Shown here piece by piece: positions 1 through 64,000 of a DNA stretch of 64,000 nucleotides. The notes under the pieces were generated by a model. The model saw nothing but the letters and a program-made list of their open reading frames with translations, ran no database searches and was not told where the DNA came from. How positions within the stretch are numbered: the stretch's first letter is position 1; every line of letters starts with the position of its first letter. Source of the stretch: Pseudomonadota bacterium (GTDB lineage Bacteria > Pseudomonadota > Gammaproteobacteria > Eutrophobiales > Eutrophobiaceae); contig JABFGI010000004.1 in assembly GCA_013112535.1 (NCBI GenBank), forward strand, positions 124,001 to 188,000, in the 5' to 3' direction. A program made the translations under genes and the position numbers.

Positions 1-1
1 G

Positions 2-30
2 TTGACCAGTTAATTCAGGCACTTTATATT
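2..30 (+). promoter_or_regulatory. Predicted sigma-70 promoter for the zapA operon
   Basis: TTGACC (positions 2-7) and TATATT (25-30) are separated by exactly 17 bases, close to the sigma-70 consensus. The start codon of the coiled-coil gene is about 65 bases downstream. This is sequence inference only; whether the upstream neighbour is divergent lies outside the window. Confidence 0.55.
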
Positions 31-94
31 GATGATTATATGATAAATCAACTATAACGCTGATTCATTTTGTAACCAGCATCGGGACACTATC

Positions 95-319
95 ATGAAC
101 GATAATAATAACGAAAATACCGACCTCGGAGCACTCGAATCGAGAGTTGATGAATTAATTAGCACGGTCAACCAGCTAAAAAGCGAAAATTCCGCACTCC
201 GAAATCAACAAGATAGTCTGGTTAATGAGCGTGCCATCCTGATCGAGAAAACTGAGCAGGCAAGAACCCGAATCGAATCAATGATTTCTCGTTTACGAGC
301 AATGGAAACGCGTGCATGA
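95..319 (+). CDS. Small coiled-coil protein, TIGR02449/ZapB-like
   Basis: A 74-residue hydrophilic protein made almost entirely of heptad-like sequence (LESRVDELISTVNQLKSEN near residues 14-32), so it should form a parallel coiled coil. Proteins of this size and type are habitually encoded directly upstream of zapA in gammaproteobacteria (TIGR02449 family, ZapB-like). Its stop overlaps the zapA start in an ATGA, which implies translational coupling. A role in Z-ring organisation is inferred from the neighbour and the fold. No signal peptide or membrane segment is present. Confidence 0.8.
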   Translation: MNDNNNENTDLGALESRVDELISTVNQLKSENSALRNQQDSLVNERAILIEKTEQARTRIESMISRLRAMETRA

Positions 320-669
320 GTAAAGATACCGATCCTGTAAAAGTCACTATCCTTGAAAAAGAATATTTGATTGCCTGTGAAGAAAGCGAAAAAGAACCAC
401 TTCGTAATTCTGCAGATTTTCTTAACCAAAAAATGAATGAGATGAAAAAAAGCGGAGGCGTTATCGGATCTGAACGCATTGCTGTCATGACGGCATTAAA
501 TATTACAAATGAATTACTCGCTTACAAAAAAGAAAATCAGGACTATACTTCATCTATAGACAGTACCCTGAAGCGATTACAAAGCAAGATTAATGATGCC
601 TTGGTAAGGGATACACAAATGGATATGGACGACATTGATATAGACAATCCCATATCGCAAGGCGGCTAG
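316..669 (+). CDS. zapA: Cell division protein ZapA
   Basis: A 117-residue cytoplasmic protein with the ZapA arrangement: an N-terminal beta/alpha head (VKVTILEKEYLIACEESEKE) and a long C-terminal helix from about residue 60. ZapA binds FtsZ and cross-links its filaments during Z-ring assembly. It follows the coiled-coil gene with a 4-base overlap and is followed at once by 6S RNA, the gene order seen across gammaproteobacteria. The length is normal for the family. Confidence 0.92.
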   Translation: MSKDTDPVKVTILEKEYLIACEESEKEPLRNSADFLNQKMNEMKKSGGVIGSERIAVMTALNITNELLAYKKENQDYTSSIDSTLKRLQSKINDALVRDTQMDMDDIDIDNPISQGG

Positions 670-681
670 ATTTATAAAGCT

Positions 682-870
682 TGGGTATCTTCTGTGATGC
701 ACGTTATCTACTCGTGGTAACTTGAGCCGATAAGATATATCGCAGGGAATCTGAAAGTAGTGTTGTTGAGCATGTCCGTCCACGCGGAAAGCCTGATACG
801 CTATCTAAGGTACCCACTTGAACTTCTGGTTCAAGTTCAATGTATGAGACGACATTACGGTTGATACCCC
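682..870 (+). ncRNA. ssrS: 6S RNA
   Basis: The ends pair through GGGTATC (683-689) and GATACCC (863-869), forming the closing stem of a roughly 188-nt rod. Internal blocks match 6S RNA: CTTGAGCCGATA near 721, GAGCATGTCCGTCC near 769, AAGCCTGATAC near 789, and the CTTGAAC-loop-GTTCAAG hairpin near 818-836. The position directly after zapA is the classical one. 6S RNA mimics an open promoter, sequesters sigma-70 RNA polymerase in stationary phase and templates pRNA. The exact ends are estimated from the terminal stem. Confidence 0.93.
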
Positions 871-911
871 CTACTTCTTTCTATATTAATATTCTTTTTA
901 ACTTTGTATCC

Positions 912-1018
912 CGCCTTTATGGCGTCTTATTTTTCTTTAAAGAAAAGTAAGCAAAAGAACCCTTCCCTAATGTCATGGCCTACGGCTCCCTTCGTAAGTA
1001 ATCAGTTGCTACGGGATT
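912..1018 (+). repeat. Left copy of a ~107-bp interspersed element
   Basis: It starts with a short palindrome (CGCCTTTATGGCG), continues with TTTCTTTAAAGAAA and AGTAAGCAAAAG, and then has TTCCCT, GGCCTACGGCTCCC and ACGGGA blocks. The same blocks, in order and with the same spacing, occur in inverted orientation at 2299-2405. Comparable degenerate intergenic elements are widespread in gammaproteobacterial genomes, but I cannot name this one. No reading frame is apparent. The stretch from 871 to 1123 holds nothing else recognisable. Confidence 0.7.
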
Positions 1019-1123
1019 AACGCCTGCCACACCGGCCGAGGGGCGAGGCCCCGAATATCCAACGCGCTTGCGTGTGATGGTGCTGGCATTTGTTATGCGT
1101 AGTTACTAACCCATTGTGAATAT

Positions 1124-1597
1124 TTATTGGCGGAAAGTAGCATGACATTGCACGCAATAACCTAATGTTGTTTTTAAGGCACGAAGTGATTTAGTTGTAT
1201 CTTTGGTTTTCAATGCTTGACCCAGAGAATCACCGCTTTCATGAAACGCCAACCCTAATGCAGTGAAGTCTTCATTATTGAACATATTACACATCTTTCT
1301 CATTTCTTCAGTCAATCCCAACTTTGAATGGGCTATTTCAGAAGCCTTCTCGAACTCTTCCTCTGCTAGAAAACTTGTAATAGCCTGTACTGCCTTTAAA
1401 TGAGACCTCATGTTTGATAATTGATGTTGCTTCATTTCTGGTGAGAGGCCAAGAGATATCCTTCCGTCGTTTATTGAATGCTTCATGTGATGATGTATCA
1501 TTTCTTCCGCTGAACTCTTTTTTTCTTCGGCATAAGAAAACATAGCTATTCCAGCAAAGAACAATATCACTGATAATTTTGATACTTGTTTAATGAT
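1124..1597 (-). CDS. Cytochrome c'-like periplasmic c-type cytochrome
   Basis: The protein has a hydrophobic signal peptide, a helical His/Met-rich body, and a C-terminal CVQCH heme site followed by ATFRQ. A CxxCH-xxFR ending is typical of cytochrome c', a four-helix-bundle heme protein linked to NO binding or detoxification. The first recognised start in frame, a GTG at 1570, has no ribosome site and falls inside the signal peptide. An AGGAGG (1605-1610) sits 7 bases before an in-frame ATC at 1597, which would complete the signal peptide (157 aa), so a non-ATG start or a mutated ATG is likely. It is the last gene of a three-gene cassette. Confidence 0.72.
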   Translation of the reverse strand: MIKQVSKLSVILFFAGIAMFSYAEEKKSSAEEMIHHHMKHSINDGRISLGLSPEMKQHQLSNMRSHLKAVQAITSFLAEEEFEKASEIAHSKLGLTEEMRKMCNMFNNEDFTALGLAFHESGDSLGQALKTKDTTKSLRALKTTLGYCVQCHATFRQ

Positions 1598-1633
1598 GAT
1601 AAATCCTCCTGTTTAATTTACTTAGCTTAACGA

Positions 1634-1726
1634 CTAAACGCAGCCGCCGCTATTAGCGGACGACTGGAGTTTCTTGATTAGAAGTCGATTGTTATAACGC
1701 ACTTTTTTCATGCGACCTGTTTTCAT
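1634..1726 (-). CDS. 30-residue basic peptide ending NSGGCV
   Basis: This short frame has an ATG preceded by AGAGGTG at good spacing and lies between two genes of the same strand. The peptide starts MKTGRMKKVRYNNRLL, continues IKKLQ and ends SSANSGGCV. It has about nine Lys/Arg, no acidic residue, and one cysteine next to the C-terminus behind a Gly-Gly. It has no signal peptide or membrane helix. A basic helical N-terminus with a small Gly-Gly-Cys tail could be a precursor peptide, a metal-binding peptide or a translated leader, but no maturation enzyme is adjacent. I do not recognise the family. Translation is supported only by the ribosome site, position and composition. Confidence 0.5.
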   Translation of the reverse strand: MKTGRMKKVRYNNRLLIKKLQSSANSGGCV

Positions 1727-1729
1727 AAT

Positions 1730-1756
1730 GACACCTCTTAGTTAGGTTAAGGTGTC
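1730..1756 (-). promoter_or_regulatory. Hairpin sequestering the ribosome site of the 30-aa peptide
   Basis: On the minus strand GACACCT and AGGTGTC form a perfect 7-bp stem around a 13-nt loop. The 3' arm contains the AGAGGTG ribosome-binding site, 3 bases before the ATG. This geometry would hide the site until the stem opens, so translational control is plausible. It is inference from pairing alone. Confidence 0.45.
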
Positions 1757-1797
1757 CACTTTATTGATCGAAGATTGACGTCGGGTTGAGATATTTG

Positions 1798-2115
1798 TTA
1801 TAGGAATTTGTATTCATATTCAGTAGCTACTTGTTGAGGACTGTGTTCTTCTTTGATCCTTTCAATAAGGTGTTCTTTATCTACGATGGTATTTATGTTG
1901 TTTTTTTCATAACTAATATAATAGGTTTCAATGTCTTTAATGCCTTCTTTCTCTGCTACAAAGCCTTCTGCATTCATAAATAATACATGACTATCATTTT
2001 CTTCATCTTCGCCCACGTAAATATAGGTTTTGTTAGTAGGTATGCTTAGTTCTTTATCAAAAAAAGCAACATGAAAATATGTTTCTCCTTTTCTAAGTTC
2101 GATAACATCTTTCAT
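1798..2115 (-). CDS. Unknown 105-residue acidic protein
   Basis: First gene of the repeat-bounded cassette. The protein is acidic and beta-rich in appearance (ETYFHVAFFDKELSI, then TYIYVGEDEEN, then VLFMNAEGFV), with a helical C-terminus (KEHLIERIKEEH). It has no signal peptide, transmembrane segment or cysteine, so it is probably cytoplasmic. I recognise no family. A promoter and two palindromes precede it, and it reads towards the 30-aa peptide and the cytochrome. The ribosome site is weak (GGGAT before the ATG). Confidence 0.6.
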   Translation of the reverse strand: MKDVIELRKGETYFHVAFFDKELSIPTNKTYIYVGEDEENDSHVLFMNAEGFVAEKEGIKDIETYYISYEKNNINTIVDKEHLIERIKEEHSPQQVATEYEYKFL

Positions 2116-2128
2116 TTTTTTAAATCCC

Positions 2129-2145
2129 TATAACAGTATGTTATA
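2129..2145. promoter_or_regulatory. Perfect 7-3-7 palindrome in the cassette leader
   Basis: TATAACAGTATGTTATA is a perfect dyad with a 3-base centre. It lies in the predicted 5' leader, about 14-30 bases before the start of the 105-aa gene. It could bind a repressor dimer or form a small RNA hairpin near the ribosome site. Confidence 0.4.
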
Positions 2146-2159
2146 TGGAATCGGGTTAG

Positions 2160-2207
2160 CATGTTAAACATGGATTCTATATAGTATTGATAAAGTGGAA
2201 ATAACAA
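2160..2207 (-). promoter_or_regulatory. Predicted promoter with palindromic operator for the cassette operon
   Basis: On the minus strand TTGTTA (2207-2202) and TATATA (2183-2178) are 18 bases apart. Just after the -10, where the transcript should begin, is the perfect palindrome CATGTTAAACATG (2160-2172). An operator overlapping the start site would suit a repressor. The regulator is unknown. Confidence 0.45.
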
Positions 2208-2298
2208 ATTGTATTTTTTCAATTCCTTATCTCCTTTCTTCCCTTGTAGAACATATTAAGATTATCACAACAATTAATTATCAACGAGGATTTGCTTT

Positions 2299-2405
2299 TC
2301 TTCCCGTGGTGCTTTGCCGAGGAGGGGAGCCTTCAGGCCAAAGCATCAGGGAAAAGACTTTTTGCTTACTTTTTCGTCTGAAAAAGTGAATCGCCATTAA
2401 AGGCG
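2299..2405 (-). repeat. Right copy of the ~107-bp interspersed element, inverted
   Basis: Read on the minus strand it has the same ordered blocks as the copy at 912-1018: CGCCTTTAATGGCG, an AAAAAGTAAGCAAAAAG stretch, TTCCCT, GGCCTGAAGGCTCCC and CACGGGA. Similarity is clear but imperfect. The two copies face each other across the 1.3-kb cassette. The stretch from 2208 to 2427 contains nothing else. Confidence 0.68.
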
Positions 2406-2427
2406 AAACCAAAGTTAAAAATAGCTA

Positions 2428-3954
2428 TTAACTCAAAAATTTCTGATAAGCAGGATTATTCGTTTCTTTCCAGTATGTAATACCCAGTCCATCAACAAAC
2501 TTTTGAAACTCATCGCGCTCTTCTTCTTTGACCTGAAACCCCATTAGTACGCGACCATAGGCAGCACCATGATTTCGATAATGAAACAAGCTGATGTTCC
2601 AACGTTCGTTCATTTCGTTTAGAAAATGCAATAACGCACCAGATCGTTCCGGAAATTCGAAACGGTAGATAACTTCATTTTCGGCTTGTGGAGCATGTCC
2701 ACCAACCATGTAACGGATATGCATCTTGGCGACAGTATCGTTACTTAAGTCAGTTACGTCATAACCTTTTTCAAGAAGATGACTCATTAATGCATCTTTT
2801 TCCGAAATACCTTTTTTAAGTTGTACACCGACGAACACACAGGCATCTTCATTATCTGCATAACGATAATTAAATTCTGTGATTAAACGAGGTCCAAGAT
2901 CGTGACAAAGATGACGAAAACTTCCCGGTCGTTCCGGAATACCGATAACCAGTAACGCTTCACGATGTTCACCCAATGCAGAAAGTTCAGCAATATGCCG
3001 CAGGCGATCGAAATTAACATTTGCACCACTGAATATGGCAATTAATTCCTTATCGTTTATATTTTCTCGTGCAACATATTGTTTTAAGCCAGCTAGTGCT
3101 AACGCGCCTGCCGGTTCAGGAATTGATCGCGTATCTTCGAAAATATCTTTTACTGCGGCACAAATATCATCGATTGTAACGAGTAATACTTCATCCACTA
3201 ATTCTTTTGCAATACGATAGTTTTCTTCACCAACTTGTATCACAGCAGCGCCATCAGCAAAAATGCCTATCTGATCCAGTACAACACGATCATTGGCTTC
3301 GAAAGCATGATGCATACTTGGCGCCTCATCATGTTCAACACCGATAATTTTTATTTCCGGATGATGTTCCTTTACATAGGCCGCAATACCTGCAATTAAA
3401 CCACCACCACCGACAGGAACAAAAATAACATCTGGTTTGCCCGGGTGTTGTTCTAACAATTCAACACCGACGGTTGCCTGTCCGGCTATCACCAAAGGAT
3501 GATCAAATGGCGGGATGTAGTACATACCCGTTTCTTTTGACAATTTGTAAGCATGATCTTTCGCTTCATCATAGGTATTGCCATGTAAAACCACTTCAGC
3601 ATTCATACGCTTAACAGAGCTCACCTTGATATCAGGCGTCGTCTTGGGCATCACTATCACAGCCTTCAGAGCCAGCCCTTGTGCAGCCAAAGCCACACCT
3701 TGCGCGTGATTACCGGCAGAAGCAGTGATAACACCACTTTTGCGTTCTTCCTCAGACAGGGAAGCAATCATATTGTAAGCACCACGCAGTTTATAGGAGA
3801 AAACCGGTTGCTGGTCTTCACGTTTTAACCAGATGTTATTACTGAGTCGTTGTGATAATTGCGGTGCATGATCCAAATCCGTACGTTTTGCGACGGTATA
3901 GATTCGTTTACCCGCTTCATCAATTAATTTTTTGTATTCTTCAAACATTGGCAT
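2428..3954 (-). CDS. ilvA: Threonine ammonia-lyase, biosynthetic
   Basis: A 508-residue PLP enzyme that deaminates L-threonine to 2-oxobutanoate, the committed step of isoleucine synthesis. The PLP lysine is in SYKLRGAYN (Lys55), and the phosphate-binding glycine loop is PVGGGGLIAG. The C-terminal ~180 residues form the two ACT-like regulatory domains (LVIGIPERPGSFRHL; YRFEFPERSGALLHF), so isoleucine feedback is expected. Length is normal. It is divergent from rpiA with only 49 bases between; the start may be Met1 or Met3. Confidence 0.96.
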   Translation of the reverse strand: MPMFEEYKKLIDEAGKRIYTVAKRTDLDHAPQLSQRLSNNIWLKREDQQPVFSYKLRGAYNMIASLSEEERKSGVITASAGNHAQGVALAAQGLALKAVIVMPKTTPDIKVSSVKRMNAEVVLHGNTYDEAKDHAYKLSKETGMYYIPPFDHPLVIAGQATVGVELLEQHPGKPDVIFVPVGGGGLIAGIAAYVKEHHPEIKIIGVEHDEAPSMHHAFEANDRVVLDQIGIFADGAAVIQVGEENYRIAKELVDEVLLVTIDDICAAVKDIFEDTRSIPEPAGALALAGLKQYVARENINDKELIAIFSGANVNFDRLRHIAELSALGEHREALLVIGIPERPGSFRHLCHDLGPRLITEFNYRYADNEDACVFVGVQLKKGISEKDALMSHLLEKGYDVTDLSNDTVAKMHIRYMVGGHAPQAENEVIYRFEFPERSGALLHFLNEMNERWNISLFHYRNHGAAYGRVLMGFQVKEEERDEFQKFVDGLGITYWKETNNPAYQKFLS

Positions 3955-4003
3955 AAGATAACATTTAACTTTAAATCAAACTATTTATTAAGCGGAGCTT
4001 GTT

Positions 4004-4657
4004 ATGTCACAAGATGACAGAAAAAAAGACGTTGCCAAAGCAGCAATCGATTATATTGAAGATAACACGATCGTCGGTGTTGGAACGGGCAGTACAGTTA
4101 ATTTCTTCATCGAAGAACTTGGAAAAATAAAAGAACGTATTGCAGGAGCTGTTTCAAGTTCTGTAGCGAGCGAAAAGTTACTAAAACAGCATAACATTCC
4201 TGTGCTTCCTCTGAATGATGTAACAGAAATCCCGGTTTATGTAGACGGTGCGGATGAAGCAACCCGGGAACGACATTTAATCAAAGGCGGTGGTGGTGCG
4301 CTAACACGGGAAAAAATTGTGGCGGCAGCAAGCAAGCAGTTCGTTTGTATTGTAGATGACAGTAAAATGGTTCCTTTTCTGGGTAAATTTCCATTACCTG
4401 TTGAGGTCATTCCCATGGCGCAGAATTATGTCGCCAGACAGATTACGAAACTTGGCGGACAACCCGAATTACGCGAAGGTTTCATCACGGATAATGGCAA
4501 TATTATTCTCGATGTACACAATATGAAAATTGAAAATCCGATTGAACTGGAACGACAACTTAATGAGATAGTTGGTGTCGTGACCAATGGCCTCTTTGCA
4601 CAACGACCTGCTGATATTCTACTTATTGCCAGTCCGGATAGAATTCAACGTATTTAG
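4004..4657 (+). CDS. rpiA: Ribose-5-phosphate isomerase A
   Basis: A 217-residue enzyme interconverting ribose 5-phosphate and ribulose 5-phosphate in the pentose phosphate pathway. The phosphate loop VGTGSTV is near residue 26, the catalytic DGADEAT near 85 and [11 protein letters not shown] near 94. A ribosome site GCGGAG precedes the ATG. Pairing with ilvA next to the ssrS locus is a known gammaproteobacterial order. Confidence 0.97.
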
Positions 4658-4926
4658 TTGTAGAAACAACCTCTTAAGCATCTTAAATCCTGACAATTTA
4701 GCCTGTTATTCGGCTTTTTATGCACATATTCATCTATTGATTTTCTCCTCGTTTTATAGAAAAGCCTAAAGAATTCGGCAAATTTAGCCGATTTAATGAA
4801 AGACAACGGTAATTTAGCGACAGGGTTCTAAAAATATAGAACATTAAACACCTACTGATACTCGGTACTCAATGTTCAATCTTATCCTGATGCCAATACA
4901 TGGACATAATTTAAGATGAGCGAAAC
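4658..4926. other. Non-coding spacer with weak hairpins after rpiA
   Basis: No credible gene is present. AGCC-loop-GGCT followed by TTTTT at 4700-4719 could be a weak rpiA terminator. TCGGC-AAATTTA-GCCGA near 4777-4793 is a second small hairpin. The kinase-operon promoter should lie in the second half, but I cannot point to a convincing one. Confidence 0.35.
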
Positions 4927-6954
4927 ATGAATATTTACAGAAAAAGTCTTTGCGCAAAAGTATCTTATTATTCGACACTATGCTTAATAGTAGCTTTTAC
5001 AGCGTGTCTTTTAGTTGCTCATAACAATGATAACTCATCTTTTATAGCTACTGCATTCATGATTGGCAGTATTTTTACCATCACTATTGCTGCAATTTAT
5101 TTAATTATTGAACAATTAATTAGTACCCCACTAAAGAAACTGACCAATTCATTCCACATGATAAATAGCTCTTCATATAACGGCGATATTCTACCTACAA
5201 ATAAAGAAAATGAGATTGGCGAGTTGGCTACCGCATTCAGCCATGTACTCGGTAGAGCTAGTGAAAAAACAAATGAAATGGCAGAAGAAATTATACAACG
5301 GAATAAGATTCAAAAAGAGCTGGAAAAAAGTGAGGTTCAATTTCAGCAAATGGCTGAACATATTGAAGAAGTATTATGGTTGTGCTCGGCAGATGGTATG
5401 GAGATGTATTATGTCAGTCCTGCCTATGAAAAAATTTATGGACGAAGTGTCAAAGATTTTTATAAAGATCCACATGTCTGGCTTAATGACATCCATGAAA
5501 ATGATCGTGCAGGAGTCATCAAGAATTTTGCAGAAAATGGCATTAAAGGAAAAAGTTTCGTTTCCACTTTTCGTATTAAACGTCCTGATGGTGAAGAACG
5601 AATTGTTTGTGATACCGGTTTTCCTATTTTTGATCAGGAAGGCAAGCTCTATCGTATTGCCGGTACGGTTAGAGATATTACCGAGCAAAAGAAAACAGAG
5701 GAACGAATACAGGGATTGCAACGCCGATATGAATATATATTGCATTCAGCCGGGGAAGGTATTATCGGTCTTGATATGGATGGAAATACGGCTTTTATGA
5801 ATCCTGCCGCTTGCGAAATGCTGGGTTGGGAAAAAGAAATAATGGTTGGGAAAAACCTGCATGAATCGGCACATCATAGTACTGCTAATGGTTCAAAATA
5901 TGACCATGATGATTGCCCTATACATAAATCATTCAACGATGGCGAAATTCATAAATCAGAAGACGAAGTATTCTGGAGAAAAGACGGAACGAATTTCCCG
6001 GTTGAATATATCAGCACACCTATTCGCGATGTAAATAATAAAATTGCTGGGGCCGTTGTTGTATTTCGAGATATTTCCAGAAGAAAACAAATGGAAACCG
6101 AACTACAAATGGCACAAAAGCTGGAAGCCGTCGGCCAACTCGCTGCAGGCATTGCTCATGAGATCAACACACCGGCCCAGTATGTTGGCGACAATATCCG
6201 TTTTATTCATGAAGGCTTTAATGATCTGGCAGAACTCTTAAAACAGTTTAATGCGCTATTAACCTCTATTAGTAACAACAACGTTAACGAAGCTCAAATC
6301 AAACACATCAACGAGAAAGTTGAAGCCGCCGACCTTGACTATTTGCTGGAAGAACTGCCATTAGCCATCACACAATCACAGGATGGCATCACCAGCATTT
6401 CTAATATTGTCCGTGCCATGAAAGAGTTTTCTCATCCAGGCAGTAATGATAAAGATTTAACCGATATTAATCATATTATCGAAAACACAATAACCGTCAC
6501 CAAGAACGAGTGGAAGTATGTTGCCGAGATTAAGCTTGACCTTGATGAGAATCTTCCATCGGTTCCCTGCTATGCACAGAACATCGGCCAGGTTTTTATG
6601 AACCTGATTGTGAATGCATCTCACGCCATTGCTGATGTTGTTGATAGTGCTAAAAATGAAATGGGGACGATTTCTATTTCAACCTGCAAAGTCGATGAAG
6701 AGCTTGAAATCAAAATAAGCGATACCGGTAAAGGAATTCCTGAAGAAATCAGGGAAAAAATATTCGATCCTTTTTTTACCACCAAAGATGTTGGCAAGGG
6801 AACCGGACAAGGTCTGGCTATCGCACGCTCCGCTATTATTGACAAACATAGTGGCACGATTAAGTGTCTTAGTGAAAGTGGCAAGGGCACGACGTTTGTT
6901 ATTCACCTGCCATTGATAGACCCAAACAAGAAAATTACTGAGGATGCTGCATGA
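4927..6954 (+). CDS. PAS-PAS sensor histidine kinase
   Basis: A 675-residue membrane kinase. Two helices (about residues 13-31 and 41-64) with a very short external loop suggest membrane or cytosolic sensing. A HAMP segment follows (~62-115), then two PAS domains (~135-255 and ~265-388) and a histidine kinase core. The phosphoacceptor is His411 in AGIAHEINTPAQYV. The ATPase domain shows the N box (FMNLIVNASHAI), G1 (DTGKGI) and a KGTGQGLAIA G2 box. It overlaps the next gene by four bases. The linked response regulators, including a GGDEF-EAL protein, suggest input to c-di-GMP or stress signalling. The signal is unknown. Confidence 0.88.
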   Translation: MNIYRKSLCAKVSYYSTLCLIVAFTACLLVAHNNDNSSFIATAFMIGSIFTITIAAIYLIIEQLISTPLKKLTNSFHMINSSSYNGDILPTNKENEIGELATAFSHVLGRASEKTNEMAEEIIQRNKIQKELEKSEVQFQQMAEHIEEVLWLCSADGMEMYYVSPAYEKIYGRSVKDFYKDPHVWLNDIHENDRAGVIKNFAENGIKGKSFVSTFRIKRPDGEERIVCDTGFPIFDQEGKLYRIAGTVRDITEQKKTEERIQGLQRRYEYILHSAGEGIIGLDMDGNTAFMNPAACEMLGWEKEIMVGKNLHESAHHSTANGSKYDHDDCPIHKSFNDGEIHKSEDEVFWRKDGTNFPVEYISTPIRDVNNKIAGAVVVFRDISRRKQMETELQMAQKLEAVGQLAAGIAHEINTPAQYVGDNIRFIHEGFNDLAELLKQFNALLTSISNNNVNEAQIKHINEKVEAADLDYLLEELPLAITQSQDGITSISNIVRAMKEFSHPGSNDKDLTDINHIIENTITVTKNEWKYVAEIKLDLDENLPSVPCYAQNIGQVFMNLIVNASHAIADVVDSAKNEMGTISISTCKVDEELEIKISDTGKGIPEEIREKIFDPFFTTKDVGKGTGQGLAIARSAIIDKHSGTIKCLSESGKGTTFVIHLPLIDPNKKITEDAA

Positions 6955-8153
6955 ATAAAATAATGTTTGTTGATGACGATCAAAATATTCTGCAAGGTAT
7001 CAACAGAATGTTACGACCAATGCGTAAGGAATGGGCTTTGAGCTTCGCCAACAGTGGTAGCGAAGCACTGGATCTTTTAAAAGATGGGCTATTTGACGCT
7101 ATTGTTTCGGACACACGTATGCCCGGTATGAATGGCGTTGAACTATTAAATGAGGTTCGTGAGCTTTATCCTAATGTAATTCGTATTGGCTTATCCGGTT
7201 ATGCAGATGAAGAGCTTGCATTAGAAAGCACAAAAACAACACACCAGCAATTAACCAAACCTTGTGAAGCTGAAACACTGAAAAGTACGATTAATAAAGC
7301 ATTACAAATACGATCGCAAGTTAGAAACGAAGCGCTTAATCATTTTATCACGAAGACAGAATCATTGCCGCCATTGCCTAAACTCTATTCGGAAATAACT
7401 GATGTAATGCAAAACAAAAATGGTTCTTTATCTGATGTTGCAAAAATCATTTCAAAAGACATTGCAATGACTGCCAAGATCCTGCAATTGGTTAATTCCG
7501 CCTTTTTCGGTTTGGCACGAAATGTAGAATCAACAGATGAAGCCGTAATGTACCTTGGATATGATGTTATTCGCGGCCTGGTATTAACGATCAAACTATT
7601 TTCTGATCTGTCTTCAGCAGACCAATCAGGAATTGACCTTGATGAATTATGGACACGCAGCTTTTCAATCGCCGGTATTGCAAAGGACATTGCAAAACTT
7701 GCAGGTCTTGATAATAAATCACAGGACTATGCTCATATGTCTGGCATGTTACATGATGTTGGCATCCTGGTCATGGCCATGAACATGCCTGATGAATACA
7801 GCGAAGTGATTAAAATAAAACTGGAAGAGAAAACCAACGCTTCTATTATAGAAGAACGATTATTTGGCTGTACTCATGCAGAAGTAGGTGGCACGTTATT
7901 GGGGATATGGGGTTTGCCCGATCCTATTGTAGATGCAGTTACAAATCATCACACTCCATCACACTCTTCTTCCAAGGATATTTCACCTGTCACGGCAGTA
8001 CATTTTGCAAATATTTATTATTGGCAGAACGTACAAAATGATTACCCGGTTCCTGTTGATTCTAACTACATAGAGTCGCATGGTCTTAACGAATCATTTA
8101 ATAAGTGGCAACAAAATATTAAAGAAACTCATTTTATGGATGAAGCAAATTGA
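6951..8153 (+). CDS. Response regulator with HDOD output domain
   Basis: A 400-residue protein. The N-terminal REC domain (~1-125) has the acidic pair DDD near residue 8, the phosphoacceptor in IVSDTRMPG and the lysine in LTKPC. Residues ~135-330 form an HDOD domain (LPPLPKLYSEI...ISKDIAMTAKILQLVNSAFFG), a non-catalytic HD relative used for signalling. It overlaps the kinase stop by ATGA and the next gene by TTGA, so it is translated as part of the operon. The likely phosphodonor is the upstream kinase (inference). Confidence 0.88.
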   Translation: MNKIMFVDDDQNILQGINRMLRPMRKEWALSFANSGSEALDLLKDGLFDAIVSDTRMPGMNGVELLNEVRELYPNVIRIGLSGYADEELALESTKTTHQQLTKPCEAETLKSTINKALQIRSQVRNEALNHFITKTESLPPLPKLYSEITDVMQNKNGSLSDVAKIISKDIAMTAKILQLVNSAFFGLARNVESTDEAVMYLGYDVIRGLVLTIKLFSDLSSADQSGIDLDELWTRSFSIAGIAKDIAKLAGLDNKSQDYAHMSGMLHDVGILVMAMNMPDEYSEVIKIKLEEKTNASIIEERLFGCTHAEVGGTLLGIWGLPDPIVDAVTNHHTPSHSSSKDISPVTAVHFANIYYWQNVQNDYPVPVDSNYIESHGLNESFNKWQQNIKETHFMDEAN

Positions 8154-9916
8154 AAAACGAAGAAAAAATTCTAATTATTGATGATGAGATCAATGTCCTT
8201 CGAGCTATAAAACGGCAACTTCGAGGAAAGTTTAATATTGATACAGCGAATGGAGGAGAAGAAGCATTAGCCTTAATCAATGCAACTGATTCTGCTTATG
8301 CTGTTGTTGTATCCGACATGAATATGCCAGGCATTAGCGGTCTCGAATTATTGGAATATTTCAAGATCCAGTCGCCCAATATGATCCGTATTATGTTAAC
8401 CGGGAATGCTGATCAGGAAACAGCACAAAATGCTGTTAATCAGGGAGAAGTTTTCCGTTTTTTAACTAAACCCTGCTCATCAGAGAAATTAACCGAGGTA
8501 ATTGAGTTAGCACTTGAATGTTATCGCGACCGGGAAAGAAGCAAGGAAAAGCTGAGAAGCATGAGGCAACATGTCGATACCCTTTCCGGAGAGTTAAATT
8601 TTACCAGAAACTCAGACTCGATTACATCATTGCCCAATCATAGTAGCTTCGAAACATTTCTAAAAGACAGTTTCAATGATGCAAGAAACACAAACACAGA
8701 ACATTCACTCTGTTATATAGATATTGATCAATTTAATGTTATTAATGATGTTTGTGGTCGTGATGCGGGTGACGAGTTATTACTCATCATTGCTGAGACT
8801 ATTCGTAAAGAAATTTCACATAATCATATGCTGGCACGAATAGGAGGTGACGAGTTTGGTTTATTATTACTTGAATCAAATAAAAACCATGCATTAACAA
8901 CAGCACAAAACATTAAGAAGTCTATCGATAATCTTCAGTTTATCTGGGATACAAAAAGATACAGTATAAGTATAAGCTGCGGTATTGCCTCTAATAGAGA
9001 CACTAACAGTGCTGAAGAACTTTTCAAACTTGCCAGCTCAGCCTGTTCTTATGCAAAATCAAAAGGACGCAACTGTATCTATTCCTACTCTTGCGACGAC
9101 GTCGGTCTACTTCAACATAATGAGGAACTTAGCTGGGTAAATCGCATTAACGAAGCACTTGACGAGAATAGATTTCAATTATTTTTCCAACCTATCGTTC
9201 CGACAAATAAAAATAATACACACTATCACTATGAAATATTAATTCGCATGATAGATGAATCAGGCGGATTAGTTATGCCGGGCGATTTTTTGCCAACAGT
9301 AGAAAAGTATAATTTTGCCAGACGACTGGATCGTTGGGTAATAAGTAATGTGTTCTGTTGGCTAAGCGGTAATCCGGAACACGTTAAAAACCTGGAATTA
9401 TGCAGCATCAATCTATCCGGTAATACTATTACAGATCCTGATATAACCTCGTTCATCCTGCAGCATTTTGTTGATTACGATATTCCTCCCGAAAAGATCA
9501 GTTTTGAAATAACGGAAACGGCGGCTATCAGCAACTTTGAAGTTGCTATGGAATTTATTTTAAGTTTGAAAAAACTTGGCTGTTGTTTTGCTTTGGATGA
9601 TTTTGGTAGCGGACTTTCTTCTTTTGCTTACCTGAAAAAATTACCGGTGGATTATTTGAAGATAGACGGACAGTTTGTCAAAGACATGGTGGACGATCCG
9701 ATTGATCATGAAATTGTTAAATCAATTAATAGTATTGGCCATACCATGAATATGAATATTATTGCTGAATATGTAGAAAATGAAAAAATATTTTCATCAT
9801 TAAAATTACTGGGCGTCGATTTCGCTCAGGGTTACGGTTTAGGCAAACCAACACCGCTTGAACAATTTGAAGAAATTGACATACCTAAAGTTGCAGACAT
9901 AGCACATGGAGGTTAG
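8150..9916 (+). CDS. Response regulator with GGDEF and EAL domains (c-di-GMP turnover)
   Basis: A 588-residue REC-GGDEF-EAL protein. REC (~1-125) has VVSDMNMPG as phosphorylation site. The diguanylate cyclase motif is intact (RIGGDEFGLL, ~residue 230), but the RxxD inhibitory site is replaced by HNHM. The EAL domain has YEILIRM in place of EAL and keeps the NLS, FEITET, LDDFGSG, LKIDG and AEYVE elements, so phosphodiesterase activity is plausible. The start is a TTG overlapping the previous stop. It could make, break or switch between c-di-GMP states. Confidence 0.9.
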   Translation: MKNEEKILIIDDEINVLRAIKRQLRGKFNIDTANGGEEALALINATDSAYAVVVSDMNMPGISGLELLEYFKIQSPNMIRIMLTGNADQETAQNAVNQGEVFRFLTKPCSSEKLTEVIELALECYRDRERSKEKLRSMRQHVDTLSGELNFTRNSDSITSLPNHSSFETFLKDSFNDARNTNTEHSLCYIDIDQFNVINDVCGRDAGDELLLIIAETIRKEISHNHMLARIGGDEFGLLLLESNKNHALTTAQNIKKSIDNLQFIWDTKRYSISISCGIASNRDTNSAEELFKLASSACSYAKSKGRNCIYSYSCDDVGLLQHNEELSWVNRINEALDENRFQLFFQPIVPTNKNNTHYHYEILIRMIDESGGLVMPGDFLPTVEKYNFARRLDRWVISNVFCWLSGNPEHVKNLELCSINLSGNTITDPDITSFILQHFVDYDIPPEKISFEITETAAISNFEVAMEFILSLKKLGCCFALDDFGSGLSSFAYLKKLPVDYLKIDGQFVKDMVDDPIDHEIVKSINSIGHTMNMNIIAEYVENEKIFSSLKLLGVDFAQGYGLGKPTPLEQFEEIDIPKVADIAHGG

Positions 9917-9921
9917 ATAAA

Positions 9922-11118
9922 ATGACTGATCGAATTCTATTTGTAGACGATGAAATAAATATTATCCAGGCATATCGCCGGACTCTTAGAAATAAATTTA
10001 ATATTCAAGGCGTATCCAATGGCGACGACGCACTGGAACTGTTAAGGACGGGGGATTATGCCGTCATTATTTCTGATATGCAGATGCCGGGAATGAATGG
10101 TATTGAGTTCCTTGCAGCAGCAAAAGAATTAAAACCGGATATTGTGCGCGTTATGCTTACCGGTAATGCCGATTTACAAACAGCAGTTGATGCTGTTAAC
10201 AAAGGCGACATTTTCAGGTTTCATAATAAACCTTGCCATGCTGACATTCTGGAAAAGACCATTTCTGATGGACTTAGACAGTACCGGTTGGTTACGGCGG
10301 AGAAAGAACTGCTTGAAGGAACATTAACCGGCAGCATTCAGGTATTAACTGAGTTACTTTCACTTATAAATCCTGAAGCATTCGGCCGGATTTCACATAT
10401 CAAAAACTATGTCCACTCAATAGCAAAAGAATTGGAAGTGCAGGAATCAGATATATGGAAATTTGATACTGTCTCATCACTGGCTTTGATTGGTTGTATC
10501 ATTTTGCCTGACGAATCGACACAAAAAATTTCCCGTGGTGAAAAACTGAATGAAGAAGAACAGCAAATATTTGATATGCACCCATTTGTCGGTTCCGATT
10601 TAATTAATAAAATTCCCAGAATGAATGAAATTGCAGACGGAATTAAATACCAGGAAAAATTATTTAACGGTCAAGGTGTACCAATAGATGATGTTAGAGG
10701 TAAAGACATCCCACTCGATGCTCGAATATTAAAAGTCGTACTGGATTTTGACAGACAGCTCTCATCAGGAAAAACAAGCACTGAAGCCATTAACGTTATG
10801 CTTGGACAATCCAGTCATTACGATCCCGATGTACTTGCTACCTTTCAACAGTGCCTGTTGAATGAAAACCATACTGTTGAAATAGTTAAGGTTGAAAACC
10901 TGACTGAAGGAATGTTTCTCACTGAAGACCTGTTTACCAGAGATGGCCAGCTCGTCATCTGCAAAGGCCAGGAAACGACGCCTTCTGTTTGTACAAAATT
11001 AAAAGCACTCTGTAGTAATAAAGCTATACTCGATTCTATCGAAGTACTAAACAAAAATAGTCGTGATGATGAAAAACTAAATGGCACCAGTGAAGAAAAA
11101 ATAGCTGTCACATCCTGA
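9922..11118 (+). CDS. Response regulator with degenerate HD-GYP domain
   Basis: A 398-residue protein. REC (~1-125) carries IISDMQMPG and HNKPC and closely resembles the REC of the preceding gene. Residues ~150-320 align with the HD-GYP phosphodiesterase fold, but the catalytic HD of the LLHDIGKI region is LALIGCI, and HHExxDGxGYP is reduced to YQEKLFNGQGVP. Metal binding and c-di-GMP hydrolysis are therefore unlikely. The C-terminal tail (MFLTEDLFTRDGQLVICKG) resembles the small domain often found after such modules. Last gene of the four-gene operon; probably a phosphorylation-dependent adaptor. Confidence 0.85.
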   Translation: MTDRILFVDDEINIIQAYRRTLRNKFNIQGVSNGDDALELLRTGDYAVIISDMQMPGMNGIEFLAAAKELKPDIVRVMLTGNADLQTAVDAVNKGDIFRFHNKPCHADILEKTISDGLRQYRLVTAEKELLEGTLTGSIQVLTELLSLINPEAFGRISHIKNYVHSIAKELEVQESDIWKFDTVSSLALIGCIILPDESTQKISRGEKLNEEEQQIFDMHPFVGSDLINKIPRMNEIADGIKYQEKLFNGQGVPIDDVRGKDIPLDARILKVVLDFDRQLSSGKTSTEAINVMLGQSSHYDPDVLATFQQCLLNENHTVEIVKVENLTEGMFLTEDLFTRDGQLVICKGQETTPSVCTKLKALCSNKAILDSIEVLNKNSRDDEKLNGTSEEKIAVTS

Positions 11119-11250
11119 AAAAGTACTTTTATAACAATAATTTGAGACATTTGTCGCTAATTTAATACATAATTGTTGGCTTATTAGTTACAATTTAGCT
11201 TAGAATATACGTCAGAATAAAAAGTCTTGTTATATATAGGAAATAAATAG

Positions 11251-11403
11251 ATGCTCTTTTACATAGTCTACATCCTGTCGGTCATCGTACTCGTATTACA
11301 TTTCACCGGCTTTCTTGCCCGTAGAAACATGGATTGGGTTGTTCTCGTTGCGGCTGTCGCTATTTTTGCCGTTAATATTCTCGATTTTCTCAAGATAATT
11401 TAA
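11251..11403 (+). CDS. Small two-helix membrane protein, 50 aa
   Basis: The frame has a good ribosome site (AGGAAA, 11238-11243) before the ATG. The peptide has two hydrophobic helices (YIVYILSVIVLVLHFTGF and WVVLVAAVAIFAVNILDFL) joined by an ARRNMD turn, so both ends should lie on the same side of the inner membrane. It stands alone after the signalling operon and 28 bases before dtd. Family not recognised. Confidence 0.6.
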   Translation: MLFYIVYILSVIVLVLHFTGFLARRNMDWVVLVAAVAIFAVNILDFLKII

Positions 11404-11431
11404 AAATAAATCATATTTACTCCAGTCATCA

Positions 11432-11869
11432 ATGATTGGACTGCTACAACGAGTTACACAAGCGTCTGTCTTTATTAACAGTGAGCTTGTCGCGTCTATA
11501 GACACAGGTCTGCTAGTACTGATTGGAATTGAAAAGCACGACTCAGAGAAAAATGCCGAACGTTTATTTAAAAAGCTGATCGCTTATCGTGTCTTTGCTG
11601 ATAACGATGACAAAATGAATTTAAGTCTACGGGACATCAAGGGAGATTTATTACTTGTGCCCCAATTCACTTTACCTGCTGATACACAGAAAGGTTTGCG
11701 GCCCGGTTTTTCTAATGCCGCTTCTCCCGAATCCGGTAAAAAATTATTCAACTATTTTACCAACTATGCGCGTGAACATTACTCAACGGTCAAAACCGGA
11801 GTGTTTGGCGCAGACATGCAGGTTAGCCTGGTAAATAATGGACCGGTTACTTTTTGGTTACAGCAATAA
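11432..11869 (+). CDS. dtd: D-aminoacyl-tRNA deacylase
   Basis: A 145-residue protein of normal length for Dtd, which removes D-amino acids (and glycine from tRNA-Ala) mischarged on tRNA. The two signature motifs are present: SLRDIKGDLLLVPQFTL (consensus SQFTL) and the C-terminal NNGPVTFWL (consensus NxGPVT), which form the cross-dimer active site. Cytoplasmic homodimer. Confidence 0.96.
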   Translation: MIGLLQRVTQASVFINSELVASIDTGLLVLIGIEKHDSEKNAERLFKKLIAYRVFADNDDKMNLSLRDIKGDLLLVPQFTLPADTQKGLRPGFSNAASPESGKKLFNYFTNYAREHYSTVKTGVFGADMQVSLVNNGPVTFWLQQ

Positions 11870-11872
11870 TAT

Positions 11873-12049
11873 TCAGGACATTAGAACAAATGCGATAATA
11901 ATTGATATCACCACTATACCTGCGCCTACTATCCGCTGCTTTCCTTCCAGCATATTCTTTTTAAATCGCGCCTTATAAAAATAATTTAGCGAAATAAATA
12001 TTACCATTGCTGCAATGGTGCTAAGAAAACCGACTAATTCATTTCTCAA
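11873..12049 (-). CDS. Small two-helix membrane protein downstream of hemF, 58 aa
   Basis: The frame starts at a TTG that overlaps the hemF stop (TTGA). It encodes [20 protein letters not shown], a basic loop (KARFKKN) and a second helix ([19 protein letters not shown]). Hydrophobic-loop-hydrophobic design and stop/start overlap support a real gene translated with hemF. Family not recognised. It lies tail to tail with dtd, with three bases between the stops. Confidence 0.55.
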
Positions 12050-12954
12050 ACTGTTAACCAGTCCTGAGGTTTCAGAAAGACATCGTAAAGTTTAGCCTCA
12101 GCCGAACCTGGTTCGGGTCGATAATCATATTCCCAACGAACCAGCGGCGGTAAGGACATTAATATAGATTCGGTTCGTCCACCAGATTGTAAACCAAACA
12201 AAGTCCCGCGATCATAAACCAGATTAAATTCAACGTAACGTCCACGTCGATAAAGCTGGAAATTTCGTTCACGCTCTCCGTATTCTACATCTTTGCGTTT
12301 CTCAACGATTGGCAGATAGGCTTTTAAAAAATGATCACCAATACTTTGCATGAAGCTAAAGCAAGACTCAAAACCACCTTCATTCAAATCATCGTAAAAT
12401 AATCCTCCGATGCCACGCGGTTCCTGTCGATGTTTTAAGTAAAAATAATCGTCACACCATTTTTTATATTTGGCATAGCTGTCATCACCAAAACCTTCAC
12501 ATGCTGCTTTGGCAGTTTCGTGCCAATGGCGCGCATCTTCTTTAAAGCCGTAATACGGCGTTAAATCAAAACCACCGCCAAACCACCAAATCGGATCCTC
12601 TCCCTCTTTCTCAGCGACAAAAAAACGAACATTCATATGTGTCGTTGGCACATACGGATTTAGAGGGTGAACAACCAATGAATTACCTAATGCCTGAAAC
12701 GATCGACCTGCTAATTCCGGTCGACTGGCTGTCGCTGACGCAGGTAATGTATCACCAAAAACATGAGAAAAGTTAACTCCACCCTGCTCAAAGATATTGC
12801 CGCCATTCATAACCCGTGTACGTCCACCGCCTCCGCCTTCACGCTGCCATTCATCTTCTCGAAGCACTAAATTATCATCCATTTGCAGCATTGCATCGGA
12901 AATTTGGCTCTGTAAGCCCAATAAGTATTGTTTGATCCTGTCAATATCGATCAT
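12046..12954 (-). CDS. hemF: Coproporphyrinogen III oxidase, oxygen-dependent
   Basis: A 302-residue cytoplasmic enzyme that oxidatively decarboxylates coproporphyrinogen III to protoporphyrinogen IX using O2. Clear signatures are [48 protein letters not shown] and the [17 protein letters not shown] block. I chose the ATG preceded by GGGAG (protein starting MIDIDRIKQ) rather than an in-frame start 12 codons upstream. It indicates aerobic heme synthesis. Divergent from hisB. Confidence 0.96.
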
Positions 12955-13039
12955 TTTTACTCCCATTGTGGGTAATTCGTTGGTAATCACGCGACTTAAG
13001 GTTATCCTATCACGCTTAATTTTTCAGGTAACAAAGATA

Positions 13040-13633
13040 ATGAGTAATCGTAGTGCAACAATAAAACGTGACACCAAAGAAACACAAATTGAGGTTTCTG
13101 TAAATCTTGATGGCAGCGGTAAAGCTGAGCTGGATATTGGTGTTCCGTTTCTGGAACATATGCTTGATCAAATTGCCCGTCATGGAATGTTCGATCTGAC
13201 AATTAAAGCCAACGGCGATCTGGAAATTGATGCACACCATACGGTTGAAGATGTAGGTATAACTTTAGGTCAGGCTTTTACCGAAGCCCTGGGCGATAAA
13301 AAAGGCATTCGTCGATATGCACATGCCTATGTGCCACTTGATGAGGCCTTGTCACGCGTCGTTATCGATTGTTCCGGTCGCCCCGGTCTTGAATACAATG
13401 CAAATTATCCACGGGCTCGGGTTGGCGATTTCGATGTCGATTTAATATTTGAATTCTTTCAGGGGTTTATTAATCACGCAATGATGTCGCTACACATAGA
13501 TAGCATCCGTGGTCGTAATTCACACCATATTGCCGAGACTATCTTCAAGGCTTTTGGTCGTGCACTTCGTGTTGCAGTGGAACAAGATCCACGTATGGAA
13601 GGTATTTTACCCTCTACCAAAGGCGCCTTATAA
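13040..13633 (+). CDS. hisB: Imidazoleglycerol-phosphate dehydratase
   Basis: A 197-residue monofunctional HisB dehydratase, step 6 of histidine synthesis. The two metal-binding motifs are [10 protein letters not shown] and [15 protein letters not shown]. The frame is open upstream into hemF, but conservation starts at [15 protein letters not shown], and the length then matches the family. No N-terminal phosphatase domain is present. hisH follows 21 bases later. Confidence 0.96.
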
Positions 13634-13654
13634 GTTATCCACTAGAAATTTATT

Positions 13655-14296
13655 ATGTCTAAAGTCGTCGTTCTCGATTATGGCAGTAGTAATTTACGCT
13701 CTGTTGCCAAAGCACTTGAAACTGTTGCTGATAGTAACCAGTCAATCATTGTCAGTAATGATGCTAAAACTATTCTTGCGGCCGATAAAGTTGTCTTCCC
13801 CGGACAAGGAGCAATTGGCCAGGCTATGTCACATCTAAGCGAGCAGCAACTGGATAATGTCATACGTGAATGTATTCTAAACAAACCATTTCTTGGTATT
13901 TGTCTTGGACTACAAATGCTTATGGATCATAGTGATGAAGATGGTGGCGTAAAAGGTTTGGGGATATTACCCGGCAATGTTGTTCGATTTGAAAATAACA
14001 TAAAAGACAAAGAAGGTAACACTTACAAAATACCATCTATGGGCTGGAATCAGGTTTATCAAACCAGGCCGCATCCATTATGGCAAGGTATCGAAGACGG
14101 TAGCCGTTTTTACTTTGTTCACAGTTATTATGTAAAGCCAGAACTGGAGTCTGATATTGCCGCCAGTACAGATTATATTTGTCGTTATACTTCTGCTGCC
14201 GCTCGAAATAATTTATTTTCTGTGCAATTTCATCCCGAGAAGAGCCAGCATGCTGGCCTGACTTTATTAAAGAATTTTATTAACTGGCAGGTTTAG
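13655..14296 (+). CDS. hisH: Imidazole glycerol phosphate synthase, glutaminase subunit
   Basis: A 213-residue class I glutamine amidotransferase that supplies ammonia to HisF. The catalytic triad is visible: Cys83 in GICLGLQ, and His193 and Glu195 in QFHPEKS. hisA and hisF, which usually follow, are not in this window. Instead its 3' end overlaps the convergent helicase gene by 17 bases. Confidence 0.96.
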   Translation: MSKVVVLDYGSSNLRSVAKALETVADSNQSIIVSNDAKTILAADKVVFPGQGAIGQAMSHLSEQQLDNVIRECILNKPFLGICLGLQMLMDHSDEDGGVKGLGILPGNVVRFENNIKDKEGNTYKIPSMGWNQVYQTRPHPLWQGIEDGSRFYFVHSYYVKPELESDIAASTDYICRYTSAAARNNLFSVQFHPEKSQHAGLTLLKNFINWQV

Positions 14297-16088
14297 CTTT
14301 ACGCGATCGTTTCTGCGTTGCTTTAGCACGTTTTCTTTTTTCTGCACCGGTTTTCCTTTGTTTCTTCTTCTTCGGTTTAGTCGCTGCTTCGCTCTTTTCA
14401 CCAAGGCGTGTTATTTTTAATTGTTGATTCGCGACCCAGACTTTCTTTAAGTCCCGAAATAATTCCCTTGGCATACCAATCGGTAAGTCAACCGTAGAAT
14501 ATGAATCATGAATCGTTACGTTTTTGATATATCGACTATCAACACCCGCTTCATTGGCAATCGCACCTACAATATTATTAACCTTTACTTCATGATCATT
14601 ACCAACTTCAATACGAAACCGTTCCATATCTCTATCGGGCCTTGATTCTCTGGGTCTTCTTTCTTTATCGCTATTGCGCGCCGATCTTTCTTTTGTGCGT
14701 GGATTTTCTTTATTTCTTGAACGTTCCTTTTTGCGCGAACGATCATTGGTCTCTTGTTTCATCGGTTTAACGAAAAAAGGTTCGGTTCCTTGTGCAATCT
14801 TTGCTAATGCAGCGGCAACCTCAATAGCTGAACGTCCTGTTTCGGTTTGATATTCTTCAATGATGGAATTAAATAGTTCAACATCCTGTTTTTCCAAAGT
14901 ATCGGTAATCTTCTGTTTGAAACGTTGAACACGATCCTGATTAATTGTTTCCGCTGTTGGCATGTGCATGCGTTCAATTTTTTTACCTGTAACCCTTTCA
15001 ATCATGCTCAACAATCTTTGTTCACGATTGGTGACAAATAAAATAGCTTCACCCTCACGCCCGGCTCGTCCAGTCCGGCCAATACGATGCGTATATGCTT
15101 CCGGATCACTGGGAATATCATAATTGATAACATGACTGATACGCTCAACATCAAGACCACGCGCAGCAACATCGGTTGCAATCAACATATCCAGCTTGCC
15201 TGCCTTCAGTTTTTGAATAGTTTGTTCACGTATCTTTTGTGTTAAATCTCCATTCAATGCAGTACTGGCATAACCACGCGCAGCCAGTTTTTCTGATAAC
15301 TCAATGGTTTCAACCTTGGTGCGCACAAAAATGATAATCGCATTAAAGGTCATGCTTTCCAGAATAGTGGTTAATGCTTCAAGTTTTTGTCTACCGTTAA
15401 CTATCATGTAACGTTGACGAATTGTATCTGCCGTAATGTTCTTGGTTTTAATCGTGATCTGCTCAGGATCATTTAAATAGTTTTTGGAAATTTTGCGTAT
15501 TTCTGCCGGCATGGTTGCGGAAAACAGGGCAATCTGTCTTTTTGCCGGTAATTGTTCGAGCACCCATTCAACATCATCAATAAAGCCCATACGCAACATT
15601 TCATCGGCTTCGTCCAGAACCAGACAGGTTAACTTATCCAGTTTTAATGTACCGCGACGCATATGATCCATAACGCGCCCCGGCGTTCCGACAACAACAT
15701 GTACACCACGTTTTAATTGACGTAACTGCACACCGTATTCCTGACCACCATAAATAGGTAAAACATGAAAACCTTTCATAAACCCGGCATATTGTTGAAA
15801 CGCTTCCGACACCTGAATAGCCAGCTCACGGGTCGGAGCTAATACCAGTACTTGTGGTGTATTCACCTTAAGATCTATTTTTGAAAGAAGTGGCAAAGCA
15901 AATGCTGCCGTTTTACCAGTACCTGTCTGAGCCTGACCAATTACATCCTGACCCTTTAACACATGAGGTATTATCTCGGCCTGAATCGGGGAAGGCGTTT
16001 CGTAACCTACTTTTTTGACTGCTTTCATTACATTCGCAGAAAGCGACAAATCGTCGAAAGTCAGCTCGGGGGAATCAGAATTACTCAT
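14280..16088 (-). CDS. deaD: ATP-dependent DEAD-box RNA helicase, DeaD/CsdA type
   Basis: A 602-residue helicase with the Q motif (SPIQAEIIP), Walker A AQTGTGKT, PTRELA, the DEAD box LDEADEML, SAT (FSATMP) and motif VI HRIGRTGRAG. After the two RecA domains comes a DbpA-like RNA-binding domain (MERFRIEVGNDHEVKVNNIV) and a very basic tail rich in KKK/RK. This order fits DeaD/CsdA, which acts in ribosome assembly and RNA turnover, especially in the cold. Confidence 0.93.
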   Translation of the reverse strand: MSNSDSPELTFDDLSLSANVMKAVKKVGYETPSPIQAEIIPHVLKGQDVIGQAQTGTGKTAAFALPLLSKIDLKVNTPQVLVLAPTRELAIQVSEAFQQYAGFMKGFHVLPIYGGQEYGVQLRQLKRGVHVVVGTPGRVMDHMRRGTLKLDKLTCLVLDEADEMLRMGFIDDVEWVLEQLPAKRQIALFSATMPAEIRKISKNYLNDPEQITIKTKNITADTIRQRYMIVNGRQKLEALTTILESMTFNAIIIFVRTKVETIELSEKLAARGYASTALNGDLTQKIREQTIQKLKAGKLDMLIATDVAARGLDVERISHVINYDIPSDPEAYTHRIGRTGRAGREGEAILFVTNREQRLLSMIERVTGKKIERMHMPTAETINQDRVQRFKQKITDTLEKQDVELFNSIIEEYQTETGRSAIEVAAALAKIAQGTEPFFVKPMKQETNDRSRKKERSRNKENPRTKERSARNSDKERRPRESRPDRDMERFRIEVGNDHEVKVNNIVGAIANEAGVDSRYIKNVTIHDSYSTVDLPIGMPRELFRDLKKVWVANQQLKITRLGEKSEAATKPKKKKQRKTGAEKRKRAKATQKRSRKAKPAS

Positions 16089-16237
16089 GCGGGTACCTAT
16101 AAATATGGAGAAGATTGTTCAGCTTGAGACCAGTTTTAAGAGTATAACCGAATACTGGCAGACAAGAGGCGGGTGAGTATACGGACTTACTGGCCTGATA
16201 CAAGCCAATAATCAGCCAAATTCAGGATATGGATGCC

Positions 16238-17092
16238 TTATGCGGGAATATGACGGAAGTAGGTTCCGTGGGTCGATAAATCAGTTAATTCCAGTTTTTG
16301 GTCATTATGATTAGCAATGACCAAATGTACGCGAGAGATTTCATGCAGTTCACTACTGAATTTTACAGAACACGCATGCCCTCTTCCTACCTTGTTTATA
16401 CCAATATTTATCAGGCATTCTGTACCATTACTATCAATAAATTTAATATCCTCACCAACTAATAATTCACACTTATATTTTGCTAATATAAATTCGATTC
16501 TGTCGCCCTGTTTAACATCCAGTATAACTGACTTACCTTTTGGCAATTTTGTCATGCCCGATTTGGAATCTATAAGAGTGGATTCAACTTCATTATTTAT
16601 CTCAAACGCACCTGTTTTTGCTGTAGCAAGACTTATACTTTGTTTATTAGCATCCTGCTTTTCCAGCTCGGCCTGAATCAATTTAATCATCTCCAACCGG
16701 TTGGATAAATACCGTAAATAAGTTTTTAACGCGACTTGCTTGTATTTACATGATTCAAAAGAGTCGTCACTATTCAACCCTATAATAATATCGCGCCAAC
16801 CATTGTCTTTCGAAAAGATAGATGAGTCGATTGACTTTAAACGCATTGTAATACCGTCAGACGTTTCAGGAGATTTGCTCATCATATGGGCAAGTTTATC
16901 TTCAGCAACTGCTATTGCTTCAGCTTCCTGTTGTAAATCATGGACTGATGATTTTATGGCACTGGTGATCTTATCTAAAGGGATTGCCGTTCGCGCTTCA
17001 AGTGCAAACTCAAAGTCTTCCACCGAGTTAAACATAACAGCTTTGTCATGAATTGTTATTTCGATAGGATGTGTAAAAAATCGTTGTAACAT
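16238..17092 (-). CDS. FHA-domain protein
   Basis: A 284-residue cytoplasmic protein. The last ~80 residues form an FHA phosphothreonine-binding domain (INKVGRGHACSV, then HEISRVHLVI, then LTDLSTHGTYFR, matching the conserved GR, S-R-H and N/H-GT positions). The N-terminal ~190 residues are helical without a recognised domain. No Ser/Thr kinase, phosphatase or type VI secretion gene is near. Function unknown beyond likely phosphopeptide binding. Confidence 0.78.
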   Translation of the reverse strand: MLQRFFTHPIEITIHDKAVMFNSVEDFEFALEARTAIPLDKITSAIKSSVHDLQQEAEAIAVAEDKLAHMMSKSPETSDGITMRLKSIDSSIFSKDNGWRDIIIGLNSDDSFESCKYKQVALKTYLRYLSNRLEMIKLIQAELEKQDANKQSISLATAKTGAFEINNEVESTLIDSKSGMTKLPKGKSVILDVKQGDRIEFILAKYKCELLVGEDIKFIDSNGTECLINIGINKVGRGHACSVKFSSELHEISRVHLVIANHNDQKLELTDLSTHGTYFRHIPA

Positions 17093-17204
17093 CAGTTTTC
17101 AAAATGTTGTGTATATTGAAGAGATTCTAGCACTTATAAACTGTAATAAAATGTGCCTTGGTTCACAGATTATTGATAATCTTTAAATTTGATAATTGGC
17201 AAAT

Positions 17205-18380
17205 TTAAAGATTAACTTTTGAAAACCAGCCTTTTGTTTTTTTACAAAACATAACTAACCCAAGCATTAGTGGCACTTCGATCAAAACACCAACGACCGT
17301 AGCAAGTGCCGCACCTGAAGATAAACCAAACAACATAACCGCAGTTGCAATAGCTACTTCAAAATGATTCGATGCACCGATCATTGCCGTTGGCGCTGCA
17401 TTTTCATATGAAAAATTCATCCAGCGGGCAAGACCATAAGTCATAGCGAAAATAAAAACTGTCTGGATAAATAATGGAATAGCAATCCATAGAATCGTTA
17501 ATGGGTTAGCTATAATGACATCTCCCTTAAAAGAGAAAAGTAAGACCAGTGTTAATAACAATGCTGTAATGGTAACTGGCGTCAACAAGTGTAAAAACTT
17601 ATCTTCAAACCAGGCTTGCCCCTTGTTCGCAATGATCCATTTTCTCGAAAAGAAACCTGCTACCAAAGGTAGCGCGACATAAATACTGATTGATAAAAGT
17701 AATGCCTGCCAGGGCACAGGTAATTTACCAACACCTAGTAAGAAACCTCCTATGACACCAAACAAAACCAGCATGACTAAAGAATTAATCGCCACCATCA
17801 CTAATGTATGGCCATCATTGCCTTTAGCCAAGTAACCCCATACCAGGACCATCGCAGTACATGGCGCAATACCTAATAGAATACAGCCCGCTAAATAACT
17901 TCGCCAAAGTGGAACGGCTAGCATCTTGACGCCATCCTGAATAACCACAGTACCCGAGCCGTATTCAGCACCAACCGGCAGTTCCAGACCAAACGGCATT
18001 TTCACATAATCTATTGCTTCGACACCTATTAATTCTTTAAACAGAATACCGAGAAAGACATAGGCAATGAGATACATGGTAAATGGTTTAATCGCCCAGT
18101 TAACAAATAAAGTTAAGCCAACCGGTTTAATACTTTTACCTGCTTTTACCACTTCAGCAAAATCAATTTTCACCATGATCGGGTACATCATGAAGAATAA
18201 ACAGATGGCGATTGGAATGGATACAATGGGCGCGCCATTAACATTAATACTCATGCCATCAAGCGTCCTGGCAAACTCAGGCGCAAATTGTCCTAATAGA
18301 ATTCCAATAATGATGCATAGTCCAACCCAAAGTGTCAGGTAACGTTCAAACAGTCCCATGCCATGTTTCTTTTCAGTCAT
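17205..18380 (-). CDS. acr3: Arsenite efflux permease, ACR3 family
   Basis: A 391-residue inner-membrane protein with about ten helices. It has the conserved ACR3 cysteine in [19 protein letters not shown] and the late IEVPLML glutamate, and it is the size of bacterial Acr3 rather than ArsB. It exports As(III) using the proton gradient. arsR lies 34 bases upstream on the same strand, so the two are probably one ArsR-regulated transcript. Confidence 0.93.
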
Positions 18381-18414
18381 GATTTATTCCTTAATATGAA
18401 TGCTAAATTCTCTT

Positions 18415-18762
18415 TTATACACAGATACGATTATCTGGACGGTTGGCCATACTTTTTAATTTCTTCATATCTGCTTTGTATTGTTTTTCTTTCTGACTTC
18501 CCCTCAAAGTGGCTTGCAATAATTCCTTTGCCCATTCAGGTAATTTAGGATTAATACTGTAATAAATCCATTGCCCGGCACGTCTGTCGACAACAACCTG
18601 CATATCCCTCAATGAAGCCAGGTGGCGGGATATTTTTGGCTGACTCAGATCCAGGGCATACGTTAATTCACAAACACATAACTCGCCTTCCTGTATTAGC
18701 AACATCAAACTACGTAAACGAGTTTGATCGGATAATGATTTTAATAAAATCTCAGGTGTCAT
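18415..18762 (-). CDS. arsR: Arsenic-responsive repressor ArsR
   Basis: A 115-residue winged-helix SmtB/ArsR repressor. The metal-sensing motif ELCVCELT holds the vicinal cysteines that bind As(III). The recognition helix is LSQPKISRHLASLRD. It should repress its own arsR-acr3 transcript and probably arsC, which starts divergently 80 bases away with a palindrome between them. Confidence 0.94.
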   Translation of the reverse strand: MTPEILLKSLSDQTRLRSLMLLIQEGELCVCELTYALDLSQPKISRHLASLRDMQVVVDRRAGQWIYYSINPKLPEWAKELLQATLRGSQKEKQYKADMKKLKSMANRPDNRICV

Positions 18763-18790
18763 AATCTTGTAATAATATACGTATATACAT

Positions 18791-18812
18791 ATATATGCTT
18801 AAACGCATATAT
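18791..18812. promoter_or_regulatory. Probable ArsR operator
   Basis: ATATATGC and GCATATAT form a perfect 8-bp dyad around TTAAAC, midway between divergent arsR and arsC. Position and AT-rich symmetry fit an ArsR-family site serving both directions. Further ATA/TAT-rich partial dyads lie at 18775-18790. Confidence 0.55.
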
Positions 18813-18842
18813 TATGCGTGAACTACTTATTAAGGTAAAGGC

Positions 18843-19352
18843 ATGTCTGGGAAAAATATAAATGTACTTTTTTTATGTACCGGTAACTCTGCCCGCAGCA
18901 TTATGGCTGAGGCGTTATTACAGCGCTGGGGATTAAATCGATTCAATTCTTTCAGTGCTGGTAGTATTCCGAAAGGGAGAGTGAATCCATTTGCTATAGA
19001 GTTACTACAAAAAAATAACTTTAAAACAGATTCGTTCAGAAGTAAAAATTGGGATGAGTTTGCTAAAGATGATGCGCCAAAACTGGATTTTGTTTTTACT
19101 GTTTGTGATAACGCCGCAAACGAAGTCTGTCCTGTGTGGCCAGGACAACCAATGTCTGCACATTGGGGAATTGAAGACCCTGACAAACCCGAATTAAGTG
19201 ATGATGAGCAACGTAAGCTATTTCAAAAAGCTTACTGGGAACTCGATCATCGAATGAAAATATTTACAAGTTTACCGTTGGATAAACTTGATAAATTATC
19301 ATTACAGAAAAAGCTTGAGGAGATTGGTCATACTCTGCCGGAACAGCTTTAA
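18843..19352 (+). CDS. arsC: Arsenate reductase, low-molecular-weight phosphatase type
   Basis: A 169-residue protein with the P-loop CTGNSARS (Cys-X5-Arg) near residue 12 and the downstream DPDKPE segment in place of the phosphatase aspartate loop. This is the arsenate reductase family related to low-molecular-weight tyrosine phosphatases; it reduces As(V) to As(III) for Acr3 export. A cysteine in FTVCDNAANEVCPVWPG fits the relay cysteines of this family. Divergent from arsR. Confidence 0.9.
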   Translation: MSGKNINVLFLCTGNSARSIMAEALLQRWGLNRFNSFSAGSIPKGRVNPFAIELLQKNNFKTDSFRSKNWDEFAKDDAPKLDFVFTVCDNAANEVCPVWPGQPMSAHWGIEDPDKPELSDDEQRKLFQKAYWELDHRMKIFTSLPLDKLDKLSLQKKLEEIGHTLPEQL

Positions 19353-19386
19353 ATTAATTATTTCCATTTTTACAGGAGAAACAACG

Positions 19387-19764
19387 TTATTTAGTATCGA
19401 CAGGTTCTTTAATTAACCATATAAATAGAAGTAGAACTATCAACATAGCAAGCAGTAATATATGAAACTTGTTATCGACAAATACAGCTGATATTGAAAA
19501 GGTAAGAATAATCAAGAAAGAGGCTTTGTACTTAATATGGCGTGACAAGGTTTTATTATCTTCCCATTGTTTTAAGACCGGGCCAAACCAAATATTATTT
19601 AATAACATTTGATGAAACCTGGGAGAGCTTTTTGAAAAAAATATTAAAGCAACAATCAAGAATGGCGTCGTAGGGAGTACCGGCAATATGACACCAACAA
19701 TTCCTATAACTACAAATAGCCATCCAAAAATTATAAATAAATGATTTTGTAAAACTTTTCTCAT
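19387..19764 (-). CDS. DUF454 inner-membrane protein, YbaN family
   Basis: A 125-residue protein with an N-terminal hydrophobic hairpin (HLFIIFGWLFVVIGIVG, then the DUF454 signature LPVLPTTPFLIVAL), a central SSPRFHQMLLNN segment, and two C-terminal helices. The function of YbaN/DUF454 proteins is not established. Downstream of the methyltransferase gene on the same strand. Confidence 0.85.
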   Translation of the reverse strand: MRKVLQNHLFIIFGWLFVVIGIVGVILPVLPTTPFLIVALIFFSKSSPRFHQMLLNNIWFGPVLKQWEDNKTLSRHIKYKASFLIILTFSISAVFVDNKFHILLLAMLIVLLLFIWLIKEPVDTK

Positions 19765-19776
19765 GCTGAAAGTATT

Positions 19777-20397
19777 CTATTCCGGCTTCTTCCCGATAAT
19801 AAATGCTACTCTGCCATTATCAGGGCACCACTGATAATCGATACTAAACCCATGACTAGAAATACTTTCGATTAATTCTTCTGATGTAAAAACAGTTAGC
19901 CAGGGCAATCCGATATATTTTATACAAGGTGCAATATATTTAAATAAACCTGTCGTATTACCAACACAAACTGTGCTGCTTACAAAGAAACCGCCGGGTT
20001 TTAATAGTTTATAAACCCTGGCTATTACTGCTTCCTTATCTTTAAGCAAATGCAGAATACTGTGACCCATTACTACATCATAGGATTCGTTCTTTATGCT
20101 AATAGCCTCGATAGTATTCTGTTCAAAGGTAATATTGCTGATGTTATTTTGTCCAAGTTTGGCTTTTACGATGTCAATCATCTTTGCAGAGAAATCGATT
20201 GCACGAATATGTTTTACAAAAGGCGCATGGATGATTGCTGTTGAACCTGTACCACAACCGAATTCCAATACCTCCATATCAGGCTTAAAGTATTCCTGCG
20301 TTACTTTGAGTTTCTTTTGATATGCCGCTTCATCGGTAATGGCTTGTTTTGAATAACGACTGGCTATGATGTTCCAAAATTTAGGTGAAGGCTCCAT
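19777..20397 (-). CDS. Class I SAM-dependent methyltransferase
   Basis: A 206-residue Rossmann-fold methyltransferase. Motif I is VLEFGCGTGSTA, the acidic residue of motif II is in IRAIDFSAKMID, and motif IV is SYDVVMGHSILHLL. The GHSILHLL segment resembles small-molecule methylases of the UbiE/Methyltransf_11 group, but the substrate is unknown. It lies 16 bases after purD. Confidence 0.82.
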   Translation of the reverse strand: MEPSPKFWNIIASRYSKQAITDEAAYQKKLKVTQEYFKPDMEVLEFGCGTGSTAIIHAPFVKHIRAIDFSAKMIDIVKAKLGQNNISNITFEQNTIEAISIKNESYDVVMGHSILHLLKDKEAVIARVYKLLKPGGFFVSSTVCVGNTTGLFKYIAPCIKYIGLPWLTVFTSEELIESISSHGFSIDYQWCPDNGRVAFIIGKKPE

Positions 20398-20413
20398 AAA
20401 AAAACAATCGTTT

Positions 20414-21697
20414 TTATTGCTCTCTACTAACTGCTCGATAACCTATATCTTTCCTATAGAACATTCCTTCATAGATAATCTTGTTTAACGCTTCATAAGC
20501 TGTTTTCTGTGCCTGTGTTACTGAATCACCTAAACCAGTTACACATAGCACTCGTCCGCCAGCAGTAACAATATCGTTACTATTATTTGCAGTGCCGGCA
20601 TGGAATACTTTTACGTTTTCTGAAAAGTCAGAATCTAACCCATTAATCACATCACCTTTGCTTGCACTTTCCGGATAACCGGCAGAAGCAGTTACAACGC
20701 CTAAAGCTGCACGCTCATCCCACTCAATATTACATTGTTCCAATGTTTTATTTGTTGCTGCAAGACAGAGTGAAACAAGATTGCTTTTTAAACGCATCAT
20801 GATTGGCTGTGTTTCCGGATCACCGAAACGACAATTAAACTCTAATACTTTAGGCGTACCGTCTTTTGTTATCATCACACCCGCATAGAGAAAGCCGGTA
20901 TAGGTTCTGTCTTCACTCGCCATACCTATAATAGTGGGCATAATAACTTCATTCATTATGCGATCATGCATGGCTGCATCAACAACCGGTGCCGGAGAGT
21001 AAGCACCCATGCCTCCGGTGTTCGGTCCTTTGTCACCCTCATCTCGTGCTTTGTGATCTTGCGAACTCGCCAATGGTAAAACATGCTCTCCATCTGACAT
21101 GACTATGAAACTGGCTTCTTCGCCCTGCATAAATTCTTCAACAACAACACGATGCCCGGCTTCACCAAATTTGTTTCCCGCCAACATATCATTAATAGCA
21201 TTAATAGCTTCATTTTCAGTCAATGCAATCACAACTCCTTTACCCGCCGCTAAACCATCCGCTTTAATAACGATAGGAATAGTTTTTGATTTTACATATT
21301 CAATGGCAGGAGAAACTTCAGTAAAGACTTCATATTCAGCCGTTGGAATATTATGACGTTTTAAAAAGTCTTTACTGAATGATTTGGAACCTTCAAGAAT
21401 CGCGCCCGCTTTGGTTGGGCCAAAACAAGCCAGGTCAGCCTGCTGGAACTCATCAACAATACCTGCTACTAATGGTGCTTCGGGTCCAATGATAGTCAGA
21501 TCAATGTTTTCTTTTTCCGCAAAGGCTTTTAATGCAGGAATGTCTTCAGCACCTATAGCAACATTCTCTAATTTATCTTCTGTTGCCGTTCCCGCATTAC
21601 CCGGTGCAACATAAACAAGTTCAACCTGATCAGACTGCGCTGCTTTCCATGCCAAAGCATGTTCACGACCACCACCACCAACAACTAATACTTTCAT
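20414..21697 (-). CDS. purD: Phosphoribosylamine-glycine ligase
   Basis: A 427-residue ATP-grasp enzyme, step 2 of purine synthesis. It has the N-terminal VVGGGGREHALAW loop, IIGPEAPLVAGI, the ATP-grasp DGLAAGKGVV loop, DHKARDEGDKGPNTGGMGAYSP (split here as DHKARDEGDKG and NTGGMGAYSP) and EFNCRFGDPETQ. Normal length. It follows purH on the same strand with a palindromic element between. Confidence 0.97.
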   Translation of the reverse strand: MKVLVVGGGGREHALAWKAAQSDQVELVYVAPGNAGTATEDKLENVAIGAEDIPALKAFAEKENIDLTIIGPEAPLVAGIVDEFQQADLACFGPTKAGAILEGSKSFSKDFLKRHNIPTAEYEVFTEVSPAIEYVKSKTIPIVIKADGLAAGKGVVIALTENEAINAINDMLAGNKFGEAGHRVVVEEFMQGEEASFIVMSDGEHVLPLASSQDHKARDEGDKGPNTGGMGAYSPAPVVDAAMHDRIMNEVIMPTIIGMASEDRTYTGFLYAGVMITKDGTPKVLEFNCRFGDPETQPIMMRLKSNLVSLCLAATNKTLEQCNIEWDERAALGVVTASAGYPESASKGDVINGLDSDFSENVKVFHAGTANNSNDIVTAGGRVLCVTGLGDSVTQAQKTAYEALNKIIYEGMFYRKDIGYRAVSREQ

Positions 21698-21734
21698 ATA
21701 TAACTCTTATTATTACTAATTGACTGACAGAATA

Positions 21735-21860
21735 TTTTTAAGCTTTCAGATTTGCGTGCAGACGAGGCGCGACGCTTTCGAGAAGCAGAGTTTACTATAG
21801 TAAATGAGCATCGCAGAAAGTGGAAGCAACGAAGTATCCGCGTAAATCTGATGCTTAAAA
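21735..21860. repeat. Long imperfect palindromic element between purH and purD
   Basis: TTTTAAGC-TTT-CAGATTTGCG at the left pairs with CGTAAATCTG-AT-GCTTAAAA at the right, and the centre is the perfect palindrome TTTACTATAGTAAA. The whole 126 bp should fold into one long hairpin. It ends exactly at the purH stop. Similar hairpin elements occur between genes in many gammaproteobacteria; it may stabilise purH mRNA or attenuate purD. Confidence 0.65.
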
Positions 21861-23423
21861 TCAGTGGAGAAAGTGGCGGATACCAGTATACACCATCGCA
21901 ATGTCATGCTCATCTGCTGCAGCAATCACTTCTTCATCGCGCATCGAACCACCGGGTTGAATAACAGCACTTATGCCAACTTCGGCTGCTGAATCAAGTC
22001 CATCTCTAAAAGGGAAGAACGCATCGGATGCCATGACAGAACCGGTTACCTCAAGATTTTCATCTGCGGCTTTAATCGCAGCAATACGCGCACTATAAAC
22101 GCGACTCATTTGACCTGCACCAATACCTATTGTTTGTTTATTCTTAACGTAGATTATGGCATTTGATTTCACATACTTCACAACATGCCATGCAAAAACC
22201 AGATCATTTATTTCCTGTTCAGTGGGAACTCGTTTGGTTACAACTTTTAAATCATCTTTGCTAATCATGCCCCGATCATTATCCTGGACCAACAAACCGC
22301 CACTAACTCGTTTCATATTAAGCTGTTGTATTGTTCCCTGACGATGACCTGCTTCCAGTAAACGCACACCCTTTTTACTGGCGATTATTTCAATACATTC
22401 CGGTGCAATGCCTGGCGCAATAATCACTTCAACGAATTGACGTTCAACAATGGCTTTTGCGGTTTCTACATCAAGCTCTTTGTTGAACGCAATGATGCCA
22501 CCGAAAGCAGAAGTAGGATCGGTTGCATAAGCTCTGTTGTAAGCTTCATAAACACTACTGCCTACGGCTACGCCGCAAGGATTGGCATGCTTGACAATGA
22601 CACAGGCCGTTTCTTCAAAAGATAATACGCACTCCAATGCTGCATCGGTGTCATTAATATTATTATAGGAAAGTTCTTTTCCCTGAATCTGTTTGGCACT
22701 GGCCAAGGTACCGGCGGGTGGATTGGGTTCAACATAAAACGCTGCGGTTTGATGCGGGTTTTCACCGTAACGTAATTCCTGCTGTTTTTTAAATTGCGTC
22801 GAATAAGTTAATGGAAAATCTACGGGTTCTTTTTTGTCGTTCATCGCACCAAGGTAATTTGAAACATTGGCATCGTAATTTGCAGTATGCGCAAATACTT
22901 TTTGTGCCAATCGAAATCGCGTTTCGTCACTTACACTTTGATTATTTTCTTTTAACTCTTTTAGGACAGTATCGTAATCTTCTGTATCAACGACGACCGT
23001 AACTGAAGCATGGTTCTTGGCAGAAGAACGTAACATCGCCGGGCCACCAATATCGATATTTTCAATGGCTTCTTCAAATGTACAATCCGGTTTACTTACA
23101 GTTTGTTCGAATGGATAAAGGTTAACGACAACCAGATCGATTTCATCGATACCATGTTCTTGCATAACGTCATTATCAGTGCCACGTCGCCCCAAAAGAC
23201 CACCATGAATTTTCGGATGCAGGGTTTTAACTCGACCATCCATCATTTCAGGAAAACCGGTATAATCGGATACTTCAATAACATCGATATTATTGTCAGC
23301 TAATAATCTTGCTGTACCACCAGTGGAGAGAATCTCTATACCCAACCCGCTTATTTCCTTACAAAATTCAACAATTCCTTCTTTATCTGAAACACTTACT
23401 AACGCACGTTTTACTGTTACCAT
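21861..23423 (-). CDS. purH: Bifunctional AICAR transformylase / IMP cyclohydrolase
   Basis: A 520-residue bifunctional enzyme for the last two steps of IMP synthesis. The N-terminal cyclohydrolase has the MGS-like start ([15 protein letters not shown], then [12 protein letters not shown]). The transformylase domain has the KHANPCGVA motif with the catalytic Lys-His, and ends in [12 protein letters not shown] and [19 protein letters not shown]. Normal length. It starts 10 bases after fis and likely shares its transcript. Confidence 0.97.
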
Positions 23424-23433
23424 TAATTTATCC

Positions 23434-23715
23434 TTAATCTAGACCATATTTTTTTAGTCGGTTACGTAATGTGACACGATTTAAACCGAGCATTTGTGCT
23501 GCATGAGTAATGTTGCCATTTGTGTGTTTCATAACAACATCGAAAAAAGGTTTTTCTACTTCTTCCAGGAATAAAGAATGAAGATTATTGACCTGATGTC
23601 CATCGAGATCTTCAAAATAGGTTTCCATCGCTCTTTTAACGCTATCAGCCAGACACCTTTCAGCAGATTCACCGCGATCTGAAGCAGTCTGTTTTCTTAT
23701 TTTTGTTTTCATCAT
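23434..23715 (-). CDS. fis: Nucleoid protein Fis
   Basis: A 93-residue protein. The C-terminal helix-turn-helix is [25 protein letters not shown], nearly the standard Fis ending, and the beta-hairpin/dimer region precedes it. Fis bends DNA and activates rRNA promoters. Its start overlaps the dusB stop (ATGA), the conserved dusB-fis coupling of gammaproteobacteria. Confidence 0.96.
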
Positions 23716-24689
23716 GCCGCTATAGCCTGTTGCTCATTAAAGAATTGTTTTAACGCGGATAATTGATCATTCGCTGAGTCAATTCGATTAATGACTTTAC
23801 GAAATTCACCGGCATTGTTTTGCTGTTTGCAATACCAACTAATGTGTTTACGAGCAATACGTAAGCCCTGATGTTCACCATAAAAATGGTGCAGGTTTGT
23901 CACATGCTTAACTAAAGTATTACAAATTTCATTAGCATCAGGCGAAGCGAGTTTTCCGCCTGTCTTCAAATAATGATTTATTTCACGAAAAATCCATGGA
24001 TTTCCCTGTGCGGCTCTTCCTATCATAATTCCATCTACGTTATATGTGTTTAAAATTTCTGCGGCTACTTCGGGTGTATTTATATCACCGTTTGCAATAA
24101 TGGGAATTCCCACTTTTGCTTTTATTTCTCCTGCAGTTTCGTGTTCTGCTGAACCGGTAAATGCACATGCGCGCGTTCTGCCGTGAACGGTCAATGCTTG
24201 AATTCCCGCTGATTCAGCAATTTGCGCTATTTTCACAGCATTGCGATTCTCTTTATCCCAGCCTGTCCTGATTTTTAATGTGACCGGAACCTCCACCGAA
24301 TTCACAACTGATTCCAGAATATCTGCAACCAATTTTTCGTCTTTTAACAGAGCTGAACCTGCCAGTAGATTGCATACTTTTTTAGCCGGGCAGCCCATGT
24401 TGATATCAATGATTTGTGCGCCGAGATCGACATTGAACCTTGCCGCTATAGCCATTTGACCAGGATCAGCACCAGCAATCTGTACGGCTCTAGGTTCTGC
24501 TTCACCATCAAGCTTTAAACGAAGCTGTGTTTTCCGGCTTTTAAATAGAGCCGGATTTGATGTCACCATTTCTGATATGACCAGACCAGCACCCAGCTCA
24601 CGACAAAGCAACCTGAATGGTTGATCAGTCACGCCAGCCATTGGTGCAAGCACCAGATTATTTTTAAGAATATGGGACCCTATAAACAT
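23712..24689 (-). CDS. dusB: tRNA-dihydrouridine synthase B
   Basis: A 325-residue FMN enzyme reducing uridine in the tRNA D-loop. It has LAPMAGVTDQPFR at the N-terminus, the catalytic-cysteine motif MGCPAKKVCN, KIRTGWD, and the FMN phosphate site GIMIGRAAQGNPW. Translationally coupled to fis. Normal length. Confidence 0.96.
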   Translation of the reverse strand: MFIGSHILKNNLVLAPMAGVTDQPFRLLCRELGAGLVISEMVTSNPALFKSRKTQLRLKLDGEAEPRAVQIAGADPGQMAIAARFNVDLGAQIIDINMGCPAKKVCNLLAGSALLKDEKLVADILESVVNSVEVPVTLKIRTGWDKENRNAVKIAQIAESAGIQALTVHGRTRACAFTGSAEHETAGEIKAKVGIPIIANGDINTPEVAAEILNTYNVDGIMIGRAAQGNPWIFREINHYLKTGGKLASPDANEICNTLVKHVTNLHHFYGEHQGLRIARKHISWYCKQQNNAGEFRKVINRIDSANDQLSALKQFFNEQQAIAA

Positions 24690-24807
24690 GAAACCGCTTC
24701 GTTAGAATGGTTGGAACTCAGTTTTAAAGCTTATAATAACGGACTGCTTTTACATGTAAAGCAGCTTATTTTTAACCAGAGAAATCAGTCACTTTAGCGA
24801 TAATAAT

Positions 24808-25758
24808 CTAGAGAAAACGAAATTCGAAACTTACTGCACCTGAAGTAGGACCACTTACTTCAAGCACAAAGTATACCGGTGAATCAACTGGCATCCCTTT
24901 ATCAATATCAATACTGCTATCCAGATAATCATCAGGGACAAACACACGATGCCCTAACAAAGATCCAGAAGTATCAAACAAGGTAAGTTGTACACGTGGA
25001 TAGGGTTGTCGAACAGGTAGTTCATTTTTCATCGAAGCGTTTACTAGCAGGGTATCCTGATAATCCGGATGTAAACGTACATCCCGGTTAACTAATTTAA
25101 TTGCGCCTGTATCCTGCTGACGAATCAACTGGCAATCAAATTCATTACATATTTGTTTCACATACGTTAAATATTCCGGGTATTTCAATAAAATCTGATC
25201 TCGATTAAACCAGGCGAGTTGCATTACGATGGCTATAAGCGCCACAATACTGACTGTTGTCCAGAATAAAGGCAGTAACCAGCGCCAACGACTTTTATCT
25301 TTGCTCTCTTCTGGTAAAAGTTCATCGGATTCATGGAAACTATAGTGTTCTTCTATAGCTGATTCCCTGGTTGATTCAACCGCTTTTTGCGCTGTTGCTT
25401 CACTTTTTACTCTGGTTTTAATTTCCTCGACGGAAGGTCGGATACCAATTTCACTAATTGCAGTATCCAGTTCCTGTTCTGTATCTGTTTTACTATTTGT
25501 AACTGTAACTACTTGCTCTGGCGTTACCGGATTTTGGTCAACACTTTCCGGAATATCAAACTGAGGTTCTTCATCTGCAGATTCTATGGCAAGTTGTTCG
25601 TTGAGAATTTTTTCGTTAGACAATGGCTCATCATACAAACGTTCCGTTGCATTAAACTGTTCATGACAAAAACCACAGCGAACCTGCCCTGATGCAGCTG
25701 CAAGGTGCTCTGCATAAATTTGAAACTGTCTCGTGCAACCAGGACAAACTGTATACAT
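24808..25758 (-). CDS. Zinc-ribbon and DUF3426 membrane protein
   Basis: A 316-residue protein. An MJ0042-type zinc ribbon (CPGC near residue 5, CGFC near 33) is followed by an acidic linker, one membrane helix (~residues 166-187) and a periplasmic DUF3426 domain (VRLHPDYQDTLLVNASMKNE, then QLTLFDTSGSLLG). Genes of this type commonly follow prmA. Function is not established. The start overlaps the prmA stop in TAATG. Confidence 0.85.
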   Translation of the reverse strand: MYTVCPGCTRQFQIYAEHLAAASGQVRCGFCHEQFNATERLYDEPLSNEKILNEQLAIESADEEPQFDIPESVDQNPVTPEQVVTVTNSKTDTEQELDTAISEIGIRPSVEEIKTRVKSEATAQKAVESTRESAIEEHYSFHESDELLPEESKDKSRWRWLLPLFWTTVSIVALIAIVMQLAWFNRDQILLKYPEYLTYVKQICNEFDCQLIRQQDTGAIKLVNRDVRLHPDYQDTLLVNASMKNELPVRQPYPRVQLTLFDTSGSLLGHRVFVPDDYLDSSIDIDKGMPVDSPVYFVLEVSGPTSGAVSFEFRFL

Positions 25759-26636
25759 TATTTCTTAATTCCATGAAGACGTGTCCATTCTTCATTAAAA
25801 ACAGGTTCATCCATATTAAAACAAGATGCGTATGCTTCCAAACATTCATCCGCCTGAACATGGAGTAAACCAGATAATACAATATCGCTTTTCGGTTTTG
25901 TTATCGCTGAAAACGTTTCAACGAGCCCTTTCAACGGATTCATTAATATATTGGCCACTAAAACATCAGCAACAGGAAGAGAAACATTATCAACATGATT
26001 AATAACGATCTTTTCAGATAAATTATTTCGTTCTATATTTTCCCGTGCGGCTTGCAAAGCCTGTTCATCAATATCTACAGCATGCACCTTTTTCGCGCCC
26101 AGCAAAGCAGCGACCATCGCCAGAATACCGGAACCGCAACCATAATCGATCACAACTTTATCAGTAATATCGTTCCCGGCTAACCATTCAATACATAATG
26201 ACGTTGTTGGATGCGTACCGGTACCAAAAGCCAGACCGGGATCGAGTATCAGTGTAGGTAAATTATTTTCTGGCGTTTCACACCAACTTGGACAAATACA
26301 AACGCGGTCAGAAAAAATGAGTGGCTGGTGTGCGGCTTTAAACTCACTAACCCAGTCTTTATCTTTTATTAATTCAATTTTGTGACTATAAATATTGTCA
26401 GCACCGATGCGATCTCGCAAGCAAACCAGAATAATATCAAGGTCGGAATCAGGATGAAGTAAAGCAATTAACTTTGTTTTGTCCCAGAGTTTTTTGGTTT
26501 CTCCTTCCGCATCAAAAACAGGATCATCACTTGATGCCGTTAAGGTAACCGAAACCGCACCAAACTGTTCGAGTAGATCGGATAGCTCTTCAGCTTGAGC
26601 TTGATGTGTTTCAAGTTCAAGTTGAAGCCAGCTCAT
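25758..26636 (-). CDS. prmA: Ribosomal protein L11 methyltransferase
   Basis: A 292-residue methyltransferase that trimethylates L11. Signatures are LDPGLAFGTGTHPTTSLCIEWL, the SAM motif VIDYGCGSGILA, VHAVDIDEQAL and the catalytic-loop VANILMNPL. The N-terminal substrate-binding domain is present. It overlaps accC by one base and the DUF3426 gene in TAATG, so these are tightly coupled. Confidence 0.96.
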   Translation of the reverse strand: MSWLQLELETHQAQAEELSDLLEQFGAVSVTLTASSDDPVFDAEGETKKLWDKTKLIALLHPDSDLDIILVCLRDRIGADNIYSHKIELIKDKDWVSEFKAAHQPLIFSDRVCICPSWCETPENNLPTLILDPGLAFGTGTHPTTSLCIEWLAGNDITDKVVIDYGCGSGILAMVAALLGAKKVHAVDIDEQALQAARENIERNNLSEKIVINHVDNVSLPVADVLVANILMNPLKGLVETFSAITKPKSDIVLSGLLHVQADECLEAYASCFNMDEPVFNEEWTRLHGIKK

Positions 26637-27979
26637 TACTTTATTCCTAACTTAGCCTCCAGGTAATGAATATCAGTACCGCCCGCTTCAAACGCGGTAT
26701 CCTGAACAAGTTCCTGATGCAGTGGAATATTGGTTTTAATACCGTCAATTACGATTTCAGATAAAGCCATCGACAAACGGGTTAAAGCCAACTCTCTTGT
26801 TTCAGCATGGGCAATCAATTTACCAATCATCGAATCATAATGCGGTGGCACTTTATACCCCTGATAAACATGCGTATCGACACGAATACCAAATCCACCT
26901 GGCGGATGATAATGCTCTATTGTTCCCGGTGAAGGCATAAAGGTTTCCGGATCTTCTGCATTAATTCGACATTCAATCGCATGACCTCTAATTTGTATAT
27001 CTTCCTGTTTATAACTTAATGGCAAACCACTGGCGATGCGCAACTGTTCTTTAACAATATCAACACCGGTGATCATTTCAGTAACAGGGTGTTCAACCTG
27101 AACACGGGTATTCATTTCAATGAAATAAAACTCACCATCTTCATATAAAAATTCAAACGTACCTGCTCCGCGATAATTAATAGCTTTACATGCTTCTACA
27201 CAACGTTCACCTATCCTTTTTCTGGTTTCTTCAGTAAGCCCGGGTGCAGGTGCTTCTTCAATAACCTTTTGATGACGTCGTTGCATTGAACAATCGCGTT
27301 CACCTAAATAAATAACATTGCCATGTTCATCAGCGAGCACCTGTATCTCAATATGGCGAGGGTGCTCCAGAAATTTTTCCATATAGATCATGTCATTGCC
27401 AAATGTAGCAGCGGCTTCAGAACGGGTTAGCGCAATAGACTTGAGTAAGTTTGCTTCGCTATGTACAACACGCATGCCACGACCACCGCCACCGCCAGAG
27501 GCTTTAATAATGATGGGATAACCAATCCGTTTTGCTGTTTTCTTTAGTGTTTCAGGATCTTCTCCCAGCGGCCCGTCTGAACCTGGCACACAGGGAATAC
27601 CTGCTTTTTTCATCGCATTAATCGCTGAAACTTTATCGCCCATTAGACGAATCGTTTCTGCTTTAGGTCCGATAAAAACAAAACCGCTTTGCTCAACTCG
27701 CTCGGCAAAATCTGCATTCTCGGAGAGAAAACCATAACCGGGATGAATCGCTACAGCATCAGTCACTTCAGCAGCAGAGATAACCGCAGGAATATTTAAA
27801 TAACTTTCTGTTGATGGAGCTGGACCAATACAAACAGATTCATCAGAAAGAAAAACATGTTTCAAATCTTTATCCGGTTCGGAATAGGCAGCAACTGTTT
27901 TAATACCCAGTTCTCTGCATGCCCGCAAAACGCGAAGAGCGATTTCTCCCCGGTTTGCAATAACAACTTTATCTAACAT
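26636..27979 (-). CDS. accC: Acetyl-CoA carboxylase, biotin carboxylase subunit
   Basis: A 447-residue ATP-grasp enzyme that carboxylates biotin on AccB, the first step of fatty acid synthesis. It has [19 protein letters not shown], the glycine loop [33 protein letters not shown] and [17 protein letters not shown]. Length is as in E. coli. It lies 58 bases downstream of accB in the normal accBC arrangement. Confidence 0.98.
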
Positions 27980-28037
27980 TAATAAATGTACTCTATGAAT
28001 TCAGTTAATAATCAGGGATATCTTGTGTGATAAGACT

Positions 28038-28508
28038 TCAGGACTTTTCCAGGATAAACAATGGTTGACCATATTCAACAGCGTCGCCATTCTCAACCAG
28101 TACTCGTAGTAATTTTCCATCAGTATCAGCTTCGATCTGGTTCATAATTTTCATTGCTTCAATAATACAAATCACATCCCCTGCTTTTACTGCCTGGCCC
28201 TTACTAACAAAAACAGGTTCTTCAGGAGAAGGAGAGGTATAAAAAATACCGACCATCGGCGAAGTAATAACATGTCCTTCACTGGAATAGTCATTACCTG
28301 AAACGCTCTCTGTTGCAGACGATTGAATACCGACAGGCACTGCCTGAGCAACAGGCACAGCTTGAGGAACATTGACCGCTGCTTGTGCTGCGGTAATTGT
28401 AGATCCTCGACTAATACGTACCGATTCCTCACCTTCGTGAATTTCGATTTCAGCAATACCTGATTCTTCGAGTAATTCGATTAATTTTTTTACTTTTCTT
28501 ATATCCAT
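28038..28508 (-). CDS. accB: Biotin carboxyl carrier protein
   Basis: A 156-residue protein. The helical N-terminus ([19 protein letters not shown]) and an Ala/Val/Pro-rich linker precede the biotinyl domain with the biotin lysine Lys120 in [11 protein letters not shown]. It carries CO2 between AccC and AccAD. Between aroQ and accC on one strand. Confidence 0.97.
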
Positions 28509-28517
28509 AACTCTTTT

Positions 28518-28955
28518 CTATTTTTTAAAATATTGTTCAGCGCCTAATAACGCAAGTTCATAACCATAAGCACCCAGACCACTGATAACAGCAACAGCAA
28601 TATCAGACAGGTAAGAATGTTTTCGGAATTCTTCTCTGGAAAATACATTTGAAAGATGTACTTCAATGAAAGGTAATTGTGTCCCTAATATTGCATCGCG
28701 CAAGGCAATACTGGTATGTGTGAATGCGCCGGGGTTAAATAAAATAAAATCAACTGATGATTTCTTTGCCGCATGAATCTGGTCTATTAACTCATGCTCC
28801 GCATTACTTTGAAAAGAGGCTAGTTCATGACCACGTTCTTTTGCTATATCAACAAGTCTGGCATCTATCTCGGCAAGTGTTGTTGAACCATAAACTTCTG
28901 GCTCACGTTCACCTAATAAGTTTAAATTAGGACCGTTAAGTACTAGAAATTTCAA
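28518..28955 (-). CDS. aroQ: 3-dehydroquinate dehydratase, type II
   Basis: A 145-residue shikimate-pathway enzyme. It has [20 protein letters not shown] with the active-site Tyr, [28 protein letters not shown] and [14 protein letters not shown]. Dodecameric type II enzyme of standard length. aroQ-accB-accC is a common gene order. A small ATGGTT/AACCAT hairpin lies just upstream. Confidence 0.97.
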
Positions 28956-29095
28956 TATATTCCCCTAAATTCAATGGTTTTTAAATAACCATCAATAACA
29001 CGTTATTATAGTTTTCAGCGATTTTCGACGCCGTTTTATGGATGTTAGCAGTATTTTATAGAAAATACGACAAGGTATTTTAGGATGGTTTTGTC

Positions 29096-29662
29096 TTAAA
29101 GAAGCTCCTGGATAACTATTTCTGCTTCGGTTTTTGACAATGGGCCACGTCGTGTAAAGCTAATAATGCCATTTCGGTCTACGATTACAGTATATGGCAA
29201 AGCGCCAATATCATTCCCTAATTGCTTTGCGGCTTTCATCACATCATTGGCACCAACCAGGGCGGGATAATTGACGTTAAACTCGTTGAGAAAATCCCGA
29301 ATTTCATCTGCTTCCTGTAAGGCAACACCGATAAATTGCAAACCATAACTCGAATATTGCTCTTGTAATTCAACAAATGCCGGTATTTCTTCACGACAAG
29401 GCGTGCACCAAGTTGCCCAAAAATTAATGGCTAGCACCTTGCCTTGCCAATCAGATAAATTGCGTTGCACGCCATCAACATCAAGCAAACTAAAATTTAT
29501 GACTTTAGTACCAATGACTTCTTCAGGTGCAATTGGATTCTTAACGGCAACAACTTCTTTTGCTTCTTTATCTTTTTTTATAAATTGCTGAAATTGATAA
29601 CCACCTACGGCAGAAACCAGCGCAAGAACAACGATTATTATTATTAATTGCCACCGTTTCAT
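29096..29662 (-). CDS. Membrane-anchored TlpA-type thioredoxin
   Basis: A 188-residue protein with an N-terminal membrane anchor (~residues 5-24) and a periplasmic TlpA/ResA fold: the active site is NFWATWCTPCREE, and the cis-proline motif is ALPYTVIVDRNG. It should reduce periplasmic thiols such as apocytochrome c, powered by the overlapping dsbD (ATGA overlap). Partner specificity is inferred. Confidence 0.9.
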   Translation of the reverse strand: MKRWQLIIIIVVLALVSAVGGYQFQQFIKKDKEAKEVVAVKNPIAPEEVIGTKVINFSLLDVDGVQRNLSDWQGKVLAINFWATWCTPCREEIPAFVELQEQYSSYGLQFIGVALQEADEIRDFLNEFNVNYPALVGANDVMKAAKQLGNDIGALPYTVIVDRNGIISFTRRGPLSKTEAEIVIQELL

Positions 29663-31503
29663 AACGATACTGCCTGCATAACATGCTCTACAAACTCATC
29701 TGCTTTAACAAAGCCTACCAGGCGATGTGATTTTATTTCTACAGCGTCTTTATTAAAGAATAAAACAGCAGGAGGACCAAATAACTCAAAATGTTTTAAA
29801 AAAGCTTTATCTTCATCGCTATTTTTCGTTACATCTATTTTTAACAGGGTAACCGGCTGTAATGTATTTTGTACTGCAGGATCTGAAAAAGTATAAGCTT
29901 CCATTTCATGACAGACCACACACCAGTCTGCATAAAAATCCAGCATGACATTTTTGCCTTCAGATTTTGCCTGACTTAATTCTGATTCAAGTTCATCAAG
30001 ATTAGAAATCATTTTAAACGGCAGTGTTTCTGTACTGGTGACACTACCCTGTTTATTGAACGGTTTTAAAACAGTTCCGGCTCCGTGTGTCGATGCAACA
30101 ACAAGGGTGATACCATAAACCAGTGCAACAATGCCTAATCCTTTCCATAAGCGTTGCCAATTTGTAGTAACAGGTTCAATTTTATCCAATGCACCCATAA
30201 AAATAGCTGCTGTCACAAACAAACATGCCCAAAGAATTAAAATTATTGATGCTGGCAATATCCTTTCCAGAAACCAGATAGCAACACCTAACATTATGAT
30301 ACCGAAAACATGTTTGATGTTATCCATCCATAGTCCGGCACGTGGTAATAATTCACCTGAAGTTGCGCCCACGATTAATAAGGGAATACCAAAACCAAGC
30401 CCCATGGCAAACAAGGCAAAACCACCTAACAAAGCATCACCTGTTTGACTGATATAAAGCAACGCACCGGCTAACGGCGGCGCAACACAGGGGCCTACGA
30501 TAATAGCGGACAACACACCCATGACGAACGCCCCTTTATACGTGCCATGATGCGACTCGTTATGGTTTGAAGACAATCTACTTTGCCAGCTTGCAGGCAA
30601 ATGTAATTCATAAAAACCAAACATGGATAAAGCAAGCAAAACAAATACGCCGCTGAAAAAACTTAATACCCAGGCATTCTGTGATGCGGCTTGCAAATTA
30701 AGACTAAAGAGGCCGGCAATAATACCTAATATCGAATAAGTTAACGCCATCGCAAGAACATAACTAACAGAAAGCATGAATGCTCTTGTCCGCGTTATAT
30801 GTTGTCCTTCACCAACAAGGATACCGGACAGAATAGGGATCATCGGAAAGACGCATGGTGTTAATGCCAGGAGAAAACCAAAACCAAAAAATGAAAGTAT
30901 ATTAAGAAATAAACTTTTATCTTTTAATTCTTGAGTAATCTCATCCTGCTCAGAAACTGAACGAGTTTGAGAAGACGTTTGACCAGGAATAATTTCGACT
31001 GGCAAGGATTCAAAGTTGGCGGGGACAGAAACCGTTAGTGTTTTTTTAATCGGCGGATAACAAACTGAGTCTTCCTTGCAGCCCTGATAGGCAACATTAA
31101 GATCGAACTCTTTTAAAATTGCATCAGTAAGCTGGAACGGAATCGATACATTATTCTCTCCGTAATAAACTTCAACAAGACCAAAAGCGGGATCCTGTTT
31201 TGACTTACCTTTGGGAAATTCAAACCTGCCTAGTGTTAAATTCGGGTTAGCTGAATCAGTCGAAAATTTGTTCTTATATAGATAGTAACCCGGCTTAATT
31301 TCCCAGTTTAGAACAAGCTGCTTATCAGCATTGATATCGGCAATAACGCGAAAAGCAACATCCGGGTCAAGTATCTCATTTTCGATAGTCGAACTTTTGA
31401 ACGAAAAGAGATCGCTTAATTTATTTCCTAGCTCGCCAGCATTCGCCAGAAAAGAGAAGAATAAAAAAGAAAGAAAGAAAATACTGCGTGCTACATTCAT
31501 CAT
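29659..31503 (-). CDS. dsbD: Thiol:disulfide interchange protein DsbD
   Basis: A 614-residue inner-membrane reductant transporter. The N-terminal periplasmic domain carries CKEDSVCYPP, the membrane core has LTPCVFPMIP and VGPCVAPPLAG (the two redox cysteines), and the C-terminal thioredoxin domain has FYADWCVVCHEME. It moves electrons from cytoplasmic thioredoxin to periplasmic acceptors. It begins immediately after the cutA stop and overlaps the TlpA gene. Confidence 0.96.
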   Translation of the reverse strand: MMNVARSIFFLSFLFFSFLANAGELGNKLSDLFSFKSSTIENEILDPDVAFRVIADINADKQLVLNWEIKPGYYLYKNKFSTDSANPNLTLGRFEFPKGKSKQDPAFGLVEVYYGENNVSIPFQLTDAILKEFDLNVAYQGCKEDSVCYPPIKKTLTVSVPANFESLPVEIIPGQTSSQTRSVSEQDEITQELKDKSLFLNILSFFGFGFLLALTPCVFPMIPILSGILVGEGQHITRTRAFMLSVSYVLAMALTYSILGIIAGLFSLNLQAASQNAWVLSFFSGVFVLLALSMFGFYELHLPASWQSRLSSNHNESHHGTYKGAFVMGVLSAIIVGPCVAPPLAGALLYISQTGDALLGGFALFAMGLGFGIPLLIVGATSGELLPRAGLWMDNIKHVFGIIMLGVAIWFLERILPASIILILWACLFVTAAIFMGALDKIEPVTTNWQRLWKGLGIVALVYGITLVVASTHGAGTVLKPFNKQGSVTSTETLPFKMISNLDELESELSQAKSEGKNVMLDFYADWCVVCHEMEAYTFSDPAVQNTLQPVTLLKIDVTKNSDEDKAFLKHFELFGPPAVLFFNKDAVEIKSHRLVGFVKADEFVEHVMQAVSL

Positions 31504-31830
31504 TTATTTGGTATTTTTGCTAATCCAGTCCAGGTAGCCGGCAAGGCCTGTCTCTATAGGGACAGCGATAATTTCCGGAAGTTCGTATGGGTGTATTTTT
31601 TTGATTCGTTTTTCCAATGCTGCATAATTATTTAATGTCGACTTAATAACCAGCATGTGTTCATTTGCACTATCAACCTTACCAACCCAGCTGAAGAAAG
31701 ACTGTACGCCGGGAACAATGTTGACACAGGCTGCCAATTTTTCCGTCACCAGTTCCTGGGCTACTTTTTTAGACGAAATAGAACCGGGACAGGTAGTTAT
31801 TACCAAAATATAGTTTACATCATTACTCAT
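31504..31830 (-). CDS. cutA: Divalent-cation tolerance protein CutA
   Basis: A 108-residue trimeric protein of the CutA1/PII-like fold with VITTCPGSISSKKVAQELV, CVNIVPGVQSFFSW and IKKIHPYELPEIIAVPI. I use the internal ATG at 31830; the open frame upstream is not conserved and would make the protein too long. First gene of a cutA-dsbD-tlpA transcript, divergent from fxsA. Exact role unsettled. Confidence 0.94.
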   Translation of the reverse strand: MSNDVNYILVITTCPGSISSKKVAQELVTEKLAACVNIVPGVQSFFSWVGKVDSANEHMLVIKSTLNNYAALEKRIKKIHPYELPEIIAVPIETGLAGYLDWISKNTK

Positions 31831-31935
31831 AAATCTTGTTTTTATAGCCAGCTTGGGTTGTATATTAGTATTTTGCCCATACATCAATAATAATGCCACC
31901 TTAGCACAGCAAAATAATCTCCGAGGTTAAATCTT

Positions 31936-32370
31936 TTGTTTAGAATACTGTTTCTGCTTTTTCTTATTATTCCACTTATTGAGATTGCAATCCTGATACA
32001 AATTGGCCAGATTTTTGGTATTGGTTATACCATAGCACTGGTGATTGGTACTGCTGCATTAGGTGCGGCACTGTTTCGTCAGCAAGGTTTATCAACCCTG
32101 GCTAAAGTCCAGATGAGCATGGATGAAGGTAACTTGCCTGCGACAGAACTTATAGAAGGTTTGATGTTATTAATCGCTGGTGCATTATTATTAACACCTG
32201 GTTTTTTTACAGATGTATTTGGCTTTCTTGTTTTAATTCCGCCATTACGTAATAAAATTGCGCAGAGCTTACTAATCAACTTCATACAATCTCATATTAA
32301 TGCCCACCACCATAAACCCGACTCAGGCCGCATCATCGATGCCGAACATTGGGAATCCGATTCCGAGTAG
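31936..32370 (+). CDS. fxsA: FxsA-family membrane protein
   Basis: A 144-residue inner-membrane protein. The four hydrophobic segments and the LLFLIIPLIEIAILIQIG, GLMLLIAGALLLTPGFFTD and RNKIAQSLL stretches are diagnostic of FxsA (suppressor of F-exclusion of phage T7). The start is TTG behind CCGAGG. In many relatives groES follows; here a TrmH-type gene starts 6 bases later. Confidence 0.92.
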   Translation: MFRILFLLFLIIPLIEIAILIQIGQIFGIGYTIALVIGTAALGAALFRQQGLSTLAKVQMSMDEGNLPATELIEGLMLLIAGALLLTPGFFTDVFGFLVLIPPLRNKIAQSLLINFIQSHINAHHHKPDSGRIIDAEHWESDSE

Positions 32371-32376
32371 AATCTT

Positions 32377-33054
32377 GTGAATACCGAACAACGTTCGAAC
32401 CTGATCTCCAGGTTATCAGACATCATTAATGATGATCGTGTCGAACGCCTGCAAGAAGTACTAAACCAACGTACGCGTTATCTCACCATCGTACTCGATG
32501 ATATATATCAACCACAAAATTCGAGCGCCATAATGCGCACCAGTGAGTGCATTGGAATACAAACTATTAACATCATAGAAGATCGCAATGAACACAAAAC
32601 AAATCGCGATGTCGTTAAAGGTTCATCAAAATGGATTGATCTCAATCTTTACGAATGCGAAGACGGACGAATCGAATGCATTAAAAATCTGAAACAACAA
32701 AATTATAAAATTGCTGCTATGACATTAAATCAGGAAAGCATTCCGCTTGAAGAATTACCCGTTAACGAAAAACTTGCACTCTGTTTCGGCAGCGAAGATA
32801 CCGGCCTGCATAGAGCACAGGAACATAAAGCTGACTACAAGGTACAAATACCGATCACCGGTTTCACCCAAAGCTATAATGTCTCAGTGAGTGCTGGCAT
32901 TAGTCTTTATTACTTAATAAACAAAATAAAAGAAACAAATCAAAACTGGCAACTTACAAAAGATGAAAAAGAAAAATTACTGATAGAATGGTTAAGCAAA
33001 TCAACACCAACCGGAAGAATATTACTGGATAAATACAAAACAGAATCCGAATAG
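32377..33054 (+). CDS. trmH: TrmH-family (SPOUT) tRNA 2'-O-methyltransferase
   Basis: A 225-residue SPOUT methylase. Motif 1 is DDIYQPQNSSAIMRTSEC, motif 2 LCFGSEDTGLHRAQE and motif 3 IPITGFTQSYNVSVSAGI. The size and the C-terminal helix match TrmH, which methylates Gm18 of tRNA; the exact target is inferred. GTG start. It lies 6 bases after fxsA. Confidence 0.85.
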   Translation: MNTEQRSNLISRLSDIINDDRVERLQEVLNQRTRYLTIVLDDIYQPQNSSAIMRTSECIGIQTINIIEDRNEHKTNRDVVKGSSKWIDLNLYECEDGRIECIKNLKQQNYKIAAMTLNQESIPLEELPVNEKLALCFGSEDTGLHRAQEHKADYKVQIPITGFTQSYNVSVSAGISLYYLINKIKETNQNWQLTKDEKEKLLIEWLSKSTPTGRILLDKYKTESE

Positions 33055-33056
33055 AA

Positions 33057-33233
33057 CTATTCCTTATCAGAACATTTCGGACATACCTCAAACACAACAT
33101 TTTCAGGCGGTTCAACAAATAATACGGTATCTAAAACCCAGTCCCCGGTTTCTAAAATTTTAACGCTCTTGCAAAGCTGACACATCCTTATATTCCCGTC
33201 ACCATCAAGATACTGTGGGCTACTATTATACAT
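33057..33233 (-). CDS. Small CxxC protein, probable zinc ribbon
   Basis: A 58-residue protein with CQLCKS near its centre and CPKCSDKE at the C-terminus, two CxxC knuckles suited to bind one zinc. It is otherwise acidic and soluble. I chose the ATG at 33233 with AAGGA upstream over an in-frame TTG three codons earlier. Its end is two bases from the end of the convergent TrmH gene. Family not recognised. Confidence 0.65.
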   Translation of the reverse strand: MYNSSPQYLDGDGNIRMCQLCKSVKILETGDWVLDTVLFVEPPENVVFEVCPKCSDKE

Positions 33234-33285
33234 TTCGAACAATCCTTATTATATAGTTAAACCTTTAACAGCTATAGTTAATGGG

Positions 33286-33358
33286 TGTCGGGCGATAATA
33301 ACCGCACTAGCACGGCGAGATTATTCCCCTAGGGTTTTTTATTCACTCCCGCCCGACA
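33286..33358 (+). other. Structured dyad upstream of the TonB-receptor gene
   Basis: TGTCGGGCG and CGCCCGACA form a perfect 9-bp stem 55 bases apart. Inside it, ATAAT-aa-CCG pairs with CGG-cgag-ATTAT, and CCCTAGGG is followed by six T. The GC-rich stem stands out in AT-rich surroundings. It does not match the cobalamin or TPP riboswitch core as I know them. It could be a structured leader RNA, a terminator or a mobile-element remnant. Confidence 0.5.
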
Positions 33359-33500
33359 TAAACTTAAGCGATAGCGCTTTAGTCGAAAATATCGCATACA
33401 TGAATGAACGTATATCACACTGCAACAATCTTGACGATCAAGCGCCTCGATACACAAATCAACTTCTTAAATATGAATTACGGCTTTTTAGGCCGTTGGC

Positions 33501-33544
33501 TAGTGAGGTTTATTAGACCATTTGATAGTGCGGCTTATTAGACC
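33501..33544 (+). repeat. Two tandem 19-bp direct repeats
   Basis: TAGTGAGGTTTATTAGACC and TAGTGCGGCTTATTAGACC differ at two positions and are offset by 25 bases. They lie about 130 bases before the receptor start. Spacing near two and a half helical turns could suit paired protein binding. Apart from these and the dyad above, 33243-33674 holds nothing I recognise. Confidence 0.55.
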
Positions 33545-33674
33545 GGCTAAGATGCATACGATAAAAGTCTAGTGTACGGCTGAGTTATTTGCAATCCGAA
33601 ACTGGAATATAGAAAAAAACTTGCTAATCTTGTTAATGGGGGATGAGACTTTACCTTTAATCAAGGAGAGCATT

Positions 33675-35699
33675 GTGTCAATTAAATTTGGCCGAACTTC
33701 ATCGTCATTAATTATCATCCTTGGGATTTATTCCGTATGTTGTGTTGCTGCAGATGAAGTCTCTCTCTTCGAACTTTCACTGGAAGAACTTAGCAATATA
33801 AGTGTAACGACTGTATCTCGAGTTCAAGAAGGTCGCGACCATGCAGCAGGGACGATACACGTTATCACTCAAGAAATGATTAAGGAGCGTGGTTATCGCA
33901 GCCTTAAAGATGCCTTGCAAGTTGTCCCCGGCTTTACCGTATTCATGAATGAATTGATGTTTACCGCGGGTATTCGTGGCTTAAATGGTAACGATAATGA
34001 AAAAATTACCTTACTAATTAATGGTCGGGAAAGTAATGGTGTCAATGAACCAAATTTTTTAAATGGTCCAATTAATCTTGATAGTGTCGAACGGGTTGAA
34101 ATCATTGTCGGCCCATCTTCCTTATTTCAACAGGCGAATACGCTGGCTGCGACGGTCAACGTCATTACCAGAAAGACACAAGGTATTGAAGCAATCATAG
34201 CGTCGGGCAATGATCAACCCTATGCTGCGACGCTGATGGGCGGAAAAGAATGGTCTGCCAATCGTTATGTCAGTGCTTCTGTAAGCTATGAGCAAAAAGA
34301 AGGTTTTGATGCCTGGGATCAGGATAATCGTTCAGTACTGGCAGACACAACGGTAACAGGAAAATTAGAACCGAGTGTTTTTGCTCTATTCGAGGGGCGC
34401 ATGGATAATTGGTGGGGACAAATTGTAGTTCATGAGTCTGAAAGCGGCGCTGACTTACAACTGAATGGTTCCGGTCGTAGAAATGACTCCTTCCTCAAAG
34501 ATAAGATGTACAAGTTAGACCTGGAACATACCTACGACTATTCACCATCAATTACGACTAAAACACGATTTGGTATTGCTTATAAACAACAGGATCGTTT
34601 AAACAAGAATGGATTTCCACCTGATGGCGGTCTGGAACAGCGTATCAGTCAGGTAGACTACACTGCCGAATTTGGTCTGGAATACGATGGAATTAACGAT
34701 CACTTTATTCAAGCTGGCATTCAATTCACCGTTGAAGATAATTTCGATAGCTTTTTCACTATTAATCAAACACAAACAACGCTGATTGATAAAGATACTC
34801 ATGCACTTGGTGTGTATTTTTCTGACACCTGGCAATATAACGATAAGTTAAAGTTAATCGCAGGCATTCGTGCTGATGATAATACTATTGTTGATGAACG
34901 CATATATTGGGGTGGTCGTTTCGCTGCAATTTATGATATTTCAGATAAATGGATTAGCAAGGCAATGATTAATAGAGCGATTCGCATGCCATCGCCTCTT
35001 GCTGCATTAAATCAGGTATGGGGTACGAATAACCCGTCACCTCCCACCTTTGCAAACACCTCACCAACTGCACAAAAACCTGAAAAACTGACGACTTTTG
35101 AATGGCAAAATATTTATTATTTTAATAAAACACGTGCATCGGTAACCCTGTATTACCAGGAACTGGAAGATTTCATTACCTGGGTCGCACCCCACACCAA
35201 CGCAGGGGATTATTCCGGCTTTGGACTAGAGTTTGATGTGGTTCATGACTTCAACAAGGATTTATCAATGTGGTTTACAGGTTCCTATATTGACTCTGAA
35301 TTCAATTCTTTTTTTAATATTGACTCTGATCCAACAATTATTGGCAATGAACATGTACAAGTGAACACAGATGGTGAAATTGTTGGTGCACCCATCATCA
35401 CAGCAAACCTGGGTATTGATTATCAATTTAATAATAATATAAATTTTAGTGGGCAAGCCCGATATTTCACCAGTCAAACCGCTTTTTCACTTAATAAAGC
35501 CAGCTTCGAAGAACTGGATGATCGTATTTATCTGGATGCAGCTTTAACTTATGAAGACTTTATTGTTGATGGTGTTGACCTCAGATTCTCAGGCCATAAT
35601 GTTTTAAACAACAAGAGTAAAGTCGCAACCCAATGGTCAAAAACTCAATATGAACCGCGCGGTGCAACATACCTTATAACACTGTTTAGCCACTTTTAA
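33675..35699 (+). CDS. TonB-dependent outer-membrane receptor
   Basis: A 674-residue receptor starting at a GTG behind AAGGAG. It has a signal peptide (hydrophobic SLIIILGIYSVCCVAADE), an N-terminal plug (ELSLEELSNISVTTVSR, GYRSLKDALQVVPGF, ERVEIIVGPSS), and a 22-strand barrel ending in phenylalanine (TLFSHF). The plug resembles siderophore/cobalamin receptors, but the ligand cannot be read from sequence. No TonB, ABC transporter or regulator gene is adjacent. A structured leader precedes it. Confidence 0.88.
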   Translation: MSIKFGRTSSSLIIILGIYSVCCVAADEVSLFELSLEELSNISVTTVSRVQEGRDHAAGTIHVITQEMIKERGYRSLKDALQVVPGFTVFMNELMFTAGIRGLNGNDNEKITLLINGRESNGVNEPNFLNGPINLDSVERVEIIVGPSSLFQQANTLAATVNVITRKTQGIEAIIASGNDQPYAATLMGGKEWSANRYVSASVSYEQKEGFDAWDQDNRSVLADTTVTGKLEPSVFALFEGRMDNWWGQIVVHESESGADLQLNGSGRRNDSFLKDKMYKLDLEHTYDYSPSITTKTRFGIAYKQQDRLNKNGFPPDGGLEQRISQVDYTAEFGLEYDGINDHFIQAGIQFTVEDNFDSFFTINQTQTTLIDKDTHALGVYFSDTWQYNDKLKLIAGIRADDNTIVDERIYWGGRFAAIYDISDKWISKAMINRAIRMPSPLAALNQVWGTNNPSPPTFANTSPTAQKPEKLTTFEWQNIYYFNKTRASVTLYYQELEDFITWVAPHTNAGDYSGFGLEFDVVHDFNKDLSMWFTGSYIDSEFNSFFNIDSDPTIIGNEHVQVNTDGEIVGAPIITANLGIDYQFNNNINFSGQARYFTSQTAFSLNKASFEELDDRIYLDAALTYEDFIVDGVDLRFSGHNVLNNKSKVATQWSKTQYEPRGATYLITLFSHF

Positions 35700-35861
35700 T
35701 AAAAGAGTCTGTATATCAATGTAAATTCGGAGTGTGGCTGACAATTACAAATAAATAGAGAATAGCCATTCGTAAAATCATGATCTCTCCCTTATAATCG
35801 CGGCCCTGTAGCACCGAGGAAGTAGTGCAGCATGTGACTAACCAACGAGTAATAATACGGA

Positions 35862-36149
35862 ATGGCAATAGAAAAAATATTAATTAGAGGCATAACCAAA
35901 GAGGGCAACAAATTTCGTCCCAGTGACTGGGCCGAACGTCTGTATTACGCATTGGCAACGCATGGGCCAACAGGTCGACTTATATTCAACCCACTGGTCA
36001 ATATCAAGCAAGGTGAAAAACACAAGTGTTTTGTGGTTAAACCCGAGCTAAAAGAAAGAGATCCGATGACTTACGATTTTCTTGTTGATTTCGCTACGGG
36101 TAACAATCTGGAAATAACTGATCAGGATAATAACCCAATCAAACTGTAG
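35862..36149 (+). CDS. DUF3579 protein
   Basis: A 95-residue soluble protein matching DUF3579 (KFRPSDWAERLYYALATHGP, FNPLVNI, CFVVKPELKERDPMTYDFL). Found widely in proteobacteria; function unknown. It ends three bases from the end of the convergent CBS gene. Confidence 0.85.
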   Translation: MAIEKILIRGITKEGNKFRPSDWAERLYYALATHGPTGRLIFNPLVNIKQGEKHKCFVVKPELKERDPMTYDFLVDFATGNNLEITDQDNNPIKL

Positions 36150-36151
36150 TT

Positions 36152-36613
36152 TTACCGGGCAGCAGATTCTGCTTCTTCTCCCGGCCAATCCTTGATATAG
36201 CGTTTCATTATTTCATTTTGAAAAGTCGTTTCATCCAGAGAAGCAAAAATAATGTCGCCGATAGATAAGACGCCAACAACCTTGTTGGAATCAACAACCG
36301 GCATATGACGAATACGGTTCCTGGTCATACGAGACATTACTTCATCGATAGTCTCATCGGGCGTTGCTGTCAGAACTTTTTTAATCATAACATCGCCAAT
36401 ACAAATAGATTGCCATGAATCAGCATTCAAGGAAACATTATGAAGAAAATCACGTTCCGTAATAATACCCGCTAAAGAGCCATCATCGTGTAAAACCAGT
36501 AATGAACCAATACTTCGACCAAGCATTTCTTTCACCATATCTTTCAGTGTTCCATCTGCCGGAATGCTGTATACGTCGCTGCCTTTTTTTTCAAGTATTG
36601 ATTTAATTTTCAT
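36152..36613 (-). CDS. Tandem CBS-domain protein
   Basis: A 153-residue protein consisting of one CBS pair (~residues 1-60 and 70-135; GSLLVLHDDGSLAGIITERD and RIRHMPVVDSNKVVGVLSIG). Such stand-alone modules bind adenine nucleotides and act as energy sensors. No effector domain is attached and no partner is evident nearby. Confidence 0.88.
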   Translation of the reverse strand: MKIKSILEKKGSDVYSIPADGTLKDMVKEMLGRSIGSLLVLHDDGSLAGIITERDFLHNVSLNADSWQSICIGDVMIKKVLTATPDETIDEVMSRMTRNRIRHMPVVDSNKVVGVLSIGDIIFASLDETTFQNEIMKRYIKDWPGEEAESAAR

Positions 36614-36690
36614 AACGTTACCGCTCTATTTATTACTGATGTACCGATGATTATTTGAGTATACCGAATGTTTTCGAAGCAAGCTAAAAA

Positions 36691-37488
36691 TTAAAGGTTT
36701 TTTGCCTGTTTAATCACTTCGTACGCTTTTCTAATTTCGTGAGTTTGCTCTGCGGCCAGTTTCATCATCTCTTCCGGCAACCCTTTTGCAACTAATTTAT
36801 CCGGATGATGTTGGCTCAATAATCGACGATAGGCTTTTTTAATGTCGCTCGCACTGGCCGATTCTTTAATATCGAGTATAGCATAGGCCTGCTTTAATGA
36901 AGGCGATCCATCATTACGACCAGTTGATGAACTACCGTGCATACCGCCAATCATTGCACAGAGATGCTCGAATTCATGTTGTGAAATATTTAATAGCTGA
37001 CAGATGTTTAAAAGAACTTTACGTTCCGACGGTTCCATCACACCATCAGCATATGCAGCCATGATCTGTATTTCGATAAACATACGTAACAGATTTGGCC
37101 GGTAACCTATTTCCTGCCGGAACTGTCTGACGATGTCATTAATTGGGAATGATGTTTTCTTACCTTCGTTAAATAAATCGATTGATGCTTTACGTTGAGC
37201 ATCATCCAGTTCCATTTGCTGCATCACTTTTCTGGCAAGTGATATTTCATCTTCTGTTACTTGTCCGTCAGCTTTACATACATGCCCCATAACCGAAAAG
37301 GTTGCTGTATAGAATATGGTTTGTGCACGTTCCTGCCTGCCAAACCCGGATTGACCGGTAGTTTGTCCGCTTGTATAGGTGACACCTTTATCAAAGTTAT
37401 GACCTAATGCGACGCCTATCAGGGCACCAATCGGGCCACCGAACATCATTCCAAAAGTACCACCCAGTATTTTTCCCCACCAACCCAT
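36691..37488 (-). CDS. djlA: DjlA-type membrane co-chaperone
   Basis: A 265-residue protein with an N-terminal glycine-rich membrane helix (ILGGTFGMMFGGPIGALIGV), a central TerB-like helical domain (~55-180) and a C-terminal J domain (~200-262) with the HPD motif in SQHHPDKLVAKG. This is the DjlA design, a DnaK-stimulating co-chaperone tied to envelope stress signalling. Confidence 0.92.
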   Translation of the reverse strand: MGWWGKILGGTFGMMFGGPIGALIGVALGHNFDKGVTYTSGQTTGQSGFGRQERAQTIFYTATFSVMGHVCKADGQVTEDEISLARKVMQQMELDDAQRKASIDLFNEGKKTSFPINDIVRQFRQEIGYRPNLLRMFIEIQIMAAYADGVMEPSERKVLLNICQLLNISQHEFEHLCAMIGGMHGSSSTGRNDGSPSLKQAYAILDIKESASASDIKKAYRRLLSQHHPDKLVAKGLPEEMMKLAAEQTHEIRKAYEVIKQAKNL

Positions 37489-37628
37489 TATTTCACCTTA
37501 ATAAAATTGTAATAAAATTATTGAGCTACAAATTTAAATATTCAGGTTAAACTAACCTGATTCTTAACTATTCGTTATAATGCGCAAAAATTATAAATAA
37601 CACTACACTATTCTTAACAGGACATATC

Positions 37629-38465
37629 ATGGCTTCAAGTAAGAAGAATAAAAATAGTAATAAAAAACCCTCTGGACCAACCATGGCCTATCTGGCAGAT
37701 CGCCATGTTTGCTATGAAGATTCCGTACAATGCGTAGAGTCTGAAATTGACTTTGTTGATACAACTTACAGGAAACTTCGTAAACGTAACGCCACATCAC
37801 TTAGAGAAGATTTTTGTGGAACAACTAATACTTCCTGTGAGTGGATAAAACGTCGCAAGACTAATACAGCAATCAGCATTGACCTCGATGAGGAAGTTTT
37901 GGCATGGGGTCAAAAAAATAAAATAGCGAAACTTAGCCCTGATCAAGCAAAACGTATAAACGTTATTAACGATAATGTTATCACCGTAAAAACAAAGCCG
38001 GTTGATATTGTTCTGGCAATGAATTTCAGTTATTGGTTATTAATTGAACGTAACCTTACTATCGAGTATTTCAAAAGTATTTATACTGCTTTAGTTGATG
38101 ATGGTATATTTTTTCTGGATGCATATGGTGGCTACGAGGCCTATCAGGAATTAAAAGAAAAAACCAAATATAAGAATTTCACCTATATTTGGGATCAATA
38201 TCGATATAACCCGATCACAGGGATCGCCAAGAACCACATCCACTTTAAATTTAAAGATGGTTCAAAGTTAATGAATGCATTTACTTATGAATGGCGTGTC
38301 TGGACGATGCCTGAAATTCTGGAGATGTTAACTGAAGCCGGTTTTAAACCAACAGTCTATTGGGAACAAGCTGATGAAGATGGTGAGGGCAACGGCGTGT
38401 TTATTCCTGAAACAGAAGGTGATGCTGATGCCGGCTGGATAGCCTACGTGGTAGCTGAAAAGTAA
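37629..38465 (+). CDS. SAM-dependent methyltransferase
   Basis: A 278-residue protein with a basic Lys/Asn/Ser-rich N-terminus. The cofactor motif region is SLREDFCGTTNTSCEW, followed by AISIDLDEEVLAWG, and motif IV is DIVLAMNFSYWLL. The C-terminus is YIWDQYRYNPITG and YEWRVWTMPEILEML. The family recurs in proteobacteria, but I know no assigned substrate. Confidence 0.8.
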   Translation: MASSKKNKNSNKKPSGPTMAYLADRHVCYEDSVQCVESEIDFVDTTYRKLRKRNATSLREDFCGTTNTSCEWIKRRKTNTAISIDLDEEVLAWGQKNKIAKLSPDQAKRINVINDNVITVKTKPVDIVLAMNFSYWLLIERNLTIEYFKSIYTALVDDGIFFLDAYGGYEAYQELKEKTKYKNFTYIWDQYRYNPITGIAKNHIHFKFKDGSKLMNAFTYEWRVWTMPEILEMLTEAGFKPTVYWEQADEDGEGNGVFIPETEGDADAGWIAYVVAEK

Positions 38466-38486
38466 TATTTACATGATGTAATATAT

Positions 38487-38516
38487 GTCGTGGGTGCATG
38501 GATGCACAAGGACGAC
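38487..38516. terminator. Bidirectional hairpin between convergent genes
   Basis: GTCGT pairs with ACGAC outside a GTGCAT-GG-ATGCAC stem. It lies between the ends of the methyltransferase and sixA genes. No clear T tract follows in either direction, so termination strength is uncertain. Confidence 0.4.
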
Positions 38517-38524
38517 TGCCCATA

Positions 38525-39028
38525 TTAAAGTTCTTTTGGCTTAATAAATTCAATTAACTTTCCCTTATCTATGTAAGGATCAAACTGGTTATCGGGATAT
38601 TCAAATATTACCAGGTTAGCAGTTGTCATACTTCTGTATTCAGATCCTGATTTACTCGACAGAAACCCAATCAATTGTTCCAGACCTGGATTATGCGCTA
38701 CTAGCATTAAACTATTAATATCATTCTTATGTAATTGGATTTCTTCGATCAATGTATCCAAATCCGCGAGATAAAGCTCTTTCTCATAGATTATCATTTC
38801 AGAGTTTAAGCTGCTTAGTTGTTCTACGACTAGCCTTGTTGTTTGTCTTGCGCGTTCTGCTGGTGAAGAGATAATTTTTTCAGGTATAAAGTCATTCTCT
38901 TTCATCCATTGACCAATGCGAACAGCGCTCTTCTTACCTCTTTGATTAATTGGCCGATCGAAATCTTTTGTGTCTGAACCAGACCAATCAGATTTTGCAT
39001 GCCGCATGATGTAAAGTTGAAATGTCAT
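38525..39028 (-). CDS. sixA: Phosphohistidine phosphatase SixA
   Basis: A 167-residue histidine phosphatase. The catalytic RHAK motif is in YIMRHAKSDWSG, with the second arginine in SSPAERARQT and the second histidine in LVAHNPGLEQL. SixA removes phosphate from His-phosphorylated carriers such as the nitrogen PTS protein NPr in E. coli. Placement beside ppx and ppk, on the other strand from ppx, is common in proteobacteria. Confidence 0.9.
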   Translation of the reverse strand: MTFQLYIMRHAKSDWSGSDTKDFDRPINQRGKKSAVRIGQWMKENDFIPEKIISSPAERARQTTRLVVEQLSSLNSEMIIYEKELYLADLDTLIEEIQLHKNDINSLMLVAHNPGLEQLIGFLSSKSGSEYRSMTTANLVIFEYPDNQFDPYIDKGKLIEFIKPKEL

Positions 39029-39133
39029 AATAAAAATATATTCTTTTTGTTAAATTATGCTACATTTCATGCAATTATGTCGTGCATAATATTTCATTTA
39101 ATCATTTTCTAATTTATCAGGCATACTCAAGTC

Positions 39134-40627
39134 TTGTCAGATCCTAATAAAACTTTTGCAGCTGTCGATTTAGGTTCAAACAGCTTTCATATGGTTGTTG
39201 CTAATGTAGTCGATGGCCGTGCACTTATCGTTGATCGAATAAAGGAAATGGTAAGACTTGCCGGCGGTCTGAATGAAAATAGAGAGTTAACTGGCGAGGC
39301 GATGGACATCGCACTACAGTGCCTGGAAAAATTTGGACAACGAATTAAAACAATCCCCGCTTCAAATATTCGCGCTGTAGGTACAAATACCTTGCGTCAG
39401 GCCAGAAATGGTGTGGAATTTCTCACTCGCGCTAATGCTGCTTTAAGACATAATATTGAAATCATATCTGGTCGTGAAGAAGCACGGTTAGTTTATCTTG
39501 GCGTTGCCAATACGATTTTTAACGATGAAGACAAACGTCTAGTTGTAGATATTGGTGGCGGCAGTACAGAACTGATAATTGGTAAAGGATTCGAAGCTGA
39601 TATCACAGAGAGTCTCTTTATGGGTTGTGTGAGTATCAGTAATCAATTTTTTAAGGATGGTGAAATAACAGCAAAACGTTATCGTAAAGCCCGAATTTGT
39701 GCCTTACAAGAACTGGAAAGTATACAGGGCTTTTACAAAAGTCAGGGTTGGGATAAAGCCATTGGCACATCGGGAACAATACGCGCGATTCTTGATGTCA
39801 TTATAAGTCAAGGCTGGAATGAAGCCAGTATAACACCTGACGCTTTATCTAAATTAAAAAAAGCCCTTATATCTATCGGCAATATAAACAAAATAGAATT
39901 TGAAGGTCTGCCTGCAAATCGTATCCCTGTTTTTGTTGGCGGAGTTATAGTTTTGTCAGCCGTCTTTGAAGCACTTGAAATTGAGTCGATGGAGTATTCA
40001 GATGGCGCGCTACGAGAAGGATTATTGTATGACCAGATTGGTCGTCAACATGATATTGATGTACGTGACAAAACAGTAGATCGTTTAATGAATCGTTACA
40101 GTGTTGATACTAATCATGCTGAACGAGTTGAAAAAATAACCAAACATTTATTTAAATACATCAAGTCTGAGTGGCAACTGGATAAACATGAAGACTTAAA
40201 AATGATTCGATGGGCAGCTCGTATGCATGAGATTGGTCTGGCGATTGCGCATAGTCAATATCATAAACACGGTGCTTACTTGTTAAGTAACTCCGATATG
40301 CCCGGCTTCTCTCGACAAGAACAGACATTATTAAGTATTCTGGTGCGTTTGCATCGACGAAAAATTGCACTCGAAATTTTTGAGCCGGTGACTGAAGATA
40401 TAAAGAATAAACTGATAAAATTAGTCATCATCCTGCGCCTGGCTATTGTTTTAAACCGCAGCCGCAACACCATTAAAACACCGGAAGTTGATCTTGAAAT
40501 CAACGGAAATAAGATTGTATTAAAATTTCAGGACGGCTGGCTTACTGATCACCCATTGACTGAAGCAGATCTTGAAACCGAAGCCAATTATCTATCCGTC
40601 ACAGACTACAAACTAAAATATAGCTAG
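39134..40627 (+). CDS. ppx: Exopolyphosphatase (Ppx/GppA family)
   Basis: A 497-residue ASKHA-fold phosphatase. The phosphate-binding loops are AAVDLGSNSFHM and VVDIGGGSTELIIG, and a C-terminal HD-like helical domain follows (RWAARMHEIGLAIAHSQYHKHGAYLL). It hydrolyses polyP or pppGpp; the adjoining convergent ppk favours Ppx. The start is TTG, and no strong ribosome site is visible. Confidence 0.92.
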   Translation: MSDPNKTFAAVDLGSNSFHMVVANVVDGRALIVDRIKEMVRLAGGLNENRELTGEAMDIALQCLEKFGQRIKTIPASNIRAVGTNTLRQARNGVEFLTRANAALRHNIEIISGREEARLVYLGVANTIFNDEDKRLVVDIGGGSTELIIGKGFEADITESLFMGCVSISNQFFKDGEITAKRYRKARICALQELESIQGFYKSQGWDKAIGTSGTIRAILDVIISQGWNEASITPDALSKLKKALISIGNINKIEFEGLPANRIPVFVGGVIVLSAVFEALEIESMEYSDGALREGLLYDQIGRQHDIDVRDKTVDRLMNRYSVDTNHAERVEKITKHLFKYIKSEWQLDKHEDLKMIRWAARMHEIGLAIAHSQYHKHGAYLLSNSDMPGFSRQEQTLLSILVRLHRRKIALEIFEPVTEDIKNKLIKLVIILRLAIVLNRSRNTIKTPEVDLEINGNKIVLKFQDGWLTDHPLTEADLETEANYLSVTDYKLKYS

Positions 40628-40680
40628 TACCTGTTCAAATTTAATCTTTACCACAACTATAAGGTGAAACGTAAACGATC

Positions 40681-42750
40681 CTATCGACAGTAATGTTCCA
40701 GTAATACCTGTTGTGCCGCTTTCGGTTTTGCATTTCCAGCTTTAGCACGTCGATAACTTCCATCTGACTGTAAAATCCATGCCTGTGAATTATCAGATAG
40801 ATAATTTAATAAACCTAATTTAATAATCTGATCGCGCGGACGTTTTTCTTCAATCGGAAAGCAGGCTTCTACTCGATGAAACAGATTGCGCTGCATCCAG
40901 TCGGCACTGGCACAATAGAGGCTTGGCGTACCATTATTGTAAAAATAGAAAATTCGGGTGTGCTCAAGAAAACGTCCAATAATAGAACGAACGTGAATGT
41001 TTTCTGATATGCCTTTAACACCCGGACGCAAACAGCATATTCCACGAATAATTAAATCTACTTTCACGCCGGCCATAGATGCGCGGTATAAAGCGCGAAT
41101 TATTTCAGGTTCAACTAACGCATTCATCTTGGCAATAACACGTGCTTCTTTACCTGATTTAGCGTTATTTATTTCTTGCTCTATGAAATCAAGAATGGCT
41201 TTATGCAAGGTAAAAGGAGACTGCAATAACTTTTTTAATTTTGTCGCCCGGCCTAAACCGGTCATTTGATGAAACAGCTTATTAACATCTGCTCCCACAG
41301 CCTGATCAGCAGTTAATAACCCATAATCAGTATAAAGCCTTGCCGTCCGTGTATGATAATTCCCTGTTCCAAGATGGACATAACGTCGTAAAGCACGGCC
41401 TTCCCGTCTAACTACCATGATCATTTTTGCATGGGTTTTATAACCAACGACTCCATAAACTACATGTGCACCCGCTTCTTGCAGATCATTTGCTAATTCT
41501 ATGTTTGCTTCTTCATCAAAGCGCGCTAACAATTCAATAACGACCGTCACTTCTTTACCCGCACGTGCAGCATCCTTTAATGCCTGAACAATTGCAGAAT
41601 CGCTACCTGTTCGATATAAAGTTTGTTTAATAGATAATACGGCCGGATCGTTTGCAGCTTGCCTTAAAAAATCAACAACTGGTGCAAATGATTGAAACGG
41701 GTGTAACAGTAAAATATCTCCATTATGTAATGTATCGAAGATACTCGTCATTTTTAGTAATCGCGGAGGTACATCTGGTGTAAAGCCAGGATAAACCAAG
41801 TCAGGTCGGTCAACCAGATCATGAATTTGCAATAAACGATTTAAATTAACCGGGCCATTGACCTTATACAAGGCATCATCGGTTAATTTGAATTGATCCA
41901 GTAAAAAGTTACTGATCACTTCAGGACAGTTATCGGCAACTTCCAGTCGCACTGCATCATTATAACGGCGCGAAGGTAATTCACCTTCCAGTGCGCGTAA
42001 CAAATCATCCACTTCTTCATCATCAACAAACAAATCACTATTCCGGGTAACACGAAACTGATAACAACCTTTTACTTTCATACCCGGGAACAACTCACCG
42101 ACATGCGCATGTAAAACCGATGACAGTAAAATAAAATCCTGTGTCTTGGGAGAATGTTCTTTTGGCACTTCGATTACGCGAGGTAATGAACGTGGCGCTT
42201 GTACAATAGCGTAGCCACTTTCTCGGCCAAAGGCATCTTTACCTTCAAGTGTGACAATAAAATACAGGTTCTTGTTTAATACACGAGGGAATGGATGAGA
42301 AGGATCCAGTCCTATAGGGCTAAGAATAGGAATTAATTCGCGATTAAAGTAACTTTTTATCCAACGTGATAATTTTGGTTTCCATTGTGCGCGCCGCAAA
42401 ATCCGGATTTTTTCATTGGCTAATTCAGGAATAAGCACATCATTAAGCATTTTATATTGCTCATCTACCAACTCATGAGCAACTTCACTTATTCTTTTTA
42501 ACACTTCAACAGGCGTAAGATTATCCTCGCCTGTTTGTACGGAACCATATTTAACTTGCTGATTTAAACCAGCGACACGAATTTCGAAAAACTCATCAAG
42601 ATTTGTACTTGCTATACAGATAAAACGTAAGCGTTCTAATAAAGGCGTATTTTTATCTTTTGCCTGCTCAAGAACACGGCGATTAAACTCTAGCAAGCTT
42701 AATTCACGATTAATATAGAGTTCTGGTGACTTTAAATTTAACTCGTCCAT
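40681..42750 (-). CDS. ppk1: Polyphosphate kinase 1
   Basis: A 689-residue PPK1, which polymerises ATP gamma-phosphate into polyP. It has the N-terminal LYINRELSLLEFNRRVLEQA, KVKGCYQFRVTRNSDL, ELLARFDEEANI, the autophosphorylated histidine region RYVHLGTGNYHTRTARLYTD, and the GICCLRPGVKGISENI and IGRFLEHTRIFYF segments. Length is normal. Upstream lies a perfect FNR-type box at the class II distance from a -10. Confidence 0.97.
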   Translation of the reverse strand: MDELNLKSPELYINRELSLLEFNRRVLEQAKDKNTPLLERLRFICIASTNLDEFFEIRVAGLNQQVKYGSVQTGEDNLTPVEVLKRISEVAHELVDEQYKMLNDVLIPELANEKIRILRRAQWKPKLSRWIKSYFNRELIPILSPIGLDPSHPFPRVLNKNLYFIVTLEGKDAFGRESGYAIVQAPRSLPRVIEVPKEHSPKTQDFILLSSVLHAHVGELFPGMKVKGCYQFRVTRNSDLFVDDEEVDDLLRALEGELPSRRYNDAVRLEVADNCPEVISNFLLDQFKLTDDALYKVNGPVNLNRLLQIHDLVDRPDLVYPGFTPDVPPRLLKMTSIFDTLHNGDILLLHPFQSFAPVVDFLRQAANDPAVLSIKQTLYRTGSDSAIVQALKDAARAGKEVTVVIELLARFDEEANIELANDLQEAGAHVVYGVVGYKTHAKMIMVVRREGRALRRYVHLGTGNYHTRTARLYTDYGLLTADQAVGADVNKLFHQMTGLGRATKLKKLLQSPFTLHKAILDFIEQEINNAKSGKEARVIAKMNALVEPEIIRALYRASMAGVKVDLIIRGICCLRPGVKGISENIHVRSIIGRFLEHTRIFYFYNNGTPSLYCASADWMQRNLFHRVEACFPIEEKRPRDQIIKLGLLNYLSDNSQAWILQSDGSYRRAKAGNAKPKAAQQVLLEHYCR

Positions 42751-42784
42751 AAAACCTTGTTTTTATTATTAATACTTACTTATA

Positions 42785-42825
42785 ACTCTAGTAGACGAAA
42801 GAGTCTATAACTTGATGTAAATCAA
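42785..42825 (-). promoter_or_regulatory. FNR-type site and -10 element of the ppk promoter
   Basis: TTGATGTAAATCAA (42812-42825) matches the FNR/ANR consensus TTGAT-N4-ATCAA at all ten positions. On the minus strand a TAGAGT -10 lies 21 bases beyond it, putting the site centre about 41.5 bases before the predicted start. This is the class II activator position. It implies that low oxygen could raise ppk expression. Confidence 0.55.
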
Positions 42826-42982
42826 TATTATGTAAGAAAATCATGTATTAACAGGGGTTACTTCAACTCTAAATAATTCACGCTATACAAAAAGACTATT
42901 TAAAGCATACAATTGCGCATCATTATATATTAGCTGTTTTATATGACATCTTTATGAAGAATATTCCCAGATTAGACTTTTA

Positions 42983-43663
42983 ATGGCTCAATCGAACTAT
43001 TTTTCCCGTATTTTTGGCAGCTCGCCTGTCACCCCTTTACAAAAACACATCGATATCGTTGTTCTATGCGTTGAACAATTAATACCTTACTTTGAATTCG
43101 TAATAAGCAATGACTGGGAACAAGCGAACGAAACGCAAACAAAGCTGGTCCAGCTTGAGAATGAGGCTGATGAAATCAAAAATATATTACGCTTGAATAT
43201 ACCATCCAGCCTGTTTATGCCTATCGATCGTAGAGACGTACTGGAAGTTCTGGATCTGCAAGATCATATTGCTAATAAGGCCAAGGATATTTCCGGTTTA
43301 ACTCTGGGAAGAAAAATGTCACTGCCTGAAAGCATTAGTCATGCTTATATGGAATTTCTAAAACGATGTATTGACGCAACAAGACAGGCACAAGTTGCTA
43401 TCAATGAACTGGATGAGTTGGTCGTAACCGGTTTTCGTGGCGACGAAGCAACTCGTGTTAAAAAGATGATTGAAGAATTACATACAATAGAAGATGAAAC
43501 GGATGAAATTCAGATCACATTACGAGCTGAACTTTATAAGATAGAAAAAGAACTATCACCTATTGATGTGATGTTCCTATATAAAATCATTGAGTGGACC
43601 GGAGATCTTGCTGATTCAGCACAAAGTACCGGCAATCGCTTGCAGTTAATGCTAGCTAAATAA
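42983..43663 (+). CDS. DUF47 (PhoU-like) protein, Pit partner
   Basis: A 226-residue all-helical protein of the TIGR00153/DUF47 family (ETQTKLVQLENEADEIKNIL, LFMPIDRRDVLEVLDLQDHI, GDLADSAQSTGNRL). It carries the E-x-E-A-D metal-binding pattern of PhoU-like bundles. These proteins are usually encoded directly before pit, as here (18-base gap), and modulate phosphate transport. Confidence 0.92.
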   Translation: MAQSNYFSRIFGSSPVTPLQKHIDIVVLCVEQLIPYFEFVISNDWEQANETQTKLVQLENEADEIKNILRLNIPSSLFMPIDRRDVLEVLDLQDHIANKAKDISGLTLGRKMSLPESISHAYMEFLKRCIDATRQAQVAINELDELVVTGFRGDEATRVKKMIEELHTIEDETDEIQITLRAELYKIEKELSPIDVMFLYKIIEWTGDLADSAQSTGNRLQLMLAK

Positions 43664-43681
43664 TAAAGTAATAAAAATTCT

Positions 43682-44935
43682 ATGGAACACACAACAATAT
43701 TTCTTATATTGGCGGGCTGCTTTGGTCTGTTTATGGCTTGGGGTATAGGCGCAAATGATGTTGCAAACGCAATGGCGACATCTGTTGGCTCCAAAGCACT
43801 CACACTAAAGCATGCTGTTATTATCGCGGCAATATTTGAATTTTGCGGTGCTTTCCTCGCAGGTGGGCAAGTTACTTCGACTATACGTAAAGGTATCATC
43901 GATTCTGATTTGCTTTCCGGTTCTCCCGAATTACTTATCTATGGCATGCTTGCCGCCTTACTGGCTGCAGGCATCTGGTTACTGGTTGCAACAAAGTATG
44001 GTCTGCCAGTATCAACCACTCATTCTATAGTAGGCGCAATTGTTGGCTTTGCTGCTGTAGGTATCGGTATAGAAGCAGTTAAATGGGGCAAAGTCGGTTC
44101 CATCGCAGCGAGTTGGGTGGTATCGCCCGTTATTGCCGGAGCATTTTCGTATGCGCTGTTTCGCAGTGTGCAAAAACTGATACTCGATACAGCTAATCCA
44201 ATGAAAAATTCGAAGCGCTTTGTTCCCTATTATATCTTTATGACCGGCACAATGATTTCACTGGTTACCATGTTCAAAGGTTTGAAACATATTGGTCTGG
44301 ATTTATCAAAAGTGGAATGTTATGGGATTAGTATTTTTATTGGCCTTATTTGTGCCGTTATCGGTAAATTTTTAATTCGGAAAATTTCATTTAGTGAAGA
44401 AAGAAATATAGATAATCATTTTCATGATGTTGAACGTGTGTTCGGTGTGCTCATGGTTTTTACTGCCTGCGCTATGGCGTTTGCCCATGGTTCGAACGAT
44501 GTTGCTAATGCTGTCGGTCCTGTCGCAGCTATTGTTAGTGTTGTATCAAGTGACGGTGAAATTGCCCAAAAATCCATGATGCCAATATGGATATTATTAC
44601 TCGGTGCTGTTGGTATTGTCACTGGACTGGTAATGTATGGACACAAGGTTATTGCCACAGTAGGTTCCGGTATTACCGATCTAACACCCAGTCGTGGTTT
44701 TTGTTGTAACCTTGCTGCATCAACAACGGTCGTACTTGCTTCTGGCACAGGCTTGCCCATATCAACGACTCACACACTTGTTGGTGCCGTATTAGGCGTT
44801 GGTTTTGCTCGAGGTATATCCGCGCTGAATTTACGAATGATAGGTTCAATCTTTATGTCGTGGATTATCACCTTACCAGCAGGTGCGATACTGGCGATAA
44901 TTTTTTTCTATGCCTTATCAGCGATATTTGGATAA
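43682..44935 (+). CDS. pit: Low-affinity phosphate transporter Pit
   Basis: A 417-residue PiT-family permease with the duplicated signatures GANDVANAMATSVGSKALTL and GSNDVANAVGPVAA, plus two STTHSIVGA/STTHTLVGA repeats. About ten membrane helices. It imports metal-phosphate by the proton gradient when phosphate is plentiful. Cotranscribed with the DUF47 gene, convergent with phoU. Confidence 0.95.
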   Translation: MEHTTIFLILAGCFGLFMAWGIGANDVANAMATSVGSKALTLKHAVIIAAIFEFCGAFLAGGQVTSTIRKGIIDSDLLSGSPELLIYGMLAALLAAGIWLLVATKYGLPVSTTHSIVGAIVGFAAVGIGIEAVKWGKVGSIAASWVVSPVIAGAFSYALFRSVQKLILDTANPMKNSKRFVPYYIFMTGTMISLVTMFKGLKHIGLDLSKVECYGISIFIGLICAVIGKFLIRKISFSEERNIDNHFHDVERVFGVLMVFTACAMAFAHGSNDVANAVGPVAAIVSVVSSDGEIAQKSMMPIWILLLGAVGIVTGLVMYGHKVIATVGSGITDLTPSRGFCCNLAASTTVVLASGTGLPISTTHTLVGAVLGVGFARGISALNLRMIGSIFMSWIITLPAGAILAIIFFYALSAIFG

Positions 44936-44972
44936 GTAGAAAACGGGTATAACTTTCGATCGGAAACGGACC

Positions 44973-45683
44973 TTATCTACCGGCAAGAATGTCTTCCATT
45001 TGTTCAATACTGAAATGTCGAACATCTTTACCTTCAACCAGGTAAATAATATTTTCACAGATATTCCGCGCATGATCGCCGATACGTTCTAATGCTCTGG
45101 CAGTCCACATTGCATCCAGTGTGCCGCTAATATTTCTTGCATCTTCCATCATGTAAGTAACGAGTTGCCTTAAAATCGCGCTATATTGATCATCGGATTC
45201 CGGTTCCTTGCCAGCAACGGCAACGGCTTGTTTTGAGTCCATTCTTGCAAAGGCATCAAGTGCATCATGTAACATATTACTAACCAGGTTACCCATCGCA
45301 TTAATACCAATGTAATACGCTTTCGGGCCATGTTTCTCTGTTAACTCTATTGCCATTCTGGCTACTTTTTCTGCTTCATCACCAACACGTTCCAGGTCAG
45401 TAATCGTTTTGGTGATGGCCATTACCAAACGTAAATCACTGGCAGCAGGTTGTCTTCTTGCAAGAATTTTTGTGCACTCCTGATCAATAGTCACTTCATA
45501 AGTATTAACCTGCACTTCGGTTTCTATGACTAATTCAGCAAGATCAGTTTCACTTTCAATCAGTGATCGGAGCGCATTATTAAGTTGCTGTTCGACAAGA
45601 CCACCCATCTCAAGCACCTTGCCACGTACATTCTCAAGTTCATCATCAAACTGTTTCGAAATATGTTGAGGGCCATAACTCAT
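44973..45683 (-). CDS. phoU: Phosphate signalling protein PhoU
   Basis: A 236-residue PhoU with its two three-helix repeats and metal-binding signatures (TKTITDLERVGDEAEKVARM and ARALERIGDHARNICENI). It couples Pst transport state to PhoR and restrains PhoB when phosphate is abundant. Last gene of pstC-pstA-pstB-phoU, 24 bases after pstB. Confidence 0.97.
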   Translation of the reverse strand: MSYGPQHISKQFDDELENVRGKVLEMGGLVEQQLNNALRSLIESETDLAELVIETEVQVNTYEVTIDQECTKILARRQPAASDLRLVMAITKTITDLERVGDEAEKVARMAIELTEKHGPKAYYIGINAMGNLVSNMLHDALDAFARMDSKQAVAVAGKEPESDDQYSAILRQLVTYMMEDARNISGTLDAMWTARALERIGDHARNICENIIYLVEGKDVRHFSIEQMEDILAGR

Positions 45684-45707
45684 TTGTTGTTCTCCAATAA
45701 AACCTGA

Positions 45708-46601
45708 TTAACCGTAACGTCCAGTAATGTAATCCTCTGTCATTTTTTCACTCGGATTTGTAAACAAGGTACTTGTATCATTGAACTCTACCATCTCACC
45801 CATGTACAAGTATGCCGTATAGTCTGACACACGTGCAGCCTGTTGCATGTTATGTGTCACTATGACAATGGTAAATCTATCTTTTAATTCATAAATTAAT
45901 TCTTCAATTTTTAACGTAGAAATCGGATCCAGTGCTGAAGCGGGTTCATCCAAAAGAATCACTTCGGGTTCAATCGCAATCGCCCGCGCTATGACGAGAC
46001 GCTGTTGTTGACCACCAGACAAACCCATTGCTAAATCATCAAGCCGATCTTTAACCTCATCCCAAAGTGCCGCTCCTTTTAATGATTTTTCTACAACTGC
46101 ATCAATTGTACGTCGATCACTTATGCCCTGAATACGTAAACCATAGGCCACGTTTTCATAAATGGATTTTGGAAACGGATTGGGTTTTTGAAACACCATG
46201 CCAACACGACGACGCAAATCAGCCACATTGACATTCTTATCAAAAATATCTTTTCCATCTAGCGAAATGTCGCCATCCGTTTTAATGCCATCAATCAAAT
46301 CATTCATACGATTAAAGCAACGTAATAAAGTAGACTTACCGCAACCACTCGGACCAATAAATGCCGTAACCTTCTTTTCGGGTATTTGCAAATTGATATT
46401 CTTGAGCGCCTGTTTTTCACTATAAAACAAATTGAAATTATTCACTTCGATACAGATTTTTTCATCTGCCAGATTCGATACGCCATCATGCTTGACAATA
46501 CTTGACATATCGATTGAATGAGTCGGCGTTGTTACACTTGATTCGCTCACTGGATCTTCCTCAAAAAATTCAACTTTTTCATTAAGATTGTTCTGCCGCA
46601 C
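45708..46601 (-). CDS. pstB: Phosphate ABC transporter ATPase PstB
   Basis: A 297-residue ATPase with Walker [10 protein letters not shown], signature LSGGQQQR and Walker [10 protein letters not shown]. About 45 extra residues precede the nucleotide-binding domain, rich in Ser, Glu and Val. Its start overlaps the pstA end by 20 bases. Confidence 0.97.
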
Positions 46602-48240
46602 GGTATTTCTCCCTAAGATTATTACGAATCCGTATAGCTGTCAGGTTTAATATGATAATTAATAGAACTAATAGTAATGCTGTGGCATACACGAGGGGTC
46701 GCGCTGCCTCAACATTCGGACTTTGAAAGCCAACATCATAAATATGAAAACCCAAATGCATGAATTTTCTATCCAGATGAAGAAAAGGTGCATTTCCATC
46801 CAGGCCTAATGAAGGCGCCAACTTAACAACACCAACCAACATTAATGGTGCAACTTCACCTGCGGCTCTGGCAACCGCCAGAATCAGACCGGTCATCATG
46901 GCAGAAGCTGTCATGGGTAAAACTGTACGGAACATTGTTTCAGCTTTGGTTGCGCCCAACGCTAAACTACCTTCGCGAATTGCTCGTGGTACACGTGACA
47001 GACCTTCTTCTGTCGCAACAATAACAACAGGCACCGTTAATATAGCCAGAGTTAATGAAGCCCAGAGCAAACCTGGCGTACCAAAGGTAGGTGCGGGTAA
47101 TGATTCGGGGAAAAAGATTTCGTCAATAGACCCGCCCAGAAAGTAAACAAAAAAACCAAGGCCAAACACACCATAAACAACGGAAGGTACACCAGCAAGA
47201 TTATTAACCGCGATTCGAATCAAACGGGTGACCGGACCTTGAGTTGCGTATTCACGAAGGTAAACAGCGGCAATGACACCAAAGGGCGTAACTAATACCG
47301 CCATAATCATCACCATTAAGACCGTACCAAATATAGCGGGGAAAATTCCACCCTCTGTATTTGCTTCACGTGGATCGTCAGATAAAAATTCCCAAAATTT
47401 CTCTACATAGAAAAAACATTTATCAAGCAAATTCATCGCGTTTGGTCGATAGGCTCGAACAACTTTTGAAAACCCGACCGTGATCTCTTTACCATTCGCA
47501 GTTTTAGCTGAAAAACTGGACCGGTTTAATTCACCATATAATTCTTCCAGTTCTGTCGTGTAACTATTGTATTCAAGCTGCAATGCTTCACGCTGCTTGA
47601 TTAATTTAGCAATATTTTCCGGCGTATCTTTTTCTTTTAATTCCAGTCCCCGCTGTTTTAGACGGAGACGTTCCATCTTATAGTTAACCGCACCGATTAA
47701 ATCTTTTTCTATGTGACGTATCTCATCAAATATCCTGTTATTATTTTCTATTGCTTGCTGGAAACTATTCCAGGACTCATCATTGTAACTTAACTTCTGG
47801 CCATCTATTTCAAGCCCGCTAAGATAACCATAAAAATTACCCCACTCACGACGCTCAACAATCATCGCATCGTCCGGATAAGTTCTATTTTTTATACCTG
47901 CATTTAGTATCCAACGAAAATCCAGACCAGAGACATCTCTATTACCTGTCTTGATTAAATCTCGCGTAATGCTTTCACCGGCATAATCAGGATTGCCTGC
48001 GCGAGAACGGGATACGGTTTCTTCATCGACAATCTCACCCATAAGCCGAACAGCTTCGCCATTAGGTTCCACGTAATAATCAAAAACAGCAACATCCGCG
48101 GGCCAGAAATGACCTAAACCACGGACGGCAATCAAAGCAATTAAACCGGCAACCATGATCACCGAAACAGAAACTGCACCGGCATTTAACCAGACGAATG
48201 GTGTTCCTGAATCAAACCATTTTTTTATTTTAACTTTCAT
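46582..48240 (-). CDS. pstA: Phosphate ABC transporter permease PstA, long form
   Basis: A 552-residue permease. After the first helix (~residues 18-40) comes a ~250-residue extracytoplasmic insert with a coiled-coil part ([20 protein letters not shown]), then the standard five-helix permease with [22 protein letters not shown] as the EAA loop. The insert is like that of other long PstA proteins. I start at the ATG two bases after the pstC stop, not at an upstream frame start inside pstC. Confidence 0.93.
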
Positions 48241-48241
48241 T

Positions 48242-50530
48242 TTAAAGTGAACTGTATTTTGTACGTAACCGCTGTCTGACAACTTCAGCGATAGTGTTAA
48301 AAAAGAATGTGATAGCAAAAAGAACCAGGGCACCTAAAAACAGAATACGATAATGTGTGCTGTTTACTTCTGTTTCAGGCATCTCGACTGCAATGTTTGC
48401 TGACATGGCACGAAAGCCTTCAAAGATACTCATATCCATAATTGCAGTATTACCGGTTGCCATAACAACAATCATCGTTTCACCAACAGCGCGACCCAGG
48501 CCAATCATGATTGCAGAAAAAATACCGGGACTCGCTGTTAGCAAGACAACACGTGTCATGGTCTGCCAAGGTGTGGCGCCTAATGCCAGGGAACCGGTTG
48601 TCAGGTGTTTAGGCACACTGTAAACGGCATCTTCACTGATAGAAAAAATGGTAGGGATAACTGCAAAGCCCATTGCAAAACCTACAACAAGTGAATTACG
48701 TTGATCATAGGTTATACCCATTTCAGTACTTAACCATAACGGTAAGTTGCCGCCAAAAAATAAATTCTCGATAGGTTGACTAACGCCAATGGAAAAAGTA
48801 ACAGAAAGAATAATAACCGGCATTAATAGAGCGGCTTCCCAGCCTTCAGGCACCTTATGCTTAATATGATCAGGCACAAATTCCCAAACTGCCGCAGCCA
48901 GGATAATACTTAGTGGCACAAAGATGATTAATACAAACATGCCAGGCAAATGTGTTTCAACGAATGGTGCTAACCAAAGACCAGCAAGAAAACCCAAAAT
49001 AACTGTTGGTAAAGCTTCCATAATTTCAATGGTAGGTTTAACAACCTGCCGCATTTTCGGTGCCATAAAGTAAGCGGTATACATTGCACCAAATATCGCA
49101 AGAGGAATAGCAAACAACATAGCATAAAATGCTGCTTTAAATGTACCGTAGGCTAATGGTGTTAAACTAAATTTTGGCTCAAAGTCACTACTTGCTGAAG
49201 ATGACTGCCAAATATATTCAGGCTTATCACGACTTTCATACCAGACTTTGCCCCAAATTGACTGGAAAGAAATTTCCGGGTGTTCATTATCGATATGATA
49301 GAACTGTAATTGACCTTCATCATTTTCAACCAATGCTGCATTCGCTCTTGGCGACAATATAATCGTATTTAAGGCATGATCATCTATCTGCTTGAGTAAT
49401 ACCGTTCGATGTGCCGTAGTATGGTAAATACCCATCTCGCCATTTTCATCAATGGCAACAAAACCTTTGCGGGCAAATTCAGGTGCAATCGCTGTTATAG
49501 GCGCGTTTTGTTTATTAAACGATCTTATTTTTTGTAAAGTGTAATTATTCTCATCATCTCTGACCGGAAACCACTGTGCAATCTGGCCGGTAGAATCACC
49601 AACAAGTATTGATATACCTCCAGCCAGAAATTCCAATGCAGTAATATACGTATCATCCTCTACTGCTTTTACTTTTTGCACCAAACGAGGCTCTGTTTTA
49701 TCACTGATATCATAATAATAAATATTACCGAGTTTATCGGCGATATAGAGTTCTCGTTGTTCAACATCTATTTTTAGATCGACAATTTCTTCTGTATCAA
49801 TTGATAACAGAGTGTCTTCACGTGTAATTTCTACTTCATCACTTAAAAAGGATTCTTCTTTAACAAAATTTATTAAATTTATTTGTGCTTGCGAATCATG
49901 TGCAGCAATCGTCGCCTGCTCTTCATCATATTGAACACTGAGTTGTTTTATGGGATCGCCAGCCTGATTAACCTGAATAGCTTGATCACCAAATGGAAAA
50001 TCGATGCCGGGAGTAATTAAACGAATATCATCCGGAAACGTTACCGTATAATTATGTTGAAAAAATATGACCGAACCATTCGACAAACCAAGAGCAACCA
50101 TTCGTTGAGTTTGATCGCCGGTTGAAACAGTTGTAATCGAGACATCCGGAAGAATATTTAAATCTATTGTTTTTCGTATTTCACCATTTTTAGTGGAAAA
50201 GAAAACAGCATGCCCCTGATCATTGATTCGTAACGCAACTTCACGCTGCTCTTCCATGGCATAGATCAATGTTTTGTCGTTGGAATTATCTGTACCCGGA
50301 ATAGAATACGTTGCAACCGATTCAATATGAGCAGACTTGAACATGGGTATCACAACATAGAGCAAATAAAAGGCAATCAGCACAATTGCGATAATGACGC
50401 CAATCCCGCCAAATGCCATCAAATAACGTGTAGCAACATCTTTAATGTGCCGCCATTTACGAAATTTACTGGCTGATTTGGAATTAAAATCAGGCAATGC
50501 GACATCGGCTGTATTTTCATTTGTATTCAT
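48242..50530 (-). CDS. pstC: Phosphate ABC transporter permease PstC, long form
   Basis: A 762-residue permease. One N-terminal helix (~residues 37-60) leads into a ~390-residue extracytoplasmic beta-rich domain with repeat-like strands, then six helices with the EAA loop [20 protein letters not shown]. The predicted -10 overlaps an in-frame ATG at 50539, so the ATG at 50530 is preferred; it would sit at the very 5' end of the transcript. Confidence 0.93.
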   Translation of the reverse strand: MNTNENTADVALPDFNSKSASKFRKWRHIKDVATRYLMAFGGIGVIIAIVLIAFYLLYVVIPMFKSAHIESVATYSIPGTDNSNDKTLIYAMEEQREVALRINDQGHAVFFSTKNGEIRKTIDLNILPDVSITTVSTGDQTQRMVALGLSNGSVIFFQHNYTVTFPDDIRLITPGIDFPFGDQAIQVNQAGDPIKQLSVQYDEEQATIAAHDSQAQINLINFVKEESFLSDEVEITREDTLLSIDTEEIVDLKIDVEQRELYIADKLGNIYYYDISDKTEPRLVQKVKAVEDDTYITALEFLAGGISILVGDSTGQIAQWFPVRDDENNYTLQKIRSFNKQNAPITAIAPEFARKGFVAIDENGEMGIYHTTAHRTVLLKQIDDHALNTIILSPRANAALVENDEGQLQFYHIDNEHPEISFQSIWGKVWYESRDKPEYIWQSSSASSDFEPKFSLTPLAYGTFKAAFYAMLFAIPLAIFGAMYTAYFMAPKMRQVVKPTIEIMEALPTVILGFLAGLWLAPFVETHLPGMFVLIIFVPLSIILAAAVWEFVPDHIKHKVPEGWEAALLMPVIILSVTFSIGVSQPIENLFFGGNLPLWLSTEMGITYDQRNSLVVGFAMGFAVIPTIFSISEDAVYSVPKHLTTGSLALGATPWQTMTRVVLLTASPGIFSAIMIGLGRAVGETMIVVMATGNTAIMDMSIFEGFRAMSANIAVEMPETEVNSTHYRILFLGALVLFAITFFFNTIAEVVRQRLRTKYSSL

Positions 50531-50537
50531 GCCCGCC

Positions 50538-50571
50538 ATTCTAGAATCGCTTTATGACATTTTTGTTACAA
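50538..50571 (-). promoter_or_regulatory. PhoB box and -10 of the pstC operon
   Basis: On the minus strand TTGTAAC-AAAA-ATGTCAT (50571-50554) is a 7-4-7 PhoB box; TAGAAT (50543-50538) follows after 10 bases. This is the same layout as at pstS, phoB and the porin. It gives pstCAB-phoU its own phosphate-starvation promoter, separate from pstS. Confidence 0.7.
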
Positions 50572-50730
50572 CGGCGGGATATTGTTGTGAAATATGGGTT
50601 TGAGAGAATATTACAAGCTAAAGTAGATTATTAAGAGTTGACTCCTTTCAGCCATGAGAAGACGCGCAAAATTAAGTATGAGTTAGCAAAGTAACTGTTA
50701 TAAATGCCTCTTCCTTGAGGCTATCAAATT

Positions 50731-51244
50731 TTACAAATTTCGAATTTGCTTTATCTCTTCAGCATCAATACCCAAAGACTCAAGAAATAATTGATGTTCG
50801 TTAGGCTCCATTTCTTCAAACTTTTGATGCCATTTAGTCATACCTGCTCCATTAAACCCTGCAGCTTGCATTATTTCTACCCAACGTTCTTTAGTTACCA
50901 TATTTTCCTCCAACAATTTAGGTTCCTGCAGTAAAGCAATAATTGCTTTCTGCTGTTTCTCAAGAAGATTTATCTCTTTTCCTAATTCATTAAGATGGTC
51001 TCTTAATATCTGAAATTGAGACATTCCTTCCTTAGGATCTAATAGGCTCCTTATGCTTGCGACGGGTATTCCATAAGAACGGTACGAAACAATCGCTTCT
51101 AATCGTTCTATCTCGGTATCACCATACCACCTGTATCCATTAGCTGAGCGCGAGGCAGGCATTAATAATGCTTTCACGCTCGTAGTACAAAATAGTTGCT
51201 CTGGAAACACCAGATTTCCTGGCGAGTTGAGTTACCGTAAACAT
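50731..51244 (-). pseudogene. MerR-family regulator broken by a one-base frameshift
   Basis: The first frame reads MFTVTQLARKSGVSRATILYYERE and then stops at ALS. A second frame supplies the continuation LLMPASRSANGYRWYGD and the rest of the protein to QIRNL. The join falls in a run of three A (minus strand, 51172-51174); removing one A restores a complete ~170-aa MerR regulator with DNA-binding wing, coiled coil and a C-terminal WxxxMxAAGF-type domain. Either a recent pseudogene or a sequencing error. It separates pstS from pstC. Confidence 0.8.
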
Positions 51245-51272
51245 AAAGTCACCAATTACCAATCGAGAAACA

Positions 51273-51303
51273 ATGATGAACCCTAATCTTGTAGACGGGT
51301 CAA
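51273..51303 (-). promoter_or_regulatory. MerR-type promoter with 19-bp spacer
   Basis: On the minus strand TTGACC and CATCAT are 19 bases apart, the long spacer typical of MerR-activated promoters. ACCC and GGGT lie symmetrically in the spacer. It would drive the broken merR gene itself. From here to 51518 nothing else is recognised. Confidence 0.4.
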
Positions 51304-51518
51304 TAAAAAATTTATTAGTTTAAATTAGAAGAAGCTGTCTATCACAACAAGAAGTTATTTTATTTTTTTTGAGTAGAAGCTATGGCTCGTTAGCAGAAAT
51401 TTTCATACGGACATATTCAGATATGTTGCTCCTGCGACTCAATATGTCCGTGGTCAACGTTTATCCTGAACAACATCGTTTGAGTGCTCCTGCATTTTCG
51501 ATGAAGTTACATTCCTTT

Positions 51519-51545
51519 AAAAAAAAAGCCCCACAAAAGTGGGGC
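51519..51545 (-). terminator. Rho-independent terminator of pstS
   Basis: On the minus strand GCCCCAC-TTTT-GTGGGGC is followed by nine T. A strong intrinsic terminator about 60 bases after the pstS stop, it isolates pstS from the pstC operon. Confidence 0.88.
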
Positions 51546-51603
51546 TTGTTTTACAGACATTTAGCAAAGAGGGGTTTTACTTAAACATCATATATTTTCT
51601 GAC

Positions 51604-52572
51604 CTACTTAAGCTTGGCGAGTTCAGCTTCAGCTACTTTTGCTGGTAGCGGGATATAGCCATCTTTTACTACAACTAGCTGACCCGTTTTGGAAAGAACC
51701 ATTTTCATGAATTCAGTTTCTAATGGCGGAAGTGCTTTATTAGGTTGTTTGTTGACATAAACATACAGGAAACGGCCTAACGGATATTTTCCTGCTGATG
51801 CATTTTCAGGTGTTGCAGCAATATATTCGCCCCCTTCTTTTTTGGTTAGAGGCACTGCCTTAACACCTGAGGTTTTATAACCAATACCTGAATACCCTAA
51901 ACCATTCAGTGATTTGGTAATACCTTGAACAACTGATGCTGACCCAGGCTGTTCATTGACGCTGTCTTTGTAGTCACCTTTACATAATGCTTTCTTTTTA
52001 AAGTAACCGTAGGTTCCAGACACTGAGTTACGACCGTAAAGTTGTACCGGACGGCTGGCCCAATCACCGGTCAAACCAAGTTGACCCCAAGATGTAATAT
52101 CATTGGCATAACCACATTTACGTGTTGCCGAGAACATCGCATCAACTTGTGGAATAGAAAGACCTTCGATTGGGTTGTCTTTATTGACATAAACAGCCAA
52201 TGCATCAATCGCTACAGCGATAGGAGTAGGTTTGTATCCAAATTTACTTTCAAAAGCCTGCACTTCTTTGTCTTTCATTTTTCGGCTCATTGGACCGAAG
52301 TTTGACGTGCCTTCGCTTAATGCGGGTGGCGCAGTAGATGAACCGGCCGCTTGAATTTGAACATTAACATTCGGATAAAGTCGTTTAAATTCTTCAGCCC
52401 AGAACGTCATCAGGTTAGCCAGGGTATCAGAACCGACACTACTGATATTACCTGAAACGCCACTAGCCTTAGCATAATCAGGTATGCCTGCATCAACCTT
52501 GTCTTCAGCGATTACCGGCATTGAGATAGAGAGTGCAATTAATATTGCGGAAATTCTCTTATTAAAAGTCAT
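51604..52572 (-). CDS. pstS: Periplasmic phosphate-binding protein PstS
   Basis: A 322-residue protein with a cleavable signal ([16 protein letters not shown]) and phosphate-binding segments [35 protein letters not shown]. It feeds phosphate to PstCAB. It is monocistronic, with its own PhoB box and terminator, which would allow higher expression than the permease genes. Confidence 0.96.
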
Positions 52573-52646
52573 TTTGATTTATCTCCTTGAGATATGAAAC
52601 GGAAACTGTTTTAAAAAGTCGAGTAATTATCGGGAGATCAAATGAC

Positions 52647-52681
52647 ACTATAATTAAAAGAATGTGACAGTTTGATGACAA
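52647..52681 (-). promoter_or_regulatory. PhoB box and -10 of pstS
   Basis: On the minus strand TTGTCATCAAACTGTCAC (52681-52664) fits the 7-4-7 PhoB box closely. TATAGT (52652-52647) follows after 11 bases. Best of the four boxes in the window. Confidence 0.8.
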
Positions 52682-52703
52682 GCAGGAAAGAGTAAAAAAT
52701 ATT

Positions 52704-54020
52704 TCAAGCTGTTAATACAGCACTACCATTATTTTCTATTTCAACAACAAGTGATGCCGGCAGATCACAACGAAACAGGCTGCCTTTACCCATTTCACTT
52801 TCAATATGCAATTCTCCTTCATGTCGTGCTAGAGCATGTTTAACAATGGCCAAGCCCAATCCCGTACCACCTTTTTCTCTTGAACGTCCTTTATCGATTC
52901 GATAAAACCGCTCCGTTAACCGGGGTATATGTTCTGCAGCAATACCGAGTCCATTATCACGCACACTAAAATGAGCGCCCTCTTCGTCCTTATGCCACTT
53001 AATATCAATATTGCCGTTTTCCGGTGTATATTGGACGGCATTAAAAACGAGATTCGAAAAGACACTATAAATCTCTCTTTGATTTGCCTTCAGATATAAA
53101 CTGGATTCAGCATCAAGCGTAATTTTATGTCCCATGAATCCACTTAAAGATTTTGCTTCATCGACTATCGCTAACAACATATCCGGTATAGGTATTGTCT
53201 CTTTAGCACTTTGCCCTGAATCAGCTTCCAGACCTGAAAGTTGCATAAGATCTTCAATCAGATTTTGCATGCGCAGCGTTTGCGATCGCATTTGTTGTAT
53301 ATGATGCACCCACTGCTCCGGACATTCTTTATCATCAACGAAACCTTCAAGATAACCGGAAATAACAGTAAGCGGTGTACGTAATTCATGTGAAGCATTG
53401 GCAATAAAATCTCTACGCATCTGATTAATACGAGAGATAGCCGTAATATCTCTCGCAACCAGTAATTTTTGTGTATTACCATATGGCGAGATTCGAATTT
53501 CCAACACCAGTTTATTATTGACAGGAGAAGCAATCTGCAATCCTTTTTGTAACTCTTCCTCGTTTGAATTTAAGTAGCGTATTAATTTTGGATAACGTGC
53601 GAGATTAGAAAGTCTCAAACCACTATCCTTAGGCCAATGTATACCAAGATATTCCTGTGCCTTTTCATTGGCCCACTCAATCTCACTTTGCTCTCCCAAT
53701 ACAATAACTGCATCTGGCAGGGCTCGCGCTGCTTTTTGAAAGCGTTTTAAAAAGCCGGAGAGTTTCTTTTTTCGAGACTTATTTCTTTTCTTTAGATAAT
53801 CGATTTCCCGACATATTTCATCGACCAGGCCTGATTGTGAAGGACCGTTTGTTTCACTTCTTTTTTGTAACCAAACCAGAATATCCGAAAACATTTTGTA
53901 TTGCCACCAGGTCGATAACAACAAACCGATAACAATACACTGGAAAAAATAACCTGTAACAGCCCCGATTAGGACACTTAAAAATAAAACACTGATAAAT
54001 CGCCAGAAATCGTACTTCAT
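52704..54020 (-). CDS. phoR: Phosphate-sensing histidine kinase PhoR
   Basis: A 438-residue kinase: two N-terminal helices (~residues 6-36) with almost no periplasmic loop, a basic linker, a PAS domain (~85-190), the H box RDFIANASHELRTPLTVISG, N box FSNLVFNAVQYTPE, and DNGLGI and GGTGLGLAIVKH. The lack of a sensor loop is typical of PhoR, which reads Pst/PhoU status. The start chosen is the ATG after GGAGGTG. Confidence 0.95.
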   Translation of the reverse strand: MKYDFWRFISVLFLSVLIGAVTGYFFQCIVIGLLLSTWWQYKMFSDILVWLQKRSETNGPSQSGLVDEICREIDYLKKRNKSRKKKLSGFLKRFQKAARALPDAVIVLGEQSEIEWANEKAQEYLGIHWPKDSGLRLSNLARYPKLIRYLNSNEEELQKGLQIASPVNNKLVLEIRISPYGNTQKLLVARDITAISRINQMRRDFIANASHELRTPLTVISGYLEGFVDDKECPEQWVHHIQQMRSQTLRMQNLIEDLMQLSGLEADSGQSAKETIPIPDMLLAIVDEAKSLSGFMGHKITLDAESSLYLKANQREIYSVFSNLVFNAVQYTPENGNIDIKWHKDEEGAHFSVRDNGLGIAAEHIPRLTERFYRIDKGRSREKGGTGLGLAIVKHALARHEGELHIESEMGKGSLFRCDLPASLVVEIENNGSAVLTA

Positions 54021-54044
54021 TTTAGCGCACCTCCGAAAATGCAC

Positions 54045-54143
54045 TTTTTCCACGATAGCTGCGTCAACTTCGTGCTCGAATCCTCATGTATTAAACATAC
54101 ACTCCGGTTCTGCGCGCGAAGTTTCCTCGCTCTCATGGAAAAA
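54045..54143. repeat. Long palindromic element between phoB and phoR
   Basis: TTTTTCCA and TGGAAAAA form the outer arms and AACTTCG and CGAAGTT the inner arms of a 99-bp imperfect inverted repeat, with partial pairing inside (GAATCC/GGTTC). Elements of this look are scattered between genes in many gammaproteobacteria. In the phoBR transcript it would fold just before the phoR ribosome site. Confidence 0.6.
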
Positions 54144-54187
54144 TTACTATTTTCGCAGGTACACTGCATAGAAAAGCTTTTAATGAA

Positions 54188-54874
54188 TTAACGCGTAGAG
54201 AAACGATATCCAACACTACGCACTGTCTGAATGAACTTATCAAATCCAAAGGGTTCAAGCGTTTTTCTAAGTCGACGAATGTGAACATCAACCGTACGTT
54301 CTTCAACGTAAACATTTTCACCCCAAACCTGATCGAGTAACTGAGAACGACTATACACCCGTTCCGGATGCCCAATAAAGAAGTGTAGCAGTTTAAATTC
54401 GGTTGGGCTGATATCGATATCCTGCCCATCTGCCGAGACACGATAAGTTTCAGGGTTAAATAATAAGCCTTCTACCTCTATTACACCGGAATCACTGTTT
54501 CCAGAATATCGTCTCAATACAGCTCTAACTCTAGCCACCAGCTCCTTTGTCGAAAACGGCTTGGTAATATAATCATCGGCACCGGTATCTAATGCTCGCA
54601 CTTTATCTTCTTCCGCACCTTTGGCTGTTAGCATGATAATAGGTAGATCTCGAGTTTCCGGCATGCTGCGTAACCGACGCGCATAATCAATACCACTCAT
54701 GCCCGGTAACATCCAGTCTAGTAAAACCAGATTCGGTTTTTCCGATTCTATCGTCGTTCTTGCCTGCTCAACGTCAGCCGCTTCCTCGCATTCGAAGCCT
54801 TCTTTCATCAACGCATAACCCAACATATCCCGTATGGCTTCTTCATCTTCGACAATCAATATTTTGTCTTTCAT
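54188..54874 (-). CDS. phoB: Phosphate response regulator PhoB
   Basis: A 228-residue OmpR-type regulator. REC (~1-120) has the acidic pair EDEE, the phosphoacceptor in LVLLDWMLPGMSG and TKPFS. The winged helix is EFKLLHFFIGHPERVYSRSQLLDQVWG then ERTVDVHIRRLRKTLEP. The ATG at 54874 gives the normal PhoB start; one at 54898 would lie at the transcript's 5' end. It precedes phoR. Confidence 0.96.
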   Translation of the reverse strand: MKDKILIVEDEEAIRDMLGYALMKEGFECEEAADVEQARTTIESEKPNLVLLDWMLPGMSGIDYARRLRSMPETRDLPIIMLTAKGAEEDKVRALDTGADDYITKPFSTKELVARVRAVLRRYSGNSDSGVIEVEGLLFNPETYRVSADGQDIDISPTEFKLLHFFIGHPERVYSRSQLLDQVWGENVYVEERTVDVHIRRLRKTLEPFGFDKFIQTVRSVGYRFSTR

Positions 54875-54880
54875 AAGATT

Positions 54881-54894
54881 TTGATCTGTATCAA
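54881..54894. promoter_or_regulatory. FNR-type box overlapping the phoB leader
   Basis: TTGATCTGTATCAA matches TTGAT-N4-ATCAA at all ten positions. It lies just downstream of the predicted phoB transcription start, where a bound regulator would block rather than activate. A chance match cannot be excluded. Confidence 0.4.
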
Positions 54895-54905
54895 ACATAT
54901 TGCGT

Positions 54906-54939
54906 ATTAGAAGCCATTAATATTACAACTTGATGACAG
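54906..54939 (-). promoter_or_regulatory. PhoB box and -10 of phoBR
   Basis: On the minus strand CTGTCATCAAGTTGTAAT (54939-54922) is a 7-4-7 PhoB box, with TCTAAT (54911-54906) 10 bases on. Supports autoregulation of phoBR. Confidence 0.72.
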
Positions 54940-55034
54940 AAAAGACTCAACAAGTTTACAAATCGTCGATTATTTCACTATCTCATAAACTACTTCAGGT
55001 TTTGTAATCCTGTTGTCTTATTTCCTTAACCGTT

Positions 55035-55068
55035 TTGTCATGTAAGTTTCATTTAGCTGCAATAGATA
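55035..55068 (+). promoter_or_regulatory. PhoB box and -10 of the porin gene
   Basis: TTGTCATGTAAGTTTCAT (55035-55052) followed after 10 bases by TAGATA (55063-55068). The layout matches the other three boxes and places the porin in the Pho regulon. About 100 bases of leader precede the GTG start. Confidence 0.7.
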
Positions 55069-55168
55069 TTCCCTATCTTTACTCCACCAAATTAGGGGGA
55101 GGCTCTCAGCTAATTTTAGAGCTCATCACTTTAACGATTAATTTAATCCACTTGTAAGGAGAAACATT

Positions 55169-56599
55169 GTGTTTAAGAAGACACATCTAAGAAGCTTGCT
55201 AGGCTCGATCTTGATCGGTGCTATGGCAGCAATATCAACCCCGGCAATGGCGACTAACGAAGCTATGCTGGATTTACTAAAAATATTAAAAGATAAAGGC
55301 AGTATTTCTGCACAAGAGTATGAGTTACTTGCCAATGCAGCAAAAGCTGACGGGGAAAAAGTCGAAGGCACAATCAACGAAATGAAAGCCGACGTTGATA
55401 AGAAAACGAAGAATATGCCTAAAATTACAACAAAAGGTAAATTCAAAGTTGCTTCACAAGATGGCGACTGGGAATTCCAGCCTATTGGTCGTATCTTCTG
55501 GGATTACATCGCAAATGATAATGACGGCGGTGCTATAGGTACTTATGGTGACAGTGGTTTTGAATTACGTCGTGCACGTTTAGGTATGCAGGGTAAATAC
55601 AAACCTATTTCATGGAAAGCGGAAATGGACTTTGCTGATCAAACCGGTCTTAGCTGGAAAGATGTATGGGTTGCCTACAATGGTAAAATGGATCACGGTA
55701 AATGGTGGGTAAAACTGGGCCAGGCGCATACTGCTTTTGGTCATGCCACTATTAGCAGTAGTAAATACATGCCTTTGGTACGTCGTCCATTATTTGCTGA
55801 CGGACCACAACATTCTCGCCGTGTTGGTATTTCTGCTTATACCGAAGGAAAACGCTGGTTTGCACATACCAGCTATCAACTTCCAGGTCTAAATGATGAC
55901 AACGTTGCCGGCGCTACCGAAGACCGTACAACTTTGGCTTTTCGTTTAGGTGGCACACCTTTTAAGAAAGACAAAAAACATCTTTTACATATCGGCGGTT
56001 CATTCATGCATGAAGAACTAAATGGTGACCGTTTCAATAATATTGATAACAACCTGGTTTCACACTTAGGTGACGGTGATCAACTGGAATGGGATAACGC
56101 TGAAGGCACTGTTGTAGAAGTTGATCAAGTAGATGCTTTTGGTGCTGAAGCTATCGGTGTTTGGGGTCCATTACACGGTGTATTTGAATACGTGGCATGG
56201 GATGTACAAACCAAATCTGCCGGAAGTTATGACCTTGATGCCTTCGCATTTGATGTTGGTTACTTCTTTACCGGTGAATCAATGAAATACAAAACCAAAG
56301 GTCAGTTTAGTGGCATCACTCCTAAAAAATCTGTCACTAAAGGTGGCTGGGGTGCATGGCAACTTGCAGCTCGCTACGAACAAATGGATTTAAGAGACGG
56401 TAACCGTGATGGTGGTGAAGCTGAAGTATTTACAGTTGGCCTTAACTGGCATCCAACGAGCAATACTCGTGTGATGGCAGACTATGCTACCACTCTCGAT
56501 ATTAAGTGCGGTGGTGTAGCTGGCGCCAGTACAACCTGTGATGGCGCAACTGGTACAGAACCTTCTGCGTTCACATTGCGTGCAATGATGTACTATTAA
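55169..56599 (+). CDS. OprP/OprO-type phosphate-selective porin
   Basis: A 476-residue outer-membrane protein. A signal peptide (LLGSILIGAMAAISTPAMA) precedes a short N-terminal coiled coil (~residues 30-80), then a 16-strand barrel typical of OprP/OprO (DSGFELRRARLGMQGKYKPI, KVGQAHTAFG-like WVKLGQAHTAFGHATIS). GTG start with AAGGAG. The PhoB box and neighbouring phoBR/pst genes support a phosphate or polyphosphate uptake role under starvation. Confidence 0.9.
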   Translation: MFKKTHLRSLLGSILIGAMAAISTPAMATNEAMLDLLKILKDKGSISAQEYELLANAAKADGEKVEGTINEMKADVDKKTKNMPKITTKGKFKVASQDGDWEFQPIGRIFWDYIANDNDGGAIGTYGDSGFELRRARLGMQGKYKPISWKAEMDFADQTGLSWKDVWVAYNGKMDHGKWWVKLGQAHTAFGHATISSSKYMPLVRRPLFADGPQHSRRVGISAYTEGKRWFAHTSYQLPGLNDDNVAGATEDRTTLAFRLGGTPFKKDKKHLLHIGGSFMHEELNGDRFNNIDNNLVSHLGDGDQLEWDNAEGTVVEVDQVDAFGAEAIGVWGPLHGVFEYVAWDVQTKSAGSYDLDAFAFDVGYFFTGESMKYKTKGQFSGITPKKSVTKGGWGAWQLAARYEQMDLRDGNRDGGEAEVFTVGLNWHPTSNTRVMADYATTLDIKCGGVAGASTTCDGATGTEPSAFTLRAMMYY

Positions 56600-56627
56600 G
56601 TTTAAATACTTAATTCTTCTAGAGATG

Positions 56628-56652
56628 AAAACCCCGCTTCGGCGGGGTTTTT
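56628..56652 (+). terminator. Rho-independent terminator of the porin gene
   Basis: ACCCCGC-TTCG-GCGGGGT is a stable stem with a UUCG tetraloop, followed by a run of T. About 30 bases after the porin stop. Confidence 0.92.
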
Positions 56653-56894
56653 TATTTTTACAATTAGTTAGCCTCCTGCATTGTCCTCACTTTCGTTGTC
56701 CATAACATTTGATTTCTGCAGGAAAACATGTGTACGAAACAATATTAATCAAAGCTTAAATTCATATTAAAAATATCCTGTTCATCACAAATACTGATAA
56801 GCTTTATCATTATTTTGAAATCTATTTTTTTGAACGTTAACATGCACTTTTGTTTTGCGCTTTAAAAGAACAGATTTTACCTGGAGAGATATTA

Positions 56895-57686
56895 ATGTTA
56901 AATAAATTTTTTGCGATCGTGCTTATCAGTTTTTATTCTTTAGCTTCATTTGCCGAATCTACAGAGATATGTGAAAACTATGGTCCACAAGCACCAAGGG
57001 ATTTGGATAATAGCAAGGGACTAAATAAGCTAAATTTCTCTCTTGCCCCGGACTACAAGGAAATGAATTTATGCAATATTCATTTTCATAAACATGCAGA
57101 ACATAAAGCAAAAGACTTTTCTATTTATGCTGGTGAAGGCAAAGAAGGCATTGGTGGCGGTTATAAATGCAATATTAGTGAAAAGCTGACAAATAAAGAG
57201 TTAACAGATCCTGGCAAACCCGTTTGCAAAAATATTAAACCGGGAGACACCATTGAAGTTCATTGGGTACATTCATCCTGCCCGGTAAAACCAGGAAGTG
57301 AATTAGGTTCTTGCCTGGCTGACAACTGTAAAAATCCGGATTTACGTGTAGAAACACAGGTTTTTACTGTTGTTAATGATCCGGATGCTTTGGACTTTAA
57401 CAATTTTGATTACGATGGAAACATTGTCAATGGATACCACCAGGCAAAAGCGCTTCCGCAAAATACCGGTAACCCGGTTAAGTACACCGGCTCGACAACA
57501 GGTCATAGCTATAACAATAAGAAATGTTCTCCATTACAGGTTTCCTGGAGCGTGCGACCGCAATGTGCAAAAATTGACATCAATAGTTTAGGCAAATGGT
57601 GCGAGAATAACGAATTCAAAGAAATTAAGGCACACGGTGTTAGAAAACTTGTCATCGATCCTGAGTTACTCTCCGAGATTAAATAG
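56895..57686 (+). CDS. Delta-class carbonic anhydrase, secreted
   Basis: A 263-residue protein with a signal peptide (FFAIVLISFYSLASFA). The zinc-site region NLCNIHFHKHAEHKA and the IEVHWVHSSCPV segment match the delta-class carbonic anhydrase family known from diatoms and marine bacteria, with several paired cysteines suited to a periplasmic protein. It would interconvert CO2 and bicarbonate outside the cytoplasm. I start at the ATG after GGAGAG, which gives a clean signal peptide. No carboxylase gene is nearby. Confidence 0.85.
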   Translation: MLNKFFAIVLISFYSLASFAESTEICENYGPQAPRDLDNSKGLNKLNFSLAPDYKEMNLCNIHFHKHAEHKAKDFSIYAGEGKEGIGGGYKCNISEKLTNKELTDPGKPVCKNIKPGDTIEVHWVHSSCPVKPGSELGSCLADNCKNPDLRVETQVFTVVNDPDALDFNNFDYDGNIVNGYHQAKALPQNTGNPVKYTGSTTGHSYNNKKCSPLQVSWSVRPQCAKIDINSLGKWCENNEFKEIKAHGVRKLVIDPELLSEIK

Positions 57687-57821
57687 ACTAGTCAGTAACA
57701 TCCTAACTATTTTCAAGTAGGTTCAAATTACTCAATTCAGAGGATTGTTAACTTAATTAGCCCTCGGTAATATGAAGTTGTTGTTATTATTTTTCATCAA
57801 TTATTATAAGGAGATTAAATT

Positions 57822-58088
57822 ATGAAATTAATAAATGCACTTGTTCTAACGTTACTTCTGGCATTACCCATCATTGGTTTTAGCGCGGAATCAATCAATA
57901 TAAACACCGCTAACAAGGAAACTCTGATGTCTGTTATCAAGGGTGTTGGCGAAACCAAAGCTGAAGCAATCATCGCTTACCGCAAAGAAAACGGCGATTT
58001 CAAATCTGTAGATGAATTAGTTAATGTTAAAGGCATTGGTCAGGGCACAATTGATAAACATAAAGAACAGCTCTCTGTTTCGGATTAA
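57822..58088 (+). CDS. comEA: ComEA-family helix-hairpin-helix protein
   Basis: An 88-residue protein: signal peptide (ALVLTLLLALPIIGFSA), then a (HhH)2 DNA-binding module (ININTANKETLMSVIKGVGE, then FKSVDELVNVKGIGQGTIDK). Secreted proteins of this size bind double-stranded DNA in the periplasm during natural transformation. Good ribosome site (AAGGAG). No other competence gene is in the window. Confidence 0.88.
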   Translation: MKLINALVLTLLLALPIIGFSAESININTANKETLMSVIKGVGETKAEAIIAYRKENGDFKSVDELVNVKGIGQGTIDKHKEQLSVSD

Positions 58089-58110
58089 CACTTTCCATTC
58101 TCTCTCTATT

Positions 58111-58137
58111 AAGGCCTACTTATTCAAAGTAGGTCTT
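58111..58137 (+). terminator. Hairpin after comEA
   Basis: AAGGCCTACTT and AAGTAGGTCTT form an 11-bp stem (one G-U pair) around ATTCA. Only a poor T tract follows, so it may be a Rho-assisted terminator or an mRNA end-stabilising hairpin. Confidence 0.55.
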
Positions 58138-58189
58138 AATAATTTCTGAACATTTATTAATAAATACGCACTATTTGAAATGCCTTGCG

Positions 58190-58229
58190 TATATCTATTA
58201 GATATACTAATGTATATTTATTAGATATA
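58190..58229. promoter_or_regulatory. Two tandem palindromic operators of the tacAT module
   Basis: TATATCTATTAGATATA (58190-58206) is a perfect 17-bp palindrome. TATATTTATTAGATATA (58213-58229) is a copy with one change, 23 bases downstream centre to centre. Both lie before the antitoxin start, where TacA-type ribbon-helix-helix dimers are expected to bind. Confidence 0.65.
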
Positions 58230-58256
58230 TACTTATTAATGATAGGTAATCAAAAA

Positions 58257-58520
58257 ATGGCTAAATCCGCTCCAATTAATATGCGCGTAGAACCTGAGCA
58301 ACAAGCATTGCTAACAAAAGCAGCATCGTTACTTAATATGGATAGGACTGCATTCATATTAAATGTGGCATGTCGCGAAGCAGAAAATGTTTTGTTGGAT
58401 CGAAGACTTTTCCAATTAGATCCCAAGGCCTACACTTCTTTTGAAAAAGCACTAGACAAACCAATACCCGATAACTCTAAACTTAAGGCTTTATTATCTG
58501 AGGCACCGCCTTGGGAATAA
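58257..58520 (+). CDS. tacA: DUF1778 (TacA-type) antitoxin
   Basis: An 87-residue protein with an N-terminal ribbon-helix-helix (APINMRVEPEQQALLTKAASLLNM, in parts INMRVEPEQQ and LLTKAASLL) and a C-terminal toxin-neutralising tail. The CREAENVLLDRR segment is typical of DUF1778. The ATG chosen follows AGGT. Overlaps the GNAT toxin by 10 bases. Confidence 0.9.
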   Translation: MAKSAPINMRVEPEQQALLTKAASLLNMDRTAFILNVACREAENVLLDRRLFQLDPKAYTSFEKALDKPIPDNSKLKALLSEAPPWE

Positions 58521-59005
58521 TTTCTTGTCCAGCAGCCCTGCAAGAAAGCCATCAATCTCATGAATTTGATTGCGAAAGTAATTCTCTTAATGAGTGGTTA
58601 GCTAAACGAGCTATTAAAAATCAAGATAGTGGAGCAAGCAGAACCTTTGTCATTTGTTCACAAAACAAGGTTATCGGCTACTACACTCTGGCAAGCGGTA
58701 GTGTTGAGCGCCTGAGTTCACCGAAATCAATTTCGCGAAACATGCCTGAATCAATACCGGTTACGGTTTTAGGTCGTTTAGCAATTGACAAACAGTTTCA
58801 ACAACAACGTCTTGGCTCCGCATTATTAAAAGATGCGATCCAAAGAACCACTTTAATAGCCAAAGATGTTGGTGTTCGTGCTTTACTCGTTCATGCTTTA
58901 GATGATCAGGCGAAAGCATTTTATTTACAATACGGTTTTATTGAATCACCAATTGATTCTTTGACTCTTTTCTTATCTTGTAAACAATTTAGGCCTCTAG
59001 TTTAA
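58511..59005 (+). CDS. tacT: GNAT toxin (TacT type)
   Basis: A 164-residue acetyltransferase. It begins at a TTG inside the antitoxin gene and has the acetyl-CoA loop QQQRLGSALLKDA, LGRLAID and the C-terminal KAFYLQYGFI with the conserved tyrosine. TacT toxins acetylate the amino group of charged tRNAs and stop translation. Start, order and overlap are those of a type II module. Confidence 0.9.
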   Translation: MGIISCPAALQESHQSHEFDCESNSLNEWLAKRAIKNQDSGASRTFVICSQNKVIGYYTLASGSVERLSSPKSISRNMPESIPVTVLGRLAIDKQFQQQRLGSALLKDAIQRTTLIAKDVGVRALLVHALDDQAKAFYLQYGFIESPIDSLTLFLSCKQFRPLV

Positions 59006-59100
59006 ACGAATGTAACCTTTGCTTTATTTGATAAAGCCGCTTTGGCTTTTCCTATTCTACACGCTACTGTATGCTTGCTGCATTTTATTAATCAGTACAA

Positions 59101-61563
59101 TTGAGCAACATGGAAAACGAATATAATCCAGGACAAATTGAGTCCGATGTACAAAAGAAATGGGAAGATAACAACGCTTTCCATGTGACAGAAGATCCGA
59201 ATAAAGAAAAGTTTTACTGCCTGTCAATGTTCCCTTATCCCAGTGGTAAATTACACATGGGACACGTCAGAAATTACGCCATTGGTGATGTCATTAGCCG
59301 TTACCAACGCATGCAGGGCAAGAATGTTTTACAACCTATGGGCTGGGATGCATTTGGTTTACCTGCTGAGGGTGCGGCAATTAAAAACAATGTACCGCCA
59401 GCTAAATGGACTTACGAAAATATTGATTACATGCGCGGTCAGTTAAAACGCCTTGGTTTTGCCTACGACTGGGATCGTGAGTTGGCTACCTGTAGTCCGG
59501 ACTATTACCGATGGGAACAATGGTTTTTTACCCAGCTTTATGAAAAAGGCCTGGTTTATAAAAAAACATCTGTTGTGAACTGGGATCCGGTTGATCAAAC
59601 CGTATTAGCGAACGAACAGGTTATAGATGGAAAGGGTTGGCGATCAGGCGCAACGGTTGAAAGACGCGAGATTCCACAGTGGTTTTTAAGAATTACTGAC
59701 TATGCTGACGAGTTACTGGACGATCTGGAAAAACTACCCGGCTGGCCTGATGCGGTTCGCACCATGCAAGCAAACTGGATTGGCCGTTCTGAAGGTGTTG
59801 AAGTAGATTTTAAAGTTGAAGAGTCTGATGAGATTTTACGAATCTATACGACTCGACCTGACACCATCATGGGCATCACTTATATGGCCGTCGCAGCAGA
59901 ACATCCTTTAGCAAAAGCTGCATCAGAAAATAATACAAACCTGCGTACCTTCATTGATGAATGTAAAAGTGGTGGTACGACTGAAGTGGAAATGGAAACC
60001 ATGGAAAAGAAAGGTATGCCGCTTGATATTAATGTACGGCACCCGATTAGTGGTGAACTGATTCCTTTATGGGTTTCGAATTTTGTCTTGATGGGTTACG
60101 GCACTGGTGCCGTAATGTCTGTTCCCGGACACGACCAGCGTGATTGGGAGTTTGCACACAAATACAACATCCCTGTAAAACAAGTTATATCTCCTGCTGA
60201 TGGTAGCGAACATGATTTAACTGAATCAGCTTATACAGAGAAAGGCGTATTAAAGAACTCCGCACAGTTTGATGGCATAACATCAAAAGAAGCCTTTGAT
60301 GCTATTGCAGATTTTGTCGAAGAAAATAACTGCGGTAATCGAAAAGTTAATTATCGTTTAAGAGACTGGGGTATTTCTCGTCAACGTTATTGGGGTTGCC
60401 CGATTCCGATCATTAATTCAAAAGAGGGTGAAGCACATGCAGTACCGGCTGATCAGTTACCTGTCATTTTGCCGGAAGATATCGAATTTGAAGGGATCAG
60501 TTCACCTATAAAATCCATGCCGGAATTTATCAATGTTGATGCTCCTGATGGCAGTGGTCCAGCTGAAAGAGAAACCGACACATTTGATACGTTCTTTGAA
60601 TCATCCTGGTACTTTGCCCGTTATTGTTGCCCCGATAACGAAGAAGCCATGCTGGATGAACGTGCTAATTACTGGCTGCCTGTTGATCAATATGTTGGTG
60701 GTATTGAACACGCTATCTTGCATTTACTCTATGCGCGTTTTTTCCATAAACTAATGCGTGATCTCGGATTACTAAAGAGTGACGAACCGTTTACCAATCT
60801 GCTGACCCAGGGTATGGTCTTAAAAGACGGTTCAAAAATGTCTAAATCAAAAGGCAATACCGTTGATCCCCAGGCTTTAATTGATCAATACGGTGCTGAT
60901 ACCGTACGTTTATTCATGATGTTCGCCTCGCCACCGGAACAAAGTCTGGAGTGGTCGGATGCTGGCGTGGATGGTGCCTCGCGCTTCTTAAAACGTTTAT
61001 GGAAACTGGCCAGCACACATATTAATGAAGGCAAAGCACCAACACTGGATTTGTCTTCGTTGACGGCTGAGCAAAAAGAATTACGTCGAAAAATTCATCT
61101 AACCATCGATAAGGTGAATGATGATATCGGTCGACGTTATACCTTTAATACGGCTATTGCTGCAGTGATGGAAATGATGAATGCCCTATCTAAAGCAGAT
61201 AACAAAGCTGATAACGACCATGCCATTATGCGTGAAGGCATTGAAACAGCGACGCTTTTACTCGCGCCTATCGTGCCGCATATCACCGATGCACTATGGA
61301 TTGCGTTGGGGCACGATGAAGACCTTATAAATGCGGCCTGGCCAAAATCTGATCCTGAAGCATTGGAGCAAAGCGAAATCGATATGATGATACAGGTTAA
61401 TGGCAAGCTTCGAGGTAAAATGTCAGTCGAAAAAAATGCAGAGCAAAAACAAATTGAAGCACTGGCTGTTGAAGACGAAAACATCAAACGTCATATTGAA
61501 GGCAAAACCATCAGAAAAATCATTGTTATACCCGGACGTTTAGTGAACATCGTCGTGTCATAG
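59101..61563 (+). CDS. leuS: Leucyl-tRNA synthetase
   Basis: An 820-residue class I synthetase with HIGH as HMGH in [13 protein letters not shown], the editing domain ([20 protein letters not shown]), the KMSKS loop MSKSKGNTV and the C-terminal [12 protein letters not shown] tRNA-binding region. A TTG at 59101 and an ATG at 59110 are both possible starts; the ATG agrees better with typical LeuS N-termini (MENEYNP). Confidence 0.97.
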
Positions 61564-61609
61564 GGTAAAATAGCCAAAAATAACTAATAACCCGCACGAG
61601 GATTCCTAA

Positions 61610-62107
61610 ATGAAAATGCGCCTATTACTGATATGCCTGTTATTACTAACAAGCGCGTGCGGATTTCATCTGCGTGGTTCCCAACTGACAACATTTGATG
61701 TTGCTAATATCTATATCCATACGGCAGGCGCTCCGAAACTTACTACAGAAGTAAAGTCTCAATTAGCAGGAGCCGGTGTTATGCTGGCAGATTCACCACA
61801 AAGTGCCTCTTATGTCGTTACTCTAAAAGAAGAACATTTTGAGAAATCCGTACTCAGTGTTAATGCCGCCACTGGTAAAGTTGAAGAGTATCAGATCCTT
61901 TATCTGGCAAGGATGGATGCAAGCCATACTAACGGAAAAACCATTGTTGAAGATGATCCCGTTAGATCATCACGCGATTTAACTTTTGATGAGAATGCCG
62001 TTTTAGGTAAATTCTCGGAAGAGGAATTGCTACAGGAAGACATTGTACGTCGTGCTGCCAGTCAGGTTCTTCGTCGTTTACAGGCATTGTTAACCGCTAA
62101 TAAATAA
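61610..62107 (+). CDS. lptE: LPS-assembly lipoprotein LptE
   Basis: A 165-residue outer-membrane lipoprotein with the lipobox LLTSACGFHLRGS, the hallmark of LptE (RlpB). It plugs the LptD barrel that inserts LPS. It follows leuS by 46 bases and its stop overlaps the holA start in TAATG. The leuS-lptE-holA order is conserved in gammaproteobacteria. Confidence 0.95.
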   Translation: MKMRLLLICLLLLTSACGFHLRGSQLTTFDVANIYIHTAGAPKLTTEVKSQLAGAGVMLADSPQSASYVVTLKEEHFEKSVLSVNAATGKVEEYQILYLARMDASHTNGKTIVEDDPVRSSRDLTFDENAVLGKFSEEELLQEDIVRRAASQVLRRLQALLTANK

Positions 62108-63138
62108 TGCGCTTACGCCCTGATCAACTTAATAGTCATTTACAACGCTCAAATTTAGCACCGATTTACTTTGTCAGTGGTGACGAGCCTTTACAAAAAC
62201 TTGAATGTATTGACCAGATACGAATGACAGCGCGTTCGCAAGGTTACGATGAACGCCTTGTGTTTAATGTTGATAAATCTTTTGACTGGAACTCCATTAA
62301 TGATGCATCAGCTAATTTATCGCTATTCTCCAGTCGACGTATTATTGAATTACGCCTGACTTCACCAAAGCCTGGCAAAGAAGGCGGCAAAGTCCTATTC
62401 GAATATACAGAACAATTAAATGAGGATAATTTACTCATTATAAGTTCAGACAAACTCGATAAAAGTGCACAAAGTAATAAATGGGTAAAAGCGATAGAAA
62501 AAACAGGTGCATTGATCCAGGTCTGGCCAGTTAACCCGGCACAACTTCCGGGCTGGATACAGAACCGACTACAAACTAAACAAAAACGTATTACGCTTGA
62601 TGCTGCTAAATTAATAGCTTTGCGCGTAGAAGGAAATCTGCTTGCTGCACAACAGGAAATTGACAAGCTTATTCTGTTAATTGATAAAAACGATATTGAT
62701 ACAGAAGATGTTATTTCTGCAGTTGCCGACAGCTCCCGCTATGATGTCTTTGATTTAATCGAAAGCGCTTTTCTTGGTAATGCAGATCGCACTCTACATA
62801 TGCTGCAAGGCTTAAAAAATGAAGGTACTGAACCGATGGCTTTATTCGGCGCATGGATGTGGGAGTTCAGGCGTTTATGTTCCATAGCCCACCAACGCGA
62901 TGCCGGCGCGAACCTTGAAGGGTTATTCAAGTCTTATCGGATATGGGACCAAAAGAAACGACCGATGAATGCTGTACTGCAAAGACATTCAAGCGACTCA
63001 TTTGATCAACTGTTAAAATTTTGCGCGACAATAGACAGAACATTAAAAAGCAGTTGCCGGGATCAAGCCTGGGATCAATTTAATACATTATTATTAGCAA
63101 TAGCTGGCATCAAAACGACTAATTTACAAATAACATAA
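62107..63138 (+). CDS. holA: DNA polymerase III subunit delta
   Basis: A 343-residue clamp-loader wrench subunit that opens the beta clamp. It has IYFVSGDEPLQKLECIDQIR, NLSLFSSRRIIELRL, and the delta-domain LRVEGNLLAAQQEIDKLILL. Normal length. Translationally coupled to lptE. Confidence 0.95.
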   Translation: MRLRPDQLNSHLQRSNLAPIYFVSGDEPLQKLECIDQIRMTARSQGYDERLVFNVDKSFDWNSINDASANLSLFSSRRIIELRLTSPKPGKEGGKVLFEYTEQLNEDNLLIISSDKLDKSAQSNKWVKAIEKTGALIQVWPVNPAQLPGWIQNRLQTKQKRITLDAAKLIALRVEGNLLAAQQEIDKLILLIDKNDIDTEDVISAVADSSRYDVFDLIESAFLGNADRTLHMLQGLKNEGTEPMALFGAWMWEFRRLCSIAHQRDAGANLEGLFKSYRIWDQKKRPMNAVLQRHSSDSFDQLLKFCATIDRTLKSSCRDQAWDQFNTLLLAIAGIKTTNLQIT

Positions 63139-63159
63139 AAAAATATTAAAAGGGTTTTA

Positions 63160-64000
63160 ATGGATATTAAAAAATATATGTCAGACGTAGGTAAACTTGC
63201 CAGAGCATCGGCGGGTTTAATGGCACGCGCAACCACTGCACAAAAAAATGAGGCACTGGAAGCCATTGCAGAAAACCTTATAAAACACCGTAAAGCGCTG
63301 GCAAAAGCAAACGAAGAAGATTTAAAAGCAGCAAAAGAAAAGAATCTGGAATCGGCTCTGGTTGACAGGCTGGAACTGACTGATGCTCGTATTGATTCGA
63401 TGGTTGAAGGTTTAAGTCAAATCGCCAGCTTAAGTGATCCTATCGGCACTATTAATGATCTGGCCATGCGCCCCAGCGGCATTCAAGTCGGCACCATGCG
63501 TGTGCCATTAGGTGTTGTTGGCATTATCTATGAGTCCAGGCCTAATGTGACGGCTGATGCTGCGGCACTATGTATCAAGTCTGGTAACGCGACGATCCTT
63601 CGCGGTGGTTCAGAGGCCTTGAATTCAAATCAGGCCATTGCTAAATGCATCAACATTGGCATGGTTGAAGCTGATTTACCACAAGAAGCTGTGCAGGTTA
63701 TTTCAACACCTGACCGTGCTGCTGTCGGTGAATTACTTGCTATGCCTGAGTACGTTGATGTCATCGTACCAAGAGGCGGAAAAGGTCTGATTGAACGCAT
63801 CAGTAATGAAGCGCGGATGCCTGTTATTAAACATCTTGATGGCATATGTCATGTCTATATCGATAACGATGCTGATATCGATAAAGCAGTCAAGATTGCA
63901 TTTAATGCAAAAACCCAGCGTTATGGCACCTGCAATACGATGGAATGTTTGTTAATTGCAAAATCGGTTGCAAAAGAAGTATTGGATAAACTTGCACCTT
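63160..64000 (+). CDS. proA: Gamma-glutamyl phosphate reductase, 3' truncated by window end
   Basis: 280 residues of an aldehyde-dehydrogenase-fold enzyme of proline synthesis; the rest lies beyond the window. Seen: [41 protein letters not shown], and the catalytic-cysteine region [12 protein letters not shown]. It starts 21 bases after holA, the usual gammaproteobacterial neighbour. Confidence 0.95.

Follow-up and report, generated by a model that had tools for sequence, protein, structure and literature searches.

Repeated hairpins of the REP/BIME type, which are accompanied by a RAYT (Y1) transposase, covary and often stand as inverted pairs between convergent genes. TIME-COMPs, including the units bounded by integron mobilization units (IMUs), consist of two inverted non-coding copies of about 250 bp around variable cargo, and one described case carries integron cargo (PMC13367494). 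TIMEs themselves have terminal inverted repeats of the Tn3 type and direct repeats of 5-6 bp (PMC13367494).

The locus between ssrS and ilvA in the genome under study (G000) lies in the window, the whole stretch of 64,000 nucleotides that was analysed, and shares features with each of these systems and with CALINs. Its hairpin family covaries and forms inverted pairs between convergent genes as REP/BIME elements do, but has far fewer copies, a longer unit, cargo of 0.1-4.4 kb between the facing copies and no Y1 gene in G000. The outline, with inverted element copies around variable cargo, is that of a TIME-COMP; unlike in a TIME-COMP, no direct repeat was found at the locus and no transposase is known for it, and its two repeat copies belong to different subtypes that are 67% identical, which falls short of similar ends. 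Like a CALIN, the locus holds short genes on the same strand, each with an attC-like site after it, and has no integrase, and it shares the ORFan content and a gene whose homologue is a cassette elsewhere. It differs from a CALIN in having only two cassettes, one of them with a degraded attC, and facing hairpins as brackets between conserved genes. No description of this facing-repeat arrangement was found in the literature searched. We favour, with a probability of roughly 0.6, the reading that the locus is an acquired pocket between convergent genes, in which separately derived hairpins face each other around a CALIN-like array without an integrase.

Outline and history of the ssrS-ilvA site

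The gap between ssrS and ilvA in G000 spans about 1,560 bp. The features of the locus and its flanks are as follows.

316-669, plus strand: zapA, an ORF upstream of the 6S RNA; zapA and 6S RNA are syntenic in relatives
686-867, plus strand: 6S RNA (ssrS), the left flank (Rfam RF00013, 81.1 bits)
898-1015, plus strand: left repeat copy (R1 profile match at 912-997, 99.8 bits; hairpin covariation)
1015-1098, minus strand: attC_B, attC-like site of the cytochrome cassette (sequence; scan score 14)
1124-1594, minus strand: gene of a cytochrome c'-like protein, which has a signal peptide and CVQCH near its C-terminus (ORF; sequence and fold matches)
1625-1683, minus strand: attC_A, probable attC belonging to the cassette upstream, its R'' box degenerate (TTCTAATCAAG...GTTTAGTCGTTAAGC; box match by eye)
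1634-1726, minus strand: 30-aa ORF, overlapping attC_A over its 3' half; no family match
1778-1803, minus strand: left attC half across the stop codon of the 105-aa ORF, with no recognisable right half
1798-2115, minus strand: 105-aa ORF (ORF call)
~2300-2418, minus strand: right repeat copy, short complete form (R1 profile match at 2322-2404, 85.1 bits)
2428-3954, minus strand: ilvA, the right flank, convergent with ssrS (ORF; syntenic in G004 and G012)

Read along the minus strand, the order is thus the 105-aa ORF, the half attC, the probable attC, the cytochrome gene, attC_B and the truncated left repeat. The original prediction had described a three-gene cassette with its own promoter, bounded by facing repeats and suggestive of a mobile or transferred unit without a transposase. 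That the two repeats face each other and share their blocks in the same order is borne out, with a local alignment score of 49, against 25 or less in 1,000 shuffles. Two genes and a short ORF remain of the cassette: the 30-aa ORF, whose 3' half lies inside the probable attC, is probably not a gene. The claim of a promoter falls away, promoter-like sites being at chance level (5 found versus 5.2 expected).

The vacant site that the prediction had proposed looking for is present in two relatives, neither of which has these genes there. In G004, of the same genus and with an ilvA 88% identical, about 150 bp separate ssrS from ilvA and hold one lone palindromic hairpin; in G012, from another genus, the separation is about 60 bp and has no hairpin. 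A different facing unit with an attC-like site fills the gap between 6S RNA and xthA in G002, with VIT1, an ArsP-like permease and thioredoxin as cargo, and the same gap is short in G005 and G009, the latter with a mini palindrome. The locus is unreadable in G003, where the 6S contig stops at the RNA and a second contig breaks off within the cytochrome gene. Comparison with these genomes supports a recent acquisition of the genes between ssrS and ilvA. The transfer of the genes stands from the original prediction, while the reading of the locus as a repeat-bounded transposon is unproven.

That all genes lie on one strand would also fit a native operon of the lineage that relatives have lost. 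The 105-aa ORF, however, is absent from 57 relatives and found only one weak match (E 0.006) in 369 genomes of the class, few relatives have the cytochrome gene, and at other places, and attC-like sites lie between the genes. The native operon is disfavoured as very improbable.

Encoded proteins and attC-like sites

The cytochrome c'-like protein that had been predicted is supported, with the protein scoring 23.4 bits against PF01322, under the Pfam gathering score of 26.5. Cytochrome c' is the best weak match both by sequence and by fold (fold match E 0.04), and the structure model (pLDDT 78.6) is helical and places the C-terminal CxxCH on a helical bundle, as in the class II cytochromes c of PF01322. 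The score below the Pfam cut-off sets the protein apart from that family, and its well conserved relatives, whose end is GYCVQCHATFRQ, form a distinct subfamily with homologues scattered over MAGs of Nitrospina, Gallionella, Hahellaceae and Planctomycetota. A homologue at L095 is 74% identical to the window protein. The window gene opens with ATC ATT (1592-1597) after a good ribosome-binding site where L095 has ATC ATG, and no ATG, GTG or TTG precedes the signal peptide in the window gene. Because ATT stands at the homologue's ATG codon, the cytochrome gene may be poorly translated or decaying. At L096 (582-1424) a Y1 (RAYT-like) transposase ORF comes right after the closest cytochrome homologue, which is 88% identical.

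The 105-aa protein, as the original prediction had held, belongs to no recognised family, with no match in Pfam, NCBIfam or PADLOC. A search for a plasmid or phage source also gave no match, and the structure model (pLDDT 52.8) is too poor to use. As judged from these searches, the 105-aa ORF is an orphan.

Both genes lie on the minus strand with attC-like sites at their 3' ends, as in a cassette array, and the positions of these sites after the genes are far from random. The calls rest on box matches, scans and folding against shuffles rather than on an attC-specific covariance model. attC_B, which reads GCATAAC AAA TGCCA(G)CACC ... GGTG TGGCA GGC GTTAATC, has both boxes and one extrahelical base, and it starts 25 nt past the cytochrome stop codon in the right orientation. 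By structure alone, chance would produce its score of 14 about once in every 64 kb, and in folding energy it does no better than shuffles. attC_A folds with a z of -3.05, and 1 of 200 shuffles was equally stable. Of all left-half attC matches in the 64 kb, the one at the stop codon of the 105-aa ORF scores highest, at 17.5; 1 of 10 shuffled windows reached 17.6.

Evidence from other genomes bears on the cassette nature of the cytochrome gene. The L095 homologue stands between two attC sites, the downstream one with a fold z of -3.2, and is a bona fide cassette; attC-like remnants lie downstream of the homologues in L096 and G003. IntI is encoded in G000 itself, on another contig (G000:C5:77806-78750; 436.9 bits, where the cut-off is 265), within a chromosomal integron of IntI and about six attC-bearing cassettes (G000:C5:73746-78753, which is L155 9746-14753). 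With attC-like sites after the genes and a homologue known as a cassette elsewhere, an integron would be a more economical vehicle for these genes than a repeat-bounded unit.

The hairpin family and its facing pairs

An R1 profile was built from five repeat copies, and the two window copies are its first hit and a high-ranking one. The profile finds 8 to 10 copies in G000, varying with the E-value limit, where plain blastn finds five; weak blastn matches at L007-L023 were rejected as chance. Relatives hold 0 to 19 copies per genome. A complete copy of about 110-270 bp consists of an outer mini hairpin (TTTCGCC..GGCGAG), a main hairpin (ACTTTTCTTTG..CAAAGAAAAGT) and conserved blocks (GTAAGCAAAAG..CCCTAATGTCATGGCC..GGCTCCC), followed by a variable loop and a closing arm. 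In the main hairpin 95.7% of cells are paired and 104 cells are double-changed, against 27 in shuffles, in an alignment that was fitted to the hairpin model and leans towards it; slid versions of the hairpin drop to about 50% pairing. Judged by this alignment, compensatory change keeps the main hairpin.

The left window copy has the outer mini hairpin, the main hairpin and the conserved inner blocks, and its inner loop and closing arm are absent from 1016 on. Its homology to other copies spans 889/892-1015, with its end falling at 1004-1015. It is 93% identical to a copy in G007. The right copy is 83% identical to a copy in G003, and its nearest copies are L200 and L186.

Several copies show features of their own. 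At L183 757-999 (G002:C2:708756-708998) two repeat subtypes are joined at their loops into a cargo-free palindrome of 240 bp, which may have arisen by deletion. A near-identical segment of 164 bp lies just inside the repeat at unrelated loci of G002 (L184 1480-1645) and G007 (L189 5210-5380), which suggests that the repeat and adjoining DNA travel or recombine together. The motif GTGGACAC..TATAAT, with an AGGAGG-like site after it (L155 ~13560-13640, L188 ~3000-3060, and L199 and L200 after the repeat), precedes both the integron's first cassette and genes that follow repeats.

Counting copies less than 6 kb apart as close neighbours, we find 25 facing, 1 diverging and 3 tandem pairs over the family genomes and G045. 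The first set of 83 copies gave 13 facing, 0 diverging and 2 tandem pairs, where random placement gave a mean of 0.3 facing pairs and a maximum of 3 in 2,000 trials; further family genomes from other genera added 12 facing, 1 diverging and 1 tandem. Copies also stand singly beside unrelated genes, and the facing pairs recur far beyond chance. Besides the G002 unit, cargo between facing copies includes a DpnII-MboI-type nuclease, a GDSL-like lipase, DUF2059, a HigA-like regulator, DUF1304 and small-ORF arrays. Two arrays, L189 1230-5280 (G007:C23, between ilvA and metW) and L159 6870-11380 (G003:C81), each hold about eight small ORFs on the same strand, separated by palindromes of 45-60 bp (TGTCYGCTTCTGGCCGAA...CCAAAGCGGACATTA) that are not attC; the G003 cytochrome c' homologue stands at the end of the L159 array.

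The ssrS, ilvA, xthA, metW and mgtE loci of G000, G002, G004, G007, G009 and G016 have different neighbours across the facing units, the pairs being 6S-ilvA, 6S-xthA, ilvA-metW and metW-mgtE. As these neighbour pairs change between genomes, the repeats are located at synteny breakpoints.

The excess of facing over diverging pairs (25:1) would fit repeats that are the ends of a non-autonomous composite element, MITE- or TIME-like, whose cargo is carried whole and whose transposase or recombinase is supplied in trans. The conserved hairpin and the 164-bp segment shared by unrelated loci agree with this, and the vacant sites with a lone hairpin (G004) or a mini palindrome (G009) could be excision products. 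Against it, in the facing pairs compared the partner is never the closest relative of either copy, the mean identity being 0.68 between facing partners versus 0.65 for unpaired copies, and the sole mutual best partners are a tandem pair (L196). Single copies occur, and direct repeats flanking the units were not found, the longest shared flank words being no longer than with shuffled partners. Searches for transposases and recombinases covered the Y1 transposase and IntI; the Y1 transposase (PF01797) was not found in G000, G002, G003, G004, G009 or G016, which have 5-10 copies each, and is missing from most copy-rich genomes of the genus. We consider this composite element unlikely. A transposon with matched ends was rejected on the dissimilar partners and the lack of direct repeats, RAYT/Y1 as a driver was rejected on the absence of the Y1 transposase from G000, and the reading of the repeats as matched ends of one transferred unit is not supported, the window copies being closer to copies elsewhere than to each other and lone copies occurring as well.

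The repeats may instead be terminators or insulators at convergent 3' ends, with foreign DNA piling up in protected gaps and the facing arrangement reflecting gene orientation. The outer ends of the pairs point to stop codons about 20-75 bp away, convergent genes enclose 10 of the 12 pairs whose neighbours can be seen on both sides, the outer mini hairpin of the right copy has a terminator-like score, and paired copies are unrelated. With about 10 copies per genome, however, both convergent genes would rarely have one by chance (the null mean being 0.3), there are copies next to the start of a divergent gene (L004), and terminator-like sites in the region occur at chance number. This explanation is plausible, at somewhat less than even odds. 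Separately, a split bidirectional terminator with complementary outer flanks, which 1 of 5,000 permutations matched in the first 13 pairs (8 of 5,000 without L193), was rejected when 12 new pairs gave 2,275 of 10,000 permutations and no support; we do not claim it because these pairs failed to reproduce the signal of the first set.

Integrons cannot account for every facing pair, because attC-like halves were present in the cargo of only 3 of the 14 close pairs scanned. intI is found in six of the seven genomes with at least 8 repeat copies and in 9 of 46 others (Fisher p 0.0013, post hoc and uncorrected for relatedness), a link between intI and repeat copy number that is suggestive only. A tentative and rather doubtful further reading takes the facing elements as an undescribed composite gene-capture element of this gammaproteobacterial family. 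Its hairpin ends would settle at convergent 3' ends, and the genes exchanged between them would include cassettes, restriction-type nucleases, toxin-antitoxin-like genes and transporters, with IntI perhaps helping, since genomes with intI hold the most copies.

A proposed acquired pocket between facing hairpins

In the acquired pocket that we favour, two cassettes would lie on the minus strand, one holding the 105-aa ORF and the other the cytochrome c'-like gene, with an attC or its remnant after each, and the outer ends of both hairpin copies would point towards the neighbouring stop codons. IntI may have inserted the cassettes at ssrS-ilvA, and the probable target is the left repeat or its immediate edge. 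The homology of this repeat ends at 1015, and the attC crossover is predicted five bases away, at 1020/1021. The remainder of the left repeat was not found beyond the cassettes, on their other side, and since it is missing, simple insertion is not the whole explanation. The repeats may indicate where insertions downstream of genes are tolerated, and the outer mini hairpin with its T-rich tract could serve the flanking gene as a terminator. Provided that translation begins at its ATT codon, the cytochrome would be a haem-binding protein of the periplasm.

The facing arrangement around other genes may mark a recurring kind of landing place for foreign genes in the family. CALINs are common, but little is known of how their cassettes come to occupy other sites of the chromosome. 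This locus is a dated insertion whose site is vacant in relatives; the genome has an integrase of its own, and the repeat family brackets variable cargo at two dozen places. The case lets one test whether structured repeats serve as secondary cassette targets. The boundary hairpins also provide a way to locate sites of gene exchange.
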